DNA from: Verrucomicrobiia bacterium
GTDB taxonomy: Bacteria; Verrucomicrobiota; Verrucomicrobiia; Limisphaerales; CAIMTB01
Reading direction: 5' to 3'
NCBI GenBank assembly: GCA_019634625.1
Contig: JAHCBA010000012.1
Span: 1-64,000 of the forward strand
Length of the DNA stretch: 64,000 nt
Shown: positions 1-64,000 of the stretch, piece after piece
How positions within the stretch are numbered: the stretch's first letter is position 1
How the letters are laid out: each line of letters starts with the position of its first letter
Notes under the pieces: generated by a model
Seen by the model: the letters and a program-made list of their open reading frames with translations, nothing else
The model's database searches: none
What the model was told of the DNA's origin: nothing
Program-made: the position numbers and the translations under genes

Positions 1-45
1 AGGCTGGACTGGCCATTGGCCATGGGTTCCGGCAGCGTCCTTCCC

Positions 46-669
46 ATGAACGCCCCCTTGGTCGCCGCAGCCTGCCTCGCGTTTGCCACCCTTGCTTCAC
101 ACGCCGGTATCGAATCGCTTTTCGATGGCCATTCCTTCAAGGGCTGGGATGGCGACACCAACAAGACTTGGCGCATCGAGTACGGGGCCCTAGTCGGCGG
201 GTCCCTCACTGACACCGTCCCCCGGAACGAATTCCTCGCCACCACCGAGCGCTATACGAACTTCGTCCTGCGCCTCAAGGTCCGCCTCCTCGGCACCGAG
301 GGCTTCGTCAACTCGGGAATCCAGATTCGCAGCGAACGCGTCCCCAACCACCACGAAATGATCGGGTATCAGGCCGATGTCGGGAAGGGTTGGTGGGGCG
401 CCCTCTACGACGAGAGCCGCCGCAACAAGATCCTGGCCAAGCCCGAGGAAGGAGTGGCCGAGCGCGCCGTCAAGGAGGGCGAATGGAACCATTACGAAAT
501 GCGGGCCGAAGGACGCCGCGTGGTGCTCACCATCAATGGGGTCCAGACCATCGACTACACCGAACCCGATGAGTCCCTGGCCCAGTTTGGACGCATCGGC
601 CTCCAGATCCATGGGGGCGGCAAGGGTCTGGTGGCATTCAAGGACATCAACCTCGAGCGCCTGCCCTGA
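46..669 (+). CDS. Secreted DUF1080 / 3-keto-disaccharide hydrolase-like protein
   Basis: Seen: about 207 residues from the ATG at 46, with a hydrophobic leader ending near SHAG, then the DUF1080 opening SLFDGHSFKGWDG and later VNSGIQIRSERV and KDINLERLP. Family knowledge: DUF1080 is a LamG-like beta-sandwich, and some members hydrolyse 3-keto-disaccharides made by Gfo/Idh/MocA dehydrogenases. The protein is probably exported. The reading frame stays open to the left window edge, and there are other possible starts (TTG 16, ATG 22), so the true start may lie further left. The short C-terminus is complete. Family assignment is firm; the substrate is not known. Confidence 0.85.
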   Translation: MNAPLVAAACLAFATLASHAGIESLFDGHSFKGWDGDTNKTWRIEYGALVGGSLTDTVPRNEFLATTERYTNFVLRLKVRLLGTEGFVNSGIQIRSERVPNHHEMIGYQADVGKGWWGALYDESRRNKILAKPEEGVAERAVKEGEWNHYEMRAEGRRVVLTINGVQTIDYTEPDESLAQFGRIGLQIHGGGKGLVAFKDINLERLP

Positions 670-675
670 CCGGGG

Positions 676-1530
676 TCAGGGCGCCAATGGCAACGCCGTG
701 GCCAAGGCGGTGTCGTCCGCCCATAGGCGCAGATCGCCGCCCGTTTCCCGCATCCGCATGTGGAGAGTGGACCATAGCTTCCGGCCCCGGATCTCAGCCA
801 TGGCGTGGCGGTTGAACCAGACATCCTCCTTGCCGCGATCGCGCTCGACGGTGAGGCGGAAAAAATCGAGCGCCCCCAGCAGTCCTCCCCACATCCGCAC
901 GGCGCCTTCCGTGTGAGCCTCCGCCCGGGCGATCTCGAACTCCGTTTCATCGATCCAGACCGTTCCGTGCAGGCGATTGATAATCCGGTCCATCAACCGC
1001 TCCTCCGGAAGCGGGCCCGTTTTCGGCCGGAAGATCAGGACATGGCATCCCCGACCCCGCACTTCTTCACGGCGGTCCCAAGTGAACTTGAACCGCTCGA
1101 AAAGCTCTTCGTTGACCAACTGATCCATCCGGTCCGTTGAGGATTGCCCGGGCCCGACCGCGTACTTGTCGCGCCATCTTCGTTCCCGCTCGGACAACGC
1201 GGAACTCTCCTCGTCCGACAACCGTTTGCCATTCAAGGCCATCAACCGGTTGTGCGTCATCCCCCGGGTGAGTGTCACTTGGTACTCCTTCTCCACCGTT
1301 CGTCGGACGGTTCCGCCACCATCGAGGTTCTCGACGACGGACCACTTGCGGTGGGTGTACACCGGGGCACTGGCGGCCTCGGAGAGGGCCTTGGCCCGCT
1401 CGAAGGTGCGCCGCAGCAATCCTTCGACATCCGGCGTCACGGCATCTCCGCCCGTCCCATCTGCCGTCGTTCCCGGGATAAAGTGCAGCATGAGCGCCAA
1501 ACCCAGCCAGATGGAATGCCGCCCAGACAT
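676..1530 (-). CDS. Secreted hypothetical protein, LolA-like fold suspected
   Basis: 284 residues starting at the ATG at 1530, preceded by a purine-rich GGAAGGTGG that could serve as ribosome binding site; the GTG at 1539 is less likely. The N-terminus (IWLGLALMLHFIPG) is a signal peptide. The rest is charged and rich in beta-strand patterns, including VWIDETEFEIARAEAH and a late WSTLHMRMRETGGDL. This pattern resembles outer-membrane lipoprotein-sorting (LolA/LolB-like) or DUF-type periplasmic proteins that measure a fitted substrate, but I do not recognise a named family. It is convergent with the DUF1080 gene (6 bp apart). Function unknown. Confidence 0.75.
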   Translation of the reverse strand: MSGRHSIWLGLALMLHFIPGTTADGTGGDAVTPDVEGLLRRTFERAKALSEAASAPVYTHRKWSVVENLDGGGTVRRTVEKEYQVTLTRGMTHNRLMALNGKRLSDEESSALSERERRWRDKYAVGPGQSSTDRMDQLVNEELFERFKFTWDRREEVRGRGCHVLIFRPKTGPLPEERLMDRIINRLHGTVWIDETEFEIARAEAHTEGAVRMWGGLLGALDFFRLTVERDRGKEDVWFNRHAMAEIRGRKLWSTLHMRMRETGGDLRLWADDTALATALPLAP

Positions 1531-1600
1531 GGCAACCACCTTCCGGTTCCGTTACCCGGTGCGCAAGGCAGCAAGCATGGGCCTTGGGGCTCAATTAAAT

Positions 1601-2004
1601 AATAGGACTGACAAAATACTGCCGACCGAAATCGTTTAAATAGCCTGTCCATTTATCTTATTGTTTATCGTTGACTGTCCGCGATCAGGTCATCCCCAGC
1701 GGTAGAGGGTAGGATGGGATTTCTGGCGGGATACTGGGGAAAATCGAATAGTCCACAATCACATGCCTGACCCGTAGAATAATAGGCCTGACAAACTGAA
1801 GTTGACTAAAATCATATAATATGACCGGCCTTTGATTATTGACTTTCTTAAAACATAAATATAATAGGACTGACAAGCTAATGTTGACCGAAATCGTATA
1901 AGAAGACCGACAGTGAATTATTGACGGTCCGCGATCAGGTCATCCCCAGCGGCAGGATGGGATTTCTGGTGGGGTACTGGGGAAAAGCGCATAGTCCACA
2001 ATAA
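1601..2004. repeat. AT-rich repeat array between genes (three heads, two tails)
   Basis: A head motif that begins AATAGGACTGACAA and runs through a GACC(G)AAATCGT-like stretch occurs at 1601, 1781 and 1863. A tail of about 80 bp beginning GTCCGCGATCAGGTCATCCC follows the first head (1678-1759) and the third (1927-2004) with only a few differences and one 8-bp indel. The array is clearly more AT-rich than the flanking genes. It fills most of the 700-bp gap between the LolA-like gene and pxpB. No open frame in it looks coding. The short GTCA-rich motifs recall the arrays at 32487 and 53304. Confidence 0.8.
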
Positions 2005-2258
2005 AATGGCTGCCGCTATACTATTTGGTTTTGCGGGTTGGGGGGGCGGAACGGCGGGAATGGGGGGATCTGACGTGATTCGGGCAGGACGGCGGCCGGG
2101 GGGGGGGTACCGCTCGGACAGGTCCCGCGGTTGCGGGGATTCAGTTTCCTGTTGTTCGCATAGGCGTTGAATATTTGGGGCAGCCCAAAGAAAAAAGAAC
2201 TCGCCCGGGGGCCGCTTCCGCGGCTACGAGACGGGCGCGGTCTTGTTCGCCTGCGTCT

Positions 2259-2936
2259 GTGAGCCTGCGAATCGACAACTACGGACCGGATGCCTGCCTG
2301 GTGCGGTTCGCCGACCGGGTGGATGACGAGGCATTCCAACGGTCCCAGGCGCTGTGGCGGCGCCTCGATGAGCATCCGCCGGTGGGTTTGCTCGAGGCGA
2401 CTCCGGGGTTCACCACGCTCCTGCTTGAATTCGAACCCGGCACACGCCCTGAGGCCGCGTCGATCTCAGGCCTTCTGGAACCGGCCCTCCGCCCCGCCCG
2501 CAAGCCGTCTCCACCGCCCCATGCGATCGAAATCCCGGTGATCTACGACGGACCCGATCTGGAACGGGTCGCGGCGGCGGCCCAATTGTCGGTGGCCGAT
2601 GCGATTACGCTCCACACCCAGGGACAGTACCGGGTGCTGGGGTTGGGATTTGCGCCGGGCTTCGCCTACCTGGGCGGGCTTGACCCGCGCCTGCACACGC
2701 CCCGGATCGAGACCCCCCGGGTGAAGGTGCCGGCGGGTTCGGTAGCCATTGGCGGCCCTTTCACCGCGGTGTACCCGTGCGCCACAGCCGGCGGCTGGAA
2801 CCTCATAGGCCGCACCGAACTGCCCATTCTCGATCCCGTCCGCGCCGCCGCGGGAGTGGCCGCCGCCTTCCGACTCCACCCCGGCGACGCTGTCCGGTTC
2901 GTTCCGGTGGCTTCCCAAGCTCCGACGCCGTCATGA
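2259..2936 (+). CDS. pxpB: 5-oxoprolinase subunit PxpB (KipI-like)
   Basis: PxpB, PxpC and PxpA together hydrolyse 5-oxoproline (pyroglutamate) to glutamate with ATP. The chosen GTG at 2259 gives 225 residues starting VSLRIDNYGPDACLVRF, the usual beginning of the family; the longer frame from 2175 adds a low-quality Arg/Pro-rich extension. Diagnostic segments are GLGFAPGFAYLGGLD and PRVKVPAGSVAIGG, followed by the GWNLIGRTELPILD block. The stop overlaps the next start as ATGA (2933-2936), so translation of pxpC is probably coupled. The gene opens a three-gene operon. Confidence 0.93.
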   Translation: MSLRIDNYGPDACLVRFADRVDDEAFQRSQALWRRLDEHPPVGLLEATPGFTTLLLEFEPGTRPEAASISGLLEPALRPARKPSPPPHAIEIPVIYDGPDLERVAAAAQLSVADAITLHTQGQYRVLGLGFAPGFAYLGGLDPRLHTPRIETPRVKVPAGSVAIGGPFTAVYPCATAGGWNLIGRTELPILDPVRAAAGVAAAFRLHPGDAVRFVPVASQAPTPS

Positions 2937-3820
2937 ACGAGGCTGTCCTCGAACTTCTCGATCCCGGACTGGGGGTTTCCTTTCAGGACCTGGGTCGTCG
3001 GGGTTGGAGACGGTTCGGAGTGCCGCCCGGAGGGGCCCTCGACGACCATGCGTCGCGTTGGGCCAACCGGCTTCTCGGCAATCCCCTTGGGGTTCCGGTT
3101 CTGGAGGTGCTCCTGCACGGCGCCCAATGGCGGGCCTTGCGCCGTGTCGAGGTGTCCGTTGCCGGCGCGTCGGTTCCCCACGATCCGGCCCAACCGGATC
3201 GCTGGCACACGCGGACTCTTGAGGAAGGCGATCGCTTTTCCATTCCGCCTTCGCCGTCCGGCGTCTGGTCGTACCTCGGTGTGCGTGGCGGATTTGTCGC
3301 CGATCGCTGGTTCGGCAGTGTCAGCGCCTTTCCCCGCGGCGGCCTTGGGGAACCGTTGTCCGCCGGGGCAGTCCTCTATCGCCGGGCGCAGGCGTGGCCT
3401 TCGTGGCCGAGCGGCGTGGGCCAGCGCTGGCTCGATCCCGCCGAGCAACGCGACTACGCCAGCCCTCCGCCGCTCCCGGTCTGGCCGGGGCCCCAATGGA
3501 ATCTCTTCCCCCAGGCTGCACGGGACGCCCTGTTCGACACCGAATGGCGCGTCAGTTCGCGCTGCGACCGCACGGGCTACCGCCTGGAAGGGGAGCCTCT
3601 CCCGGTACCCGGGGAATCCATTCTGAGCGAACCCGTCCTTCCAGGATCGCTCCAGGTGCCGCCCGACGGCCGGCCGATTGTCACGCTGCGCGATGGTCCC
3701 ACCGTGGGAGGATACCCGAAGATCGCCCTGCTCGATCCCCGCTTCCTCGCATGGCTGGTCCAGTGTCGGTCGAGCCAGTCGATCCGGTTTGTGCCCGTTG
3801 GAGATGGTACGAAGTCATGA
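2933..3820 (+). CDS. pxpC: 5-oxoprolinase subunit PxpC (KipA-like, biotin-dependent carboxyltransferase fold)
   Basis: 295 residues from the ATG that overlaps the pxpB stop. The family signatures LLDPGLGVSFQDLGRRG at the N-terminus, FGVPPGGALDDHASRWANRL shortly after, and the C-terminal RDGPTVGGYPKIALL are all present. The fold is shared with carboxyltransferase domains, but in this complex it works with PxpB in the 5-oxoprolinase. The end overlaps the pxpA start by ATGA (3817-3820). A longer upstream frame (from 2777) lies inside pxpB and is rejected. Function is inferred from family and gene order. Confidence 0.93.
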   Translation: MNEAVLELLDPGLGVSFQDLGRRGWRRFGVPPGGALDDHASRWANRLLGNPLGVPVLEVLLHGAQWRALRRVEVSVAGASVPHDPAQPDRWHTRTLEEGDRFSIPPSPSGVWSYLGVRGGFVADRWFGSVSAFPRGGLGEPLSAGAVLYRRAQAWPSWPSGVGQRWLDPAEQRDYASPPPLPVWPGPQWNLFPQAARDALFDTEWRVSSRCDRTGYRLEGEPLPVPGESILSEPVLPGSLQVPPDGRPIVTLRDGPTVGGYPKIALLDPRFLAWLVQCRSSQSIRFVPVGDGTKS

Positions 3821-4581
3821 GCATGCCCACTCCCGCCCTCGGCTGCGATCTCGGCGAAGGCGAGGATCCCGCGCTGACCGCCAGGCTCATGGCACGTCTC
3901 GATGCCGTTCACATTGCGTGCGGCGGGCATGCGGGCGACATGGCCTCCATGGCCGTCTGTTTGGAACTCGCCCGCGCCCATGGTGTCCGGGTCGGGGCCC
4001 ACCCGGGCTGGCCGGACCCAAAGGGATTTGGGCGTCACCCTGCCTTGGCCCCGGACCCTGCCATCTGGCCCGCCCTGCTGCGCGACCAGGTTCGCGCTCT
4101 CCAGTCCCTGACGCAGGGCGCCGGTGTACGCCTGCACCATGTGAAGCTCCACGGCGCCTGGTACCACGCCACGGACAGCGACGACGCCCTGGCTGTGGCG
4201 CATGTCAGGGCCGTGGCTGATTTGGATCCGGGCCTGGTGATTGTGGCCCGCGCGGGCGGGCGGGTGGCGGCCATGGCGCGGGCGCAGGGGCAACCGGTCT
4301 GGGAAGAAGCGTTTCTCGACCGCGGCTACTGCGACGACGGCACGCTGGTGCCGCGTGACGAACCGGGGGCGCTTCTCGAAGATCCCGCCCTCGCGGTGAG
4401 GCGCCTGCGCGAACTCCTCGCCCGGGGCGGCTGGCCGGGACGGGGCGGGGCGTGGATTCCGCTCCGCGCCCGGATTCTCTGTGTCCACGCCGATTCCCCG
4501 GGGGCCCTCGCGCTGCTGGAGGCCGCGCGGGAAGAACTCAGGCGAAGTCGTACACCACGGCCTTCCGGCACACCCGTTTGA
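3817..4581 (+). CDS. pxpA: 5-oxoprolinase subunit PxpA (LamB/YcsF family)
   Basis: 254 residues starting at the ATG overlapping pxpC; a second ATG at 3823 is also possible. Family motifs: GCDLGEGEDP, IACGGHAGDMASM, GAHPGWPDPKGFGR, LHHVKLHGAWYH and the C-terminal CVHADSPGAL. PxpA is the metal-binding hydrolase part of the 5-oxoprolinase. The stretch after DLGEG is shorter than in many homologues. The last 44 bases overlap tail-to-tail with the Dabb gene on the other strand. The three genes form a complete, translationally coupled pxpBCA operon. Confidence 0.93.
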   Translation: MSMPTPALGCDLGEGEDPALTARLMARLDAVHIACGGHAGDMASMAVCLELARAHGVRVGAHPGWPDPKGFGRHPALAPDPAIWPALLRDQVRALQSLTQGAGVRLHHVKLHGAWYHATDSDDALAVAHVRAVADLDPGLVIVARAGGRVAAMARAQGQPVWEEAFLDRGYCDDGTLVPRDEPGALLEDPALAVRRLRELLARGGWPGRGGAWIPLRARILCVHADSPGALALLEAAREELRRSRTPRPSGTPV

Positions 4582-4837
4582 AGACCTTCTCGACGAACTC
4601 GACATGCCGCGGATGGTCCTGATAGGCGTCCTGCGTCGCCTTGTCCGGAAACACGAGGTTCAGGGCAACCTGGTAGCTTTGGTCCACGACCGGCCGATGA
4701 CTGGGCACCATGCGGCCGACATGGAAATGAAGGATTCCGGGCAGGTCACGCAGGTAATGATGGAGCCCTTCGATCAACGTATCCGCCGCCCCCGGCTGAT
4801 CGGGATCCGTCCAGAAAATCACCACGTGCGAGAACAT
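4538..4837 (-). CDS. Dabb (stress-responsive alpha/beta barrel) domain protein
   Basis: 99 residues, the usual length of a single ferredoxin-like Dabb domain. Family features are the opening MFSHVVIFWT, the central LHFHVGRMVPSHRPVVDQSYQVAL and the end VFKRVCRKAVVYDF. Dabb proteins are small cytoplasmic dimers; a few are monooxygenases or cyclases, and most have no known role. The 3' end overlaps pxpA by 44 bp. The start codon (CAT at 4835-4837 on the plus strand) overlaps the ATG of the divergent hydrolase gene, leaving no intergenic space. Confidence 0.85.
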   Translation of the reverse strand: MFSHVVIFWTDPDQPGAADTLIEGLHHYLRDLPGILHFHVGRMVPSHRPVVDQSYQVALNLVFPDKATQDAYQDHPRHVEFVEKVFKRVCRKAVVYDFA

Positions 4838-5960
4838 GACTTCACGCTATCGAGCTGACCCCGCCCGGGCCAAAGCAATTCCGCGGCGCACCGCCCTCGG
4901 CCGGCTGGCGGCCCTCCCCATCCTCCCATCCCTCCTGGCGGCCGCGGCGCCGGACCCGGCGGTGCCCCGGCTGCCCCGGGATCAACTGCTCCTCTACCGC
5001 ACCCGTTCGGGGGCGATTCGGACGGCCCGTTCCGCGGCCGAATGGCGCCCGCGCCAGGAGGAGATCCGGGCGGGATTCGAGGCCATCGCCGGTCCGGATC
5101 CCCGTCCGCACCCGGGCACGCCTCCGCCCTTCACCATCGAAGAGGAGACCGATTGTGGTGACTACGTCCGCCGCCTCGTCACCTTCGCGGCCGATCCCGG
5201 GGGGCGGGTGCCGGCCTGGCTGCTCGTACCGCGTGCTGCACTCGATGGCCGCCGCTGCCCGGCCGCCCTGTGCCTCCACCAGACTCATGCGGCCGGGTTT
5301 CGCACCGTGGTCGGATTGGCGGACAGTCCCGACGACGAATACGCCGTCGAGCTTGCACGGCGGGGGATGGTTTGCCTGGCGACGCCCTACCCGCTGCTGG
5401 CGGACTACCATCCCGACCTCTCCGGCCTCGGCTACGCCAGCGGTGTCCGGCTTGCCACCTGGAACAACCGGCGCGGCATCGATCTGCTCCAGTCGCTGCC
5501 CTTCGTCCGGCCCGGCCCGGTTGGCGCCATCGGCCATTCGCTGGGCGGCCATACCGCCCTCTTCACCGCCTTTCTCGACTCCCGCATCGGCGTCGTGGCC
5601 ACCAGTTGCGCCTTCGACTCCTTTGTCGATTACATGGGGGGCGATCTCACCGGCTGGACCCAGACCCGCTATTTTCCGCGGCTCCGCAAATATGTCGGGC
5701 GACCCGGGGAGGTGCCGTTCGATTTCCATGAACTGATCGCCGCTCTCGCCCCGCGGGCCCTGTTCGTCAGCGCGCCGCTTCACGATACGAATTTCCGTTG
5801 GGAAAGCGTTGGCCGGGTTGCGGCCGCCGCCCGTCCGGTGTACGCCCTTCATCATGCCGCTCATCGTCTGCGGGTTCGCCACCCCGATGTTCCCCATCGG
5901 TTTCCGCCCGAAATCCGCCGCGAGGCCTACGACTTCATCGACGAGCACCTCGGGGTCTGA
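4836..5960 (+). CDS. Exported alpha/beta hydrolase (dienelactone-hydrolase / acetylxylan-esterase-like)
   Basis: 374 residues. The N-terminus has a twin-arginine-like or Sec leader (IPRRTALGRLAALPILPSL), so export is likely. The catalytic core shows GAIGHSLGGHTAL with nucleophile Ser235, a long preceding region typical of secreted dienelactone-hydrolase-like esterases (VPAWLLVPRAAL, ALCLHQTHAAGF), and a late His in PDVPHRFPPEIRR. It probably cleaves an ester of a plant or algal polysaccharide. The start ATG lies in the same CATG as the start of the divergent Dabb gene; no better start is visible downstream. Confidence 0.85.
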   Translation: MTSRYRADPARAKAIPRRTALGRLAALPILPSLLAAAAPDPAVPRLPRDQLLLYRTRSGAIRTARSAAEWRPRQEEIRAGFEAIAGPDPRPHPGTPPPFTIEEETDCGDYVRRLVTFAADPGGRVPAWLLVPRAALDGRRCPAALCLHQTHAAGFRTVVGLADSPDDEYAVELARRGMVCLATPYPLLADYHPDLSGLGYASGVRLATWNNRRGIDLLQSLPFVRPGPVGAIGHSLGGHTALFTAFLDSRIGVVATSCAFDSFVDYMGGDLTGWTQTRYFPRLRKYVGRPGEVPFDFHELIAALAPRALFVSAPLHDTNFRWESVGRVAAAARPVYALHHAAHRLRVRHPDVPHRFPPEIRREAYDFIDEHLGV

Positions 5961-5970
5961 GCCGCACAGC

Positions 5971-6990
5971 GTGATTGCGGAGTGGCCCGCTTCAGGGGCA
6001 TGGACCGCCCGGCGGATCGCCGGTGCCATGGCCCTGGTTCTCTTCCTCGTGCTTCTCCAGCCGTCGTTGGGGGCCGCGGAACAGCGCACCTATACCGGTT
6101 GCTGCGACGCCTCGGCCGCCGCCCTGGTCAATGAATCGCTCTTTGCCGTGGCCAGCGACGAGGACAACGTCCTCCGCCTGTACCGGCGCGATCAAGGCGG
6201 GCCGCCTGTTCGCACCGTCGATGTCTCGTCGTTCCTGGGCCTCCGCCGGCGCGACGAGGCCGATTTCGAGGGGGCCACCCGGCTGGGGGATCTCCTCTTC
6301 TGGACCGGTTCGCATTCCCGGAATCCCGCCGGGCAACCCCGTCCGTCGCGCCATGTCCTGTTTGCCACGGTGGTCCGGGGCGAAGGACTTGAGGCGACGC
6401 TGGTGCCCGTGGGGGCGCCTTACCGCACGCTGGTGGGAGATCTTGCGGCAGACCCCCTTTACCGCGAGTTCCGGGTGGCCGACGCCGCATCGCGTCCCCC
6501 CGAGGCCCCGGGCGGCTGGAACATCGAAGCCCTCGGCACCGGGCCCGACGACTCGTTGCTCATCGGCCTGCGCAATCCCGTTCCCGACGGGCGGGCCCTC
6601 ATCGTGCCGCTCCTGAATCCGCGCGACGTCATCGAACGGCGGCCCGCCCGGTTCGGTCCGCCGCTCCGTCCCGACCTCAACGGGCTGGGGCTGCGGGCCA
6701 TGGATCGGGCCGGCTCGATCCATCTTCTGGTGGGGGGCCCGGCGGAAGGCGGGGGACGGCATCGGATGTTTCTGTGGGACGGCGTCTCGGAGCGACCGGA
6801 GGCGCGGCCGCAGCTCATTCCGCGCGGATTTCAGGCCGAGAGCGTGCTCTTCCTGGAAGGGAATGCAGCCGGGGGACGATTGGCCGAGTTGTTGAGCGAT
6901 GACGGCGGCACCCGGATTGGCGGACAGCGCTGTCAGGACATTGCGGACCCGGCGCGGCGTCGTTTCCAGGTGCTGCGGGTCCGCTACTGA
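5971..6990 (+). CDS. Secreted DUF3616-domain protein
   Basis: 339 residues from GTG 5971, or 320 from ATG 6028. The GTG start gives a signal peptide with an Arg-Arg n-region (TARRIAGAMALVLFLVLLQP); the ATG start lacks positive charge. The mature part (YTGCCDASAAALVNESLFAV, DEADFEGATRLGDLLFWTGS, GGWNIEALGTGPDDSLLIGL, DLNGLGLRAMDR) matches DUF3616, a beta-propeller-like family of unknown function found in secreted proteins. It follows the hydrolase by 10 bp and may share its transcript. The end overlaps exonuclease III tail-to-tail by 7 bp. Confidence 0.8.
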   Translation: MIAEWPASGAWTARRIAGAMALVLFLVLLQPSLGAAEQRTYTGCCDASAAALVNESLFAVASDEDNVLRLYRRDQGGPPVRTVDVSSFLGLRRRDEADFEGATRLGDLLFWTGSHSRNPAGQPRPSRHVLFATVVRGEGLEATLVPVGAPYRTLVGDLAADPLYREFRVADAASRPPEAPGGWNIEALGTGPDDSLLIGLRNPVPDGRALIVPLLNPRDVIERRPARFGPPLRPDLNGLGLRAMDRAGSIHLLVGGPAEGGGRHRMFLWDGVSERPEARPQLIPRGFQAESVLFLEGNAAGGRLAELLSDDGGTRIGGQRCQDIADPARRRFQVLRVRY

Positions 6991-7751
6991 AGGGCATCGG
7001 GTTCGAGTTCGACCCCGACGGGACAGTGGTCGGACCCCATGATCTCGTTCCGGATGAAGGCGCTCCTCAACCGAGGCCGGAGTGCGGCGGAGACCAGCAC
7101 GTAATCGATGCGCCAGCCCACGTTCCGCGCCCGGGCGCCCGACATCGGACTCCACCACGTATAGTGGCCGCCACCGGGTTCGAATTCGCGGAAGGTATCG
7201 ACGAAGCCGGCCTCGATCAGCGACTGGAAGCCCGCGCGTTCCTCGGGTGTGAAGCCGTGATTGCCCACGTTCGACTTCGGATTCGCCAGGTCGATCTCCG
7301 TGTGGGCCACGTTGAAATCACCACAGCACACCACCGGCTTGCGCCGCCCCAGCTTCATCAGGTACTTGCGGAAATCCCGGTCCCACGTCTGCCGGTACGG
7401 CAGTCGGGTCAGACCGCGCTGCGCGTTGGGCACGTACACATTCACCACGAAGAACTGATCGTACTCCGCCGTCACCACGCGGCCTTCGCGGTCGTGCTCC
7501 TCGATGCCGAGGCCGCGCCTGACCGACACCGGCCGCTGTTTCGTGAACACCACCGTTCCGCTGTATCCCTTCCGCTCGGCCGCATCCCAATATGTCGTGT
7601 AGCCCGCCGGCCAGAGCGCCTGGACGTCGTCCGGACCGGCCTTGGTTTCCTGAACGCAGAGGATGTCCGGGTCTTCGGCGGCGAGGTATTCCAGGAAGTT
7701 CTTTCGCAGCACCGCCCGGAGCCCGTTTACATTCCACGAGATCAACTTCAC
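6984..7751 (-). CDS. xth: Exodeoxyribonuclease III
   Basis: 255 residues, normal for ExoIII/AP endonuclease. Motifs in order: MKLISWNVNGLRAVLRK, ILCVQETKAG (metal-binding Glu), YSGTVVFTKQ, VVCCGDFNVAHTEIDLANP (catalytic Asp and Asn), WRIDYVLVS and the closing GSDHCPVGVELE with the catalytic Asp-His. The enzyme cuts abasic sites and degrades 3' ends during base-excision repair. It stands alone on the minus strand between the DUF3616 gene and the protease, both minus-strand with the latter but separated by 64 bp. Confidence 0.96.
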   Translation of the reverse strand: MKLISWNVNGLRAVLRKNFLEYLAAEDPDILCVQETKAGPDDVQALWPAGYTTYWDAAERKGYSGTVVFTKQRPVSVRRGLGIEEHDREGRVVTAEYDQFFVVNVYVPNAQRGLTRLPYRQTWDRDFRKYLMKLGRRKPVVCCGDFNVAHTEIDLANPKSNVGNHGFTPEERAGFQSLIEAGFVDTFREFEPGGGHYTWWSPMSGARARNVGWRIDYVLVSAALRPRLRSAFIRNEIMGSDHCPVGVELEPDALQ

Positions 7752-7815
7752 GCGGCGCAGGCTACCGGAGGGCAGCGGCGGATGCAGGCTCCGCCATCAG
7801 TCCCCCTATGCGGAC

Positions 7816-10080
7816 CTATTTCTGGGCGGTGGCGGACCGGCCATCGAAGACCAAACGCTGCCCCTTGGCGGCGAGGAGATCGAGATAGTCGCGCAGGATG
7901 TCGAGGGTCTCGCGCAACTGGGGTTCGAGGCGCTCGGGTTCGTCCCCGGCCTTGTCGGCCTTGTCCGCCTCGTCCTCGACCTCTGTGCCGCTGGCGGCGG
8001 CGAGGAGCGGTTCGTCGTCCTTGGCGGCCGCTGCGGTGAGCAGCCGGGCGGGTTCATTCCTGGCCACCATGTCGAGGGTCACCTCGAAGATGGGCAGGGG
8101 CTGGGGATCGAACTCGCGGCGTTCCTTCTTCCGAGCCTCCTCGCGGGTCTTGCGCTCCTCCTTCTCGGCGAGGCGGACCTGTTCATTGAGGGAGACCGAC
8201 GGATCCTCGCGCCGGCGTTTGAGTTCCTCGATGTCTTCGAGGATGTAGGCGTATTCGCGGCTGACGGCGACGCGGTTGGCCGAGCGTTCGCGGAGAACGG
8301 CGAGGTAGGGATCCACGTGGTCCATCCGCTGGAAACGGAGCGGGGTGGTGCGGTCGGCCGGCAGGCAGTTTGGCAGGTAGGATTCGCCCAGTTCCATGTG
8401 GTCAAGGATGGTGGGAAGGGCGATGTCGGGAGTGACGCCGTACTTCTGGGTGGTTCCGCCGGCGATGCGATAGAACTTGGAGACGGTGAACTTGAGCTTG
8501 CCCGCATACGGCCCGACGGTGCGCTGACTGAAGAACTGGGTCAGCGGGATCAGGGTCTGTACGGTGCCCTTGCCGTGGGTGGCGGAATCCCCGACGACGA
8601 CGGCGCGCCCGTAATCCTGAAGGGCGGCGGCGACGATTTCGGAGGCCGAAGCGCTCTGATGTCCGACGGCAATGGCGATCGGGCCGTCCCACACAATCTT
8701 CGGATTGTCGTCCTGAAGGAGCCGGGTGTGGCCGTTCTGGTTCTTCACCTGAACCACCGGTCCCTGGGGAATGAAGAGGCCGGTCAGGGCGATGGCTTCC
8801 TCGAGGATCCCTCCGCCGTTGCGGCGCAGGTCGAGCACCAGGCCTTCGACCTTCTCCTCCTTCAGGCGATGGATGAGCTTCTCCACGTCCCGGGCGCAGT
8901 TTTCGTAAAACTGGGGCAGGATCACGATTCCGAGGCGCGTGACCCGGCCATCCTCTCCCGGGAGGTCCACCAGACGTGCCTTGGCGAACTGCTCGGTCAG
9001 GGGGATGTCGTCGCGAATCAGGCGGATCTCACGGCGGGCACCGTCCTCGGAATCGGCCGGAATGATGGTGAGGCGGACTTCGGTGCCCTTCTGGCCGCGG
9101 ATGAGTTCGACGACCTTGTTGAGGCGCATCTCGACGACATCGACGGGTTCGCCGTCGCCCTGGGCGACGAGGACGATGCGGTCCTTGGGTTTCAACTGAC
9201 GGCTGCGCTCGGCGGGTCCGCCGGGGACGAGGCTGCGGATGCGGGTGTAGCCGTCATCCCATTCGAGGAGGGCGCCGATGCCGGTGAGGGAGAGTTTGAC
9301 GTTGCTGATCTCGAACTGGCGGGCCTCGGAGGCGCTCATGTAGTCCGAGTGGGGATCGAAGGCGTTGGCCAGGGAGGTGAGGTAGAGGGAGAGGATCTCC
9401 TCGCCGTCGTACTCCTTCATGGTCTTGAGGAGGCGCTGGTAACGCTTGGTCAGGTTGGTGACCACCTGCTGGGGATCGTCGTTGGCAAGCCGGCCCTGGA
9501 GGAGATCGAACTTCACCCGCAGACGCCAGAGTTCCTCCGCCTCCTTCTCATTGCGAGGCCATGGGCCCTTCGAACGTTGGGGGTTGAACCGCTCGTCCGT
9601 CGTGAAATCCACCGGGGCGGCAAGTTGTTCGAGGGCGAAGGCGGTCCGACTTTCGAGGCGTTCGAGGTAGCGCTGGAAGATCACGTAGGCCGGGGAGGCG
9701 TCGTTGGCCTGGGTCAGGTTGTCCAGGCTCTCCGCATAGCGCCGCCCGAACTCGTCCACGTCCTCCTGGGTGAAGACCAGCCGGCTGTAATCCAGGGTCG
9801 AGAGGTAGTTGGTGAAGAAGGTGCGCGACATCGCATCGTCGAAGGGCGCCTGCCGGTAGTGGCCCTGGACGAGCACCTCGGCGGTCGCGCGGGCGATCCG
9901 GCCGGCCTCGGAGGCGGTGAGGCTGACCGCACGCGGTCCGGAGGCCGGGGGCGGAACGGATTCGAGAAGGGGCTGGTCGCGAGACCCGGAGACCTGCGCG
10001 TGTTGGGGCGAGCGCGACTGGGTGAGGCCCGCCAGGGAGATCGCCGCCACCAGCATCGCTTGGATCACAAGGGTGTTCAT
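7816..10080 (-). CDS. prc: Tail-specific periplasmic protease (Prc/CtpA family, S41)
   Basis: 754 residues from the ATG at 10080 (signal peptide MNTLVIQAMLVAAISLAGLT); the longer frame upstream runs through a repeat and is rejected. Order of domains: N-terminal helical region (about 40-260), PDZ (about 270-370), S41 protease core with GLVLDLRRNGGG, Ser cluster SASASEI (Ser476-480, Ser478 the likely nucleophile) and Lys504 in HGKGTVQ, then the long charged C-terminal domain found in E. coli Prc (LAEKEERKTREEARKKERR). It degrades or trims periplasmic proteins from their C-termini. No partner gene is adjacent. Confidence 0.95.
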   Translation of the reverse strand: MNTLVIQAMLVAAISLAGLTQSRSPQHAQVSGSRDQPLLESVPPPASGPRAVSLTASEAGRIARATAEVLVQGHYRQAPFDDAMSRTFFTNYLSTLDYSRLVFTQEDVDEFGRRYAESLDNLTQANDASPAYVIFQRYLERLESRTAFALEQLAAPVDFTTDERFNPQRSKGPWPRNEKEAEELWRLRVKFDLLQGRLANDDPQQVVTNLTKRYQRLLKTMKEYDGEEILSLYLTSLANAFDPHSDYMSASEARQFEISNVKLSLTGIGALLEWDDGYTRIRSLVPGGPAERSRQLKPKDRIVLVAQGDGEPVDVVEMRLNKVVELIRGQKGTEVRLTIIPADSEDGARREIRLIRDDIPLTEQFAKARLVDLPGEDGRVTRLGIVILPQFYENCARDVEKLIHRLKEEKVEGLVLDLRRNGGGILEEAIALTGLFIPQGPVVQVKNQNGHTRLLQDDNPKIVWDGPIAIAVGHQSASASEIVAAALQDYGRAVVVGDSATHGKGTVQTLIPLTQFFSQRTVGPYAGKLKFTVSKFYRIAGGTTQKYGVTPDIALPTILDHMELGESYLPNCLPADRTTPLRFQRMDHVDPYLAVLRERSANRVAVSREYAYILEDIEELKRRREDPSVSLNEQVRLAEKEERKTREEARKKERREFDPQPLPIFEVTLDMVARNEPARLLTAAAAKDDEPLLAAASGTEVEDEADKADKAGDEPERLEPQLRETLDILRDYLDLLAAKGQRLVFDGRSATAQK

Positions 10081-10154
10081 GCGAAGTACGCCGGCAATCT
10101 GCCGCCATCGGGGGAGGAAGCAATCATCGATCTCGGGGGGGGCCTTGGGATCCG

Positions 10155-10323
10155 GTGCTTCCCGGAGGAGTGGGTGGGGAGGCGGCGAATCGGAGGGACG
10201 ATCACTGCGAGTCCTCAACCCAACGCTCCCCAACGCTCCACACCGTTGCGGCCTCGTGGAACCCGGCCCTCCGAAACGACGGTTCGCGAGGTTCGCACCT
10301 CCCCCCACAACGCCGGGATGCAC
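10155..10323 (-). repeat. Palindromic interspersed repeat, diverged copy
   Basis: This is a reverse-orientation copy of the element at 39001. It shares the internal blocks TCGGAGGGACGA, TGCGAGTCCTCAA, CCTCGTGGAAC and CGGCCCTCCGA, and ends with a CCGGGATGCAC terminus. Its own outer ends (GTGCTTCCCGG and the partner near 10313) are more diverged than in the other two full copies. It lies upstream of the protease gene. The insertion sequence beginning at 10333 starts just after its right end. Confidence 0.8.
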
Positions 10324-10332
10324 GGCCTGGGT

Positions 10333-10378
10333 CAGCAGTTCTCATTTTGGAAGAGTGGCCTGAGCGCGAGGGTGGACG
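10333..10378 (+). repeat. Left terminal inverted repeat of the insertion sequence
   Basis: 46 bp starting CAGCAGTTCTCATTTTGG, perfectly repeated in inverted form at 12747-12792. The identity stops abruptly at 10378. The target duplication GGCCTGGGT abuts its outer end at 10324-10332. Confidence 0.92.
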
Positions 10379-10502
10379 CGTGGGTAGTGGAAGGGTGGCG
10401 TGATCGACGAGGAGGGCCCTGGACGAGGGCGGAGGGGAGATTCGGGCAGGCGCAAGCCCCGCGGACCGAAAGGCCGCGGTGGGGCGGAGAACCCGGTCAG
10501 GC

Positions 10503-11790
10503 TTTTTTCGAGTACGGCCCCAGTTCGAGGCCTCGCATCATGAAGTCCAGGAGTTCGCTCCAGCCGGGAAAGTGGATGTAGAGGGTCAGGGCCCGGACAT
10601 GTTCGAAAGAACGTCCGGCGGAGAGCCTGGCGCGCAATAACCTGTAGGGCTCATCGAGCCAACCCAGCGCGGCATGCACGAGAGGCCAGGGTTCAAGGAG
10701 GTGAGGACCGCTGCCAGTGCTTCTTGCCGTATTCAAGTTGTGATCGAGATGATAGCCCTTGGTCTTGAGGGTGTTGTTGTTCTCGTTCTCGATCTTTAAC
10801 AGGCTAATGCCGAGGCTGCCAGGCTGGCGACGTTGGTTTCGTCGATCTTCCAGTCGTTGACCCAGGCATTGTAGTGATCTCGTCTGGCCTTGGGGGTTTG
10901 GTGACGCGAAGCTCCGAACCAGTTGACCTTCAGAGCATCTTTCCCCCTCGGCCAAAGGGGCGCCGTGGGTCATCGGTAGGTGTAGGTGAGCGTTTCGGCG
11001 CTTCTCGCGAACGCGCATCGCAAGGTGCGCGGTCGGTCAGGTTGGAGATCGATCCAACGGTAGAGGGCGATATGGGACGAGGGCTTGGCGGTGAAGAGGA
11101 AATGGCCGTCGTGGAGGAGGACCACTGACGGCAGAAGGGTTTGATGGGCACAGATGTCGTCGCCCAGAACCGTGACGGGTCCGCGTGGCGACGGTAGAGT
11201 TCGAAGTTGGCCTGGAGCCAGCGCTTGGCGGCAGCGATCTCGCAATCCTGCTTCTCGTGGCCGTCCTGGGGGCGATGTATTCGGGACGCAGGCGAAGACT
11301 TCGGCACGACCGGGAGCCACCATGACCGAGGGTCAGGGCCGTGTGAAAATAGATCCGCGGTCCCTTCTCGGGAGTGAGGTGCGAGCAACACGGTCCGTGG
11401 ACCTTCGCCGAAGAACGGTAGCCGGTGCCGTCCAGCGCGATGAGGCGATGGACTGGTGGACCCCGTGAAAGTCCTCCAGCAATCCTCGTCCCACCAGAGC
11501 ATCAGGACCCGGTCGGAAAATCGGATGCAGCCTCAGGGGACCGGATCGAGCATCTGTCGGACCTGGTTGTCGCTGGGAATACGGGTGATGCCGAAGAGGC
11601 TCTGGGCGTTGTCGCAGCCACGTGCCTGGCGCATCGCCTTCTGGTAGGCGAGAAGGAGGCGACTGGGTGAAAAAACCGCGAGGCGCTCAAGCCGAAGTCC
11701 TCCATCGCGTAGGACTTGTTGGTGCGCGACGCCGGGTCATGGCGGCAGCAGTGCCTCGCGCAGGTGATCCCGCCGCCGATTGAAGAAGGG
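10503..11790 (-). pseudogene. Transposase pseudogene (ISNCY-like DDE family), multiple frameshifts
   Basis: Read on the minus strand, recognisable blocks appear in changing frames. Near 11700-11530 there is an N-terminal part with AYQKAMRQARGCDNAQSL then FGITRIPSDNQVRQMLDPVP. Near 11290-11200 comes the very characteristic PQDGHEKQDCEIAAAKRWLQ. At 10795-10740 is KIENENNNTLKTKGYHLDHN, the conserved region containing the catalytic Glu in this family, followed by a C-terminal IHFPGWSELLDFMMRGLELG ending at about 10503. No single frame spans the gene, and there are stops and shifts near 11650, 11530 and 11400. It is therefore inactive. The order (DruA-like gene first, transposase second) is that of the element. 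Confidence 0.85.
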
Positions 11791-11795
11791 TGGGT

Positions 11796-12653
11796 TCATG
11801 GGCAAAGGCGCTGGCGCCAGTGCAAGCCCAGCGGGCGTACGAACACTTCCTTGGCGGTGGTGGAGGCGGTGTCGGAGGGGCCATTGCGTCCCCACTGCCG
11901 GTGGTTCGCCCCAACGGCAGCCGCGGCGGCGGTGCGAGGTGCCGGCAAAGCGGGATCGACGAAGGTCTCCACCAGGTCACGCCTTGTCCGTAGCGTTGGC
12001 GCCAATCCGGTCAGACGGCCGAGGACCCGGGCCAGGACATGGCTGGCCAGGTGGGGCACACGCACCCAGGCCGGGATGAGGAAGCGGGTATTGTTGGTCA
12101 GTCGCCAGCGATGCCGATGACGTTGTTCCTCGTTCAGCCGATGAAGGCGTCGCGCGGCCTGACAATGCCAGGCGGCCAGGCGAAAACGCGCCGCCAGGGC
12201 GCCCGGTCCGGGACAGACCAGGTAGCCGATGTTTTCGCCGACGCGGTTGCGAAAACCCAGGTAGTGATGGCGCTGGAGCGGTGCCCGAAGAGCGTCTTCG
12301 CGCGAACCTGGAGCCACGGGATCGATGCGCACCGGCTCAGGCTCGCCAGAATCGGCTTCCAGAACGCTGCAGTCAGCTCGATCTGGACCAGTTGCCGGTT
12401 GCGTCGATCGTTGACGCTGGGACGTTGACGCGAAGGCAGCCGAATCCAGCCACGAGCCTCCAACTTGAGAGCGAGCTGCGGCAGGCCATATCTTTGGGAC
12501 GCTGGCGTGTCGGTGTGCCAATCCCAACGCTGGCAGAGCTCTCTGTGAAATCCGGGTTCCGATGCCAATCCGGATGGTCGGCGAGCAGTTGCGGATCTCG
12601 GCCAGTTCCGCCGGGGTCAATCGCCGCCCCTGGATGACTTCGTCGACGACCAC
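11796..12653 (-). pseudogene. DruA-like (DUF4338) gene, frameshifted
   Basis: The C-terminal two thirds is in one frame and shows the DUF4338 signatures HHYLGFRNRVGENIGYLVC, NNTRFLIPAWVRVPHLASHV and RRDLVETFVDPAL. The N-terminus VIQGRRLTPAELAEIR is in the same frame, but the segment between (FHRELCQRWDWHTD, KLEARGWIRLPSRQRPS) is in another frame, with a short KDMACR block in the third, so at least two frameshifts interrupt it. DUF4338 includes DruA of the Druantia anti-phage system, but many relatives sit beside transposases. Here it lies inside a bounded insertion sequence, so an element-borne role is more likely than defence. Confidence 0.85.
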
Positions 12654-12746
12654 GGGCCTTGGCTATATCCGAGGAAGGGGTGTGAGTCCCGCAAAAAGTG
12701 AAAAAACTTTGGGAACACCGGCGTCCCATGGCCCGATCCCTCTGCT

Positions 12747-12792
12747 CGTCCACCCTCGCGCTCAGGCCACTCTTCCAAAATGAGAACTGCTG
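12747..12792 (-). repeat. Right terminal inverted repeat of the insertion sequence
   Basis: Perfect inverted copy of 10333-10378. The outer end is followed at 12793-12801 by GGCCTGGGT, identical to the bases left of the element. The ATG at 12780 that would extend the next gene lies inside this repeat, so it is not taken as that gene's start. Confidence 0.92.
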
Positions 12793-12866
12793 GGCCTGGG
12801 TTCGGGCGCGTTGCATTCTCATCCGGTTGGGTGACACCCTTCACCCACGGCCTCCCCTCCCCTGCC

Positions 12867-15800
12867 ATGTCGTCGTTCCATCCGATTGCCCCGGCGCTGC
12901 TTCTCCTGCCCGTCGCCGTTCTCGCGCTTTCCCTTCCGACCCTTGCCCAGCCAGCCATGCCGCATCGCGTGGCCACCGACGCCGGTGGCGGAAATCTTCC
13001 GGGCGTGAGCGGGTTCGAGTTGTTCCGGAACGGGATCTACTGGTGGAAGAGCGGTGCCCAGAACAGCGAAGTGGCCCGGCGTGAGGGCACCCTGGTGGTG
13101 AATGCAGCCCTTGGGATCCGCGCCCCGATCGAGTGGGTGGCCCCCGCCTCGCGTTACCTGGGCCGGGGATATGACTTCTCGATCGACGGCGCGGTGCGGG
13201 ACGATCTGTTCATCCACTACGCCGCCAACGGACTTCTGCGCCGCAAGCCCATTGCCTCCGACTTCACCGATGCCCTCGCCGACTCCACCCGGTTCCTGGT
13301 GGACCGGTTCTCCGGCAACCCGCCCCAGTTCAGCCGGGTGCCCGTCGCGGCCAACGGGGCCGTCCTCCTGTGGCGTGGTGACCTCTGGTCCTCGCACGCC
13401 GCCAACGGCCAGTTCACCATCCATCGTCCGGGTCCCCTGACGAGTTTCGTGTCCTTCTCGGCTGCCGGTGGTCCGGTGAAACGGATGGCGGTCGTGGAAG
13501 TGCTCCAGAACAACGGCTCCCGGCTGAAGGACTCCCTGCTGGTCCTCACCCAGGACCGGCTCCTGTACCTGTTTGACCTCGATCCCTTCAACGGCACCCC
13601 GCACCTGCTGGCCCGCAACGTCTGGGACTTCGGGGTCCGCAACGAATCCACCCTCGGCGGCGGCGGCCTGATCATCGCCCGCAACCACACCACCGCGATC
13701 TACGCCGCCACCGGGGACCTGTCGTCGTCGCGCATCAACGGACGACTCCTCCGCTTCTCCGCCCGCGACCGCACCTTCACGGTCGCCTACAACACGCAGA
13801 GCCCGAACCTCCAGGTCCGCGGCGTCGCCGTCACTGCCGACCGGCTCTACCTCACCGTGACCCCCCTCGACTGCGGGGGTGGCTTCGGCTGTCGGTACCG
13901 GGATCACGATGCCCAGATCCTCAGTCGCCATGCCCCGGCGCACAGCGACTTCGTATCCGGCAGTTTCGGCACCATCGCGGATCGCCTCACCGCCGGCGGA
14001 TCGCTCGAAGGGTTTCACCTCCGTTCCGACCGGCGTTGGCTGTACTGGACCACCGGCGACGACATCTGGCGCATTCCCGCCGACGCCCAGCCCATCGAAC
14101 GCGACTTTGAGGTCCTCGGCCTCGAGGTTGTGCAGACGACGCAGGATCTGGACAACTCCACGCGCCTGGTGGCCAACCGGCCCACCGTGGTCCGCGCCTA
14201 TGCCCGGCTGGCCCGGGACACCACCGGCGTCGGACGCTATGCGGTCAACGGTCAACTGCGCGTATTCCTCGACGGGCAGCCCCTGCCCGGCTCGCCCCTT
14301 TCGCCGATCAACCAGCCCACGATTGGTGCCACCGGCAATCTCGCCACACTCCGGTCCGGGGCGGACAACGGCTTCCTCTTCGAACTCCCCGCCCACTGGG
14401 TCCAACGGGGCCGCCTCCGGGTCGAGTTCACTGTCAATCCCGGCATGGGCATCCCCGAGACCGGTCCGAATCCGCTCGGCAACAACACCGTTCCCTCCGC
14501 CGACATCGAAGTCCTGCAAAGCGGCTCGCCCTGCCTTGTCTTCGTCCCCGTCCACACCGCCGCCCCCAATTACGACCCGCGCGACCCGGCATCGGGATTC
14601 GGTGCGATCCTCGCCCGCGCCCATTCCCTCCTGCCGGTGGACCGCTTCCGGTTTGCGCTCAAGGGGGACCGCATCAGCCGGCCGGTCGTGAGGATCAAGT
14701 CCGGGCCGCTGGGACTCCCCTACCCCGCCATCGACTACGAGCCGTTCGATGTTTCGGGCGGGTACGAGGACGTCATGACCTGGCTCTCGCTCTATTCCGC
14801 CTTCGAACGCGACCCCCGCGACTGCGGCGACACCCACTACGTGGGAACCGTCCACTGGCTCGCCAACACCACCTCGGCCGCCGGATCCGTGGCGCTCGGC
14901 CTCGCAAATCGCCCGGACACCGGGGTGGGCGTCGATCTCGTCGTCAAGATGGAACCGCCCGGCGTCATCCCGGGTGTCCCCCCGTGGGGAGATCCCCGGG
15001 GCGGCGAAACCCTGGCCCACGAACTCGGCCACAACTACACCCTCCGCCACATCGACCAGACCCTGTCGCCCCTGGGCTGCGACGGCGGACGTCCCCTCCG
15101 GGCCGGTGCCTATCCCCTCGACGCCTGCACCATCGGCATCGTGAATGCGGCGACCCTGACCTCGGAACTCGCCGACCGCACCACCCAGTACGGGTTCGAT
15201 CCCCTGACCGGCAACGTCATCGGCCCCACCAACGCCGCCGACCTGATGAGCTACCGGTCCTCCACCTGGCTGTCCAAACCCACCTTCGACACCCTCCTCG
15301 GACGCATCCCCGGCGTTCGAGGCGCCGCCGCACCGCACCTCGCGAATGCCCGCATCGAACCCCTTCCCGAGACCGTCGTGCTGGTCCACGGAACGCTCGA
15401 TCTCCTCCTGAACACCGCGGTCTTCCGCCCCTGCTACCGGCTCCCCACCGCGACCTTCGACCCCGCCAAGGTCGCTTCCTCCCTCCATCCGCCCCCCGTC
15501 GCCCACGACTGGAGGCTTCTCTGGGTGGATGCCGGCGGAACTCCGCTGGGCGAGTTCCCGCTCCTCTGGGAACGCGCCGAGGACGGCGACCCGAACCGGG
15601 CCGTGTGGACGCAGTTCCTTCCCGACCGGCCCGGGGCCGCCCACCTCGAGATCCGCCGCGGCGGGGTCCTCGTCGCCGAGTGCCGGCCGTCGGGCGCCTC
15701 GCCCTCGGTCAAGCTGCGTCCGCCGTCCCTCGATGCCGCCACCCATCGGCTCACGGTGGAATGGCAGGGCTTCGATCCCGACGGCGACCCGCTCGTCTAT

Positions 15801-18062
15801 GCCATCCAGTTCAGCGCCGATGACGGGGCTGCCTGGCAGACCCTGCAGGTCGGTTATCCCTACGAAAGTTTCGCCACCGACACCCGGCTCCTGCCGGGCG
15901 GCCACGCCTGCCGCCTCCGGGTTGTCGCCAGCGACGGTTTCCACGCCGGGTGGACCGAGTCCGAACCGTTCTCCCTCCCGCGTCATGCGCCGGTGGTGGT
16001 TCTGAACGGCATCCAGGACGGCGAACGGTTCCCGTTCGGTGCCGTCCCGCGACTCACCGCGGTGGCGTACGACGCCGAGGACGGCAGCCTCGATCCCGCC
16101 CGGCTCCACTGGCAGCTCGACGGTCCCCAGGCCCGCACCGAAATCGGAACGGCCGTCGCCCTGCGCGATCTGCCGCCCGGCCCCTATGTCATCCAGGTGA
16201 CCGCGGTGGATGCCGACGGCCAGGCCGGCCAGGCCTCCGTCTTCTTCGAGATCGAACCCATCATCATCCCCGCCACTGCCGCGCCGGTCCTCGACGGCGA
16301 TTGCGGGGACCCTGCCTATGCCGACGCGCCCCTCGTGCGCCTGGCGCTCGCGAACGGCGGGTACGTCAACGGACGCATGATCCAGGCCGACGGCGCGCTT
16401 CATGCCTGCGTCTCCGACCTGCGATTCGGCGTCTCGTCGGCAGCACCCGCCAGTGTCGGCCTTCGTGTGGACCGGCGGGCGAATCGCGAGGCCCCCCCGG
16501 AACCCGCGGATCTGCCCGGGTTCTTTGTGGACGAGTACGGAACGCCCTTCGTGCGGCACGGCGACGCCATGGCCACCCCGGAGACGGGATTCGTCGGCGT
16601 TGTCGTGCGCGGTGAGTCCCGTTGGAGCGCCGAACTCCGGATCCCGAATGCCCTGCTCGGCGGCTGGAACCGGGAGACCTCCGTGCTCCTGATCCATGCC
16701 GGCTCCTCCGATCCCGTCGCCGATCGCACCTGGCCGCCGGACGCACGCGGGGACCGACCCGAACGCTGGTCCCCGGCGTCGCTGGGTCCCCGGGCGACAC
16801 CCGCCAATCGTTCGCCCGTCGCCGTCGCCAGGGGACCGTCCATGGGCGTCCCGATCGCCGGCGCCCGCGTCCACCTCGACGGCACCGGCAGCTTCGATCC
16901 GGACGGTGACCCGATCGCCTACGAATGGACTCAAGTCGCCGGCCCCACGGTGGCGCTCGACGGCTCGTCCACCGCCGCCCCGTCGTTCGTGGCGCCGGAC
17001 CTACCCGGGGAGACGGCATTCCGATTCCGGCTCGTCGTGCGCGACGCCACACTCGCCAGCGAGCCCGCCGAGGCGACCGTTGTCTCAGTCCCCGTGGTGG
17101 CCGCGCCGGCACCGGTGCCGGCGGGGGGTTCGAACGCCGCCGGGCTTCCGGGCGAAGGCACCCCGTTCACCCTACTCTGGCCCGGCGCCCCGGGAGACCG
17201 GTGCGCCATCCAGGCCAGCCACAACCTCATCGACTGGGAGGCGTCCGGCTTCGCCACCGTCGATTACCTCGGTCGCATCCGGTTCTTCGTGGCCGCGGCG
17301 GACCGGTCCGGGCACCGGTTCTACCGTGCCGTCGCGGCCCCCCTGCCCATCCCGACCGATCCCCTGGGCGCCCTCGCCTTCAACGGCGTGGACGGCTTCG
17401 TGGAAGTCGCCCATCGCGCCGAACTCAACGCCTACCCCCTCACCCTGGCCGCCTGGGTCCGGACCTCCCGCAACGAGCCCATGGTGGACGGCATCGTCGG
17501 CAAGTATGCCGACGGCTCGTTGAACGGGTACGCCCTGTTCCTTCACGCCGGACGACTCCGCGCCTTCTATTTCGGGCCCCAGGGCGGCCGGATCTGGGAC
17601 GGTGGCCTCGGTCTCGACGGCGGTCCCGTTGCCGACGGCGAATGGCACCATGTCGCCCTGGTGGTCGATGCGGCAGGTGGACGACTGATCGTGGACGGAA
17701 CCCAGACCGCCTCCCTCCCCTGGACCGGGACGCCGGGCCCGCCCACCACCACCGCGCCCTTGCGAATGGGCCGCTATCACACCTATCCCAACGCGCTCCT
17801 CGGCCACCTCGATGAAGTCGTTCTGTGGAACGTCCCCCGCACGGCCGCCGATCTCGACGCCCTCCGCCACCTGCGGCTCTCCGCCGATGCCCCGCCGCAA
17901 CCCCTGGCCCTGTGGCACTTCGACGAAGGCGAGGGACTGTCCACCGTGGACGCCACCCCCAACGGTTTCCTGGGACTTCTTCGGGGCGGCGTCGAGTGGA
18001 TACGATCGGAAGTGCCCCTGGGTTCGGGATCGGACTGGCCCACGGGCGGCGGATCCTGGTAA
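12867..18062 (+). CDS. Giant secreted metzincin-type metallopeptidase with PKD-like and LamG domains
   Basis: 1731 residues from ATG 12867, which gives a clear signal peptide (HPIAPALLLLPVAVLALSLP); the 29 residues upstream derive from the insertion-sequence end. About 30-430 looks like a beta-propeller. A zinc site HELGHNYTLRH begins at His718 (His718, Glu719, His722, His728) with a later Met-turn candidate ADLMSY. Then come Ig/PKD-like modules (DPDGDPLVYAIQFS, DPDGDPIAYEWTQ), a glycoside-binding-like region, and a C-terminal LamG domain from about 1505 (LAFNGVDGFVEVAHRAEL). The usual Gly of the metzincin HExxHxxGxxH is Thr. The substrate is unknown; it is likely a surface or extracellular protein degrader. 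Confidence 0.82.
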   Translation: MSSFHPIAPALLLLPVAVLALSLPTLAQPAMPHRVATDAGGGNLPGVSGFELFRNGIYWWKSGAQNSEVARREGTLVVNAALGIRAPIEWVAPASRYLGRGYDFSIDGAVRDDLFIHYAANGLLRRKPIASDFTDALADSTRFLVDRFSGNPPQFSRVPVAANGAVLLWRGDLWSSHAANGQFTIHRPGPLTSFVSFSAAGGPVKRMAVVEVLQNNGSRLKDSLLVLTQDRLLYLFDLDPFNGTPHLLARNVWDFGVRNESTLGGGGLIIARNHTTAIYAATGDLSSSRINGRLLRFSARDRTFTVAYNTQSPNLQVRGVAVTADRLYLTVTPLDCGGGFGCRYRDHDAQILSRHAPAHSDFVSGSFGTIADRLTAGGSLEGFHLRSDRRWLYWTTGDDIWRIPADAQPIERDFEVLGLEVVQTTQDLDNSTRLVANRPTVVRAYARLARDTTGVGRYAVNGQLRVFLDGQPLPGSPLSPINQPTIGATGNLATLRSGADNGFLFELPAHWVQRGRLRVEFTVNPGMGIPETGPNPLGNNTVPSADIEVLQSGSPCLVFVPVHTAAPNYDPRDPASGFGAILARAHSLLPVDRFRFALKGDRISRPVVRIKSGPLGLPYPAIDYEPFDVSGGYEDVMTWLSLYSAFERDPRDCGDTHYVGTVHWLANTTSAAGSVALGLANRPDTGVGVDLVVKMEPPGVIPGVPPWGDPRGGETLAHELGHNYTLRHIDQTLSPLGCDGGRPLRAGAYPLDACTIGIVNAATLTSELADRTTQYGFDPLTGNVIGPTNAADLMSYRSSTWLSKPTFDTLLGRIPGVRGAAAPHLANARIEPLPETVVLVHGTLDLLLNTAVFRPCYRLPTATFDPAKVASSLHPPPVAHDWRLLWVDAGGTPLGEFPLLWERAEDGDPNRAVWTQFLPDRPGAAHLEIRRGGVLVAECRPSGASPSVKLRPPSLDAATHRLTVEWQGFDPDGDPLVYAIQFSADDGAAWQTLQVGYPYESFATDTRLLPGGHACRLRVVASDGFHAGWTESEPFSLPRHAPVVVLNGIQDGERFPFGAVPRLTAVAYDAEDGSLDPARLHWQLDGPQARTEIGTAVALRDLPPGPYVIQVTAVDADGQAGQASVFFEIEPIIIPATAAPVLDGDCGDPAYADAPLVRLALANGGYVNGRMIQADGALHACVSDLRFGVSSAAPASVGLRVDRRANREAPPEPADLPGFFVDEYGTPFVRHGDAMATPETGFVGVVVRGESRWSAELRIPNALLGGWNRETSVLLIHAGSSDPVADRTWPPDARGDRPERWSPASLGPRATPANRSPVAVARGPSMGVPIAGARVHLDGTGSFDPDGDPIAYEWTQVAGPTVALDGSSTAAPSFVAPDLPGETAFRFRLVVRDATLASEPAEATVVSVPVVAAPAPVPAGGSNAAGLPGEGTPFTLLWPGAPGDRCAIQASHNLIDWEASGFATVDYLGRIRFFVAAADRSGHRFYRAVAAPLPIPTDPLGALAFNGVDGFVEVAHRAELNAYPLTLAAWVRTSRNEPMVDGIVGKYADGSLNGYALFLHAGRLRAFYFGPQGGRIWDGGLGLDGGPVADGEWHHVALVVDAAGGRLIVDGTQTASLPWTGTPGPPTTTAPLRMGRYHTYPNALLGHLDEVVLWNVPRTAADLDALRHLRLSADAPPQPLALWHFDEGEGLSTVDATPNGFLGLLRGGVEWIRSEVPLGSGSDWPTGGGSW

Positions 18063-18078
18063 CCTGCGACCCGCGCCC

Positions 18079-18468
18079 ATGCGCACGTTCCAGATCATCT
18101 TCAATCCGACCAGCGCCGCGGAACTCGCGGCCATGCCCAAGAATCTCCAGTTGCACATCCTGGGGGAGTTCCGGGGCCTGCCGACCGAGGCCATGAGCAC
18201 CGACCTCGAGCGGTTCGGGAAGCTGGAACGCGACGGCCGGGTCCTGCACCGGATGCGGCTCGGCGACTACCGGATCTACTTCGAGCGGCATCCGCTCGGC
18301 CTGGTCGTTCACCGCATCCTCGGGCGGAATTCGCTCAAGGACTTCCTGTTCCGCTCCAGCCTCCCCACCGGTGAGGACGAGGTCCTGCAGGCGAACCCGA
18401 AGTTCTGGGAACTGATCGAATCCGCCCGGCACAAGGAAGCGCCCCGCTCACCGGCGGCCCAGGCGTGA
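18079..18468 (+). CDS. RelE/ParE-superfamily toxin-like protein
   Basis: 129 residues. The core (FNPTSAAELAAM, LHRMRLGDYRIYFERH, VVHRILGRNSLKDFLFR) matches the RelE/ParE fold, with the basic Arg-rich strand and a late Arg-Asn pair. Such toxins normally cleave mRNA at the ribosome or poison gyrase and are paired with a small antitoxin. No antitoxin gene is visible on either side. The C-terminal tail of about 35 residues is longer than usual. It starts 16 bp after the giant protease. It may be an orphan or use a distant antitoxin; related verrucomicrobial proteins may have other roles. Confidence 0.72.
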   Translation: MRTFQIIFNPTSAAELAAMPKNLQLHILGEFRGLPTEAMSTDLERFGKLERDGRVLHRMRLGDYRIYFERHPLGLVVHRILGRNSLKDFLFRSSLPTGEDEVLQANPKFWELIESARHKEAPRSPAAQA

Positions 18469-18482
18469 CGGGTCCGCAGTAA

Positions 18483-18775
<293 letters not shown>

Positions 18776-18876
18776 ACACCCCGATTGGGTTGTCCAGGGA
18801 TCTCACCCTCCCGCCTCACCCATCATGGCCGATGCTCGACACTTGGGCGGCGACGGGCGTATTCCTCGCCCATCCC

Positions 18877-20397
18877 ATGAAAACCCCCGCGAAGCGAAAG
18901 GGCTGGTCGCGCCGTGAAGCGGTGGCCGGGTCCGGCCTGGCCGCGGTCTCCCTGTTCGGTCTGGGGGGCACAAGGGCCGGGCACGCGGCAGGCGCGCCAG
19001 GCACGGAGGGCGCCGCACCGGCGGATCCGTTGTCCGAGGCGGTGGCCTCCACGCCCTTTGCCGACACCCACGAGCATCTGGTCGAGGAACAGCGCCGGAC
19101 GGGTTGGACCCAGCCGGTGCCGCTGCTGCCCTGCGCCGACTGGGCCCTGCTGTTCAGTCATTACCTCAATTCCGATCTGCGCGTGGCCGGGATGTCGGCC
19201 GCGGATCACCAGCGGTTCCTTGCCCCGGACACCCCCAGCGACGCGAAGTGGCGTCTGCTGGCTCCCCACTGGCCAGGGGTCCGTCACACCGGGTACGGCC
19301 GCGCCGTCCGCCTCACCGCCCGCCAGTTGTATGGGGTGGACGATTTCGAGGAACGGACGGTCCCGCAGTTGGCGGAACGGTTCCGGGCGATGGTGAAGCC
19401 GGGCTTCTACGAGACCGTGCTGCGCGACCAGGCCGGGGTGGAGTCGTGCCAGGTCAATTCGCTCGAGTCGTACTTCATGGAATCGCGGCAGCCGCAGCTC
19501 CTCCTCCAGGATCTGAGCATCGTGCATTTCGGGGCGTTCTCGGGATCGAACTGGACCCGGATGACCGACGCCGATGGCGGTCTGGCCGGCGATCTGGCCG
19601 GGTGGCACCGGGTCATTGACCACGCCTTCGACCGGCACGGACCCTACGCGGTGGCCGTGAAGTCCCAGACCGCCTACCAGCGGCGCCTCGATTTCGCCGA
19701 CGTTCCGGCCGAGACCGCCGCGCCGGTCTTCGCCAGACTCCGCAACAACGACCCGGTCACCCCCGCCGAAAGGAAGGCCTTTGACGACCACATCTTCTGG
19801 TACTGCGTGCGCCGGGCGACGGCGATGGGACTGCCGGTCAAACTGCACACCGGCTACTTCGCCGGACAGAATGGAATGCCCCTCGAGCGGGTGGGGTGGA
19901 ATCCGGCGGATGCGGCCGAGCTGCTGCGGCGTTCACCGGACACCACCTTCGTGCTGATGCACATCGGCTACCCCTATCAGGAGGCGATGCTGTCCCTTGC
20001 CAAGCACTACTCCAATGCGGTGCTCGACCTGTGCTGGGCGTGGATCATCAACCCCGAGGCCTCGGCCCGGTTTCTGCGCGATTTCCTGGTGACCGCGCCG
20101 CTGAACAAGGTCCTGACGTTCGGGGGCGATTACATCCCGGTCGAACCCGTGGTCGGTCATGCCGCCATCGCCCGGGACGGACTTCTGCGCACCCTGCGGG
20201 GACTGGTCCACGATGGCTGGATGACCCTGCCCGAGGCGGTGGACCTGGTGGACCCGCTGATGCGCGGCACCGCCCGCCGGCTGTTCCGCATCGAGGAGAA
20301 ACAACGCCGCCTCGCCCGGGCCCCCTGGATGCTGCGCGCCGGGCGGTCGCGTCCGAAACCCTCCGAGACCGGCTGGCATCCGGAGGAGCTGGGCTGA
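18877..20397 (+). CDS. Tat-exported amidohydrolase-superfamily protein
   Basis: 506 residues from ATG 18877, which places a twin-arginine signal ([20 protein letters not shown]) at the N-terminus; earlier ATGs only add sequence that overlaps the yjbQ remnant. Metal-ligand motifs of the amidohydrolase fold are [11 protein letters not shown] (HxH) and [25 protein letters not shown] and [10 protein letters not shown] provide later His and Asp ligands. It resembles Amidohydrolase_2 and uronate-isomerase-like enzymes. The substrate is unknown, perhaps a sugar-derived lactone or acid. It follows the decayed gene with little gap. Confidence 0.83.
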
Positions 20398-20494
20398 AGC
20401 GGCCGCCACGAATCGCTGCCATGCATCTGCGGCGCCTCCTTCGTGGTGCAATCGGATCTTCCCGGACGAGCTTGCCCGGGGATCCGGTTCCATT

Positions 20495-20580
20495 CCCGAA
20501 GCGAACGAAGAAAACATCTGCCTTGTCACCTGCAGTGCCCTTGTCCGCGCAGGCAACGTAAAGGTGGCCGGCCTTGGAGC
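20495..20580 (-). pseudogene. Small fragment of a sialidase-like gene
   Basis: The minus strand encodes SKAGHLYVACADKGT followed by ADVFFVRF, clearly homologous to SKAGHLYVAYADKGT...ADVFFVCS in the sialidase remnant at about 21885-21970, same orientation. Nothing on either side continues the match. It lies in the 228-bp gap between the amidohydrolase and the next gene. The rest of that gap shows only a weak CCACGAA/TTCGTGG hairpin (20404-20443). Confidence 0.75.
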
Positions 20581-20625
20581 CGGCCTCCATTCCCGGACAC
20601 GGGAGAACCTCTGTGCTGCGCGAAC

Positions 20626-21315
20626 TCACTCCAAGAGCCCGATCACCCGGATGAACCGGGTCGTACCGCCGATCGTGTTCGTGACGCTCGTGGCGGTGGT
20701 CGGCTCGCCCACGTCCTGCCACGGCTGGCCCACCGCGGCGGTCTGCTGAAGCTGGTAACGCGCGAACCCGGGGTTCCACTCGACCACCACCTGATTGCCG
20801 TCGAGGCGGATCCCGCGCATCAGGACACCGGTTGCCGGCCGGAGGCGAAAGGATTGCAGACCCATCAGTGGCCTTGGGAGTGACAGGTGTCCATGAGCCG
20901 CGCTGAGTGCGTAGAACAGAGGCGATTCGCCAAAACCGCCCAATCCCCTGGCAACGACTTCCTCGTAGGTCGCACCCAACCGTGCATCCCACGCGCGCAC
21001 CTGTAGCCAGGCGTAGCCTCCACCTCCGACGTCAAGCACGAGGACACCGGTTCCCACAAAGTACCCTCGAGTTATCAGCGGCGCGCTCGCCCTCTGCCAA
21101 AGAACCTCAGCCAGGGCGGGAGCCATGGTCTCTGGTCTGGCGCCTCCGTACAATTCGGCCAAATAGTTGGTTCCTTCGAGAGGGATTCCTCGCGCGTCGA
21201 GAATCGGAGCGTCAAGCCCATCTCCCCGCGAGATGTTGCGAAAAGAAAAGTACCCCTGCGCCAGTCCAGACTGCGCGATGAGCAGGCCAAGCATTCCACA
21301 TTTGAGGAGAGTCAT
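20626..21315 (-). CDS. Secreted hypothetical protein (verrucomicrobial type)
   Basis: 229 residues from ATG 21315 (leader LLKCGMLGLLIAQSGLAQG); the frame starting at 21351 adds 12 unlikely residues. The mature part begins YFSFRNISRGDGLDAPI and carries GTNYLAELYGG, which I have seen in families of secreted verrucomicrobial proteins of unknown function. The C-terminus (YQLQQTAAVGQPWQDVGEPT ... TRFIRVIGLLE) is the short beta-sandwich tail often found at the end of exported proteins in this phylum. It may be a surface or extracellular protein. Confidence 0.75.
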   Translation of the reverse strand: MTLLKCGMLGLLIAQSGLAQGYFSFRNISRGDGLDAPILDARGIPLEGTNYLAELYGGARPETMAPALAEVLWQRASAPLITRGYFVGTGVLVLDVGGGGYAWLQVRAWDARLGATYEEVVARGLGGFGESPLFYALSAAHGHLSLPRPLMGLQSFRLRPATGVLMRGIRLDGNQVVVEWNPGFARYQLQQTAAVGQPWQDVGEPTTATSVTNTIGGTTRFIRVIGLLE

Positions 21316-21354
21316 TGCTTTCGCCGGGTTGGGGTTTTCGTTGCGAGGCAACGC

Positions 21355-22724
21355 CTATTGGGGCCAAGTCAGTCGAGCAAATCGAATATCGCTTTGATTT
21401 CGACCGTAAAGAGTGCCTTGGGCTGTGAGCCGATAATCGGTCCAGGTGACGTAAACGTAGGAGCTATCAGCCCACGCGCCGTTGTACTCGCCAACATGAC
21501 CCTGATAGGCCGGTTCTGTAACGGTGAGCACGTCGTCATCCCACTCCGGATAGTGCCAGTGAAGGTTCACACCTCCCGGCGGATAAACCGGATCGTAATG
21601 GCCATTCGTCTTGTTCGCCGCCAAAGTTCCCGCAAATACCGGCGGAAAACTTTGCGTCGTGATCCGAAACTCGGTGCCGAAGGTCACGCTGCCGCCGCTC
21701 GCAATCGTCCCCCAACGGCCATACACGTCGATCAGGGAGTTGTTGGACGAGTCATTCCGCCGGTCGTACCAGGCGACGAACAGCCTGGTGCCATCCGGCT
21801 TGACGGCGATCACCGGCATCCACTGATCGTTGCTGGCGACACTGTTCACGCGGAGGGGACTGGTCCAGCTTGCGCCGCCGTTGCTGGAGCACACGAAGAA
21901 GACATCCGCCCTGTCACTGCCTGTTCCCTTGTCCGCGTAGGCAACGTAAAGGTGGCCGGCCTTGCTGGAAGTCGGATTGGCTGCCGGCACGGGAAAGGGA
22001 AAGACGCGAAAGGTGTCGTCCGAAGCCGAAGAGTTGCTGCGCTTCAATGCCAAGTTGCCGGTGACTGCATTTGTCGTGACGAGCTGCCGAACGAGCTGTG
22101 CACTCCCAAGTGTTGCGCCCCGATTCTCCACTTTTCGCACCCTGATGTAAATGCTGGCACCGCCGGCCGCAGGCTGTTGTTCGAGCCAAAACACGTACGC
22201 CACGTGATTGGCATCGATTACCGGAATAGCCGACTGGACCTGTCCATTGGTCACAGATGCCGCGATCTCCTGAATGGTGTTCCAGTTGGCGCCGTAGTCC
22301 GTCGAAACCGTCAGCCACAGCTTCTGGGGCGATCCAAGGGTTGTAAACGTGACATAGACATCCCGCTGTCCGGTGCCCGTGGCATTATCGACGGGGCGAG
22401 ATCCACCTTGTGGGGGCCAAACGGAGCGGAGAACCCACGTGGCGTCGGAATGAACTCCGGCCGTGTGCGCTGCCAGGTTCCAGTCTCGTCGCGATAGTTC
22501 AGTCCGTCCGACAGTTCCACGTAACTCGCCCGCTGCGGAGTGATCGCGCCATTGCCTCCCACGATCTCGTGAGCTGCGTCCCAACGTGTGGAGTAGGCAT
22601 TGAGGATGGTTGAGCGCGCGCGTTCTTCGGCGTCGCCCGCGGCAGTCGCAGGGATTCGTTGTGCGGGGGCCGGCAACACCGAGTTGAACAGAAGGGCGCC
22701 GAAGAGGAGGGGGATGGTTTTCAC
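21355..22724 (-). pseudogene. Broken sialidase-like (BNR-repeat) gene fused out of frame to another secreted protein start
   Basis: The 5' part, from GTG 22724, encodes a signal peptide (KTIPLLFGALLFNSVLPAPA) and a region YVELSDGLNYRDETGTW...HKVDLAP, typical of the start of large verrucomicrobial secreted proteins. Near 22390 the reading moves to another frame, which encodes a BNR/sialidase propeller: LWLTVSTDYGANWNT, FFVCSSNGGASWTSP, RLFVAWYDRRNDSS, and the end YVTWTDYRLTAQG. So a deletion has joined two unrelated halves out of frame. The sialidase half has no start or signal of its own. A related fragment lies at 20495. Confidence 0.75.
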
Positions 22725-22753
22725 GGCTTGGTTTCGGCCGATCCGGTTGCGAC

Positions 22754-24121
22754 TCACACCGCGCGGGTGCGACCGGGCATGGCGATGGGGTAACGACCCC
22801 GGGCATCGGGCATCACCGGGGGGGGCGAATCCGGGGTGAGCGCGTCGAGATTGGGGGCGAGTTCGAGATTGGAGTTCAGGGCGTCTTCCCAGGTGATGCG
22901 CTGGCCCGATTCGCAGGCCATCCTTCCCATGATGGCGGCCAGGTTGGCGAAGGCGCACCGGCGCGTCTCGTTCCAGGGCCGGTCGTTGCGGATGGCGTCG
23001 AACAGCAGGTCGTGCTCCGTCTGGTAGGGATCGTTCCGTTCGCCTCCGAACTGCCAGAGGCGGTTCTCGGGGGTGGGCTGGTGACCGCGGAAGAGGCGGG
23101 GCAGGGGAACGCCCTCGCCGAGCACCGCGCAGCCGTGGCTGCCGTGGGCCTGGACGCCAAAGAACTCCCAGCATCCGTCGATCAGCCGCCCCTGGGCCAC
23201 CATGCGGGTGCCGTCCCGGAACGTGTATTCGGCCATGTAATGATCGAAGAGCTGGTCCGGTTCGTCCCGCACCTGGCGGCCGCCCATGCCCTGCACCGAC
23301 ACCGGCCAGTCGTCCTTGACCCAGCAGGCCACGTCGATGTTGTGGATCAGCCAGTCCACCAGGAAGGAACCGTTGAGCCAGGTGAAGCTGCTGTAGTTGG
23401 CGATCTGCCAGGCCAGCTCGTTCCAGCCGGGATCGCGCGCCAGCGTCTTGACCGTCCCATGCACCCGGTACGGCCAGACGGTCACCACGTTCCCGATGGC
23501 CCCATCGTGAATGCGCTGGACCGCCTCGCGGTTCATGGCGCTATGGCGGGTCATCAGGCCGCCCGCGATCTTCAGGTTGCGCCGTTCGGCCTCCTCGCCG
23601 GCGGCCAGGATGCGGCGAATGCCGGGTCCATCGACGGCGAACGACTTCTCCATGAAGACATGGAGACCGCGCGCCACCGCGTACTCGAGGTGGATCGGCC
23701 GGAAGGCCGGCGGCGTCGCCAGAATCACCACGCTGCCCCGGCTCAGGCTGTCCATCGCCTGACGATAGCCGTCGAGGCCGACGAACCGGCGGTCCGGCGG
23801 GACGTCCACGCGGTCCGGGGACTGGGCCCGGAGGATCTCCAGACTGGTGCTGAGGCGGCGTTCAAAGAAGTCGGCCATGGCCCGCAGCCGCACCGGGCCC
23901 TGGGTGGCCATGGCCTGGGCGGCGGCCCCGGTGCCCCGTCCGCCGCACCCGATCAGCGCGACGTCGAGGGTGTGGCTCTCCGCCGTGTACCCGGCCCGCG
24001 GCAACGCCCCGGCGAGGGCGGCCCCGGCAACCGCCCTGCCGGATTGACTGAGGAACTGTCGGCGCGGGAGCGGTCCGCCCTGCCGGGAGGGATTCGGAAT
24101 CGGCTTCATGGGGTCACGCAT
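22754..24121 (-). CDS. Tat-exported Gfo/Idh/MocA-family oxidoreductase
   Basis: 455 residues (ATG 24121; ATG 24109 is also possible). The twin-arginine leader is LPRRQFLSQSGRAVAGAALA. The Rossmann fingerprint VALIGCGGRGTGAAAQA follows, then the conserved VFMEKSFAVDG (active-site Lys in the EKP-like position) and WLIHNIDVACW in the C-terminal domain. It probably oxidises a sugar or sugar derivative with NAD(P), outside or at the membrane. The start overlaps the stop of the isomerase gene upstream (24114), suggesting one transcript. Confidence 0.9.
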   Translation of the reverse strand: MRDPMKPIPNPSRQGGPLPRRQFLSQSGRAVAGAALAGALPRAGYTAESHTLDVALIGCGGRGTGAAAQAMATQGPVRLRAMADFFERRLSTSLEILRAQSPDRVDVPPDRRFVGLDGYRQAMDSLSRGSVVILATPPAFRPIHLEYAVARGLHVFMEKSFAVDGPGIRRILAAGEEAERRNLKIAGGLMTRHSAMNREAVQRIHDGAIGNVVTVWPYRVHGTVKTLARDPGWNELAWQIANYSSFTWLNGSFLVDWLIHNIDVACWVKDDWPVSVQGMGGRQVRDEPDQLFDHYMAEYTFRDGTRMVAQGRLIDGCWEFFGVQAHGSHGCAVLGEGVPLPRLFRGHQPTPENRLWQFGGERNDPYQTEHDLLFDAIRNDRPWNETRRCAFANLAAIMGRMACESGQRITWEDALNSNLELAPNLDALTPDSPPPVMPDARGRYPIAMPGRTRAV

Positions 24122-24944
24122 TGAGCAGGGGACGCAGATGGTCTGCGGACCGGGCGGCCTGATCCACGGTGCCGCATTCGACCGAGAAGACGAGGTCGCG
24201 GGGGCATTCGCGGCAGAGGGCGATGACGCGTTCCCAGTCGATCAGTCCGTCGCCGCAGGCACAGCCGACGGGGGTGCCGGTGACCTTGCCGCGCTCGGCT
24301 TCGGAGTGCTGCAGGGAGATGTCCTTGGCATGGAGGTGAACCAGGCGGGGGACGATGCGCTTCAGCCATCGGTAAGGATCCTCGCCGGCGAGGTAGCTGT
24401 TGCCGGTGTCGAAATTGATCCCGATGGCGGGGCTGCGGACCAGGCGCACGATGCGGTTCAAGCCCGACGGCGTGCGGCTGTACTGCTGATGGCATTCGAG
24501 GCCGATGAGGAGTCCGCGCGGTTCGGCAACCTTGGCGGCCTCCATCAGGGTGTACCGCATGAGCACATGGTCTTCTTCCTCGGTGGTCCACGGCTGCTTG
24601 GGCCCCTCGTCCGTGTTCACCACCGGCGCTCCGCAGTCCGCCGCGAAGCGGATCGCCTGCTTCAGGTACTCGACACCGATCTCGGGTTTGGTGAGGGGCG
24701 TGTGGGCGGACAGGCCGGAGAGAAGGACCCCGTGCTTTTCGCAGCAGCGCCGGACGCGGAACGGGTCGTCGAGCATCGAAACGCTGTGGAAGTAACCCGC
24801 TTCGCTGAGGAGTTCCCGGCCCCAATGGACCATCGGCTCGACGTGCGTGTAGCCGAGTTCGGCCGCGGTGCGGACCCCCCACTCGAAGGGCTTGTCGGCG
24901 TGACGCACGAACTCGAGGTTGATGCCAAGGTGGATTCGGCCCAT
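24114..24944 (-). CDS. Sugar phosphate isomerase/epimerase (xylose-isomerase-like TIM barrel)
   Basis: 276 residues, complete. The AP_endonuc_2 fold is seen in LGINLEFVRHADKPFEWGVR, VEPMVHWGREL, a metal-ligand Glu in RGLLIGLECHQQYSRT, INFDTGNSYLAGEDPYRWL, LVHLHAKDISLQ and the final VFSVECGTVDQA. Substrates of this family vary (sugars, inosose, hydroxypyruvate). Its overlap with the dehydrogenase gene points to a shared pathway where one enzyme oxidises and the other isomerises or epimerises a sugar derivative. No ribosome binding site is evident. Confidence 0.9.
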   Translation of the reverse strand: MGRIHLGINLEFVRHADKPFEWGVRTAAELGYTHVEPMVHWGRELLSEAGYFHSVSMLDDPFRVRRCCEKHGVLLSGLSAHTPLTKPEIGVEYLKQAIRFAADCGAPVVNTDEGPKQPWTTEEEDHVLMRYTLMEAAKVAEPRGLLIGLECHQQYSRTPSGLNRIVRLVRSPAIGINFDTGNSYLAGEDPYRWLKRIVPRLVHLHAKDISLQHSEAERGKVTGTPVGCACGDGLIDWERVIALCRECPRDLVFSVECGTVDQAARSADHLRPLLNA

Positions 24945-25074
24945 CGACGTAAGGAGGTTAAGGGTTCAATTCGAGGTTCGTGGAAACCGGCATCGTCGGG
25001 AATCGGGCCCGGGGCGAATCCGTCGATGGCCTTCCCCCCCCCGATGCGCCATGCGTCATGCTTCCATTGCGGTT

Positions 25075-26058
25075 TCATGGGGAGGGGGGGGCTTCCCGCC
25101 ACCGTTGCGCCCGGGCGCCGACGGCTTCGGGGGACCAGGGCCCGGCCGATACGAGAACGAGATAGTCCAAACGGAACCGTTCCCCGGCGCTCAGCAGAAG
25201 TGGTTCCCGTTCGAGGCCCAGCGTGGCGGAGAGGTAGGCAAAGGGGCTTGCCATGGCGAAGAACGCCGGATCCCCCCGCGGGTTCGCCGGGTGGCCGACC
25301 ACCGCCACCGTCACCGGCTGCCCGGGCCGCACGAAGGAAACCCCGCTCCACGGATGCACACCCACCTCCTGTCGGCCGCCCGCCAAGTCCGGGGAACCGC
25401 CCGCCCGGAAATGCCGCGCCACGGGATCCAGGTCCGCCGCGAACCGCAGGCCCAATCCGAAATAACTCGATCCGGTGAGGGTGACCGTTTCGGCGCGGCC
25501 GCCGACCACGAACTCCGAACGCCAATGCAGCGCCACCTCTCCGCGGGCCGGATCCGGGACCAGCGTCAGGGTCCGTTCCTCCACCAGCAGCGCATGGCGG
25601 GCATCGTCGGGGAGGAACGCCTCCGACGAGGCCAGCCAGTGAAGCGTCTGGCGCAGGCGCGCCCGGGGTTGCCCATGGGGGCCGGTTCCCAGTTCGGGCG
25701 GCGCAGTGGCCACCGGTTTCTGGATTCCGGACCCCGAGACCTCCTCCCAGAAGTTCAAGCCGTTCACCCCGATGGCGTACATCAGGCCGTGGTGGTGCAG
25801 GTGATCGGACGGGGCGTCGCGCAGAAGGTTCTCGCCGTCGAGCGTGGCCAGAACGCGCACGTACGGCTTGTGGGCCATCCGCGGGAAGGCGTATTCGAGG
25901 ATGACATGGGGACCGTAGCGGACGGTCCACGCCGTCACCTCCGTCGAGGCTTCAACGGACAGGCGCCTGTCCGCCCCCGACGCAGGCCATGGCATCAGGA
26001 TGAGCACCCCTGTGAGGGCGGTGAGCAGGATGGATCGGCATCGCGTGTCGGGCTTCAT
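25075..26058 (-). CDS. Secreted DUF6807 / PmoA-family protein
   Basis: 327 residues from ATG 26058, preceded by a good GGAGGGG ribosome binding site; signal peptide CRSILLTALTGVLILMPWPA. The family hallmark DHLHHHGLMYAIGVNGLNFW and VHPWSGVSFVRPGQPVTV are present. NCBI calls this family PmoA because of a historical link to methane oxidation; most members are exported proteins found in sugar-degradation clusters and have no proven activity. It is the first gene of the minus-strand cluster and diverges from the AraC regulator across about 115 bp. Confidence 0.82.
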   Translation of the reverse strand: MKPDTRCRSILLTALTGVLILMPWPASGADRRLSVEASTEVTAWTVRYGPHVILEYAFPRMAHKPYVRVLATLDGENLLRDAPSDHLHHHGLMYAIGVNGLNFWEEVSGSGIQKPVATAPPELGTGPHGQPRARLRQTLHWLASSEAFLPDDARHALLVEERTLTLVPDPARGEVALHWRSEFVVGGRAETVTLTGSSYFGLGLRFAADLDPVARHFRAGGSPDLAGGRQEVGVHPWSGVSFVRPGQPVTVAVVGHPANPRGDPAFFAMASPFAYLSATLGLEREPLLLSAGERFRLDYLVLVSAGPWSPEAVGARAQRWREAPPSP

Positions 26059-26174
26059 CAGGACCCCTCCGGGCGCCGGCAAGTCGCGGCCCATGCACCT
26101 TGGCGCCCCCCACGATTTGTTTCGTCCGGATTCGCCCATTGGTAAATATCGAACGACGCTGTCCACCCCGCCCC

Positions 26175-27203
26175 ATGTCCTCCCGACGCGAGCCCTCCGC
26201 CATCTTCGAAGGACCCAGTGCGACCTATCACGCGGATCGCTGCGAACCGCTGGTGCAGGCGGTGGCGCGCGGTGAGGTCCGGTTGTCCGCCCTGGCGCAC
26301 CGGGGCTATCCAGGGCGTGCCCTGCCCGCCACGGTGCTCCCCGAGGTGTCCACGGTGGGCTGCTGGGACGCCCCGGGAACCCAGCGGTGGGGCCTCGATT
26401 GGCACCGCAACGAGGGCATCGAGTTCACCTTCGTCTCGCGGGGCCGCACCGCGTTCCTGGTCGAGGGCCGTCGTTATCCGCTCGGTCCCGGTCACCTCAC
26501 CATCACCCGCCCCTGGCAGAAGCATCGCGTCGGGGATCCGCATATCGGGCCGAGCCGCCTGCTCTGGCTGATCCTGGATGTCGGGGTGCGGCGCCCGGAC
26601 CAGCCGTGGCATTGGCCGGAGTGGCTGATGCTTGATCCCGACGAGGCCCGGCGCCTGACCACGCTGCTGCGGCACAACGAGAATCCGGTCTGGCGCGCCG
26701 ACCGGGAGGTGGGCGCCTGCTTCGAAAGCCTGGCGCGCCTGGCGGATGCCGACACCCCCCGCGTGCCGCAAAGCCGGATCCGGATTGCCATCAGCGAGCT
26801 GGCCCTGGCCATCCTCGACCTCCTCGAACGCGAACGCATCCCGCTGGATGGCCGCCTGGTCTCCGTCCGCCGCACCGTGGACCTGTTCCTCCAGTCGCTG
26901 CCGGAACATCTCGACCACCCCTGGACCCTGGAGGCCATGGCCGCCCGTTGTGGCCTGGGACGAAGCCGGTTCTCCGAATACTGCCGCCAGCTTGTGAACA
27001 TGACCCCGGGCCACTACCTGACCTTCCTGCGGATCGAGGAGGCCCGGCGCCTTCTCACCCTCGATCCGGAGCGCGGGATCCTCGACATCGCGCTGGCCTG
27101 CGGCTTTCAGACCAGCCAGTACTTCGCGACCGCATTCCGCAAGGCCACCGGACTGTCCCCGCGGGCCTTTGCCGACGCCCGCCAACGCGAGCTTGCCATT
27201 TGA
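26175..27203 (+). CDS. AraC-family transcriptional regulator
   Basis: 342 residues. The N-terminal half is a cupin-like ligand-binding domain (HRNEGIEFTFVSRGRTAFLV, YPLGPGHLTITRPWQKHRVG). The C-terminal third carries two helix-turn-helix motifs (TLEAMAARCGLGRSRFSEYC, then ILDIALACGFQTSQYFATAF) ending with the AraC signature TGLSPRAF. It diverges from the DUF6807-isomerase-dehydrogenase genes and likely activates them in response to a sugar. No operator was identified. Confidence 0.93.
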   Translation: MSSRREPSAIFEGPSATYHADRCEPLVQAVARGEVRLSALAHRGYPGRALPATVLPEVSTVGCWDAPGTQRWGLDWHRNEGIEFTFVSRGRTAFLVEGRRYPLGPGHLTITRPWQKHRVGDPHIGPSRLLWLILDVGVRRPDQPWHWPEWLMLDPDEARRLTTLLRHNENPVWRADREVGACFESLARLADADTPRVPQSRIRIAISELALAILDLLERERIPLDGRLVSVRRTVDLFLQSLPEHLDHPWTLEAMAARCGLGRSRFSEYCRQLVNMTPGHYLTFLRIEEARRLLTLDPERGILDIALACGFQTSQYFATAFRKATGLSPRAFADARQRELAI

Positions 27204-27259
27204 CGGGAAGGGCTTGCGGTTGCTAGGAACGTCCGGGTTTCCATCCGCCCCACCACTGC

Positions 27260-27997
27260 ATGAGCGACGCTTCTCCCGTTCGGCCCACACCCAGGTACCG
27301 CCGCATCCTCCTCAAATTGAGCGGCGAGGCGCTCGGCACCGAAGGCGGATACGGCATCGACGCCCAGGCCCTCCTCCAGATCGCCGCCCAGATCAAGGAG
27401 GTCCGTGAACTCGGCGTCGAAATCGTGATCGTCATCGGCGGCGGCAACATCTTCCGCGGCCTCCAGGGCAGTCAGCGCGGCATCGAACGCGTCACCGGCG
27501 ACCAGATGGGCATGCTCGCCACCCTCATCAATGCCCTCGCCCTCCAGGACGCCCTCGAAAAACAGGGCGTCGAAACCCGCGTCCAGAGCGCCATCAGCGT
27601 CACCCAGGTCAGTGAACCCTTCATCCGCCGACGCGCCGTCCGACACCTCGAGAAAGGCCGCATCGTCATCCTCGCCGCCGGCACCGGCAACCCCTACTTC
27701 TCCACCGACACCGCCGCCTCCCTCCGGGCCGCCGAGATCAACGCCGAGGTCATCCTCAAGGCCACCAAGGTCGATGGCGTGTACGACAGCGATCCCAAGA
27801 CCAATCCCAATGCCCGCCGTTACGAGCGCATCTCCTACCTCGAAGCCGTCCAGCGTCAGTTGAAGGTCATGGACATGACCGCCTTCGCCCTCTGCATGGA
27901 CAACCGCATGCCGATCATCGTCTTCAACCTCTTTGGCGAACACAACATCCGCCGCGTCGTGCTCGGCGAACAGATCGGCACGCTCGTCTCCGACTGA
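27260..27997 (+). CDS. pyrH: UMP kinase
   Basis: 245 residues, the usual size. Motifs: [81 protein letters not shown] and [16 protein letters not shown]. It phosphorylates UMP to UDP in pyrimidine synthesis and is usually a GTP-activated hexamer. The neighbour frr, 53 bp downstream, keeps the conserved bacterial gene pair (normally rpsB-tsf-pyrH-frr; rpsB and tsf are not in the window). Confidence 0.97.
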
Positions 27998-28050
27998 CCG
28001 GCGGCACCCTCCACCCTTTCCCCCTCTCCCAACCCCACCCACCCATCGCC

Positions 28051-28614
28051 ATGTCCATCGACGAAATCCTGCTCGAATGCGAAGAGAAGATGCAGAAGAG
28101 CGAGGAACATGTGGTCCTCGAATTCAACGGTGTCCGCACCGGCAAGGCCTCCCCCGCCCTCATCGAAAACATCCTCGTCGAGGTGTACGGCGGATCGCAC
28201 ATGCGTATCCGTGAACTCGCCGGCATCACCGCCCCCGAACCCCGGCAGCTCCTCGTCCAGCCCTGGGACGCCAGCACCGTCAGCCCGATCGAAAAGGCCA
28301 TCCAGAAGGCCAACATCGGCCTCAACCCCATGGTCCAGGGCCGCGCCCTGCGGATCATGATCCCCGAACTCAGCACCGAACAGCGCGAGAAGTTCGTCAA
28401 GGCCATCCGCCACATGGCCGAGACCGGGCGCGTCGCGGTCCGCCAGATCCGCCGCGAAGCCATCGAACACCTCAAAAAGGAGCAGAAGGCCGGCGAGATC
28501 ACCGAGGACGAACTCAAGCATTCCGAGAAGGAGGTCCAGGCCCTCACCGATCGGTACAGCCAGCGCATCGATGAGCATCTCCACCACAAGGAAAAGGAAC
28601 TGATGACGGTCTGA
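28051..28614 (+). CDS. frr: Ribosome-recycling factor
   Basis: 187 residues. The three-helix bundle and hinge motifs are clear: FNGVRTGKASPALIENILVE, VQPWDASTVSPIEKAIQKAN, GLNPMVQGRALRIMIPELST and TEQREKFVKAIRHMAETGRV. With EF-G it splits the post-termination ribosome. It follows pyrH on the same strand and is likely cotranscribed. After it, at 28637-28665, lies a fragment of the interspersed palindrome. Confidence 0.97.
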   Translation: MSIDEILLECEEKMQKSEEHVVLEFNGVRTGKASPALIENILVEVYGGSHMRIRELAGITAPEPRQLLVQPWDASTVSPIEKAIQKANIGLNPMVQGRALRIMIPELSTEQREKFVKAIRHMAETGRVAVRQIRREAIEHLKKEQKAGEITEDELKHSEKEVQALTDRYSQRIDEHLHHKEKELMTV

Positions 28615-28636
28615 GCCGTATCCCGCACGCGGTGCC

Positions 28637-28665
28637 AGCTTCGGAGGGACGAGCACCGCGAGTCC
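28637..28665 (-). repeat. Fragment of the palindromic interspersed repeat
   Basis: About 29 bp matching the internal block of the element (CGGAGGGACGAGC followed by GCGAGTCC) in reverse orientation relative to the copy at 39001. No terminal inverted repeats remain. It lies just upstream of the lipoprotein start. Confidence 0.6.
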
Positions 28666-28710
28666 GCACGGGATGCCATGGATGTCGTGAACCGCGGACC
28701 CGCTCTCCCC

Positions 28711-30030
28711 ATGAAGCCACTCCTCGTCATCCCGCTCCTCCTCCTCCTCGGCCCCGGGTGCAGCCAGCTCGCGCAGAAGCGCGCGGAACGGGAACTCGAG
28801 ATGGTCGCCCGGCACTGGTGCATGACCCTGCGCGCCAGCCAGATCATCCCCACCTACCCGCTCAACGAGGACCTCCAGCCCGGGGACGTTTTTCTCACCG
28901 AAACCCCGGCGCCCCGCCAGGCCCGCGATTACAACCGGCGCGGCTATCTCGACCTCGAACATCTCCTGGTCCGGCTCAATCCCACCGGGTACCAGTCCTT
29001 CTATGGGGGCGGCTACGGCATCCCTTCGTCCCCCCAGCCACCCCGCCCCTGGCAGTTCCCGGACAGCGCCCGGTGGTCCAACGCCCCGCTGGCCGGTTTC
29101 CCGACCTACACCATCGAGGTCAAACGCGGTGGCGGCTTCAACACCGCCTTCCCCATCTCCAGCGTCCCCGTCTCGCTCGCCCTCCTCTCCAGCGCCCAGG
29201 GCCGGGCAACGGTGCAACTCACCCAGGCCCACACCTTCGGACTCGACCAGGCGTCGCTGGAGACGCCCTTCCGCGACTGGCTCGCCCGTCACCCGGATCT
29301 CATCGAGCAATACGCACGCCCGACCAACCTCCACCAGACGGCCTACCTCCGCCTCGTCACCCGCGTCTTCCTCGTCAAGTCCGTCAATGTCACCGTCACC
29401 GGCGACTCCGCGACGTCCTTCACCGGCTCAGGCGGGGTGCCCAGGGAGGTGGTCCTGTCCAGTCTCCACGACACCAACGCCGTCGCCAATTACACCAACT
29501 CGATCGGCATCCTCGACCGCATGGTGTCCACCCTCCAGGAAGGCGCCCCCGGCGGAACCCTCAAGCTCGCCGGCGCCTCGTCCCGCGCCATCTCCTTCAA
29601 CGAAACCTTCGCCCGGCCCCTGGTGGTGGGCTACATCGCCCAGGATTATCCCATCCTGCCCGACGGACGCCTCGGCCATCCGGTCTCGACCAAGGAAGTC
29701 CTCGAAGGTCGCGCCCGCGATCCCCTGTCCCTCAGTCTCCAACGGCTCGAGGAGGAACAGGACATGGCCGCCCGCGTGGCCGAGGCCTGCATCGCGCGTC
29801 TCGACGCCCTCGGCCCGGATCCCCTCGCCACCGCGATCCGGGACGCGCACCGCTTCAACCTCCTCTCGGCCACCGAACGCGACACCCAGCTCGCCGTCGC
29901 CGCCCAGGATCCTCCCGCCGCCCGTCGTGCCCTCTCCGGCATTCTCCACCGCAAGGCCCGGAGCGGTGACGTCCGGGCCCGTTGTGATCTGACCGACTTC
30001 CTCGAAAGCCTCGCCCTCCTCTCACCCTGA
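28711..30030 (+). CDS. Hypothetical lipoprotein
   Basis: 439 residues from ATG 28711, giving a lipoprotein signal KPLLVIPLLLLLGPGCSQ with the lipobox Cys at residue 17; the ATG at 28678 adds 11 weaker residues. The mature part has no recognised domain; it has beta-rich segments (GGGFNTAFPISSVPVSLALL, FLVKSVNVTVTGDSATSFTG) and ends in an alpha-helical stretch. It is 13 bp from the papain-like protease gene and may be an anchored partner or substrate of it. Function unknown. Confidence 0.78.
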   Translation: MKPLLVIPLLLLLGPGCSQLAQKRAERELEMVARHWCMTLRASQIIPTYPLNEDLQPGDVFLTETPAPRQARDYNRRGYLDLEHLLVRLNPTGYQSFYGGGYGIPSSPQPPRPWQFPDSARWSNAPLAGFPTYTIEVKRGGGFNTAFPISSVPVSLALLSSAQGRATVQLTQAHTFGLDQASLETPFRDWLARHPDLIEQYARPTNLHQTAYLRLVTRVFLVKSVNVTVTGDSATSFTGSGGVPREVVLSSLHDTNAVANYTNSIGILDRMVSTLQEGAPGGTLKLAGASSRAISFNETFARPLVVGYIAQDYPILPDGRLGHPVSTKEVLEGRARDPLSLSLQRLEEEQDMAARVAEACIARLDALGPDPLATAIRDAHRFNLLSATERDTQLAVAAQDPPAARRALSGILHRKARSGDVRARCDLTDFLESLALLSP

Positions 30031-30043
30031 ACCCCGGCCCGCC

Positions 30044-32326
30044 ATGGCCACCACCGACCGACGCGTCTTCCTGTGCCCGGACAATCCGGCCAATCGCCAG
30101 CAGCACAAGGACCTTGAGGACGCCAAACGTGGCGGCTGGCAGGTGACCGACGCCGCCCGGGATCCCCTCGACCCGAACCGGCTCCTGGTCACGCTCTCCT
30201 CCGGCGGAAACGCCGCCGCGCCGGCACCCGGGGAGGTGCCGTCCCTGGCAGGAGCCGCCGCCCGCCCTCGCCGCGCCGCCGCGTCACCCCAGCCCGCGAT
30301 TCGCGCCGGATCCCGGTCCTACCGTCTGGATGCCCGACCCGATCCCGTCGATTTCCGCGACCGCCTCTACGAACCGACCCTGGTCGAGGTCCCCAGCGAA
30401 TGGCCGCTCGAACGTTACCTCTCGGTCTGGAGCGGAAAGGGGGGACGGGCCGCCGCCCAACCCGTCCTCGACCAGGGCGAGGAAGGGGCCTGCACCGGGT
30501 TCGGCCTCGCCGCCGTGGCCCACTATCTGCTCCGCCGCCGCAAGGTCTGGCCCGACCCGACACCCGTCAGCGCCCGCATGTTCTACGAAATGGCCCGGCG
30601 CCACGACGAATGGGAGGGTGAGGACTATTCGGGTTCGAGCGCGCGCGGCGCCATGAAAGGCTGGCACAAGCACGGCGTCTGCCGCGAATCCCTCTGGCCC
30701 TATCAGGCCTCCTCCGCCCTCGGCACCCTCACCCCGGAACGCGCCGTCGATGCCCTGCGACGACCCCTCGGCGCCTACTTTCGTGTCCCGCACCGCGACC
30801 TCGTCGCCATGCACAGTGCCCTCGCCGAAGTGGGCATCCTCTACGCCACCGCCACCGTCCACGAAGGCTGGTCCCATGTCGGCCGCGACGGGCACATCCA
30901 CCCGGATCCCCGCGAGACGGGTGGGCACGCCTTCGTCCTCGTGGGCTACGACGCGGAAGGGTTCTGGCTCCAGAACTCCTGGGGTCCTTCCTGGGGACAT
31001 CTCGGGTTCGCGCACCTCACCTACGACGACTGGCTTGCCCACGGCACCGACGTCTGGGTGGCCCGCCTCGGGGCCCCGATGGTCTCCGCCCGACCGGCCC
31101 GCGCCGGTGGCACCCGGCTCGATCACGCCGGCGCCGCCCTCGATGTCCGCCGCGCCCACCTCCAACGCCACACCGTGGCTCTGGGCACCGACGGATGTCT
31201 CCGCCCCGGCGGCGAGGTGGGCAACCACGAGGGGGACATCCGCCGGCTGTTTGGCCGGCGCGGCGACATCGAGTCCCTCACCCGTTCCTGGTCCCCCAAA
31301 CGCATCCTCCTCTACGCCCACGCCGGACTTGTCCCCGAACCGGATGCGCTCCAGCGCCTCGCCGAGTATCTGCCCGCCCTCCTCGAACACCAGACCTACC
31401 CTCTGGCGTACTTCTGGAAGTCCGACCTCTGGTCCGCCCTCGCCAGTGTCTTGAAGGAGGCCCTCCGGCAACGCCGTCCGGATGGCGCCCTCGACACCGC
31501 CAAGGGCTTCCTGCTCGAACGTCTCGACGACACCCTCGAACTGGTCGCCCGGCCGGGCGGCCGGCGGATCTGGGAGGAGGTCCGGGAAACCGCCCGACTT
31601 GCTGCGGAAAGCGCCACGGGCGGCGCCCGGCTGGTTCTCGCAAGGCTCCTCGAGTTCATCCGGCGCCATCCCGGTGTCGAAGTCCACTTCCTGGCCCACG
31701 GCGCCGGCAGTTTCCTTCTCGGACCGGTCTTTCGGGAGTTCTGCCAGGCCGGGCACCACGCCGCCTCCCTCCAACTCTGGGCCCCCGCCTGCTCCCTCGA
31801 TTTCTTCCGCGCCCACTATGCCGATTCCCTGTCCGCCGGGGCCGCCCGGCGGGTCGCCCTTTACACCCTGAAGGACGACTCCGAACGCGCTGATCACTGC
31901 GCCCACCTCTACCACAAGTCCCTGCTGTACCTCGTCGCCAACGCCCTCGAAGACCGCCCCCGACGTCCCGGTCAGCCCGGCACCCCCCTGCTCGGCCTGG
32001 AAACGTCCCTCCTCGAACAGGCGGCGAGTCTGGGTATCGACTCCGACGGGGTCCGTCGTGAGGACCCGCCTGCCGTCCGGCTTCCATGGGGCCCCGATGC
32101 CTGGTGGATTCGCACCCCCAACAACCTCCCCCCGGGCGACCCTTTCGCCAGCACCGCCCGCCGTCACGGCGACTTCGACGACGACCCGGCCACCGTCCGC
32201 GGCACCCTCGCCCGCATCGTCGGGGCCGACACCGGTATCTCGTCCTCCGGCGAAGCCATCGACTTCCACCCCACCCGTTCCGGTCTCGACGCATGGCGCC
32301 GTGATCTCGATCAGGCCCTCCGGTAA
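30044..32326 (+). CDS. Papain-like (C1) peptidase fused to a degenerate alpha/beta hydrolase domain
   Basis: 760 residues with no clear signal peptide. Residues 1-90 form a variable head. From about 130 to 330 there is a C1 peptidase: Gln144 and catalytic Cys150 in DQGEEGACTGFGLAAVAHYL, His295 in GGHAFVLVGYD, Asn311 in LQNSWGPSWGHLG. From about 420 to 660 there is an alpha/beta-hydrolase-like region (RILLYAHAGLVPE, TYPLAYFWKSDLW) whose nucleophile elbow reads AHGAGS, with Gly553 where Ser is expected. The second half may therefore be a binding domain or a pseudoenzyme. The gene starts 13 bp after a lipoprotein gene, likely the same transcript. Confidence 0.8.
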   Translation: MATTDRRVFLCPDNPANRQQHKDLEDAKRGGWQVTDAARDPLDPNRLLVTLSSGGNAAAPAPGEVPSLAGAAARPRRAAASPQPAIRAGSRSYRLDARPDPVDFRDRLYEPTLVEVPSEWPLERYLSVWSGKGGRAAAQPVLDQGEEGACTGFGLAAVAHYLLRRRKVWPDPTPVSARMFYEMARRHDEWEGEDYSGSSARGAMKGWHKHGVCRESLWPYQASSALGTLTPERAVDALRRPLGAYFRVPHRDLVAMHSALAEVGILYATATVHEGWSHVGRDGHIHPDPRETGGHAFVLVGYDAEGFWLQNSWGPSWGHLGFAHLTYDDWLAHGTDVWVARLGAPMVSARPARAGGTRLDHAGAALDVRRAHLQRHTVALGTDGCLRPGGEVGNHEGDIRRLFGRRGDIESLTRSWSPKRILLYAHAGLVPEPDALQRLAEYLPALLEHQTYPLAYFWKSDLWSALASVLKEALRQRRPDGALDTAKGFLLERLDDTLELVARPGGRRIWEEVRETARLAAESATGGARLVLARLLEFIRRHPGVEVHFLAHGAGSFLLGPVFREFCQAGHHAASLQLWAPACSLDFFRAHYADSLSAGAARRVALYTLKDDSERADHCAHLYHKSLLYLVANALEDRPRRPGQPGTPLLGLETSLLEQAASLGIDSDGVRREDPPAVRLPWGPDAWWIRTPNNLPPGDPFASTARRHGDFDDDPATVRGTLARIVGADTGISSSGEAIDFHPTRSGLDAWRRDLDQALR

Positions 32327-32392
32327 GGCCACTGGACCATGATCCGCCGCACGCGCAGGTGACGGCACCATTGCGGTTACCGGTAATAAGGC

Positions 32393-32439
32393 AGGCGCTT
32401 TGTCGTTGACGCACCCCTCCGGGGCGCGACAGAGCGCCT
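32393..32439. terminator. Strong hairpin downstream of the peptidase gene (possible terminator)
   Basis: Arms AGGCGCTTTGTCG (32393-32405) and CGACAGAGCGCCT (32427-32439) pair over 13 positions with one G-T wobble, separated by a 21-base loop. There is no T-tract on either side, so it may be a transcript-stabilising or Rho-assisted structure rather than a classical terminator. It lies 67 bp past the stop. Confidence 0.45.
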
Positions 32440-32486
32440 GACCGCCCACGGTGGATGGATGACCTTGTCTCCCCCTCCCCATACCA

Positions 32487-32630
32487 AAGCAAGATGCCTG
32501 GCTACTTAATGGGAGGGTTAGTCAACAAATTAAAATTAAGTACCAGACTTTTTGACTTTCCCCATAGTCAACAAACACCCCAAGCAAGATGCCTGGCTAC
32601 TTAATGGCAAGGTTAGTCAACAACTTAAAA
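32487..32630. repeat. Two direct repeats of about 49 bp in an AT-rich gap
   Basis: A unit starting AAGCAAGATGCCTGGCTAC and ending near TTAGTCAACAA(A/C)TTAAAA occurs at 32487-32535 and 32582-32630, 95 bp apart, differing at a few positions. The region up to the chemoreceptor start at 32809 is otherwise featureless. Its AT content contrasts with the genes on both sides. The GTCAAC/GCCTGGC pieces resemble the arrays at 1601 and 53304. Confidence 0.75.
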
Positions 32631-32808
32631 CTTAAAACTAAGAACCTGACGCTTTGATTTGGACTGTTGCGGGAAGGAAGGGAGGGAGCGGCAGGGCATC
32701 GCCCAAGGGTCCGTTCGCCCCTCGCGGGTCAAGTGGTCGCCCCGCCGGACCGATACCCTGCATGGGAGCGATTGGCGCTCACATGGGCGGCCCTTTCCCC
32801 GATGACCT

Positions 32809-34884
32809 ATGAAGCTGCGCACGCAGATTGCCCTCCTGTCCCTGAGCCTGGTCGGGGCCAGCACCCTCGTCGTCCTCGCCACTCTGGTTTTCGAGAACCG
32901 CAGACTCGAACGGGAATCCAGCCGCATTCTCCTGCGTACCGTCGAGGATCAGGTCGGGCAGGTCACCGCTGGCGCGTACCGATCGGTCCTGGCCACCGAA
33001 GCCCGCAATCAACGGCGCCTGGACCACAGCCTCGGCGTCGCCCGTGCCCTGCTCGAATCCCATGGCAGGCTCGGGTTCGGCACAGGGGAGACGAGCTGGA
33101 AAGCGGTGAACCAGTTCACCGGAGAGGCCAGCGAGGTCTCCCTGCCGACGTTCCTTCTGGGAGGTGTCCCCATCGTGGCCAACACCGACGGCCTCACCCC
33201 CTCCCCCCTCGTTGATGACGTCCGGCGCACCACCCGCGAATTCTGCACCCTGTTCCAGCGGATCAACGACGCCGGGGACATGCTCCGCGTCGTCACCAGT
33301 GTGCTGCACACCAATGGAACACGCGCGGTCGGCACCTTCATCCCCGCCCTCCAACCCGACGGCACCCCGAATCCCGTTGTCCGCGAGGTCCTCGCCGGTC
33401 GCACCTTCCGCGGCCGCGCCAGGGTGGTCGGTGAATGGCATGCCACCGCCTATGAACCCGTCTGGGACCCGACCCGCACCCACGTGATCGGCATGCTCTA
33501 CGTCGGACTCGAACTCCGCGACATCAACCGCGAGTTGCTCGCCAGCCTCCAGGCCATGCGGGTGGGTCAGTCCGGCTCGATGTTTGTCCTTGGCGCCAGC
33601 GGGGCCGACCGCGGCCGATACATCCTTTCCCCGGGCGGACGGCGGGACGGAGAAGCGGCCTTGGAGGCCCGCGATGCCCTCGGCCAACCCTACGTCCAGT
33701 CGCTCCTCGCCAAGGCCGGGAACCATGCGGAAGGGACCGTCACCCTCGACCGCTATTCCCTTCCGATCGCCGGACGGACCACCAACGCCGCCGTCCATGT
33801 CGCCGCGGTCACCTACCACGCCCCGTACGACTGGGTCATCGGCGTCGAAGCCCCCGAACAGGACTTCGCCGAAGTCCTCGACACCATGGCCTCCGCCCAG
33901 GACCGCCTTCTCCGACGGGTGTCCGCCGTCGCTGCCGTCATAGGCATCCTCGGGTTGCTCGCCGGCACGGTGCTCGCCCGCCGCATCGAACGTCCCATGG
34001 CCCGTGTCGCCAACACCCTCGAAGGCGCCTGCGTTAGCCTCACCGACGCCTCGTCCCACCTTGCCAGCGCCGGACAACAACTCGCCGAGGGAGCCAGCGA
34101 ACAGGCCGCTTCGGTCGAGGAAACCAGCGCCTCCCTCGAGGAAATGGCCAGCATGATCCGCGGCAACGCCGGGAATGCCGGCCGCGCCAAGAACCTCGCC
34201 GCCTCCACCCGGTCCGCCGCCGATCGCGGCGCCCGGGAAGTCCAGCAGCTCCAGACCGCCATGGAGAGCATCCAGTCCTCCAGCGATGACATCGCCCGGA
34301 TCCTCAAGACCATCGACGAGATCGCTTTTCAGACCAACATCCTCGCCCTCAACGCCGCGGTCGAAGCCGCACGCGCCGGTGACGCGGGCATGGGCTTCGG
34401 GGTCGTCGCCGACGAGGTGCGCGCCCTCGCCCAACGGAGCGCTGGCGCCGCCCGCGACACAGCCGCCCGGATCGAAACCGCTCTCGCCGCCACCGCTCAG
34501 GGCGTCGAGGTGGGCGGGCGCGTGGCCGTTGTCCTCAACGAGATCCACCAGGGCGTCCGCCAGGTGGACGAGATTGCCGCCGAGGTCGCCAGCGCCAGCC
34601 AGGAGCAGAGTCAGGGCATCGCCCAGGTCAACACCGCCCTCTCCCAGATCGACAGGGTCACCCAGGTGACCGCCTCCTCCTCCGAGGAGGTTGCCGCCTC
34701 CGCCGGCGATCTCACCTCCCAGGTCGCCACCATGCGTGAATCGCTCGAAGCCCTGCGGATCATGTTCCAGGGTCGCGATGCGCGATCCCGGGCTGCCTCC
34801 GTCCCGGTTGCCGCCACTGCGCCCCGTTCCGTCCCGCTCCGTGCCCGCGCCGGCAAACCGGCGCCCGCCCTGGCGCGCGGCTGA
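32809..34884 (+). CDS. Methyl-accepting chemotaxis protein with periplasmic Cache domain
   Basis: 691 residues. TM1 at about 7-27 (IALLSLSLVGASTLVVLATL), a large Cache domain (about 35-360, including HVIGMLYVGLELRDINRELL and APYDWVIGVEAPEQDF), TM2 at about 370-390 (AVAAVIGILGLLAGTVLA), then HAMP and coiled-coil signalling helices. The hairpin tip DEIAFQTNILALNAAVEAAR starts at residue 503 and is followed by DAGMGFGVVADEVRALAQRS. It senses small ligands outside and controls CheA. No other chemotaxis genes are in the window, and a proline/arginine tail follows the signalling domain. Confidence 0.94.
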   Translation: MKLRTQIALLSLSLVGASTLVVLATLVFENRRLERESSRILLRTVEDQVGQVTAGAYRSVLATEARNQRRLDHSLGVARALLESHGRLGFGTGETSWKAVNQFTGEASEVSLPTFLLGGVPIVANTDGLTPSPLVDDVRRTTREFCTLFQRINDAGDMLRVVTSVLHTNGTRAVGTFIPALQPDGTPNPVVREVLAGRTFRGRARVVGEWHATAYEPVWDPTRTHVIGMLYVGLELRDINRELLASLQAMRVGQSGSMFVLGASGADRGRYILSPGGRRDGEAALEARDALGQPYVQSLLAKAGNHAEGTVTLDRYSLPIAGRTTNAAVHVAAVTYHAPYDWVIGVEAPEQDFAEVLDTMASAQDRLLRRVSAVAAVIGILGLLAGTVLARRIERPMARVANTLEGACVSLTDASSHLASAGQQLAEGASEQAASVEETSASLEEMASMIRGNAGNAGRAKNLAASTRSAADRGAREVQQLQTAMESIQSSSDDIARILKTIDEIAFQTNILALNAAVEAARAGDAGMGFGVVADEVRALAQRSAGAARDTAARIETALAATAQGVEVGGRVAVVLNEIHQGVRQVDEIAAEVASASQEQSQGIAQVNTALSQIDRVTQVTASSSEEVAASAGDLTSQVATMRESLEALRIMFQGRDARSRAASVPVAATAPRSVPLRARAGKPAPALARG

Positions 34885-34961
34885 TGCCCGGGACCGGCGG
34901 TTCCGCCTCCGCGGAAACGCCCCTTGTTCCCCGTGTCGGGTCCGGAACACACTGGGTCGCC

Positions 34962-36026
34962 ATGACCCTTGCGGAATTGCGCCTGGCCATTGACCGATGC
35001 GACGCCGAGATCGTGCGGCTGCTCAACGAGCGAACCCGCCACGTCCTCGAGATCGGCGCCATCAAGCAGGCCGCCGGCCAGGAAATCTACGCCCCGCAAC
35101 GCGAACGCATCGTCCTCCAGCGCATCTGCAAGCTGAACAGCGGTCCCATCACCGACGCCTCCCTCCAGCACATCTACCGCGAGATCATGTCGAGCGCGCT
35201 GGCGCTCGAGAAGCCGATGACCGTCGCCTACTTCGGGCCCGAGGCGACCTTCACCCATCAGGCGGCCATCCGCCGCTTCGGCTCCAGCCTCCGCTACGCG
35301 GCCATGAAGACCATCTCCGACGTCTTTACCGAGGTCGCCAAGGGCCGTGCCGACTACGGTGTCGTCCCGGTCGAGAACTCCACCGAAGGGGTCGTCACCC
35401 ACACCCTCGACATGTTCGTGGACAGCGAACTCAAGATCGTTGCCCAGATCATCCTCCCCATTCAGCACTGTCTCCTCGGCAAGGTCGCCCGGCGCGAGGA
35501 GATCCGGCGCCTCTATTCCCATCCCCAGGCCCTCGCCCAATGCCGGCAGTGGGTCCAGGTCCATCTCCCCGGCGCCGAGGTCATTGAGGCCTCCTCCACC
35601 ACCCGCGCCGCGGAACTGGCCGCGCGGGGCCGCCACACCGGCGCCATCGCCAGTTCCCTGGCCGCCGAACGGTACGCCCTTCGCATCCTCGATGCCGACA
35701 TCCAGGACAACTCGGCCAATGCCACCCGCTTCCTCGTCCTTGGCCGCCAATGCGGCGCCGCCACCGGCAAGGATCGCACCAGCCTCATGTTCAGCGTCGT
35801 CGATGCCGTCGGCTCCCTCCACCGTGCCCTCGCCCCCCTCTCGAAGCATCGGGTGAACATGACCCGCATCGAGTCACGCCCCAGCAAACGCAAGGCCTGG
35901 GCCTACTTCTTCTTCGTGGACGTGAAGGGGCACTACGACGATCCCCCGGTCGCCCGCGCACTCGCCGAACTCGGCCGTCACTGCAGCTTCGTCAAGGTCC
36001 TCGGCTCCTACCCCGACGCCGGTTGA
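34962..36026 (+). CDS. pheA: Bifunctional chorismate mutase / prephenate dehydratase (P-protein)
   Basis: 354 residues from ATG 34962; an earlier ATG at 34884 overlaps the chemoreceptor stop but adds a non-homologous leader. The N-terminal chorismate mutase (LRLAIDRCDAEIVRLLNERT, EIGAIKQAAGQEIYAP) covers about 1-85. The prephenate dehydratase domain follows (VAYFGPEATFTHQAAIRRFG, VVPVENSTEGVVTHTLDMF, ANATRFLVLG). A C-terminal ACT domain with the ESRPSKRKAWAYFFFVD segment allows phenylalanine feedback. It commits chorismate to phenylalanine. Confidence 0.96.
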   Translation: MTLAELRLAIDRCDAEIVRLLNERTRHVLEIGAIKQAAGQEIYAPQRERIVLQRICKLNSGPITDASLQHIYREIMSSALALEKPMTVAYFGPEATFTHQAAIRRFGSSLRYAAMKTISDVFTEVAKGRADYGVVPVENSTEGVVTHTLDMFVDSELKIVAQIILPIQHCLLGKVARREEIRRLYSHPQALAQCRQWVQVHLPGAEVIEASSTTRAAELAARGRHTGAIASSLAAERYALRILDADIQDNSANATRFLVLGRQCGAATGKDRTSLMFSVVDAVGSLHRALAPLSKHRVNMTRIESRPSKRKAWAYFFFVDVKGHYDDPPVARALAELGRHCSFVKVLGSYPDAG

Positions 36027-36036
36027 TCTCCGCCCC

Positions 36037-36564
36037 ATGAAGCCCCGTCGCCCTCCCATGATACACACCGTCACGAGACCCCCTCGCTTCCACCTGTTCC
36101 GATGGTTCGCCCGGCTCATGGTCATCCCTGCCCTTGCTGTGCTCACCGCCGGTTGCGCCTCGAACTCCCCGTCCGACACCGCCGCCTTCGCCCCGGCCAC
36201 AGGCGCTTCGGTCGCGGCCCTGCGGGACGCCGACCTTCGCCTGGTCCGCTGGGTCGAGGATGGCAAGCGGGTGAAGCCTCCCGCCGACACACCCGTTACC
36301 GTCCGTCTGGGAGAGGCCGGACGCCTCTCGGGGCGGGGACCCGTCAACCGCTACTTCGGGACCTTCGGATTCCTGGGCGATGGTTCGGTCTCGTGGCCCA
36401 ACGCGGCCATCGGTTCCACCCGCATGGCCGGGCCGCCCGAGGCCATGGACCTCGAAATGCGGTTCTTCCAGACCCTCACGCGGACCACGGCGCTCGAGAC
36501 CACCCCGGACGCCGTCCGCTTCCAATCCGCCGATGGCAGGAACATTCTGGAGTTCAGCCGGTGA
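36037..36564 (+). CDS. META-domain lipoprotein (HslJ-like)
   Basis: 175 residues, with a lipoprotein signal (LMVIPALAVLTAGCASNS, lipobox Cys at about residue 42) after a rather long charged head; an internal ATG at 36058 is an alternative start. The mature part DLRLVRWVEDGKRVKPPADT ... GRLSGRGPVNRYFGTFGF matches META domains, small beta-barrel proteins of the outer membrane or periplasm with no fixed function. It begins 10 bp after pheA, perhaps cotranscribed by chance of spacing. Confidence 0.8.
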   Translation: MKPRRPPMIHTVTRPPRFHLFRWFARLMVIPALAVLTAGCASNSPSDTAAFAPATGASVAALRDADLRLVRWVEDGKRVKPPADTPVTVRLGEAGRLSGRGPVNRYFGTFGFLGDGSVSWPNAAIGSTRMAGPPEAMDLEMRFFQTLTRTTALETTPDAVRFQSADGRNILEFSR

Positions 36565-36606
36565 ACCGATTGGCTCCACGCGCGGTCAGCGAGCAAGGGA
36601 ATGGAA

Positions 36607-36686
36607 TCGGAGGGCCGAGTTCAACGATGCCGCAGGAAAGTGGAGCAATGGAACGGGGACTCGCGGAGCTCGTCCCTCCGAAGGGC
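36607..36686 (+). repeat. Partial copy of the palindromic interspersed repeat
   Basis: Matches the interior of the element at 39001 in the same orientation (TCGGAGGGCCGAGTTC, GTGGAGC, GGACTCGC, GAGCTCGTCCCTCCGAAG), but the two 21-bp terminal repeats are missing. It occupies most of the 156-bp gap upstream of the spermidine-synthase-like gene. Confidence 0.7.
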
Positions 36687-36720
36687 TGCATTTTAACCGA
36701 AACTTCGGGGAGGCACTTCG

Positions 36721-38973
36721 GTGAACCTTGGCGGCCGGTGTAGTCCGGCCGTGGTCACCACGCTGTACGCCCTCACGCTCGCCCTGGGTTCGGCCCTGCT
36801 CTTTGCCGCCCAACCCATGGTGGCCCGCATGGCCCTTCCCGGCCTCGGCGGCTCCCCGGCGGTCTGGAACACCTCGATGGTGTTCTTCCAGGCCGCCCTC
36901 CTCGCCGGGTACGCTCTCGCCCACGGCGTCGCCCGACGCTCTGCGCCCGCCCCGCAGGCCCTTGCCATGGCCGTCCTCCTCGTTGCGGCCATCCTTTCTC
37001 TCCCCATCGCCCTCGTTCCCGCCGACGCTGTCCCGCCCCCCGACGCGCCGGTCCCCTGGTTGCTGGCCCGCCTCGCCCTGGAAGCCGGACCCCCGGCCGT
37101 CGCGCTGGCCATGGCGAGTCCCCTTCTTCAACGCTGGTTCACCCGCGCCGCCGGCCCGGAAAGGGATCCCTATTTCCTCTACGCGGCCGGCAATGTCGGC
37201 AGTTTTGGCGCCCTGCTCTCGTACCCGTTCCTGGTCGAACCGCTCCTCACCCTCGAGGTCCAGGCACGCTACTGGAGTGTCGGGTTCGGGATCTGGTCCG
37301 GGTTCGTCCTCCTGTGTGCCCTCGCGCAACGGCGCCAGCGGGTTCCGGTTCCCGCCCATTCGTCCCTGCCTTCTCCGACGGAATCGTCGCCGGCCGAAAC
37401 CCATGGGGACGTCATCCCCCTTCGGCAACGACTGATCTGGATCTTCCTCGCCGCCGTGCCGGTGAGTCTGCTGCAAGGTTGCACGCTGTCCCTGACCACC
37501 GACGTCGCGAGCGTGCCGTTGCTCTGGATCGTCCCGCTGGCGATCTACCTCCTGACCTACGTCGCCGCCTTTGCCACCCACGGGCGGCCCCTGATCCCGC
37601 CGGCCCGGCGTGCCCTTCCCTTTCTTGCCGTCGCCCTGCTCTTCGTCGTGCTGAGCCGCGCCACCGAACCGGTTGGCGTGCTGATCGGACTTCACCTCGC
37701 CTTCCTTGCCGCCGCCGGGTTGGTCTGCCACGGGGCCCTGGTTTCCAGGCGTCCGCCGCCGGCCCAACTGACGGGCTTCTACCTGGCCATCGCCTTCGGG
37801 GGCCTGCTGGGGGGTGCCTTCAATGCTCTCCTGGCGCCGCTGATCTTCTCATCCCTTGCCGAGTACCCGCTGGCCATCGCCATCGCCTGCGCCGCCCTTC
37901 CGCGGCGGCGGCACCCGCGCCATCGAACCGGCGTCGAACCGCCCGCGTCCCTGGGTGCCGATCTCGCGGGTCCCGTGGCCCTCGCCGGGGTGACCCTGGT
38001 TCTCGGCCTGCTCATCCCGTGGGCCCAGGAGGCCCCCCGCCTGCGCAGCGCCATCGTGTTCGGTCTCCCCGCCATTGCCGCCTGCGCCATGATGGACCGG
38101 CCCCGCCGCCTGGTGCTGTCGTTGCTCGCGCTCTTCCTCGCCGGTTCCTGGCTGAACCCCCGTTGGTCCGGCACCGAATACTCCGAACGAAGCTTCTTCG
38201 GCGTCACCCGGGTGACCCGCGACGCCACGGGCGGGATCCGCCAGTTGATGCACGGGAACACCCTGCACGGCCGCCAGTTCCTCGATCCCGATCGTCGCGG
38301 CGAACCCCTCGCCTATTACCACCGCGAAGGACCCCTGGGCCGCATCTTCGCCGCCCTCCGGGAAAATCCCGGACCCCGGCGCATCGGGGTCATTGGTCTC
38401 GGTGTCGGCACCATGGCCGCCTACGCCGAACCCGGTGACATCTGGACCTTCTTCGAGATCGATCCGGCGGTCATCCGGGTGGCCCGCGATCCCGCCCGGT
38501 TCACCTTCCTCGCCGACTGCCAGGCCGACGACTGGCGCATCATCGAGGGCGATGCACGCCTGCGGTTGCGTGAAGAACCCGACGCCGCCTTCGACCTGAT
38601 CCTCCTCGACGCCTTCAGCTCCGATGCCATCCCCGTCCACCTGATCACCCGCGAAGCCCTTTCCCTGTACCGCGCCAAGCTCCGGACGGGCGGCTGGCTC
38701 GCCGCCCACATCTCCAACCGGTACCTGACCCTCGAACCGGTCTTCGCCGCCCTGGCCCGGGACGCCGGCTGGATCTGCCGCGCCGCCGAGGACGTCCTCG
38801 AGGACGACTTCCCCGGGAAGGAACCCTCCCACTGGGTCGTCCTGGCCGCGGCTGACAGCGATCTGGGGTCACTCCCGCGACGCTTTCCCTGGCTGCCCGC
38901 CGGCCTCGATCCCCGCGTGTCCCTCTGGACCGACCAGCGTTCCAGCGTCTTCGAGGTCTTCCAGTGGCGGTGA
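36721..38973 (+). CDS. Integral membrane protein with C-terminal spermidine-synthase-like domain
   Basis: 750 residues from GTG 36721; GTG 36751 is also possible. The N-terminal 500 or so residues contain about twelve hydrophobic segments (LYALTLALGSALLFAAQPMV, AVLLVAAILSLPIALV, IYLLTYVAAFATHG, ALLFVVL). The C-terminal 200 residues form a spermidine-synthase-like Rossmann domain: IGVIGLGVGTMAAYAEPGDI (nucleotide-binding loop), IDPAVIRVARDPARFTFLAD, DLILLDAFSSDAIPVHLITR. Such fused proteins are common in this phylum; aminopropyl transfer has not been shown for them, and other substrates are possible. Confidence 0.85.
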   Translation: MNLGGRCSPAVVTTLYALTLALGSALLFAAQPMVARMALPGLGGSPAVWNTSMVFFQAALLAGYALAHGVARRSAPAPQALAMAVLLVAAILSLPIALVPADAVPPPDAPVPWLLARLALEAGPPAVALAMASPLLQRWFTRAAGPERDPYFLYAAGNVGSFGALLSYPFLVEPLLTLEVQARYWSVGFGIWSGFVLLCALAQRRQRVPVPAHSSLPSPTESSPAETHGDVIPLRQRLIWIFLAAVPVSLLQGCTLSLTTDVASVPLLWIVPLAIYLLTYVAAFATHGRPLIPPARRALPFLAVALLFVVLSRATEPVGVLIGLHLAFLAAAGLVCHGALVSRRPPPAQLTGFYLAIAFGGLLGGAFNALLAPLIFSSLAEYPLAIAIACAALPRRRHPRHRTGVEPPASLGADLAGPVALAGVTLVLGLLIPWAQEAPRLRSAIVFGLPAIAACAMMDRPRRLVLSLLALFLAGSWLNPRWSGTEYSERSFFGVTRVTRDATGGIRQLMHGNTLHGRQFLDPDRRGEPLAYYHREGPLGRIFAALRENPGPRRIGVIGLGVGTMAAYAEPGDIWTFFEIDPAVIRVARDPARFTFLADCQADDWRIIEGDARLRLREEPDAAFDLILLDAFSSDAIPVHLITREALSLYRAKLRTGGWLAAHISNRYLTLEPVFAALARDAGWICRAAEDVLEDDFPGKEPSHWVVLAAADSDLGSLPRRFPWLPAGLDPRVSLWTDQRSSVFEVFQWR

Positions 38974-39000
38974 GTTCCTGACGCTGCCAGGCAGGAGGCC

Positions 39001-39159
39001 GTGCATCCCGGAGTTGTGGGTCGAGGCGCGAACTTCGCGAAGCGTTGCCTCGGAGGGCCGAGTTCCACGAGGTCGCAGGGGAGTGGAGCGTTGGATTGAG
39101 GACTCGCAGAGCTCGTCCCTTCGATTCGCTGCCTCCTCACCCACAACTCCGGGATGCAC
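39001..39159 (+). repeat. Palindromic interspersed repeat, full copy
   Basis: 159 bp bounded by a perfect 21-bp inverted repeat starting GTGCATCCCGGAGTTGTGGG (39001-39021 and 39139-39159). The same element, with the same internal blocks, occurs at 43535-43693 and, reversed and more diverged, at 10155-10323; fragments are at 28637 and 36607. No gene is inside. It fills half of the 331-bp gap before the VOC-protein gene; the remainder of that gap (39160-39304) shows nothing recognisable. Confidence 0.9.
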
Positions 39160-39304
39160 GGGGCAGGAGGCGGGCCCCTGTTCGGGCCTTGCATTTTCAT
39201 GTCCCCGCCGGTGGGAATGCTTCGTCGTTGCGGGGTGGCCGATAGCGGCATGCGCCCTCGAACGAACCGCCATTGGAAGACCCTGCCGATTCCCAGGATG
39301 CACC

Positions 39305-39760
39305 ATGAACTACCCGACCCTGAACGCCTATCTGACCGTCGAAGACGCCGCCCGTGCCATTGAGTTTTACCGGGAGGCCTTCGGCGCCAAGGAACGGTTC
39401 CGCCTGACGGACCCTTCGACCGGCCGGATAGGCCACGCGGAGATCGAGATCGAGGACGGCCTGCTGATGCTGGCGGATGAGAATCCGGCATGGGGCAACC
39501 GTTCCCCCAAGACCCTTGGGGGCAGTCCGTGCAAGATGAACCTGATCGTGGCGAATGCGGACGCGACATTCGCGCGCGCGGTGGCGGCCGGGGCCGTCGC
39601 GCAGATGCCACCCACGGACATGTTCTACGGCTTCCGCAACGCCGGGGTGCGCGATCCGTTCGGCCATGAATGGATGATCCAGCACAAGCTCCGGGACGTC
39701 AGCCCGGCCGAGATGCAGGCCGGCTGGGAGAAGATGTTGAGGACCGGGGACTGCGCCTGA
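39305..39760 (+). CDS. VOC family protein (glyoxalase/PhnB-like)
   Basis: 151 residues from ATG 39305; the open frame upstream runs through the repeat. Features of the family: NAYLTVEDAARAIEFYREAF, HAEIEIEDGLLMLADEN, AVAAGAVAQMPPTDMFYGFR, RDPFGHEWMIQHKLRDVSP. VOC proteins bind metals and include dioxygenases and resistance proteins; the PhnB-like branch is often of unknown function. It stands alone, 50 bp before a small ORF. Confidence 0.9.
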   Translation: MNYPTLNAYLTVEDAARAIEFYREAFGAKERFRLTDPSTGRIGHAEIEIEDGLLMLADENPAWGNRSPKTLGGSPCKMNLIVANADATFARAVAAGAVAQMPPTDMFYGFRNAGVRDPFGHEWMIQHKLRDVSPAEMQAGWEKMLRTGDCA

Positions 39761-39809
39761 TCGGTTCTTCCAAGGGCGCAGCTCAAGCTCTTGTTGGCGA
39801 AACTGCTCC

Positions 39810-39995
39810 GTGAGCGCCGATCGGACCTGGCCGATGCTGCCCATCCATTTTGCAGAGGAAAGAGCCCGGCAGAATGAACGCGAGGAATGGGAACGATTCC
39901 AGCAAGTCGCCACCCTCGCGGGAGCCCCGATCTCCCTCGACGAGGCCCGTCAATTCACCGAGGCCCTGGAACGACGGAACGACTATTCGCCCTGA
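39810..39995 (+). CDS. Small hypothetical protein
   Basis: 61 residues from a GTG start, charged and probably helical (EERARQNEREEWERFQQVAT, FTEALERRNDYSP). No family is recognised. The 3' end overlaps the end of the CrtI-like gene by 13 bp, tail to tail. It could be a real small cytoplasmic protein of a type seen near other genes, or a chance frame. Confidence 0.4.
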   Translation: MSADRTWPMLPIHFAEERARQNEREEWERFQQVATLAGAPISLDEARQFTEALERRNDYSP

Positions 39996-41494
39996 GCGGG
40001 TTGGGAATCCGGACGCAGGTCGCGGTCCCACTGGACGACCTTGCGGGCGACGAGCTGGCCGCAGAGGACGACCATGGGCATGCCGCCGCCGGGGTTCACC
40101 GAGCCGCCCACGAAGAAGAGATTGGGGTACTTGGTGCTCTGCTTCGGGGCCTTGAAGGCGAGGTTGCGGAAGCGGTCGCTGACCACGCCGTAGATGGAAC
40201 CCTTGTTGGAATAGTACTGCTGGCGGATGTCGAGCGGGGTCCAGCAGTGCTCGAAGACGATGTGGCGGCGCAGGTTTTCGAGGCCCATCCGTTCGAGCTT
40301 GTCGAGGAGCCGCTCCTTGAAGGCCAGGTAGTCTTCCCGGGTGAGGGGATGGTTGTCGTCGATGTAGGGAATGTGGGGAAGGATCTTGAGGCCGTCGCAG
40401 CCCGGCGGCGCCACCGTGGGATCGGTCCGCGACGCGGCCACGAGGTAGATGGTGGGATCGGACGGGAGCTGGCGTTTCCGGAAGACGGTGTGGAAGTGTT
40501 TTCGCTGGTTCCCGGAGAAGAAGAAGTTGTGATGCGCGAGCTGGGGGTACTGCCGGTCGAGGGCCAGTTCGAGCACCAGTCCCGAGCAGGCGGGTTCGAA
40601 GCGGTCGAGGCTCCGCAGGAATGCCTTGTCCTCGCGCAGCAGGCGTTCGTAGGCGGGGATCACCTCCATGTTGGAGACCACCAGGTCCGCGGGATGAAAC
40701 GTTCCGTCGGCGACGACGCCGGTGACGCGCGGGCCGTCGGTCCGGACTTCGGTGATCTCGCTGTTGAGGCGGACCTCGATCCCCAGTTCCCCGATCAGGC
40801 GTCCGAGGCCGAGGGCGATGCCGTAGAGGCCGCCGTCCACGTACCAGAGGTCATGCCGGAACTGGATGGTGGGCAGGCAGTTCATGAAGGCCGGCGCGTG
40901 GTAGGCCGAGGAGCCGACGTACTTGATGAAGTAGTCGAACACGTCCTGGAGGTACCGGGTTTTGAGGAAGCGCGCGGCGCCGCCGTGCATGGTCCGGAGC
41001 AGGTCGAACCTGGGGAACTTCGACAGGCCGTAGAACTTCCGAAAGTCGCGGGAGGTGTCGAGCCCCTGCTCGAAGTAACCGGCCTCGACCAGATCGTAGA
41101 GATCCGAGGAGTACTTCAGGAAACGCTCCACCCGGGCGGGGTCCTCGCCGACCTTGCGGGCCTCCTCCGCCATGCGTTCCGGCTCGGGGTGGAGGTCGAG
41201 GACGGTTCCGTCCTCGAAGAAATTGCGCCAGTGGGGTCGCAGGGGGCGGATCTGGAAGTAGTCGCTCATCCGCTTCCCGGACCGTTCGAACAGCCGTTCG
41301 AAGAGGTGGGGAAGGGTCAGGATCGACGGGCCGAGATCGAAGGTGTAACCGCGGTCCTTGAGGACATTGAGTTTGCCGCCGATGCGGGCGTTTTTTTCGT
41401 GGACGGTGACGGCGTAGCCCTCCTGGGCGAGGGAGATGGCGGCCGACAGGCCGCCCAGGCCGGATCCGATGACGATCACCCGCTTGGGTTGCAT
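39983..41494 (-). CDS. CrtI-family carotenoid / phytoene desaturase-like oxidoreductase
   Basis: 503 residues from ATG 41494. FAD-binding fingerprint RVIVIGSGLGGLSAAISLAQ at the N-terminus; family segments GGKLNVLKDRGYTFDLGPSI, YVDGGLYGIALGLGRLIGEL and the C-terminal NLFFVGGSVNPGGGMPMVVL. CrtI-type desaturases introduce double bonds in carotenoids or act in related isoprenoid steps. No phytoene synthase or other carotenoid gene is next to it, so the exact substrate is open. It lies 64 bp from tRNA-Lys. Confidence 0.9.
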   Translation of the reverse strand: MQPKRVIVIGSGLGGLSAAISLAQEGYAVTVHEKNARIGGKLNVLKDRGYTFDLGPSILTLPHLFERLFERSGKRMSDYFQIRPLRPHWRNFFEDGTVLDLHPEPERMAEEARKVGEDPARVERFLKYSSDLYDLVEAGYFEQGLDTSRDFRKFYGLSKFPRFDLLRTMHGGAARFLKTRYLQDVFDYFIKYVGSSAYHAPAFMNCLPTIQFRHDLWYVDGGLYGIALGLGRLIGELGIEVRLNSEITEVRTDGPRVTGVVADGTFHPADLVVSNMEVIPAYERLLREDKAFLRSLDRFEPACSGLVLELALDRQYPQLAHHNFFFSGNQRKHFHTVFRKRQLPSDPTIYLVAASRTDPTVAPPGCDGLKILPHIPYIDDNHPLTREDYLAFKERLLDKLERMGLENLRRHIVFEHCWTPLDIRQQYYSNKGSIYGVVSDRFRNLAFKAPKQSTKYPNLFFVGGSVNPGGGMPMVVLCGQLVARKVVQWDRDLRPDSQPAQGE

Positions 41495-41558
41495 GGGGGT
41501 ATAGGCTTTGGTGAACCGGATTCGGACGGGCCACAACGGATTCCGGGGATTCCTGAGG

Positions 41559-41634
41559 TGGTGGGTTGGGTGGGACTCGAACCCACGACCAACGGCTTAA
41601 AAGGCCGCTGCTCTACCGATTGAGCTACCAACCC
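41559..41634 (-). tRNA. tRNA-Lys (anticodon UUU)
   Basis: 76 nt including an encoded CCA (TGG at 41559-41561 on the plus strand). The acceptor GGGTTGG pairs with CCAACCC, the T-arm is intact, and the anticodon loop is CTTTTAA with UUU. It sits in the gap between the CrtI-like gene and the PlsC-like gene. The neighbouring 377 bp up to 42012 shows no other gene that I can support. Confidence 0.97.
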
Positions 41635-42011
41635 TTTTCTGCGGCAGGTCCCGGTGGTTGGGGCGCGCCGTGTTCCGAAGAAGGGGCACGCTAGAGGGCG
41701 GGAGGATGGGGTCGCAAGGGCATTTTGTGGCCGGCCGAACGCGGAGGAACTCCTGCCTTGCTAAGCCCGACGGGCTTCTGTTTCCCTCGGCGTCAAGTGC
41801 GTTGAACTCGTCGATCTGCATCCACGCCAACAGCACCGGCTCCCCGTGCGAGAGGGTTGCGTCCCACACGGATCGGGGGGCGGTTTCGGAAGGTCCCCAG
41901 CCTGTCGCCGTCCTTGGCGCACGGGCTGCGGAGGGCACGGAGTGCGGTGCGCCGACGCCCGTGCACGGTCCCTGGCGGCTGCCGGCGCGCCGCGAGGTGT
42001 GGCGCCAGCCG

Positions 42012-42734
42012 ATGCCGCACCTGCCGCGCTGGCGTCAGCGGTGGATCATGCGGACGATCCTGGCGTTGTTCGGGCGGGATGTGCGGGCGGTGCACGGTCG
42101 GGAACGGCTCGATGCGGCGGGAGACCCGTTCATCCTGGTGGCCAACCATAGCACCCGGCTCGAGGCGCTGGTCCTCCCGGTCCTGTTCGCCTATCTGCGG
42201 GAAGGGCGTTTGATCTCGTTTCTGGCCGATTGGAACACGGCCCTGATTCCCGGGATCGCGACGATTTTGCGGGATGGCGAGTCCATCCTGCTGGTGCGCA
42301 AGCCGGCGAAACCGGCGTTCCTCAACGTTTTCAAACCGTTGTTTCAGCGGAAGGGCCCGGCTTTTGAACGGGCGGCAGGCGCGCTGCGGCGGGGCCGGTC
42401 GGTGGGGATCTTCCCGGAGGGCACGACCAACCGTCACCCGACCCGGCTGTTGCGAGGCTTCGACGGCGCGGCGCGGCTGTCGCTGGAAACAGGCCGCCCG
42501 GTTCTGCCGGTGGGCGTGCGGTTTCCCGGGCAGGCTGCCGACCGCCCGATTCGCGACCGGACCCCGATGGAGGTCCATTTCGGCGCACCCTTGGTTCCCG
42601 ACGGTCCCACCCCTGAACCCACCCGCGATCAGGTCCGAAGCTGGCATGAGCGGGTCATGCAGGAAATCGCCCGGCTGAGCGGAAAACGATGGGAAGCCGG
42701 GGCCACGCGAAGGAAATATCATGGCCTTGACTGA
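42012..42734 (+). CDS. PlsC-type lysophospholipid acyltransferase
   Basis: 240 residues from ATG 42012; GTG 41961 is an alternative and the frame is open further left. Catalytic blocks: FILVANHSTRLEALVLP (the NHxxxxD motif ends in Glu), then GIFPEGTTNRHPTRLLRGFD for the acceptor pocket. It should transfer an acyl group to a lysophospholipid or a related lipid. Its last 14 bases overlap the start of the GNAT gene, so the pair is translationally coupled. Start position is uncertain. Confidence 0.8.
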   Translation: MPHLPRWRQRWIMRTILALFGRDVRAVHGRERLDAAGDPFILVANHSTRLEALVLPVLFAYLREGRLISFLADWNTALIPGIATILRDGESILLVRKPAKPAFLNVFKPLFQRKGPAFERAAGALRRGRSVGIFPEGTTNRHPTRLLRGFDGAARLSLETGRPVLPVGVRFPGQAADRPIRDRTPMEVHFGAPLVPDGPTPEPTRDQVRSWHERVMQEIARLSGKRWEAGATRRKYHGLD

Positions 42735-43443
42735 ACGTTTGCGGGTTGTCCGCGTTGAATCCGAAGCCGAAAGGGCGTTCGCCATCGAAGTGATGCGGGC
42801 GACGTACAAGCAGGAGAAGAACTGGATCACCCGCGACGAGAAGCTGTTTCCGGACGACGAACTGGGCAATCCGGCGGTGTCGTGGTTTGTGGTGTTCGAC
42901 GAGGACCGGCCGGTCGGGACGCTGCGGGTGCTCTACGATCTCCCGCTCGAGCTGTACCAGGAGTACGGCTTCAAGACCCTCGGGGGCATCGACATCGAAG
43001 AATTCATCCGCCGCAATCGCATCGCCGAGATCGGGCGGTTCGCGGTGCTGCCCGAGTATCGAAGCCGGATGGTGGTGGTGGGGACCCTGATGCGCCAGGC
43101 CAGCCTCGAGACGGTCGAGCGCGGCTATACGCATTACGTCACCGACATCTTCGAGGGCGAGGCGCACAGCCCGTACAACTTCCATACCCGTGTCCTCGGC
43201 TTCCAACCGGTGGCCACCCACGACACCGGCGAGTTGAACTGTCCCAATCGGCGCATCACCCTGATCCTCGATCTCGCCGCGGGGTACCATCGATTGAAGG
43301 CCCAGGGTGGCTGGCTCTTCCGCTTCTTCACCGAAACGTGGCCGCCTCACGTCCACGAAAAACTCGGAGCCCGCCCGCCCGGAGGCGCGCCGCCTTCCGA
43401 GTCGCGCCCGATCCTGCCGCGGGTCGTTCCAGCCCCCGTCTGA
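42721..43443 (+). CDS. GNAT-family acyltransferase, FeeM-like type
   Basis: 240 residues. GNAT motifs: RVESEAERAFAIEVMRATYK at the N-terminus, DRPVGTLRVLYDLPLELYQE, EIGRFAVLPEYRSRMVVVGT with the acyl-CoA-binding turn, then YGF..NFHTRVLGFQPV in the end region. It is like the GNAT enzymes of FeeM / N-acyl-amino-acid synthase type. Overlap with the PlsC-like gene resembles two-gene cassettes that make acylated amino-acid lipids (OlsB/OlsA-style), so that role is a reasonable inference, not shown. Confidence 0.78.
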   Translation: MALTERLRVVRVESEAERAFAIEVMRATYKQEKNWITRDEKLFPDDELGNPAVSWFVVFDEDRPVGTLRVLYDLPLELYQEYGFKTLGGIDIEEFIRRNRIAEIGRFAVLPEYRSRMVVVGTLMRQASLETVERGYTHYVTDIFEGEAHSPYNFHTRVLGFQPVATHDTGELNCPNRRITLILDLAAGYHRLKAQGGWLFRFFTETWPPHVHEKLGARPPGGAPPSESRPILPRVVPAPV

Positions 43444-43534
43444 TCGGCCCCGCCCCAACCGCCGCCGGCGGTGTTTAGTCCCCGGCCATTCCCGGCCGGG
43501 AAGGCGCTTTCGTGGGCCGCGTGCCTTCCGACCC

Positions 43535-43693
43535 GTGCATCCCGAAGTTGTGGGGAGAGGTGCGAATTTCGCGAAGCGACGTCCCGGAGGGCCGAGTTCC
43601 ATGAGGCCTCAGCGGAGGGGTGCCATGGATTGAGGACTCGCGGAGCTCGTCCCTCCGATCCGCTGCCTCCTCACCCACAACTCCGGGATGCAC
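43535..43693 (+). repeat. Palindromic interspersed repeat, full copy
   Basis: 159 bp, same orientation and length as the copy at 39001. The terminal repeats GTGCATCCCG...GGGATGCAC are present with a few mismatches in the left arm (GAAGTT for GAGTT-type base). The right end overlaps the last codons and the stop of trpF (43671-43673) on the minus strand. The rest of the 227-bp gap (43444-43670) holds no gene. Confidence 0.9.
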
Positions 43694-44318
43694 CGCCTTC
43701 CGACCCTTTCGCTGCGGCAATGAAGTCACGTACCCTGGCGGGATCCTTTCTTCCGGGAGCGCATTCGACGCCGCTGGAGACATCGACTCCGTAGGGGCGA
43801 ACGTGGAGGACCGCCCCGGCCACGTTGCCGGGGTTCAGTCCGCCCGCCAGGATCACCCGGCCCCCTCGGACCACCGCGTCCCGAGCCAGATCCCAGTTGA
43901 AGGTCCGTCCGGTCCCCCCGTGGGATCCGGCGACATAACTGTCGAGCAGCCAGGTCAGAGGACGGTAGGCCTCCATCCGGTCGAGGGCGGCGGGGCTGTC
44001 CACACGGAAGGCCTTGATGACCCTGGCCGACCCGAACCGGCGGCAGAAGTCCGGGGATTCGTCCCCATGCAGTTGGAGCGTGTCCAATCCCGCACGTTCC
44101 AGCGTCCCGGCGACGGTGGGGAAATCGGCATCGACGAAGACGCCGACCCGCGCGATCAGGGGGGGCAGGGTGTCGGTGATGGCGCGGATGGCGTCGGGGT
44201 CGAGGTAGCGCGGGCTCCCCGGGTAGCACATGAAGCCGAGGGCATCGGCGCCGGCCTCGATGGCTGTCCAGGCGTCTTCGGCCCGGGTGATGCCGCAGAT
44301 CTTGACGCGGACAGGCAT
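43671..44318 (-). CDS. trpF: Phosphoribosylanthranilate isomerase
   Basis: 215 residues from ATG 44318, where the motif VRVKICGITRAEDAWTAIEA begins; longer frames upstream overlap dapB. Other motifs: ADALGFMCYPGSPRYLDP, LQLHGDESPDFCRRFG, IKAFRVDSPAALDRM, LLDSYVAGSHGGTGRTFNWD and ILAGGLNPGNV. It catalyses an Amadori rearrangement in tryptophan synthesis. The last residues (GGASRSCG) and the stop are encoded by the palindromic repeat. It lies 10 bp after dapB, a likely third gene of that operon. Confidence 0.93.
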   Translation of the reverse strand: MPVRVKICGITRAEDAWTAIEAGADALGFMCYPGSPRYLDPDAIRAITDTLPPLIARVGVFVDADFPTVAGTLERAGLDTLQLHGDESPDFCRRFGSARVIKAFRVDSPAALDRMEAYRPLTWLLDSYVAGSHGGTGRTFNWDLARDAVVRGGRVILAGGLNPGNVAGAVLHVRPYGVDVSSGVECAPGRKDPARVRDFIAAAKGSEGGASRSCG

Positions 44319-44328
44319 GGGCGGGGCG

Positions 44329-45063
44329 TCAGTGCAGGCCGAGGACATCCTGCATGTCGTAAAGGCCCGGGGGCTTGCCGAAAACCCAGCGGGCGGCCCG
44401 CAGGGCTCCGGTGGCGAAGGTCTCGCGGCTGCTCGCCTTGTGGGTGAGTTCGAGGCGTTCGCCGTTGCCGGCATAGATGACCGTGTGGTCGCCCACCACA
44501 TCGCCGCCGCGGAGGGCATGGACACCGATTTCGGCGGATGGACGTTCGCCGACGATTCCGGCGCGTCCGTGGCGCAGGACCTGATCGAGTTGCCATTGAC
44601 GCACGGCGGCCAGGGTTTCGAGCAGGGTGGTCGCGGTGCCGCTGGGGGCGTCCTTCTTGTGGCGATGGTGCATCTCCACGACTTCGAGGTCGAAGGAGGG
44701 GCCGAGAATCTCCGCCGCTTTCCGGGTCAGCCAGAAGAGGGTGTTGACGCCGGTGGAGAAATTGGTGGCGAAGACGATGGGGATGCGCGAGGCGGCCTCG
44801 TGAAGTGCGGTCTTCTCCGTCTCGCCGAGCCCGGTGGTGCCGACGACGGCCGCAATGCCCCGCTCGGCACACAGTCGCACGACCTTCGGGGTGACGGAGT
44901 GGAAGCTGAAGTCGATGAGCACGTCGGTGCCGGGAAGGGCGGCGGACAGGTCGTCCCCCACGTCGATGCCGGCGGTGACCAGCAGATCGGAGGTGCGGGC
45001 CGCACACGTCAGGAGGGCCTGTCCCATGCGGCCCTTGGAACCGTTGATCAGAATCTTGGTCAT
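44329..45063 (-). CDS. dapB: 4-hydroxy-tetrahydrodipicolinate reductase
   Basis: 244 residues. Motifs: KILINGSKGRMGQALLTC (nucleotide-binding Rossmann loop), LIDFSFHSVTPKVVRLC, VGTTGLGETEKTAL, the EMHHRHKKDAPSGTATTLLE block with catalytic His and Lys, and HKASSRETFATGALRAARWV. It reduces the product of DapA with NAD(P)H in the lysine/diaminopimelate route. It lies 34 bp after dapA and 10 bp before trpF, so an operon dapA-dapB-trpF is likely. Confidence 0.96.
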   Translation of the reverse strand: MTKILINGSKGRMGQALLTCAARTSDLLVTAGIDVGDDLSAALPGTDVLIDFSFHSVTPKVVRLCAERGIAAVVGTTGLGETEKTALHEAASRIPIVFATNFSTGVNTLFWLTRKAAEILGPSFDLEVVEMHHRHKKDAPSGTATTLLETLAAVRQWQLDQVLRHGRAGIVGERPSAEIGVHALRGGDVVGDHTVIYAGNGERLELTHKASSRETFATGALRAARWVFGKPPGLYDMQDVLGLH

Positions 45064-45097
45064 GAAATCGTGGGAGATTGGGTGGATGGGCGCGCCG

Positions 45098-45976
45098 TTA
45101 CTTGAGCAGGCGCAGGGCGCGGAGGGTGGCGGCCAGTTGCTCGCGATGCGCGGACGCCATCGGGCACAGGGGCAGCCGGTACTCCTCCGCCATCATCCCC
45201 ATCATGGCGAGGGCCGCCTTGACCGGGACGGGGTTGGTCTCGAGGAAGAGATCCTTGAAGAGGGGGTAGAGCTGGGCGTGCCGTTTTCGCGCGCCAGCGG
45301 GATCCCCCGAGGCGAAGGCTCGGACCATGCGGGATACCAGGCGGGGGGCGACATTGGCGGCCACGCTGACCACGCCCTGGGCGCCAACGCTCATGAACGG
45401 CAGGGTCAGCGAATCGTCGCCGCTGAGAATGGTGAAACGGGGTCCGCAGGCTGCCCGGAGCTGGCTCACGCGGTCGGCATTGCCACCGGCTTCCTTGATG
45501 CCGATCACGTTGCGGCAGTCGGAGGCGAGGCGGCGGACGGTGTCCACGGCGATCTCCACCCCGCATCGGCCGGGGATGCTGTAGAGGATTACCGGCAACC
45601 GGGTGGATTCGGCGATCTCGCGGAAATGGCGGTAGAGGCCTTCCGGGGTGGGCTTGTTGTAGTAAGGGGCGACCTGGAGGGTGGCGTCGGCCCCGAGTCG
45701 CGCCGCCTCTGCCGTCAGATAAACCGCCTCACGGGTGGAGTTGGCGCCCGTTCCGGCCATGACTGGGACGCGTCCTTTCGCGAACTGCACCGTGAGCTCA
45801 ATGACCCGGAGGTGCTCGGAATAGTCGAGGGTGGGGGATTCCCCGGTGGTTCCCACCGGCACCAGACCGTCCACGCCCCCTTTCAACTGCGCCTCGACCA
45901 GGCGCGCGAGCGCTGCTTCATCGAGTTTGCCGTCGCGAAAGGGGGTGACGATCGCCGTATGAGTCCCGGTCAACAT
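45098..45976 (-). CDS. dapA: 4-hydroxy-tetrahydrodipicolinate synthase
   Basis: 292 residues from ATG 45976, the usual length; the upstream frame has no homologous start. Active-site features: GTTGE at 42-46 (Thr43, Thr44), Tyr132 in VILYSIPGRCGV, and the Schiff-base Lys161 in VIGIKEAGGNADRV. It condenses pyruvate with aspartate semialdehyde. First gene of dapA-dapB-trpF. It follows the prepilin-like gene by 62 bp on the same strand. Confidence 0.96.
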   Translation of the reverse strand: MLTGTHTAIVTPFRDGKLDEAALARLVEAQLKGGVDGLVPVGTTGESPTLDYSEHLRVIELTVQFAKGRVPVMAGTGANSTREAVYLTAEAARLGADATLQVAPYYNKPTPEGLYRHFREIAESTRLPVILYSIPGRCGVEIAVDTVRRLASDCRNVIGIKEAGGNADRVSQLRAACGPRFTILSGDDSLTLPFMSVGAQGVVSVAANVAPRLVSRMVRAFASGDPAGARKRHAQLYPLFKDLFLETNPVPVKAALAMMGMMAEEYRLPLCPMASAHREQLAATLRALRLLK

Positions 45977-46038
45977 GGGGCCGCGAGCATGCGCCAAGGC
46001 GGGACCCCGGGAAACGGCATTCTTTGGAGGCCGCCACC

Positions 46039-46905
46039 CTATTCCCGACGGGTGGCCCGCTCCTGCATCCAGCCAACGTCCCGATTGTTGGGGGACGGTT
46101 GATCGAATGGAATGATGACGCCGGGGCGCAGTCCTGGGGTGGTGCGGGGATCCAGCCATTTGCGCAGCTCCGAATGGCCGTCGGCGAAGGAAAGCCCCCC
46201 CGAACCTCCGTGGTAGCTCGCCGGCAGATCGATCATCCGGAACTGTTGTGGCTGGTTCGGATGCCCGGTCATGTCCACCACGAACATGCCGTCGTTGATG
46301 CTGTCCTCACGTTCATCCAGGAAGACAAAGGTCCCGGCCGGTCCCGGGTCCGCCATGTCCGTTGTCTTCCGGTAGATCCGCCAACCCGGCCCCGACCAGC
46401 CCATGTCCCGACCTTCTCCGCGTCCGCCGACCCAGTTGAGCATGGACATGCTGCGCACCCGGGGGAGGAGAGTGCCGCGAAACCGGACGGTACTTCGGTC
46501 TCCCGGGCACTTGAAGATGCCCTCGCTTCTGCCGCAGTAGGGCCAGAGGGGGCTGGCATGGATCCAGAGCGTCGGGTCCCAGTTGTCCCGGTTGTTCCCG
46601 TCGAAATCGAGCCAGTCATTCATCCAGGCGTGGGGACCATGCTTCACGAAGGGGAGTTCCTCACGACTGTCCTCGGCGTACATCCGCCACGCCAGGAGGA
46701 GCTGGCGGTGATTGTTCATGCACCCGATGGCCTGAGCCTTCTGCCGGGCCTTCCCCAAGGCTGGGAGAAGCATGCTGGCGAGGATGGCAATGATGGCAAT
46801 GACCACCAGCAGCTCGATGAGCGTGAATCCGGTTGCGGCACCGACATGCCGCCGGGCATGGGGCTGTGCCGGGGCCGGGCGGAGGTCTGCGTGACAGGGG
46901 TTCAT
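46039..46905 (-). CDS. Prepilin-type cleavage/methylation-domain protein (type II pseudopilin-like)
   Basis: 288 residues from ATG 46905. After a leader of about 26 residues the prepilin cleavage and methylation motif [20 protein letters not shown] is textbook. The rest contains features of the DUF1559/H-X9-DG verrucomicrobial family ([30 protein letters not shown]). Such pseudopilins are abundant in Verrucomicrobiota and Planctomycetota and may be secreted or attached to a type II-like system. It diverges from the LamG protein across 136 bp. Confidence 0.88.
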
Positions 46906-47041
46906 GGCAGTTGCAATTCGGGATGAACGACAGGTGCGGCGCACGGCCAGCCGACCCCATCGTCGTTGGTGATTCTTCACGGTTCGGTCATGGTGCCGAC
47001 ACCCGATGGAACCAACCTAACCGTTCGAGCTTTGTTTTCCG

Positions 47042-50000
47042 ATGCGAACTTCGAATCTTTCACGTGACATTCTCGCCGTGGTTGCGGCGGGTGTGGGATG
47101 CCTCAACCTGACCGTCAACGCCGCCATCACCGGCCAGTGGGACTTTGCGGGCGGCGACCTTGCGGCCAGCACGGGGCGGGCCTTGGAGTACCTGGACGGT
47201 GAGGGTGGCGCCACCGCAAGCCAGACGCGATTCGGCACCACCTCGGCGCTGGGAATTCCCGACATCGGCGGGCAGCCGGCGCATGTCATGGGATTTCCCC
47301 GGTCCCTGCCCAGCATGGGATACGTGGTGTATCCCAATGCCGGACCCAACGGCGGAGGCCTGTTTGTCAACCAATACACGCTGATCTTCGATCTCCTGTT
47401 TCCGGCCGAATCCTCGACCCAGTGGCGGGCGTTGATCCAGATTGACGACCCCAGCAACGCCAACGACGCCGAGCTGTTCATCAACCCGTCCGGAGCCATC
47501 GGCATCTCCGGCTCCTACCAGGGAGCCGTCCAGGCCAACACCTGGCACCGCATCGCGTTCGCCGTGGACCTCGTTGCCCCGGGCGGCCCCCAGCTTCGGA
47601 AGTACATCGACGGCACCCTGGTGGGGCAGCAAACCCTGGGCAGCGGTGTGGACGGTCGCTGGGCGTTGAGTCCCAGCGGGGGGGCGTTCGGAGAGTCGGC
47701 CCTGCTCTTCACCGACAACAACGAGGATGGCGGCCATGTGCAGCCGGGATTCGTCAGCAGCATCCAGATCCACGATGAGGCGCTGTCCTCCGCCCACCTC
47801 GCCGCCCTCGGCGCCCCCAACGGCGACCGCATTCCCGCCACGGTCTCGGTGCCCGCCTCCATCACCTCGCTGGAACCTGCGCCCGATGCCATCAACGTCA
47901 TGCCCTCAGCCCCAGTCGAGGTGGTCATCGCATCCGGTTCATCCCCCGTGGCGCCGGCCTCTGCCAGCCTGACCCTCAACGACCAGCCGCTGCCGTTGTC
48001 GATCATCGAGGAGGATCGACAGTTCCGCCTTCAAGGGACCCTGCCGGCGCTGGCGGCCGGCTCCGTCAACACCCTGCGTCTCGCCTACACGGATCCCGCC
48101 TCCGGCGACGTGGTGCGGATCTGGATGTTCCGCATGGCCCCCTACGCCGAGGATCTGGTTCTGGAAGCTTCCCTGGGCACGGGTCTGGTGGCCCACTGGC
48201 CGCTCGACGAAGGCCTTGAGAATCCCCATACCACGCTCGTCACCGACGTGGTCAGTGGCAATGCCGGGACGCTGAGCAGCCCGGACCCGACAGCCGCCTG
48301 GAGCCTGGGCGCGGATGCCCGCCTGGGCGGCGCGCTGCGGGTTGATGGGGAGAATACCTACGTCGTCATCCCTGCCAGCGAGACGCTGGACCTGAACTCG
48401 GACCAGATGACGCTGGCATTATGGGTGAACCTCGCCCAGTTGCCGGCCGACCTGTCCGAGGCGTTTGGCGGCATTTTTGATTCCGTGGGCGATTCCTACG
48501 TGCTGTACCTGGATCGCGGTGCCAACGAACTCCGGTTCAAGGTGACCGCTGCCAACGGTCATGCCGCCCGGCCCGGCATTCCCGCCAACCGGCTGGCCAC
48601 CGGCACGTGGCTGCATGTGGCGGCGGTTTACGATGGCCGGGCCGGTGCCACCGCGGGCGAAGCGCGGATTTACCTCAATGGCCAGCTCATGGATCGGCAT
48701 GTGGGCAACGACGGGGGTGGAGGCACCGGCTTGTTGGGAGCCGTGCGTGCCGGCCAGGTCGCCGGCCTCGGCCGCAACGGCGATCAGGCCACCGGGTTCT
48801 TGAATGCCACGCTGGACGACATCGCCGTCTGGAGCCGGGCGTTGACCGACGACGAACTGGGTTACCTGGCGGCCGGCAGGGCCGTCCCGGCACCGCAAAC
48901 TCCAGATCCGCTGACGATTGTCGCCCAGCCCCAGGCCGGACCGGCGCTCGAAGGAAGCCTGGTGGTCCTGCGGGTCGGAGTCGAAGGCGGCTCCGCGCCC
49001 TTCGCCTTCCAATGGCAACGCAATGGCGTGCCCGTCGCCGACGCCACCACGTCCCAGCTCGGCCTGGTGGCTGGAACGGACACCGCCGGGACGTACACCG
49101 TGGTGGTGACGGATGCCTCCTCCTCCTCCGTGGTCAGCGAGCCAACCGTGCTCACTGTCGTCGCTCTCGCCCCCGAACCCGCCCAGTCCCTGACCCAGGG
49201 GCTCGCAGCGCACTGGCCGTTCGATGATGGCGTCGCCTCCCCGCTGGCCACCAACGTCGTGGACGTGGCTCGCGGCACGCCCGCCTTTCTGACCGCATCC
49301 CAACCCCAGGACGCATGGTTGGGCGCTGACGCCGGCCGCTTCGGCGGCGCACTGCGGTTCGATGGGCAGAACGTCCATGTCACGGTCCCCTCGTCGCCCA
49401 ACATGAACCTCGGTTCCGACCAGGTGAGTGTTACCGCCTGGGTGAAGCTCAGCATGCTTCCCTCCGAACTCCCGGAGGCCTTTGGCGGCGTCTTCGACTC
49501 TGTTCCGGACGACTACGTGCTCTACCTCGACCGCGGCAATCGGGAACTGCGCTTCAAGGTAACGGTGGGTTCCGGACATGCGGCGCGGCCCGGCATTCCC
49601 GAGGAACGGCTCACCCTCGACGAATGGATCCATCTGGCCGGGGTGTACGACGGGCGCGCCACCGAAGGCGCAGGGGAGGCGCGCATTTACCTCGACGGCG
49701 AATTGGTGGATGCCCATCTCGGCAATGACGGAGCCGGTGGCGCCGGACTGACCGGTCTGGTGCGCTCGGGTCAGACCGCGGCCATCGGTCGCAATGGTTC
49801 AGAGGCCCGCTATTTCCTGGAGGCGGCCATCGATGATCTGGGCATCTGGAGCCGGGCGCTCTCCGAGGCCGAAATCCAGTATCTCGCCGCCGGCAATGCC
49901 ATCCCCGGTCCCATCCCGTCCGTCCCGTTGGAACTGACCGGGTTTTCGGTGGACGGCGGCTTCCTCACCTTCTCCTGGAACGGCGGTCAGCCTCCGTTCC

Positions 50001-50149
50001 AGGTGCAACGCCGTACCCGGTGGACCGGCTCCGAATGGGAAAACGTGGGGGCTCCGACCGAGTCCCGCATGGCCACTCTGGCGATGGACGGCGAAGCCGG
50101 GTTCTTCAGGGTGGTGGCCACGGGGACGCCCGACCCGGCCCGGCCTTGA
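47042..50149 (+). CDS. Secreted multi-LamG, Ig-like domain protein
   Basis: 1035 residues with a signal peptide (DILAVVAAGVGCLNLTVNAA). Order: LamG-like domain about 25-260, a Big-like segment about 270-365, LamG about 380-620, Ig-like (PQAGPALEGSLVVLRVGVEG) about 630-720, LamG about 725-970, then a short beta-sandwich tail. The last two LamG domains are near duplicates of each other (YVLYLDRGANELRFKVTAAN vs YVLYLDRGNRELRFKVTVGS). LamG domains bind carbohydrates or proteins. No enzyme domain is visible, so it is probably a cell-surface or extracellular adhesive or glycan-binding protein. Confidence 0.87.
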   Translation: MRTSNLSRDILAVVAAGVGCLNLTVNAAITGQWDFAGGDLAASTGRALEYLDGEGGATASQTRFGTTSALGIPDIGGQPAHVMGFPRSLPSMGYVVYPNAGPNGGGLFVNQYTLIFDLLFPAESSTQWRALIQIDDPSNANDAELFINPSGAIGISGSYQGAVQANTWHRIAFAVDLVAPGGPQLRKYIDGTLVGQQTLGSGVDGRWALSPSGGAFGESALLFTDNNEDGGHVQPGFVSSIQIHDEALSSAHLAALGAPNGDRIPATVSVPASITSLEPAPDAINVMPSAPVEVVIASGSSPVAPASASLTLNDQPLPLSIIEEDRQFRLQGTLPALAAGSVNTLRLAYTDPASGDVVRIWMFRMAPYAEDLVLEASLGTGLVAHWPLDEGLENPHTTLVTDVVSGNAGTLSSPDPTAAWSLGADARLGGALRVDGENTYVVIPASETLDLNSDQMTLALWVNLAQLPADLSEAFGGIFDSVGDSYVLYLDRGANELRFKVTAANGHAARPGIPANRLATGTWLHVAAVYDGRAGATAGEARIYLNGQLMDRHVGNDGGGGTGLLGAVRAGQVAGLGRNGDQATGFLNATLDDIAVWSRALTDDELGYLAAGRAVPAPQTPDPLTIVAQPQAGPALEGSLVVLRVGVEGGSAPFAFQWQRNGVPVADATTSQLGLVAGTDTAGTYTVVVTDASSSSVVSEPTVLTVVALAPEPAQSLTQGLAAHWPFDDGVASPLATNVVDVARGTPAFLTASQPQDAWLGADAGRFGGALRFDGQNVHVTVPSSPNMNLGSDQVSVTAWVKLSMLPSELPEAFGGVFDSVPDDYVLYLDRGNRELRFKVTVGSGHAARPGIPEERLTLDEWIHLAGVYDGRATEGAGEARIYLDGELVDAHLGNDGAGGAGLTGLVRSGQTAAIGRNGSEARYFLEAAIDDLGIWSRALSEAEIQYLAAGNAIPGPIPSVPLELTGFSVDGGFLTFSWNGGQPPFQVQRRTRWTGSEWENVGAPTESRMATLAMDGEAGFFRVVATGTPDPARP

Positions 50150-50293
50150 GCCGTATCCATGCAGGAAGGGGGATGGCGATGGCGCCGCAGAGTCTCGGGC
50201 AAGCCGACGAGTGAGCGAGGCGCGTGTCGGGAACGGTGCAGGCAGCAGGCAGGACGAGAGCCCCCCTGGTTTGCCGGGCCTTCAGGGTTCGCG

Positions 50294-51106
50294 TCAGAGT
50301 TCGATCCGGCCCTCGAAGACGAAGGTTGCCGGGCCCTTGAGGCACACGTTGTCGAACTGGCCGTCGCGTTCTGTGAAGGACACCGACAGTTCGTCGCCGC
50401 CTTGCACCCGCACACGCACCGGTGACGGGAAACTGTGGCGCCGGGCGCTGACCAGTGCGCTGGCGGTCACCCCGGTGCCGCAGGCAAGCGTTTCCCCTTC
50501 CACCCCCCTCTCGAAAGTGCGAACCCGGATCCAGCCCGGTTCCAGCACCTCGACGAAGTTCACATTGGTGCCCGCAGGCCCGAAGTGGGGGTGGCGGCGC
50601 AGTTCAGCGCCGGTTTCGAGCACCATGGCCCGGTCCGCGTCGGGGACAAACACCACCGCGTGGGGAACGCCCGTGTTTACGAAGTCCACTTCGAGGGGTC
50701 CTCCGGAGGTTTCAATCCCATCCCCAAGCCTCAGGCCGCGAGGTGGCGTCAGCCGGATGCTGACCAGTTCCCCGTCGTAGGTGCCCTCAATGATCCCCGC
50801 GGCGGTCTCAAAGGTCACCGAGGGCCGATCCCAGCCGGTGACCTTCCGGATGAACCTGGCGAAACACCGCGCCCCATTGCCGCACATCTCGGCCGCCGAT
50901 CCGTCCGAGTTCCAGAACTGCCAGGCCCAGTCCGCCCGCCCCGTCGAACTCGGAACCAGCAGCATCAACCCGTCAGCCCCGATTCCAAAGTGGCGATGGC
51001 ACAGCCGCGCCACCTGCCCGCGGGTCATCACCACCTGCCCCGCCCGGTTGTCCATCAGGACAAAGTCGTTCCCCGCCCCGGTCATCTTGGTGAACTCCAA
51101 AACCAT
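50294..51106 (-). CDS. dapF: Diaminopimelate epimerase
   Basis: 270 residues. The two catalytic cysteines are Cys75 in AAEMCGNGARCFARFI and Cys209 in GETLACGTGVTASAL. Other family motifs: KMTGAGNDFVLMDNRAGQ, GADGLMLLVPSS, FVNTGVPHAVVFV, GTNVNFVEV. It converts LL- to meso-diaminopimelate for peptidoglycan and lysine. It stands away from dapAB. The 144-bp gap to the LamG gene shows nothing. Confidence 0.96.
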   Translation of the reverse strand: MVLEFTKMTGAGNDFVLMDNRAGQVVMTRGQVARLCHRHFGIGADGLMLLVPSSTGRADWAWQFWNSDGSAAEMCGNGARCFARFIRKVTGWDRPSVTFETAAGIIEGTYDGELVSIRLTPPRGLRLGDGIETSGGPLEVDFVNTGVPHAVVFVPDADRAMVLETGAELRRHPHFGPAGTNVNFVEVLEPGWIRVRTFERGVEGETLACGTGVTASALVSARRHSFPSPVRVRVQGGDELSVSFTERDGQFDNVCLKGPATFVFEGRIEL

Positions 51107-51215
51107 CGCGGCGGCAGGTTAGGCGTCCGCCCTGCGGAGCAAAGGGAATTATCACCGGCGGAACATCAGGCGCTTGCCCCGGGCACGGATCCCCTGTCGC
51201 ACCGGGACGCCGAAA

Positions 51216-51242
51216 TCAAAAAGCGGCCCCACAGGGGGCCGC
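51216..51242 (-). terminator. Intrinsic terminator of the CHRD gene
   Basis: A GCGGCCCC/GGGGCCGC stem with a short loop, followed on the minus strand by a T-tract (the plus strand has AAAAA at 51218-51222). It lies about 75 bp after the stop of the minus-strand CHRD gene, and separates it from dapF. Confidence 0.85.
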
Positions 51243-51315
51243 ATCGGCTTCGGGGCCTCGCGGACGAAGGGCGAGGCGTCGGACGGGAAGGTAAAGGGCT
51301 CGAAGCGCCGTCGGC

Positions 51316-51906
51316 TCAACGCTGCATCCAACGCCGGACGCCCACCACGGCGGCCAGTGCCGGAGCGAACAGCAGGACCATGGGCGAATGATCCGGCACC
51401 GACGCCAGGTAGCCGCGAATCTCGCCTCCAGGAAAGGTGGTCGTGTGGATGTTCACATAGGCCTTCCCGGCGAACATGGCCGCCAGCAACCCCGCCTCGG
51501 CCGTTTCCGGCGTTGACCCATGGTTGCCATAGAACGCCGCGGTGTAGCTGGCCGGATCGGAAAGGTCCCATGTCCCATTGTAGGCCCCTTCGGTGAGGCC
51601 CACAGGAAACCCGGGGAAGGTCACCGGATAGGTGGCCACTCCAACGTTCCCCGTGTTCGGCTCCGCCGTGGGCGCATGGATGTGGGCAACTGTGGTCCCC
51701 GCAACCAGGTCCGCGAAAACGATCGAGACGGTGAGCGTACGGACGTCGCCGTCGTACTTGACCACAGCGCTTCCCGTCCCCGGCGATACCACCCCTTCCG
51801 CCAGGGCGGTCAGGCTGGTTGCAAAGGTGTGACGCGCCCCTTGGGCGGATTGGCCGAGCACGCACAGCGACGCGGCCCCGAGCATGGCGATGAAGGAACG
51901 ATTCAT
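51316..51906 (-). CDS. CHRD-domain protein with VPD-type C-terminal sorting tail
   Basis: 196 residues from ATG 51906 (signal MNRSFIAMLGAASLCVLGQS). The CHRD domain (AVVKYDGDVRTLTVSIVFAD, HIHAPTAEPNTGN, AYVNIHTTTFPGGEIRGYL) is found in secreted and surface proteins. The end SVPDHSPMVLLFAPALAAVV plus an Arg-containing tail has the layout of the VPDSG-CTERM sorting signal of Verrucomicrobiota, with HSP instead of the usual SG. That signal would be cut or sorted by an exosortase, but no exosortase gene is in this window. The 285-bp upstream gap contains only a short GC hairpin. Confidence 0.82.
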   Translation of the reverse strand: MNRSFIAMLGAASLCVLGQSAQGARHTFATSLTALAEGVVSPGTGSAVVKYDGDVRTLTVSIVFADLVAGTTVAHIHAPTAEPNTGNVGVATYPVTFPGFPVGLTEGAYNGTWDLSDPASYTAAFYGNHGSTPETAEAGLLAAMFAGKAYVNIHTTTFPGGEIRGYLASVPDHSPMVLLFAPALAAVVGVRRWMQR

Positions 51907-52191
51907 GGTGACCCGACAGGTAAGCAAATATGGTGCGAGGGGCGATCTCCCGTCCGGTACCGCCCCGATATTGCTGCATTTCCAACAAGAAAGAGTGTCC
52001 CGGGGAGCAATTCCTCCCCGGGGCGCAGTGCTCCAACTGTAAAACTTCCCGACACTCCGGCGTGGCGTCCCGTCCATGGAAGCTCTCTGCAGAGCAGGGA
52101 ACCTTTTGTGTTGGATGAGCTTCTCAATGAGGGAGGACGTTCCTGGCAGGCTGTAAGGGAATACGACACCCTTCGCCATGGACCTGACAGG

Positions 52192-53199
52192 CTAGGTGAG
52201 GACTTCGGCAAGTGCCGCACCCGCGGCGTGCCCGGAGAGAGCGGCGGCTTCCACGCGAGGGCCCCCGAAGGCGTCACCGGCGAATCCCAAGGGCGCAGGT
52301 GCCCTCACGACCACAAACGGTTCCGGATGGACACGGAGCGGGACGCTGTATCGCCAGCGATGCAGGTAAGTCGTGGCGACCGGACTTCCCAGCCAGGGCT
52401 TTGCCGCCGCCAGCATCATCGCGGTGACCTCCGGTTCCGGCGTTTCCCAGTGGTCCCGGCTGAATTCCTGTCCCGCATGAAGGGTCACCACCGGAGTCGA
52501 GGTCGCGGAAACGCCCTTGAGGACGTTGTCCGCCATCCACAGGAGCGGTTCTCCGCTCATCCAGAGACCGCCGGGCTCAGGGATTTGGCTGGGGCTGGTT
52601 AGCGTTGCCAGCAGGGTGAGGCACGGCGCGTAGTCGATCTGAGCCAGATCCGATCCGGCAGGGTCTGGAATGGTCACATGGCCTTCCTGAAGCAAGGCGA
52701 GACTCTGGGGAACGGGCGCTGTCAGCAGCAGGGCCCGGGCAGTGTGGACAGATCCATCTTCCATCGAGACCTTCCAGCCGGACTCGGCAGCTTCGGCGCG
52801 GACGGCCTTTGCCTGGAGCCGGACGTCGAGGCCTTCGGCGAGATGTTTGGCGATGGAAGCCATTCCACCATTCCCCCGGTAGCGGGGCACCCCGTTGTCC
52901 CGAAATGTGCCGTCCGGGGCATGGAATCCGGTGGACCACTGACGGGCCACCCCTGCCTCCACCCAGTCCCGCACCAGCGCCCGGAACTGGGAATCGTGGG
53001 CGGTAAAGAACTGGGCACCAAGATCCGCCGTGTGATCACCGAGGCGGCGCGTTGCCAGGCGTCCGCCAACCCCGCGGGCTTTCTCGATCAGGCGCACCTT
53101 GCGACCCCGGTCGCGGAGCACTCGGGCAGCCACGAGTGCGGAAAGGCCAGCGCCCAGGATCAGCACATCAAGGGAATCACTGTCATTGTGGGTGTTCAT
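52192..53199 (-). CDS. FAD-dependent amine-oxidase-like protein (renalase-like)
   Basis: 335 residues from ATG 53199. The FAD fingerprint VLILGAGLSALVAARVLRDR and the RGVGGRLATRRL continuation, then DLGAQFFTAHDSQFRALVRD, identify the family seen in NAD(P)/FAD oxidases related to renalase. A C-terminal PAPLGFAGDAFGGPRVEAAA closes the FAD site. Cytoplasmic, likely oxidising a small amine or reduced nicotinamide isomer. The substrate is unknown. Confidence 0.87.
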   Translation of the reverse strand: MNTHNDSDSLDVLILGAGLSALVAARVLRDRGRKVRLIEKARGVGGRLATRRLGDHTADLGAQFFTAHDSQFRALVRDWVEAGVARQWSTGFHAPDGTFRDNGVPRYRGNGGMASIAKHLAEGLDVRLQAKAVRAEAAESGWKVSMEDGSVHTARALLLTAPVPQSLALLQEGHVTIPDPAGSDLAQIDYAPCLTLLATLTSPSQIPEPGGLWMSGEPLLWMADNVLKGVSATSTPVVTLHAGQEFSRDHWETPEPEVTAMMLAAAKPWLGSPVATTYLHRWRYSVPLRVHPEPFVVVRAPAPLGFAGDAFGGPRVEAAALSGHAAGAALAEVLT

Positions 53200-53303
53200 G
53201 GTCTGGCGGCATGATGCGAATGGACCGCCTTCCACCCAATGTGATTCTGATCGCCCGCCGTCCGGAGTGCCCACGGGGCAGGGGTAGGACAGTTGGGTCT
53301 TCC

Positions 53304-53525
53304 AAACATAAAGTCAGGCATCTTATTAATGACGCCAAAACAAATGGTCAGGCAGTGTATAATGGTCAGGCAGTGTATTGATGACGCCCGATCCTCCGGG
53401 ATCCACGGGGATCTGTCGCCGGGGATTCCTAAACAAAAAGGCAGGCACAAAGTTGATGACGCCAAGAGAAGGTCAGGCATATAATTGATGACGCCCCACC
53501 CTCCGGGATCCACGGGGATCTGTCC
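53304..53525. repeat. Array of short repeats, AT-rich
   Basis: Several units consisting of an A-rich run, GTCAGGCA (or GGCAGGCA), 6-8 variable bases and TTGATGACGCC occur at about 53304, 53345/53363, 53431 and 53465. Two of them are followed by a longer block starting CCTCCGGGATCCACGGGGAT (53393-53417, 53501-53525). No gene is inside. The block lies in a 411-bp gap between the FAD enzyme and mdh; the rest of the gap shows nothing. Confidence 0.8.
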
Positions 53526-53610
53526 TCGTGTCCTCGTGACGCCGAGGCGCTTGCAGGTCTGTCAGGCCATCAGGTAAGCTGATGCCTCAACCGAACCTGA
53601 CATTAGTTCC

Positions 53611-54597
53611 ATGAAAACTCCCATCCGTGTCGCCGTCACCGGGGCCGCCGGCCAGATCGGCTATTCCCTCCTCTTCCGGATCGCCTCCGGCTCGATGTTT
53701 GGACCCGATCAACCGGTCATCCTGCACCTCATCGAGATCGAACCGGCGCTTCCGGCACTGCAGGGAGTGGTGATGGAACTGGACGATTGCGCCTTTCCGC
53801 TCCTCAAGGGGGTGGTGCCCACGGCCAGTCTGGACGAGGGATTCAAGGGGGTGAACTGGGCGTTGCTGGTGGGGTCGGTTCCCCGGAAACAGGGGATGGA
53901 GCGCAAGGACCTGCTGGGCATCAACGGGAAGATCTTCATCGGCCAGGGACAGGCCATTCAGCGGAGCGCAGCCACGGACGTCCGGATCCTCGTGGTGGGC
54001 AACCCGTGCAATACGAACTGCCTGATTGCCATGAACAACGCCCGGGCCATCCCTGCGGACCGGTGGCTGGCCATGACCCGTCTGGACGAGAACCGTGCCA
54101 AAACACAGTTGGCGAAGAAGGCCAGCGTGGACGTCACCGCCGTCTCGCAACTGGCCATCTGGGGCAATCACAGCGCGACGATGTACCCGGACTTCTTCAA
54201 TGCACGAATCCACGGCAGGCCGGTGCCCGAGGTCATCGGGCACCATGAGTGGCTGCATGGCGAGTTTATCACCACGGTGCAGCAGCGCGGCGCCGCGATC
54301 ATCAAGGCCCGGGGCGCCTCCTCCGCCGCCAGTGCGGCCAATGCGGTCGTCGATACCGTGCGCTCCGTGGTCCAGCCCACCGCCTCCGGTGACTGGACCA
54401 GCATCGCGGTTTGCTCGGACGGCAGCTACGGACTGGAGAAGGGCCTCATCTGTTCGTTCCCCATCCGCAGCGACGGGCGACGGTTGGAGATTGTGCAGGG
54501 CGTCCCGCTGAATGAGTTCTCCCAAGCCCGCATTGCGGCCACCGTGAACGAGCTGAAGGAGGAACGGGAGATGGTCCGGGAATTGATACCGGCCTGA
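53611..54597 (+). CDS. mdh: Malate dehydrogenase
   Basis: 328 residues of the group similar to cytosolic eukaryotic and some bacterial enzymes. NAD loop [66 protein letters not shown] with the catalytic Asp159, and His187 in [13 protein letters not shown]. It oxidises malate to oxaloacetate in the TCA cycle. Alone on the plus strand, convergent with a CotH gene. A short GAGGCC/GGCCTC hairpin lies at 54621-54638. Confidence 0.96.
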
Positions 54598-54639
54598 AGG
54601 ACTTCAAGGACTTCCCGCCAGGGGAGGCCGCTCGGGGCC

Positions 54640-56955
54640 TCAGCGATTCGGCTGGCCGGGCGTTGGCCTCATGAACTCCCAACGTCCGGCTTCCCGCGCC
54701 GACCGCCCGTACGCGACGTCCCTCCGCTGCGGACCAAAGGCCACGAAGTCCATCACCGCGTTGCCTCGGTCGTCGCGATCGACCAGCAGTATCTGCTCAC
54801 CGTCCGCGGACAGCTTGAAATTGGCGTGCAGGCCGGGTTGATCCCCGCCGTCCTCATCGGCCCAGACCAGGAGGAAGCCCCCGGGCGCAAGGGTCGTTCC
54901 ATCGGGTATCCGCCACTTGCGCGGGCGTTCGGGATTGTCGCTGAGGAACCAGCCGGACAGGTCCACAGGTGCGTCCGTCCGGTTCCAAAGCTCGATCCAG
55001 TCGTCGAAATGACCCTGGGGGTCGGCCAGGGTCGTCCCGTTCGACGCCATCAGTTCGTTAATCAAAACTGGGCTGCCCCCGGCCACAGGGGGCGCGAAGG
55101 TGATCTCGAAGGTCTCCTGCTCCGCCCGGGCCGGCGCGAAGGAGGCGGCATGGGCGGCATTTCCTGAGCGGGCCTCCACATAGTAGCGAATGCGGGTGCT
55201 CACCGGCGCCGGCGGCAGCTCCACCTCGAAGTCCAGCGTTTCCCCGCCGCTTTCCCCCGAACTGCCGGGCCCGCCTGCGACCATGGCAACCGGTGTGAAC
55301 GGGCCGGTGTCACCCTCGCGGCGGTGCAGCCACACCGAGTCGATGCCCTCCCCTCCGTACGGTCGAATCGTGGCCACAATGCGTGCAGCCCGGGAGGAGT
55401 CCGCCAGGGAGGGGCCCATCACCGACACGATGGACGGTGGAATCGGGCGGATTTCCACGTGGTTGGCAAGGTAGGCATGACGCAGGCGGACGTGATTGGT
55501 CAACGCGGTCAACGCGGTGCGGAACGCCGCCATCGTGAAGCCACGCCGCGTATCCCCCTCGAGGGCGTCCTCGATCAGGGCCCTCTGGCGGTCCATCAGG
55601 GGGACGACGGTCTCCACCCGGAACGACTCGTCCAGCACCGTGCGGAGGTGGGCCAGGTAGCGTTGACGGAGTTCCGGGATGGCGAGAAGGCGGCTGATCA
55701 CCGGGCGATTCGCATTGCCCACGCCTTGCAGGGGGTTGAGTTGGGCGCGGGCTGTTCCGAACGCCTCATTGCCATCGTGCTGGAGTGGATGGAGTCGCCC
55801 GCTCTCCGGCTCGAAGTAGATCCCGTAGTCAGCCCCCTTGTTCCAGTAACTGTCGTCGTCCGTGTACACATTCTCGACCGCCAGGAACCACAACCAGCGA
55901 TCGACCGCCAGGACCTCCTCCACCCGGTCGCGGAAGGCCTCGGCCGGGGCGTTGTTCAGAACGTCGGCGGCATGAATCAGGTTGGCCCAGGCGTTGGAGG
56001 TGCCGTCCTTCTTCAACTCGTAAAGCGCCTGATAGCGGGCCGGGTCGTCGCCCAGGTACATCAGGGCCCGTTGGCCGCTGGCAAATCCCCCTCCTCCCCC
56101 GCCCCCCGGTCCTCCTCCTCCACCCCCTCCGCCGCCCCCGCTGGGCGCCTTCCAGCGGTCCCCGCGGTTGCTGGCGAAGTATTCGCGGATCAGTTCGCCG
56201 TCCGTCTGTTGGGCCAGCACATAGACACCCCAATATTCGTCGTTGATATACAGTTGTGCGAAACCCGCCCGAGGCCCCACGGCGTATTGCCGGAGCGCGT
56301 TGAAATAGAGGGGCTCGCGCATCAGCGTCGAATCGCTGAAGGCGTTGTTGAGGTTCAGGGTCCGGTAGCCCTCCAATGCCCGGTCCGGATCGGAGTAGTC
56401 GATCTCGATGTTCAAGGACTTCTTGGCGCCGCTGAGAAAATAGGAGGTGTTGCCCTTGTACCGGACCCCCACGCCGGCGTACTGCACGCCTTCGAACTCG
56501 AGATCTGCCGCCAGGTTGATCGCCGTGGCGTAGTTGGCCGTCAGGCGGGAACGCCAGTCGGCCTGGGCGAACCGCAGGTGGAACGTCCGGAGTACCGCCG
56601 CGTCGTACAACCCTTCGGTCGCCACCCCCCGCAGGAACCCGGCCCCCGCCCCTGGGTTGACGACGATCGGTGCCGTCCAGGCCACTTCGCCAGACCCGGT
56701 TCGGACGGTCCCCATGGACGGCACATCCACCCAGCGTACAAGGTCCTCCGACCTCTGAAACCGCCACTCCGTGCGGGCATCGTCCGCCATCCCGACCCGG
56801 AATTTCTGCTCACCGACCTCCCAGCGCAGCCCGGGCCCGGCCAGGGTCGCCGATTGCGCCGTGCCCAGCATCAAGACGACCAGGGCCACGGCCGGTGCAG
56901 CTTTCGACCAAGGGGCCCAATCCTGGCAGGCGCCGCGGTGACGAAGGCGTGGCAT
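54640..56955 (-). CDS. Secreted CotH-kinase-family protein with lamin-tail domain
   Basis: 771 residues from ATG 56955, which follows the preceding CotH gene by 34 bp. Signal peptide KAAPAVALVVLMLGTAQSAT. CotH fold: VGVRYKGNTSYFLSGAKKSL, RTLNLNNAFSDSTLMREPL, QLYINDEYWGVYVLAQQTDG, LHPLQHDGNEAFGTARAQLN (metal-binding Asp/Asn). A run of about 18 glycines with one Pro is inserted after RWKAPS. From about 650 a lamin-tail domain (INELMASNGTTLADPQGHFD) is present. CotH kinases phosphorylate spore-coat or other surface proteins; the target here is unknown. Confidence 0.85.
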   Translation of the reverse strand: MPRLRHRGACQDWAPWSKAAPAVALVVLMLGTAQSATLAGPGLRWEVGEQKFRVGMADDARTEWRFQRSEDLVRWVDVPSMGTVRTGSGEVAWTAPIVVNPGAGAGFLRGVATEGLYDAAVLRTFHLRFAQADWRSRLTANYATAINLAADLEFEGVQYAGVGVRYKGNTSYFLSGAKKSLNIEIDYSDPDRALEGYRTLNLNNAFSDSTLMREPLYFNALRQYAVGPRAGFAQLYINDEYWGVYVLAQQTDGELIREYFASNRGDRWKAPSGGGGGGGGGGPGGGGGGGFASGQRALMYLGDDPARYQALYELKKDGTSNAWANLIHAADVLNNAPAEAFRDRVEEVLAVDRWLWFLAVENVYTDDDSYWNKGADYGIYFEPESGRLHPLQHDGNEAFGTARAQLNPLQGVGNANRPVISRLLAIPELRQRYLAHLRTVLDESFRVETVVPLMDRQRALIEDALEGDTRRGFTMAAFRTALTALTNHVRLRHAYLANHVEIRPIPPSIVSVMGPSLADSSRAARIVATIRPYGGEGIDSVWLHRREGDTGPFTPVAMVAGGPGSSGESGGETLDFEVELPPAPVSTRIRYYVEARSGNAAHAASFAPARAEQETFEITFAPPVAGGSPVLINELMASNGTTLADPQGHFDDWIELWNRTDAPVDLSGWFLSDNPERPRKWRIPDGTTLAPGGFLLVWADEDGGDQPGLHANFKLSADGEQILLVDRDDRGNAVMDFVAFGPQRRDVAYGRSAREAGRWEFMRPTPGQPNR

Positions 56956-56989
56956 GGACGAAAAGGGGAAGGGGGTGTGGACGCACGGA

Positions 56990-58690
56990 TCAGGATTTGT
57001 CCGGTCGCCGGAGGGCCGGCAGCGGGGCCGTCTGCACTTTGGGGTGGGACAGCAGGTAGGCCCGGCGCCGATCGGCAAACGTCTTGAGGCTCATTGCACG
57101 CTGTGGCCCGCGAAATCCGCCTCCGCCGTCGCCACCGGCTTCATCATCCGTCAGTCCCCCGATGAACCGCTCGTAACTGTCGAGCTTGCGGGTGTCGATC
57201 CGCACATCCTCGGCGATCCGCCCCTGCAACTCCGAGGCGAGCGGACCCAACCGGTCCCAGTCCAGCCAGTGCTGGGCCATGTCCCGCACGTAACCCAGAT
57301 AACGGGCTTGCAGGGCCGGCACGGCCAGCAGGCGGCTTCGCAGCGGTTTGCCGGGATCGTCGAGGCCGACCAGCGGATCGAGTTCGATGCCACCCCCCCC
57401 TGCGCCCCCGCCGCCGAAACCCGGCCCGCGCGGTCCCATTCCGGGTCCCCCGCCGCCGGCGCGGAAGGTCTCATTGACGTCATGGGGGATCAGGTGGAAC
57501 CGGCCGCGCGTGTCCTGACACAGGTTGTAGTCACTCGCCCGCACCCAATAACCGTCGGCGTTGATCAGGACGTTTTCGAGGGCGAGAAACCGGAGCGTGC
57601 CGTCGATGTCGAGCAACGGTTCCAGCGCCGCTTCGAGCCGGTCCAGGGGCGTCTGGTTGAGCACCCGGCAGAGGCGGATGAGGGCCGTCCACGACTTCTC
57701 GTCGTTCCTGCTCTTGATCTCATAGAGCGCCCGGTAGGGAGAGGGATCCTCACCCAGATAGGTCAGGCCTGCGTTGCCACGGGGACTGCCGGGAACTTTC
57801 CATCGCGCCACCTGCGTCGAGTCGAACCAGTCCCGGGTGAAGTCCGTGTTGAATTGCTGGGCATTGATGTAAACGCCCCAGTTCTCCCCGTTGATGACCA
57901 CACGCACAAAGTTGGCCCTGGGGGCGGGCAGGTACTCACGGGAGATGTGCAGGGCGAGCACCGTCCGGAGAAACGTGGGATCTGTGTGCGAGTTCAGGAG
58001 GTTCAAAGTCCGATACCCTCCTAACCGTTGGTCCTTGCGCCACTCGTTGAGAGCCAGATTCAGGGAGCGCTTCACGCCTTCCCCCACCGTAAAATACGAC
58101 GATGCCCCGCGAAAATGGACCCCCACCTCATCGAGCACCTGGCCGTCCACCGTGAGCCGTGCCGGGACTTCCACATCGGTATTGTAGAAGTCCGAGAGTT
58201 CCCGCTCCCAATCCGCACTCTCAAAGTCCAGAAACAGGGTTCGTACCGTGTCCGGATCGTACAGTGGGGCATCACCTGCCGGCGCCACATCGGACGGAGC
58301 CAGCCGGATGCCGGGACTTGGAGCTGCGGCATCCCCGGCCGGTCCGCCGAACCTGGGGCCCCGGGGCCCACCCCGGCCCGGACGGGTGTCCGCCGCCAGG
58401 AATTCCCGCGCCGCGGCCCTTTCCCCGGCATCGAGGCGCTTGTCTCCATTCCTATCGAACTGGGACAAAACCTTCCGCTCCGCGCTATTCGGTCCGCCAA
58501 ATCCGGGGCCACCAAATCCCGGGCCGCCCCCGGGTCCCCCAGGGATCCTTCCCCCCTGCCCGAACGACGGTGCCCCATCGAATCCGTCTCCCGGACCGGG
58601 GCGCTGGGCCGGAGGAGGGGTCTGGGCGCAGAGGTGCACGGTGACCAGTGCGGTTGCAGCCGAGAGTCCGAGGGCGTGGAAGCGTTTCAT
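56990..58690 (-). CDS. Secreted CotH-kinase-family protein with EF-hand-like region
   Basis: 566 residues from ATG 58690 (signal MKRFHALGLSAATALVTVHL). The region after the signal is Gly/Pro-rich, then an EF-hand-like Ca site QFDRNGDKRLDAGE, then the CotH fold: GVHFRGASSYFTVGEGVKRS, RTLNLLNSHTDPTFLRTVLA, VVINGENWGVYINAQQFNTD, HLIPHDVNETFRAGGGGPGM with a glycine-rich insert at the metal site. It is the upstream partner of the CotH gene starting at 56955. The two likely act together outside the cell. Confidence 0.85.
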   Translation of the reverse strand: MKRFHALGLSAATALVTVHLCAQTPPPAQRPGPGDGFDGAPSFGQGGRIPGGPGGGPGFGGPGFGGPNSAERKVLSQFDRNGDKRLDAGERAAAREFLAADTRPGRGGPRGPRFGGPAGDAAAPSPGIRLAPSDVAPAGDAPLYDPDTVRTLFLDFESADWERELSDFYNTDVEVPARLTVDGQVLDEVGVHFRGASSYFTVGEGVKRSLNLALNEWRKDQRLGGYRTLNLLNSHTDPTFLRTVLALHISREYLPAPRANFVRVVINGENWGVYINAQQFNTDFTRDWFDSTQVARWKVPGSPRGNAGLTYLGEDPSPYRALYEIKSRNDEKSWTALIRLCRVLNQTPLDRLEAALEPLLDIDGTLRFLALENVLINADGYWVRASDYNLCQDTRGRFHLIPHDVNETFRAGGGGPGMGPRGPGFGGGGAGGGGIELDPLVGLDDPGKPLRSRLLAVPALQARYLGYVRDMAQHWLDWDRLGPLASELQGRIAEDVRIDTRKLDSYERFIGGLTDDEAGGDGGGGFRGPQRAMSLKTFADRRRAYLLSHPKVQTAPLPALRRPDKS

Positions 58691-58936
58691 GGAGTGCCTT
58701 GCGTGGATCACGGGCGCCCGCGAAAGAGTTCGATCCCAGGGGCCATTCCAAAATAGCGCCCTTCGGGAGGTTCCCCGGTTCCGGGTCTTCTGTCGCAGGC
58801 TGCCAACCCGTGCGTCGCCACACCCGCTTCCATACCGCCTCTGCCCGGTACAGGGCTTCCGCTCGATGACGGATGGACGGTCTGACGGGACGGATCCCGG
58901 AGTGGCGGGGACGACGCCGGGACGACGGAGGCACTG

Positions 58937-59491
58937 TCACCGGATGGGGAAGACCGTCAGGCCGAGGATCACCAACAGCAGCGCCAGCCCCAGTTGCCCG
59001 AAGGCCGCACGCCGGATCCTTCCGTCCGTCGCGCTGAGCCATTCCAGCAGATCCCGCATCCGCCATGGCGAAATCGTGAACCAGATCCCCGCCACGATCC
59101 AGGCGTAGGCCAGACCTGCGATCACCCAGCGCCATTCCGAGGGATGCCATCGCGCCGTGTCCACCAGCAGCTTGGCCAGCAGCAGCAACACAAGGGCGAG
59201 CCCCCGGGCCGCCAGGAGATCTGACACATAGACACAGGTCAGCACCCCGATCGCCGCGAACCCCAACAGCAGGTAAGGCTTGTAGGCCGAAAAATCCGCC
59301 AGGGTCTCGTTTCTCACATTCCACAGGAACCACGCAGTGGCCAGGGCCATCAGCAGGTACCCGATCGGCTTCGAGCGGGGAAACAGCCCCGACCAGCGTC
59401 TCCAGCCCTCCGGGTCGCGCAGTTGCCATACCGGCGCAACCGCCATTCCAAGGCCCAGAAGCACAGACAAACCCGCCAATGAGAGTGACAT
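58937..59491 (-). CDS. Hypothetical integral membrane protein
   Basis: 184 residues with about five or six hydrophobic segments (LSLAGLSVLLGLGMAVAPVW, GYLLMALATAWFLWNV, YLLLGFAAIGVLTCVYVSDL, ALVLLLLAKLLV, LALLLVILGLTVFPI). No motif for catalysis is visible, and I do not recognise a family. It starts 15 bp after miaB, so it may be cotranscribed, but this spacing does not imply function. The gap to the CotH gene (58691-58936, 246 bp) holds nothing recognisable. Confidence 0.75.
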   Translation of the reverse strand: MSLSLAGLSVLLGLGMAVAPVWQLRDPEGWRRWSGLFPRSKPIGYLLMALATAWFLWNVRNETLADFSAYKPYLLLGFAAIGVLTCVYVSDLLAARGLALVLLLLAKLLVDTARWHPSEWRWVIAGLAYAWIVAGIWFTISPWRMRDLLEWLSATDGRIRRAAFGQLGLALLLVILGLTVFPIR

Positions 59492-59506
59492 AGTGAAACT
59501 TGGATT

Positions 59507-60871
59507 TCAGTCCCCGTCGAGACCCGCCAGGACAGGCTCCGCGTACAGAGTGAACGACCCGACACGGGTCACACGCACGTCGAGCAGTTGGCCCACGTGC
59601 CTCGCAGATCCCTCCAGCACGACAATCTTGTTGCACCCGGTCCGACCTTCGAGGCGGGCGGTGTTACGGTGGCTCGGACCCTCGACCAGCACTTCCACCG
59701 TCCCCCCTAGCAATGCCTCGTAGCGGCGGGCGCCAATGGCGTTCACCAGCTCCAGGAGTCTCCGGTGACGTTCCTCGATCACCGCCTCCGGAACCGGATT
59801 CGGCAGACTCGTTGCAGGCGTGTCCCGCCGCGGCGAGTACTTGAAGAGGTACGCCTGGTCGAACATCGCCTCACGAACCGCGTCCAGCGTCGCTTCGAAA
59901 TCGTCCTCCGTCTCCCCGGGAAATCCCACGATGATGTCCGTGCTGATCCCTATGCCGGGTCGCACTTCCCGCAGCCGTGACACGATCTCCAGAAACCGCG
60001 CCCGGGTGTAACCCCGGTGCATCGCCTTCAGGATGCCGTCGCTCCCGCTCTGCAAGGGCAGATGGGCGTGGGAACAGAGCTTCGGCAGACGCCCGTAAGC
60101 CTCGATCAGATCCCTGCCATACCCCTTCGGATGAGGCGACGTGAATCGAATCCGGCGAATCCCCCGGATCGAGTGGACCGCCTCCAGCAACTGAACAAAA
60201 GGGCTGTGCCCGCCCCTTACCGGAATCATCCGCCGCCCATAGCTGGTGACGATCTGACCCAGAAGCGTCACCTCCTGCACGCCCAGCCCGGCCAGTCGCT
60301 CGCACTCGGCCGTGATCTCGCCAATCGGACGGCTCCGCTCCCTGCCCCGGGTGAAAGGCACGATGCAGAAGGTGCAGTGTTGGTTGCATCCCTGCATGAT
60401 GCTGACAAACGCCTTGACTCCGCTCGGACCCTCCCCGGCAAAACGCAGATGCTCGCGAATCTGGCCTTCGCTGCCCGGCTCCTCTCCGGTGTCCACCACG
60501 CGCTCGACCCGGCCAGAGCGCAGGGCGTCCAGGTGGTCGGCTGCGTGATGCAGCTTCTGGGTCCCGAGCACGAGGCGTACCTCCCGGCCCTGTTCCGTCA
60601 GGGAGGCACCGCGGCTCTGCGCCATGCATCCTAGATACCCTAGGATCGTCTCCGGACGATGCCGCCGCGCTGCCCCAACCAGAGCCTGCATCTTTCCAAG
60701 AGCCTTTTGCTCGGCCAGATCACGAACGCTGCAGGTGTTCAACAACACCACATCCGCCTCGCTCTCGGAGCCGGCCAGCTCATACCCCCGGGCCGCGAGT
60801 TGCGCGAGGACCGCCTCGCTGTCGCGCTCGTTCATCTGGCAACCGTAGGTCTTGATGAAAACTCTCGGCAT
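59507..60871 (-). CDS. miaB: tRNA (N6-isopentenyl adenosine(37)-C2)-methylthiotransferase
   Basis: 454 residues, full length. N-terminal cluster cysteines Cys11, Cys47, Cys82 (YGCQMNERDSE, NTCSVRDLAEQKALGK, YLGCMAQ), radical SAM motif GCNQHCTFCIVPF (Cys162, Cys166, Cys169), and a C-terminal TRAM domain (EVLVEGPSHRNTARLEGRTG). It adds the methylthio group to i6A37 of tRNAs using two iron-sulfur clusters and SAM. It diverges from the YlbF gene. Confidence 0.96.
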   Translation of the reverse strand: MPRVFIKTYGCQMNERDSEAVLAQLAARGYELAGSESEADVVLLNTCSVRDLAEQKALGKMQALVGAARRHRPETILGYLGCMAQSRGASLTEQGREVRLVLGTQKLHHAADHLDALRSGRVERVVDTGEEPGSEGQIREHLRFAGEGPSGVKAFVSIMQGCNQHCTFCIVPFTRGRERSRPIGEITAECERLAGLGVQEVTLLGQIVTSYGRRMIPVRGGHSPFVQLLEAVHSIRGIRRIRFTSPHPKGYGRDLIEAYGRLPKLCSHAHLPLQSGSDGILKAMHRGYTRARFLEIVSRLREVRPGIGISTDIIVGFPGETEDDFEATLDAVREAMFDQAYLFKYSPRRDTPATSLPNPVPEAVIEERHRRLLELVNAIGARRYEALLGGTVEVLVEGPSHRNTARLEGRTGCNKIVVLEGSARHVGQLLDVRVTRVGSFTLYAEPVLAGLDGD

Positions 60872-61019
60872 GGCTGCTCTGGTCCCGGCACGCTACGGGA
60901 CCCGGGGTCTCGCTGCCAAGGGCAAGCCCGTATCCAGGGGGCAGCCGACGGCGGTTGCAGCGTTCCAGCGGCTATGCTCGAATCCGCCCTCCAACCAGTC
61001 CAAAGACATCGGAAAACCC

Positions 61020-61430
61020 ATGAAAAACCTGCATCCCAACGTCCGCACCAAACTCGAAGAGCTTTGCCAATCCATCCTGGAACAACCCGACTTCGAACAG
61101 TGGCGCCTGCGCGTGGACCAGTTCCTCGTCAACGACGAGGCCCGCGCGCAGTACGTCGCGGTCAGCGAACGCGGAGAACACCTCCACCACAAACAAACGC
61201 AAGGCCTGGAATTGCCCCCCGATGAAATTGCCCAGTTCGAAGCCGAACGGGAACGCCTCCTGGCCAACCCGGTCGCCCGGGGCTTTCTCGACGCCCAGGA
61301 AGCCCTCCAGGAGGTGCGGGATGGTATTAACCAGTTCGTGGGCAAGACCTTGGAACTCGGACGACTCCCCGACGGCGAAGAACTCTCCGGCGGAGGATGC
61401 GGACAGGGATGTGGATGTCACGGCTCCTGA
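61020..61430 (+). CDS. YlbF-family regulator with Cys-rich tail
   Basis: 136 residues from ATG 61020. The all-helical YlbF/YmcA fold is seen in QPDFEQWRLRVDQFLVNDEA and NPVARGFLDAQEALQEVRDG. The last residues GGGCGQGCGCHGS form a Cys/Gly-rich tail that might bind a metal or an iron-sulfur cluster, as in the YlbF-YmcA-YaaT complex of Bacillus, which has such clusters and affects RNase Y. That link is by analogy only. It diverges from miaB across 148 bp. Confidence 0.8.
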   Translation: MKNLHPNVRTKLEELCQSILEQPDFEQWRLRVDQFLVNDEARAQYVAVSERGEHLHHKQTQGLELPPDEIAQFEAERERLLANPVARGFLDAQEALQEVRDGINQFVGKTLELGRLPDGEELSGGGCGQGCGCHGS

Positions 61431-61432
61431 AC

Positions 61433-61477
61433 GCGAAAAAACCCCTCCCGAAAGGCCTTGGAAACCTTCGGGAGGGG
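61433..61477 (-). terminator. Hairpin with a T-tract on the minus strand
   Basis: The arms CCCCTCCCGAA (61442-61452) and TTCGGGAGGGG (61467-61477) form a strong stem. The A-run GAAAAAA on the plus-strand left side (61435-61441) becomes a T-tract on the minus strand, so the classical orientation is minus, although the gene immediately upstream (YlbF) is on the plus strand. It may be used in both directions. It separates the YlbF gene from the rRNA leader. Confidence 0.7.
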
Positions 61478-61574
61478 CCGCCAACACGAAAAAATGCAAG
61501 AATCCTAACCACATGCTGCGCAACAGCTTGCGTCTAATGGTGAACGCGACACGAAAACTTTTTTCAAAAACCCC

Positions 61575-61603
61575 TTGTCGGCCGGCCGACGGTCAGGCAT
61601 AAC
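61575..61603 (+). promoter_or_regulatory. Candidate rRNA operon promoter
   Basis: A TTGTCG (61575-61580) and CATAAC (61598-61603) pair with a 17-bp spacer lies about 230 bp before the 16S gene. The -10 element is a poor match to consensus and there is no AT-rich UP element except a TTTTTTCAAAAA run at 61559-61570. This is a guess from spacing. Confidence 0.3.
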
Positions 61604-61718
61604 GTCTCCGTCGTTGGCGCTTGTCACTCAGCAGTGAGCGGTGAGCGCGATTGAGAGAAAAAGACCGAAGGTCCTCGACGCAAGTTGGTGGATCGAAAGT
61701 TTTCGTCGTCTCGATCAG

Positions 61719-61748
61719 CGTTCTTTGAGAATTGGTTTGTGCGATAGC
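61719..61748 (+). promoter_or_regulatory. rRNA leader boxA-like site and left arm of the 16S processing stem
   Basis: GTTCTTTGAGAA (61720-61731) resembles the antitermination boxA. Right after it, TGGTTTGTGCGATAGC (61733-61748) is a perfect 16-base complement of GCTATCGCACAAACCA (63476-63491) on the other side of the 16S gene. The two arms would form the stem that RNase III cuts to release pre-16S rRNA. Confidence 0.75.
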
Positions 61749-61833
61749 AGGCATCTTGTCGGTCCTGAGCTACGGAGCGAAGGACGACGTTAAACGTTCT
61801 TGGCCTTTGAGGCCGAAAAGAATCACTCAGACA

Positions 61834-63423
<1,590 letters not shown>

Positions 63424-63547
63424 TCGTTCGGATCAAACCGGACGAGGTCGGACCGGATGCAAATTCGGTGATGTCGCTATCGCACAAACCAGTTTTTAGG
63501 AACACGCCAGACCCGGAAGGGGCCGGAAGCGGCCTGGGCTGAACGGC

Positions 63548-63623
63548 GGGGCTGTAGCTCAGTTGGTAGAGCGGTAGCTTTGCAAGCTATAGGTCAGGAG
63601 TTCGAGTCTCCTCAGCTCCACCA
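63548..63623 (+). tRNA. tRNA-Ala (anticodon UGC)
   Basis: 76 nt with encoded CCA (63621-63623). Acceptor GGGGCTG/CAGCTCC, anticodon loop TTTGCAA with UGC, intact T-arm GTTCGAGTC. It is the first tRNA in the 16S-23S spacer. Confidence 0.97.
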
Positions 63624-63634
63624 GGACCTTCAGC

Positions 63635-63711
63635 GCGCCTGTAGCTCAGTTGGTTAGAGCACGCGCTTGATAAGCGCGGGGTCACTGGTTCAAGTCCAGT
63701 CAGGCGCACCA
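63635..63711 (+). tRNA. tRNA-Ile (anticodon GAU)
   Basis: 77 nt with encoded CCA (63709-63711). Acceptor GCGCCTG/CAGGCGC, anticodon loop TTGATAA with GAU, T-arm GTTCAAGTC. It lies 11 bp after tRNA-Ala, in the reverse of the usual Ile-Ala order of rRNA spacers. Confidence 0.97.
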
Positions 63712-63734
63712 ATTTGCCTGCGTCGATCGCGACG

Positions 63735-63760
63735 CCGGTGGGTTCTTTGACAACTATACA
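63735..63760 (+). promoter_or_regulatory. boxA-like site in the 16S-23S spacer
   Basis: GGTTCTTTGACAAC at about 63741-63754 closely resembles the boxA antitermination site. It matches the leader site at 61720 and is positioned where rRNA spacers normally carry one, before the 23S gene. Confidence 0.6.
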
Positions 63761-63821
63761 TGGAATCAGCAGGGCAGTAACAGAATCGTCGAGTTCCATG
63801 GGATGGCCCATGGACCGGTTT

Positions 63822-64000
63822 TGATCAAGCTACTAAGAGCACAAGGTGAATGCCTTGGCGCCAGAGGGCGATGAAGGACGCAGCAAGCTGCGATAATCCA
63901 CGGGAAGCCGCAAGCAGGCTCTGATCCGTGGGTCTCCGAATGGGGCAACCCGGTTCCGGTCATGCGGAATCACCGCCGGATGAATGAATAGTCCGGCGGA
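63822..64000 (+). rRNA. rrl: 23S ribosomal RNA, 5' part (cut by window edge)
   Basis: The start region TCAAGCTACTAAGAGCAC, then GGTGAATGCCTTGGC and GATGAAGGACGCAGCAAGC, matches the 23S 5' domain. Only the first 179 bases are inside the window. The 5' end is estimated from alignment to the GGTTAAGC start of other bacteria. Confidence 0.92.

Follow-up and report, generated by a model that had tools for sequence, protein, structure and literature searches.

The gene at positions 30044-32326 of the window, by which we mean the whole stretch of 64,000 nucleotides of Verrucomicrobiia DNA that was analysed, is best explained as encoding a predicted intracellular papain-type cysteine protease with a C-terminal α/β-hydrolase domain. 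Our preferred reading, to which we assign a probability of roughly 0.6, is that of an active protease carrying a non-catalytic hydrolase arm that binds a ligand or a partner; protease activity and binding are both predicted. The changes Ser553Gly and G427A are best explained by a loss of the ester- or amide-hydrolase chemistry of this arm in the lineage of the window, with the fold probably kept.

Organization of the fusion gene

The features of the locus, in coordinates of the window, are:
28678..30030, + strand: lipoprotein-like gene, 450 aa, candidate partner; its TGA ends 13 bp before the ATG of the fusion gene
30044..32326, + strand: papain-like protease/α/β-hydrolase fusion, open reading frame of 760 aa with ATG start
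30332..31087, + strand: papain-like (C1) protease domain, residues 97-348, with Cys150, His295 and Asn311 (PF00112, match to the xylellain structure, triad in 63/63)
31106..32233, + strand: α/β-hydrolase-fold domain, about residues 355-730, nucleophile lost (AF2 model, VIA, Foldseek)
31319..31327, + strand: HGG motif changed to HAG (residues 426-428, G427A; alignment)
31694..31711, + strand: elbow AHGAGS, residues 551-556, in which Gly553 (codon GGC at 31700-31702) replaces Ser (alignment)
32165..32167, + strand: His708, kept, aligned with the presumed catalytic His (His in 46/46 Ser-bearing rows)

The earlier note had described the C1 triad as intact, which is confirmed here. Peptidase_C1 (PF00112) matches residues 137-326 with an E-value of 2.8e-9 and 37.8 bits, above the curated cut-off of 20.7. 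Cys150, His295 and Asn311 align with the catalytic positions and, together with Gln144, complete the active-site set of family C1. The Cys, His and Asn positions and that of Gln144 are occupied in the same way in all 63 aligned family members, and the reverse case of a dead protease was found in 0/63 fusions. The nearest solved structure to the papain half is xylellain (3ois_A; VIA Z 25.7, rmsd 3.0, 239 aligned), which has the C1 fold and the Cys/His/Asn triad in common with the window protease. Unlike xylellain, the window protein carries an α/β-hydrolase arm at its C-terminus, and its N-terminus is extended by a short piece. Judged from its sequence, the papain half is most likely an enzyme. 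No signal-peptide-like segment that could serve for export was found in the fusion protein by hydropathy.

Fold and elbow of the hydrolase domain

Because fold searches with the whole model saw mostly the papain half, the C-domain was modelled alone, together with 16 relatives. The AlphaFold2 model of the window C-domain reached a pLDDT of 79.9 and a pTM of 0.83. Its VIA matches were mostly α/β hydrolases (Z 11.4-9.5). The best Foldseek match, and the single one below 0.001, was the DDHD domain of the eukaryotic lipid-transfer protein Nir2 (9jyx_B, E 1.2e-4), to which the C-domain is 15% identical with an rmsd of 13.2 over 351 columns. Neither Pfam (E up to 10) nor NCBIfam (E up to 1) gave a match to the C-domain. 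An α/β-hydrolase had been proposed in the earlier note, with structure prediction as the check; the predicted fold supports this assignment, and on the model the C-domain is an α/β-hydrolase fold.

The elbow had likewise been read correctly as AHGAGS with Gly553 where Ser is expected. The codon is GGC, and in the AlphaFold2 model a strand spans residues 546-552 and a helix begins at 555 (192-198 and 201-214 in domain numbering). In each of the 46 Ser-bearing relatives, position 553 is matched in the alignment with the Ser of [GA]-H-S-x-G. With model and alignment in agreement, the elbow is assigned on more than its motif. A nucleophilic Ser, Cys or Asp is not present at the elbow of the window C-domain. 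A second change, which the earlier note had missed, lies in the oxyanion-type motif: HGG has become HAG through G427A, at a position that is Gly in 46/46 Ser-bearing rows.

Loss of the nucleophile in the family

Homologues were gathered from the order, class and phylum of the window, a genome collection, plasmids and one proteobacterial order. This gave 72 distinct open reading frames with a C-domain match, of which 63 were usable as papain fusions after nine rows had been dropped: the two halves of the frameshifted L005, L159 as a truncated copy of L131, and six rows for want of a papain domain (L060, L067, L068, L069, L115 and L125). L062 and L123 have identical C1 sequences. In L005, a relative from genome G151 (L050 8553-10621), the papain-hydrolase reading frame is frameshifted at the elbow, and a protein kinase with WD40 repeats is encoded upstream.

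Of the 63 aligned fusions, 46 have Ser at residue 553, 16 have Gly and one has Asp. Due to the non-random sampling, in which one search was queried with a clade A protein and non-Ser rows are probably over-represented, the proportion of 17/63 is not a natural frequency. The three nearest relatives of the window by tree path, L003, L004 and L032, all have Ser at 553, and L003 is 71% identical to the window over the C1 columns. Gly553 as a conserved feature of the family is ruled out by these relatives and by the Ser in 46/63 fusions. Because the nearest homologues have Ser, Gly553 is a change in the lineage of the window. The pseudo-hydrolase suggested in the earlier note gains from other clades of the fusion that also lack Ser. 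Homologues with Ser, which the earlier note would have counted as a refutation, make up 46/63 fusions, the nearest ones included; they do not show the hydrolase domain of the window to be active.

A tree calculated from the C1 columns only places the window within a starred set of 22 rows, and every one of the other 21 carries Ser. The 16 further rows that lack Ser fall into three starred clades apart from the window. Parsimony on this tree gives four changes at 553, and the well-supported branches force at least three. Because the C1-only tree sets the window apart from the other non-Ser rows, the hydrolase half appears, as far as can be judged from sequence, to have been disabled repeatedly while the protease was kept.

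Clade A comprises seven rows with the elbow DGAG, from rhizobial and Palleronia plasmids and genome G898; the HGG motif is missing in 7/7 rows and the conserved His in 6/7. Clade B has five rows, four with HGFG and one with YDLG. The four rows of clade C carry xGLG and have a longer N-terminal part, in which Trypsin_2 is found in L062, the sole row tested with Pfam. The usual replacement of Ser in the family is Gly. Glycine copes best with the strained geometry at the elbow, which may be why it is the common substitute. In L111, L112, L113 and L060 a caspase is the fusion partner of this hydrolase domain, and because all four of these relatives have GHSAG, Ser is the likely ancestral state. 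In L112 (4255-11510) the hydrolase-caspase gene is flanked by a TPR-repeat gene, which also matches TPR-S, and by a gene with both LCAT-like hydrolase and CHAT domains. The genome of the window yielded no second complete copy of the fusion. It has a second hydrolase-like open reading frame (G000:C49:38291-38503; L178 3506-4864), which the C-domain profile matches weakly (E 0.004) and whose elbow is GGHGLGA, thus with Gly at the nucleophile position.

Constraint on the hydrolase domain and alternative readings

The window protein keeps 55/55 conserved C1 positions and 33/38 conserved C-domain positions, and its two nearest relatives each keep 37 of the latter 38. With L032 as outgroup, the C-domain of the window has accumulated more changes than that of L003 (54:21, p 1.8e-4) or L004 (61:24, p 7e-5), and the C1 counts are even (16:18 and 13:20, respectively). 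With L063m as outgroup, the C-domain excess is gone (33:27 for L003 and 38:29 for L004, not significant). With L055 it amounts to 44:28 against L003 (p 0.08) and 61:23 against L004. The contrast between C1 and C-domain rates is not significant (p 0.49 for L003 with L063m, p 0.47 for L004 with L055). Because the rate excess changes with the outgroup, relaxed constraint on the C-domain, as read from these sequence comparisons, is supported but not firm.

Such a pattern could also arise by early decay, in which the species acquired the gene, did not need it, and Ser553Gly is the first visible damage. The changes are concentrated in one domain, no copy of the fusion was found in the four other genomes of the genus, and L005 is frameshifted at the same place. 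However, the complete set of conserved C1 positions and a C1 rate equal to that of the relatives argue against decay. The reading frame is open over 760 codons with coding-type base composition throughout (third-position GC of 0.85 in C1 and 0.83 in the C-domain), and three other clades kept related domains after the loss of Ser. We therefore regard early decay as unlikely.

A further alternative is that the C-domain is still an enzyme. Some members of the α/β-hydrolase fold use a different nucleophile or catalyze a non-hydrolytic reaction, and the window keeps His708 and the acidic residues past the seventh strand, so that a residual or altered chemistry is conceivable. It would have to proceed with an altered oxyanion motif and without a Ser or Cys at residues 551-555, Ser556 being the next. 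In clade A, the loss of HGG in every row and of His in all but one also argues against a hidden enzymatic function, which we consider improbable. Slightly less probable still is a sequencing or assembly error at codon 553 that hides a Ser and an active hydrolase: GGC is a single A-to-G change from AGC and only one assembly is available, but HGG is altered as well and 5/38 conserved C-domain positions differ.

The upstream lipoprotein-like gene

The distance of 13 bp between the lipoprotein-like gene and the fusion gene, as given in the earlier note, is correct. The product has a hydrophobic start that ends in Cys. Relatives were found in 12/292 further genomes of the order, the match in G136 being weak. 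We examined 12 loci, namely that of the window and those in 11 of these genomes, leaving out the weak hit in G136. In 3/12 loci (window, G170 and G289) the lipoprotein gene is located upstream of protease or lipase genes. A profile search found no papain-hydrolase fusion in the 11 fetched stretches. A conserved position of the lipoprotein beside the fusion was rejected, as the related fusion loci contain no convincing homologue (best other hit E 0.39).

In G170 (L191 3213-6844) a caspase-domain gene with a hydrolase-like stretch lies 29 bp downstream of the lipoprotein homologue. The hydrolase part of this protein, with AHSLGS, is a reading by eye; Pfam finds only the caspase, and the C-domain profile does not match. 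The N-terminal pieces of the window protein and of the G170 caspase protein align with a score of 49, which none of 5000 shuffles reached; this likeness is suggestive only. With phmmer, the N-terminal piece retrieved nothing beyond the window's own copies, and the nearest relative L003 has no clear likeness to it. In G289 (L197 2-4831, - strand) the lipoprotein homologue is located upstream of patatin, Trypco1 and trypsin genes. Because the homologues in G170 and G289 precede caspase/hydrolase-like or patatin/trypsin genes, a functional link of the lipoprotein to protease-plus-hydrolase modules is plausible. The earlier note's suggestion that the lipoprotein is a membrane anchor fits poorly: since the protease lacks an export signal by hydropathy, a role as simple anchor is less likely.

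Gene neighbourhoods and known systems

A GDSL-hydrolase-caspase gene adjoins the fusion in 6/7 loci of clade A, as found with Pfam in L059, L120, L122 and L169 and by sequence similarity in L121 and L126; the seventh locus, L061, is ended by the edge of the record. All five loci of clade B have a trypsin-Endonuclease_NS gene next to the fusion, Pfam-tested in two. Ser-bearing rows can have similar neighbours, as L119 has a GDSL-caspase gene close by and L138 a GDSL-like gene, and thus the link to GDSL and caspase genes is not special to dead domains. The flanks differ in length among the loci, and absences were therefore left uncounted.

The neighbours in the window look by eye like pyrH, frr and a chemoreceptor gene, with no caspase, trypsin or nuclease gene among the neighbours read. 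Because the window itself lacks such neighbours, a setting in a conflict system is borrowed from its relatives. In tblastn searches against the fetched loci, the trypsin-nuclease protein of clade B had no match in the window loci L001 and L002, with flanks of about 1.0-1.4 kb, and neither the fusion nor the lipoprotein was hit in a PADLOC search. A 426-aa open reading frame with a caspase domain elsewhere in the genome of the window (C37) was set aside, as no fusion stands alongside. Downstream of the fusion gene, at 32488-32640, the stretch gcaagatgcctggctacttaatgg...agtcaacaa is present twice, as seen by eye.

Published systems offer some points of comparison. In the parts of Kaur et al. 2020 (PMC7159879) considered here, the caspases of VMAP systems are described as always having a neighbouring α/β-hydrolase gene, the core systems with trypsin and NucA as occurring mostly in alphaproteobacteria, and many peptidase domains at effector positions as inactive. 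According to these parts, the VMAP and NucA-trypsin systems (the latter being System 3) resemble the papain-hydrolase family in combining a cysteine protease with an α/β hydrolase and in keeping inactive enzyme domains, and the trypsin-NucA pairs resemble the gene beside clade B. They differ in that VMAP systems have a caspase and a neighbouring hydrolase gene, whereas the papain domain of the window is fused to the hydrolase, and no MoxR, vWA, STAND or EAD partner was noticed in the window. In the main text on LypABC of Caulobacter (PMC13236601), LypC is described as combining trypsin and endonuclease, and cell lysis depends on its peptidase. By description, the gene beside clade B has the same two parts; LypABC differs in that the word hydrolase is absent from that main text. 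By analogy of their neighbour genes, clades A and B with dead hydrolase domains would thus resemble published conflict systems, and the window does not. In titles and abstract openings of the literature, with subscription papers mostly outside this scope, we found no description of a papain-hydrolase fusion or of its Ser loss.

Implications

For the window protein, we favor an active protease with a binding arm. The papain half would be the working output, and the former hydrolase pocket may bind a ligand or partner, as in hydrolase-fold receptors; the lipids or peptides proposed in the earlier note are hypothetical candidates. When occupied, the arm might gate or switch the protease, or direct and aim it. 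Neuroligin is a pseudoenzyme of the hydrolase fold in which the nucleophilic Ser is lost and the fold is used for binding; it differs from the window protein in being eukaryotic and extracellular and in having no protease attached. The lipoprotein encoded upstream is probably co-expressed with the fusion as its partner. Proteins that combine a cysteine protease, either papain or caspase, with a hydrolase form a broader group to which the gene belongs; in some relatives they are encoded next to caspase, trypsin and nuclease genes of the kind found in bacterial conflict and cell-death systems.

More tentatively, and with clearly less confidence, we propose a widespread bacterial family of two-headed proteins, papain plus hydrolase, whose hydrolase head became a pseudoenzyme time and again while the protease was never lost. 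In two clades a fixed partner gene, for a GDSL-hydrolase-caspase or a trypsin-nuclease, might supply or replace the lost function, and a cell-death or defence system driven by the protease might use the dead domain as its receptor or for docking. The window would then be a recent, separate instance with a lipoprotein as partner.

As the same loss recurs, the finding goes beyond one odd residue. The family offers a natural series from live through recently disabled to long-dead hydrolase domains, always on a conserved protease, and therefore the roles of the hydrolase arm as effector, sensor or regulator can be tested against each other. Should these proteins take part in bacterial conflict systems, their dead domains would be the bacterial equivalents of receptors with a hydrolase fold.

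Follow-up and report, generated by a model that had tools for sequence, protein, structure and literature searches.

We consider it highly probable that the repeat described here is a MITE on which an ISKra4-like DDE transposase acts in trans, and that its interior is a REPIN-like dimer drawn from an independent REP family. The MITE itself encodes no gene. Its inverted ends (TIRs) of about 20-22 bp would be recognised in trans by the ISKra4-like DDE enzyme, which would make cuts staggered by 9 bp. In this lineage an ancestral pair of such TIRs would, on one occasion, have come to flank a REP dimer that already existed. Thereafter the REP pair may have helped source copies to propagate, for instance through hairpin extrusion or by binding a host factor; its role would lie there and not in a function of each inserted copy.

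The 163-bp family and its target sites

A palindromic repeat of 159 bp had been predicted in the window (the whole 64,000-nucleotide stretch of Verrucomicrobiia DNA analysed), with two full copies and one diverged copy. The repeat is real and all three copies are present, but the limits were drawn too narrowly: the true ends lie 2 bp further out, where they are bordered by 9-bp duplications. With its ends set by these target duplications, the whole element is 163 bp long and reads C[C/G]GTGCATCCC...GGGATGCAC[C/G]G. It is bounded by TIRs of about 20-22 bp, C[C/G]GTGCATCCCGGAGTTGTGGG.

Copy A, a match to an nhmmer profile of genomic copies, occupies 38999..39161 on the plus strand, its ends placed from the target duplication. 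The same 9 bp, GGCAGGAGG, stand to its left (38990..38998) and to its right (39162..39170). The left TIR, CCGTGCATCCCGGAGTTGTGGG (38999..39020, plus), matches ISKra4-like ends and pairs with the right TIR (39140..39161, minus), which is the left TIR inverted. Between them lie two REP-like units that fit the unit pattern and carry few shared variants: one of CGGAGGGCCGAGTTCCACGAGGCC type at 39051..39074 (plus) and an inverted one of CGGAGGGACGAGCTCCGCGAGTCC type at 39100..39123 (minus). Copy B, also 163 bp, lies at 43533..43695 (plus), flanked by the duplication CCTTCCGAC at 43524-43532 and 43696-43704. Its REP-like units are at 43585..43608 (plus; columns 53-76 of alignment A3) and 43634..43657 (minus; columns 102-125), and its right TIR extends into the 3' end of a gene predicted on the minus strand at 43671-44318 (an approximate gene model). 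Copy C, a diverged full copy found by profile match at 10153..10325 (minus), has about 10 extra spacer bases; its duplication, CTTGGGATC and CCTGGGTTC (7/9), is split by a DruA-encoding element and was read by eye across this later insertion. The predicted fragments at 36607 and 28637 were both found, and their nature can be specified. The first is a one-ended copy D (36604..36717, plus; model positions 51-164) with the REP pair and right TIR and without the left TIR; the second is a solo REP-like unit E without a TIR (28636..28668, minus; profile match).

Abundance was estimated in the genome from which the window comes, a 6.74-Mb draft in 88 contigs. An nhmmer profile from 30 genomic copies was run over 864 kb and then over 1.664 Mb of it, so that the copy statistics refer to 1.66 of the 6.74 Mb. 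This profile search returned 168 elements (64 full, 65 one-ended and 39 core-only), which make up 1.19% of the bases in the 1.664 Mb and extrapolate to about 680, or roughly 700, whole or partial copies per genome. In the full 6.74 Mb, the exact 10-mer GTGCATCCCG occurs 358 times against 7 times for its reversed control, and the REP core unit, with at most 2 mismatches, occurs 935 times against 0 for the control. The high genome-wide number expected from the hits in the window is thus borne out. The family is clearly not one of few copies with unconserved ends. In the copy alignment the TIR helix has 20 pairs, with 90% of cells paired.

A mobile unit might be bordered by target duplications, as the original prediction had noted, and these are evident. 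When left and right flanks were compared at a fixed offset, nine positions matched, with a drop on both sides; the 9-bp signal was also present in a 39-copy version of the test. The duplication matches at 7 or more of 9 positions in 48 of the 64 full copies and at all nine in 22, whereas only about 0.45% of pairings between flanks of different copies reach at least 7/9. The TIR pattern was found at just 14 sites without the usual MITE interior after it, and most of these are mutated MITEs by their next bases.

Two other element types were seen beside the family. A 2460-bp element at 10333-12792 of the window has inverted ends of about 45 bp (CAGCAGTTCTCATTTTGGAAGAGTGGCCTGAGCG...), a perfect 9-bp duplication, GGCCTGGGT, and a DruA-domain gene at 11796-12653 (minus); no family of transposases could be recognised there. 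The element recurs at C1:125495-127989, where its duplication is GCCGTCCGC, and both insertions lie within 20 bp of a 163-bp MITE copy. A second MITE-like family of the same genome, with GGGCGCATCTCCATGTTGTCGG-type ends and without the REP core, is found at C6:77481-77865 and C1:268971-269082; one of its copies has a REP-cored MITE nested inside it.

Candidate transposase and elements with related ends

A consensus search of relatives, whose genomes are mostly metagenome-assembled, located two TIRs 2.2 kb apart in a genome of the same genus (G004; JADLFD01, Verrucomicrobiales bacterium isolate SJ352). They delimit an element of 2199 bp with ends CGGTGCATCCCGAAGTTGTGGGTGA. It encodes a 482-aa transposase-like protein that matches the NCBIfam ISKra4 model (NF033572, E 7.5e-45) at 153.8 bits, below the curated cut-off of 205; the next best match, ISLre2, scores 59 bits. 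A 287-aa DruA-domain protein (PF14236, 82 bits) is encoded in the same element. The window's own genome holds at C21 a 56%-identical homologue, in a 2195-bp element whose ends are near-identical and whose transposase gene is interrupted by one in-frame TGA. A second element, at C35, looks intact; its ends, GGGCGCATCTCAGATTTTCGG, are related to these but not the same, and its 9-bp duplication is perfect. No target duplication was found at the G004 and C21 elements, and no intact transposase with exactly the MITE ends was found in the own genome.

ISKra4-like relatives form elements of 1.0-2.6 kb; their ends are the same as those of the MITE or related to them, and their duplications are 9 bp long. 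End motifs NNGTGCATC or GGGCGCATC accompany 9/9 duplications at four loci (L123, L138, L140 and L142) and an 8/9 duplication at L141, and ends GGGCGCATC or NNGTGCATCC occur in relatives from Verrucomicrobiota, Kiritimatiellae and Sumerlaeia records. Measured from the end motif, the duplication begins at the same place in the relatives' elements as in the MITE. On these sequence comparisons, the transposase of the MITE is likely ISKra4-like, and we infer that such an enzyme mobilised it. The suggestion that the repeat is a MITE-like, non-autonomous unit has held up: TIRs, 9-bp duplications and a transposase family with matching, near-identical ends (in G004 and at C21) were all found. DDE_Tnp_1 (PF01609) genes were also considered as a source; there are four in the own genome, none with MITE ends.

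DruA genes lie beside the transposase inside three of the ISKra4-like transposons, L133 (G004), L122 (C21) and L123 (C35), and seem to be absent from their shorter relatives. DruA (PF14236) is known from Druantia, a defence system. Its presence here suggests a role that is either related to transposition or one of cargo.

Could the element instead be a REPIN mobilised by a Y1 transposase (RAYT), with outer inverted repeats that are no more than part of a longer palindrome? Its paired inverted hairpins, its high copy number and the 30 Y1_Tnp matches in the own genome would suit such an origin. However, none of 60 Y1 loci from eight draft genomes (30 own, 30 from relatives) is bordered by the REP unit, except where a few nearby units belong to MITE copies. 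Some RAYT-like genes of the order (L146, L165 and L172) carry GTAG-tagged REPs instead, and because three relatives' Y1 loci are bordered by GTAG hairpins, the check is able to detect RAYT-REP pairs. Moreover, 9-bp target duplications would be unexpected from Y1 single-strand transposition. We give an origin by RAYT almost no credence.

The REP-like core

What the original prediction had not seen is that the interior is a REP-like pair with an existence of its own. It consists of two inverted units with the consensus CGGAGGGMCGAGYTCCRCGAGKCC, each a hairpin with a 4-bp stem, a GA/GA mismatch, a 2-bp stem and a 3-nt loop. Stem positions M:K and Y:R vary jointly across genomes: all four combinations are seen, and by an eye count of the roughly 105 units listed from other genomes there are few exceptions. 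At three positions the long hairpin has a mismatch in every copy or almost every copy, while the local REP hairpins pair there; hence the units are best seen as separate hairpins. Like REPs, they are short hairpins in inverted pairs, in high copy number and mostly intergenic. The tag position reads GGAG, and not GTAG/GTRG or CGTC. Another GGAG-tagged hairpin, GGAGCGCGGACAGCCTTGTCCGCG, occurs in the own genome (C2:142002 and C4:226695) and in G092 (L231, L232 and L235), and GGAG may be the tag of several REP-like families in the phylum.

The exact REP unit is present in 16 of 146 genomes of the order. Five of these genomes have REP units without an exact TIR (G020, 37 units; G065, 22; G129, 14; G078, 11; G006, 10), while two genomes have TIRs without the REP unit (G087, 33; G092, 31); the own genome has 486 exact REP units and 219 exact TIRs. 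Across the 146 genomes the two parts are doubly dissociated, and judged by these occurrences the MITE is a chimera.

Could the element nonetheless be a MITE of the ordinary kind, shortened by internal deletion, with a palindromic interior that formed inside it and with free REP units that are decayed copies? One-ended (65/168) and core-only (39/168) copies are indeed common, and small copies of QMITE2 in Coxiella have been read as decayed MITEs (PMC5896051). In the own genome 56 of 276 REP units lie outside TIR-bearing elements, and in part these could be MITE remnants. However, the REP unit also occurs in other families whose genomes are without such a TIR, where it forms inverted pairs with other flanks and no MITE TIRs. 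Nor are the breakpoints scattered: 27 of the 39 core-only matches end where the REP does, at model positions 127-129. Gaps between convergent genes are favoured by free REP units (15/34) and not by full copies (9/61). We regard decay of an ordinary MITE as improbable, and capture of an independent REP dimer as the better account.

BIME-like arrays of the REP unit with a common linker (AAGTGAAGCGG..GGGGTG) were observed at C1:155772-156212, C3:185205-185416 and L124:115-211. There are also hybrids, in which BIME-like REP arrays are joined to one MITE end.

The same TIRs enclose different interiors in other genomes, in MITEs of 133 bp (G087), about 195 bp (G092), 157 bp (G007), 167 bp (G001; duplication CGGCGAATC, 9/9) and 189 bp (G057; duplication GAAGGAAAC, 9/9). 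The G087 MITEs (L206-L221) hold two GTAG-tagged hairpins as a pair; the same hairpin is also paired, without TIRs, at L208:1845-1914. G092 (L226-L245) also has minimal forms of 72-75 bp with one hairpin only. No GTAG-tagged core hairpins were found outside MITEs in 381 kb of G092, so capture of a REP is unsupported for this genome. Recurrent capture is suggested by three or four genomes, two of which support it well. A wider proposal, which we advance tentatively and rate at a little under an even chance, is that ISKra4-type MITEs of the order repeatedly recruit REP-like pairs as needed cores (own genome, G087, G092 and G001). RAYT-less REPs would then spread via a DDE transposase, and the core would be required for transposition or would aid it.

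Does the core matter to the MITE? We compared variants among 46 gap-free full copies, calling those in one copy only private and those in at least four copies shared. Private mutations are spread evenly, at 0.56 per site in REP units, 0.58 in linkers and 0.60 in TIRs, as expected of neutral decay after insertion. Shared variants are not: they are densest in linkers (0.54 per site), fewer in TIRs (0.20) and scarcest in REP units (0.06), so that, presuming comparable mutation rates between regions, they are about 9-fold rarer in REP units than in linkers (permutation p 5e-5). Shared variants mark source lineages, and their depletion points to a role of the REP units at the time when copies were multiplying. 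The core thus appears constrained in source copies.

Gene conversion between REPs, without selection on source copies, might also have conserved the units. They are numerous and similar enough to recombine, and hybrids of a MITE half with a REP array exist. Conversion should, however, erase private REP mutations too, and REP units hold about as many of these per site as linkers do. This alternative, which concerns the constraint alone, we think unlikely.

The even private mutations bear as well on the alternative offered in the original prediction, a structured RNA or DNA unit, under which each copy would be kept as a functional RNA hairpin: a terminator, a stabiliser of mRNA 3' ends or a regulatory RNA. 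The fold is very stable, as that idea would have it (-93.5 kcal/mol, z -6). Full copies are intergenic in 61 of 64 cases, compared with 15% of random positions, and 28 of 51 flanking gene 3' ends lie within 100 bp of a copy; these placements are approximate, being based on gene models from a simple codon-score caller. However, covariation of the pairs among 29 copies was not above that in shuffles, so individual copies bear no sign of upkeep as structures, and there is no Rfam match at the elements. By gene context, 33 full copies are co-directional, 19 divergent and 9 convergent (n=61): they track the available intergenic space, not gene ends. Upkeep of each copy as RNA is thus weakened to the point of being very improbable.

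Relation to known systems

REPINs and BIMEs resemble the core in their two inverted hairpins, the tetranucleotide before the stem, their several hundred copies and their mostly intergenic location (PMC3116915, PMC2817692). They are, however, REP dimers mobilised by RAYTs and tagged GTAG or GTGG, whereas the present unit is tagged GGAG, with no associated RAYT found, and most units of the own genome are internal to a MITE of DDE type that has target duplications. The system resembles the ISKra4 family (DDE) in the similarity of its candidate transposase (NF033572, E 7.5e-45), in its 9-bp duplications and, at several of the related ends, in an initial GGG. It differs in that the MITE encodes no transposase, in a parent score under the curated cut-off, and in the extra DruA (PF14236) gene that several of the elements have. 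In the literature joining ISKra4 with MITEs, we found incidental mentions only.

REP dimers inside a fixed outer palindrome are described in Anabaena variabilis and Halothiobacillus neapolitanus (PMC3733652). The portion of that report on which we rely gives neither a transposase nor a target duplication, both of which are identified here, and it leaves open how CGTC REPs spread without a transposase. The present family offers one concrete route for the spread of RAYT-less REPs: they could travel within the MITE of a DDE transposon, one for which a candidate transposase can be named and the ends and target duplications are defined. To the published cases this analysis adds an assignment of the transposase, evidence that core and ends exist independently of each other, and the result on constraint. 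The contrast between private and shared variants also yields a testable claim, that the internal hairpin pair, besides the ends, matters for MITE propagation.

The nearest published case is QMITE2 of Coxiella burnetii, a MITE with TIRs, direct repeats of 7-11 bp and a GTAG REP inside (PMC5896051; review PMC10969869). As in the present family, this is a MITE of 150-190 bp with a REP inside, its TIR-less short versions are REP-like, IS insertions occur in it, and it is largely intergenic (PMC5896051). It differs in having about 50-60 copies and, in the part of that account used here, no cognate transposase family assigned; its REP has a GTAG tag, where ours has GGAG with no RAYT found. A further difference is that the present REP core is shown to occur on its own in TIR-free genomes, so that a second kind of repeat seems to have spread as a passenger of a transposon.
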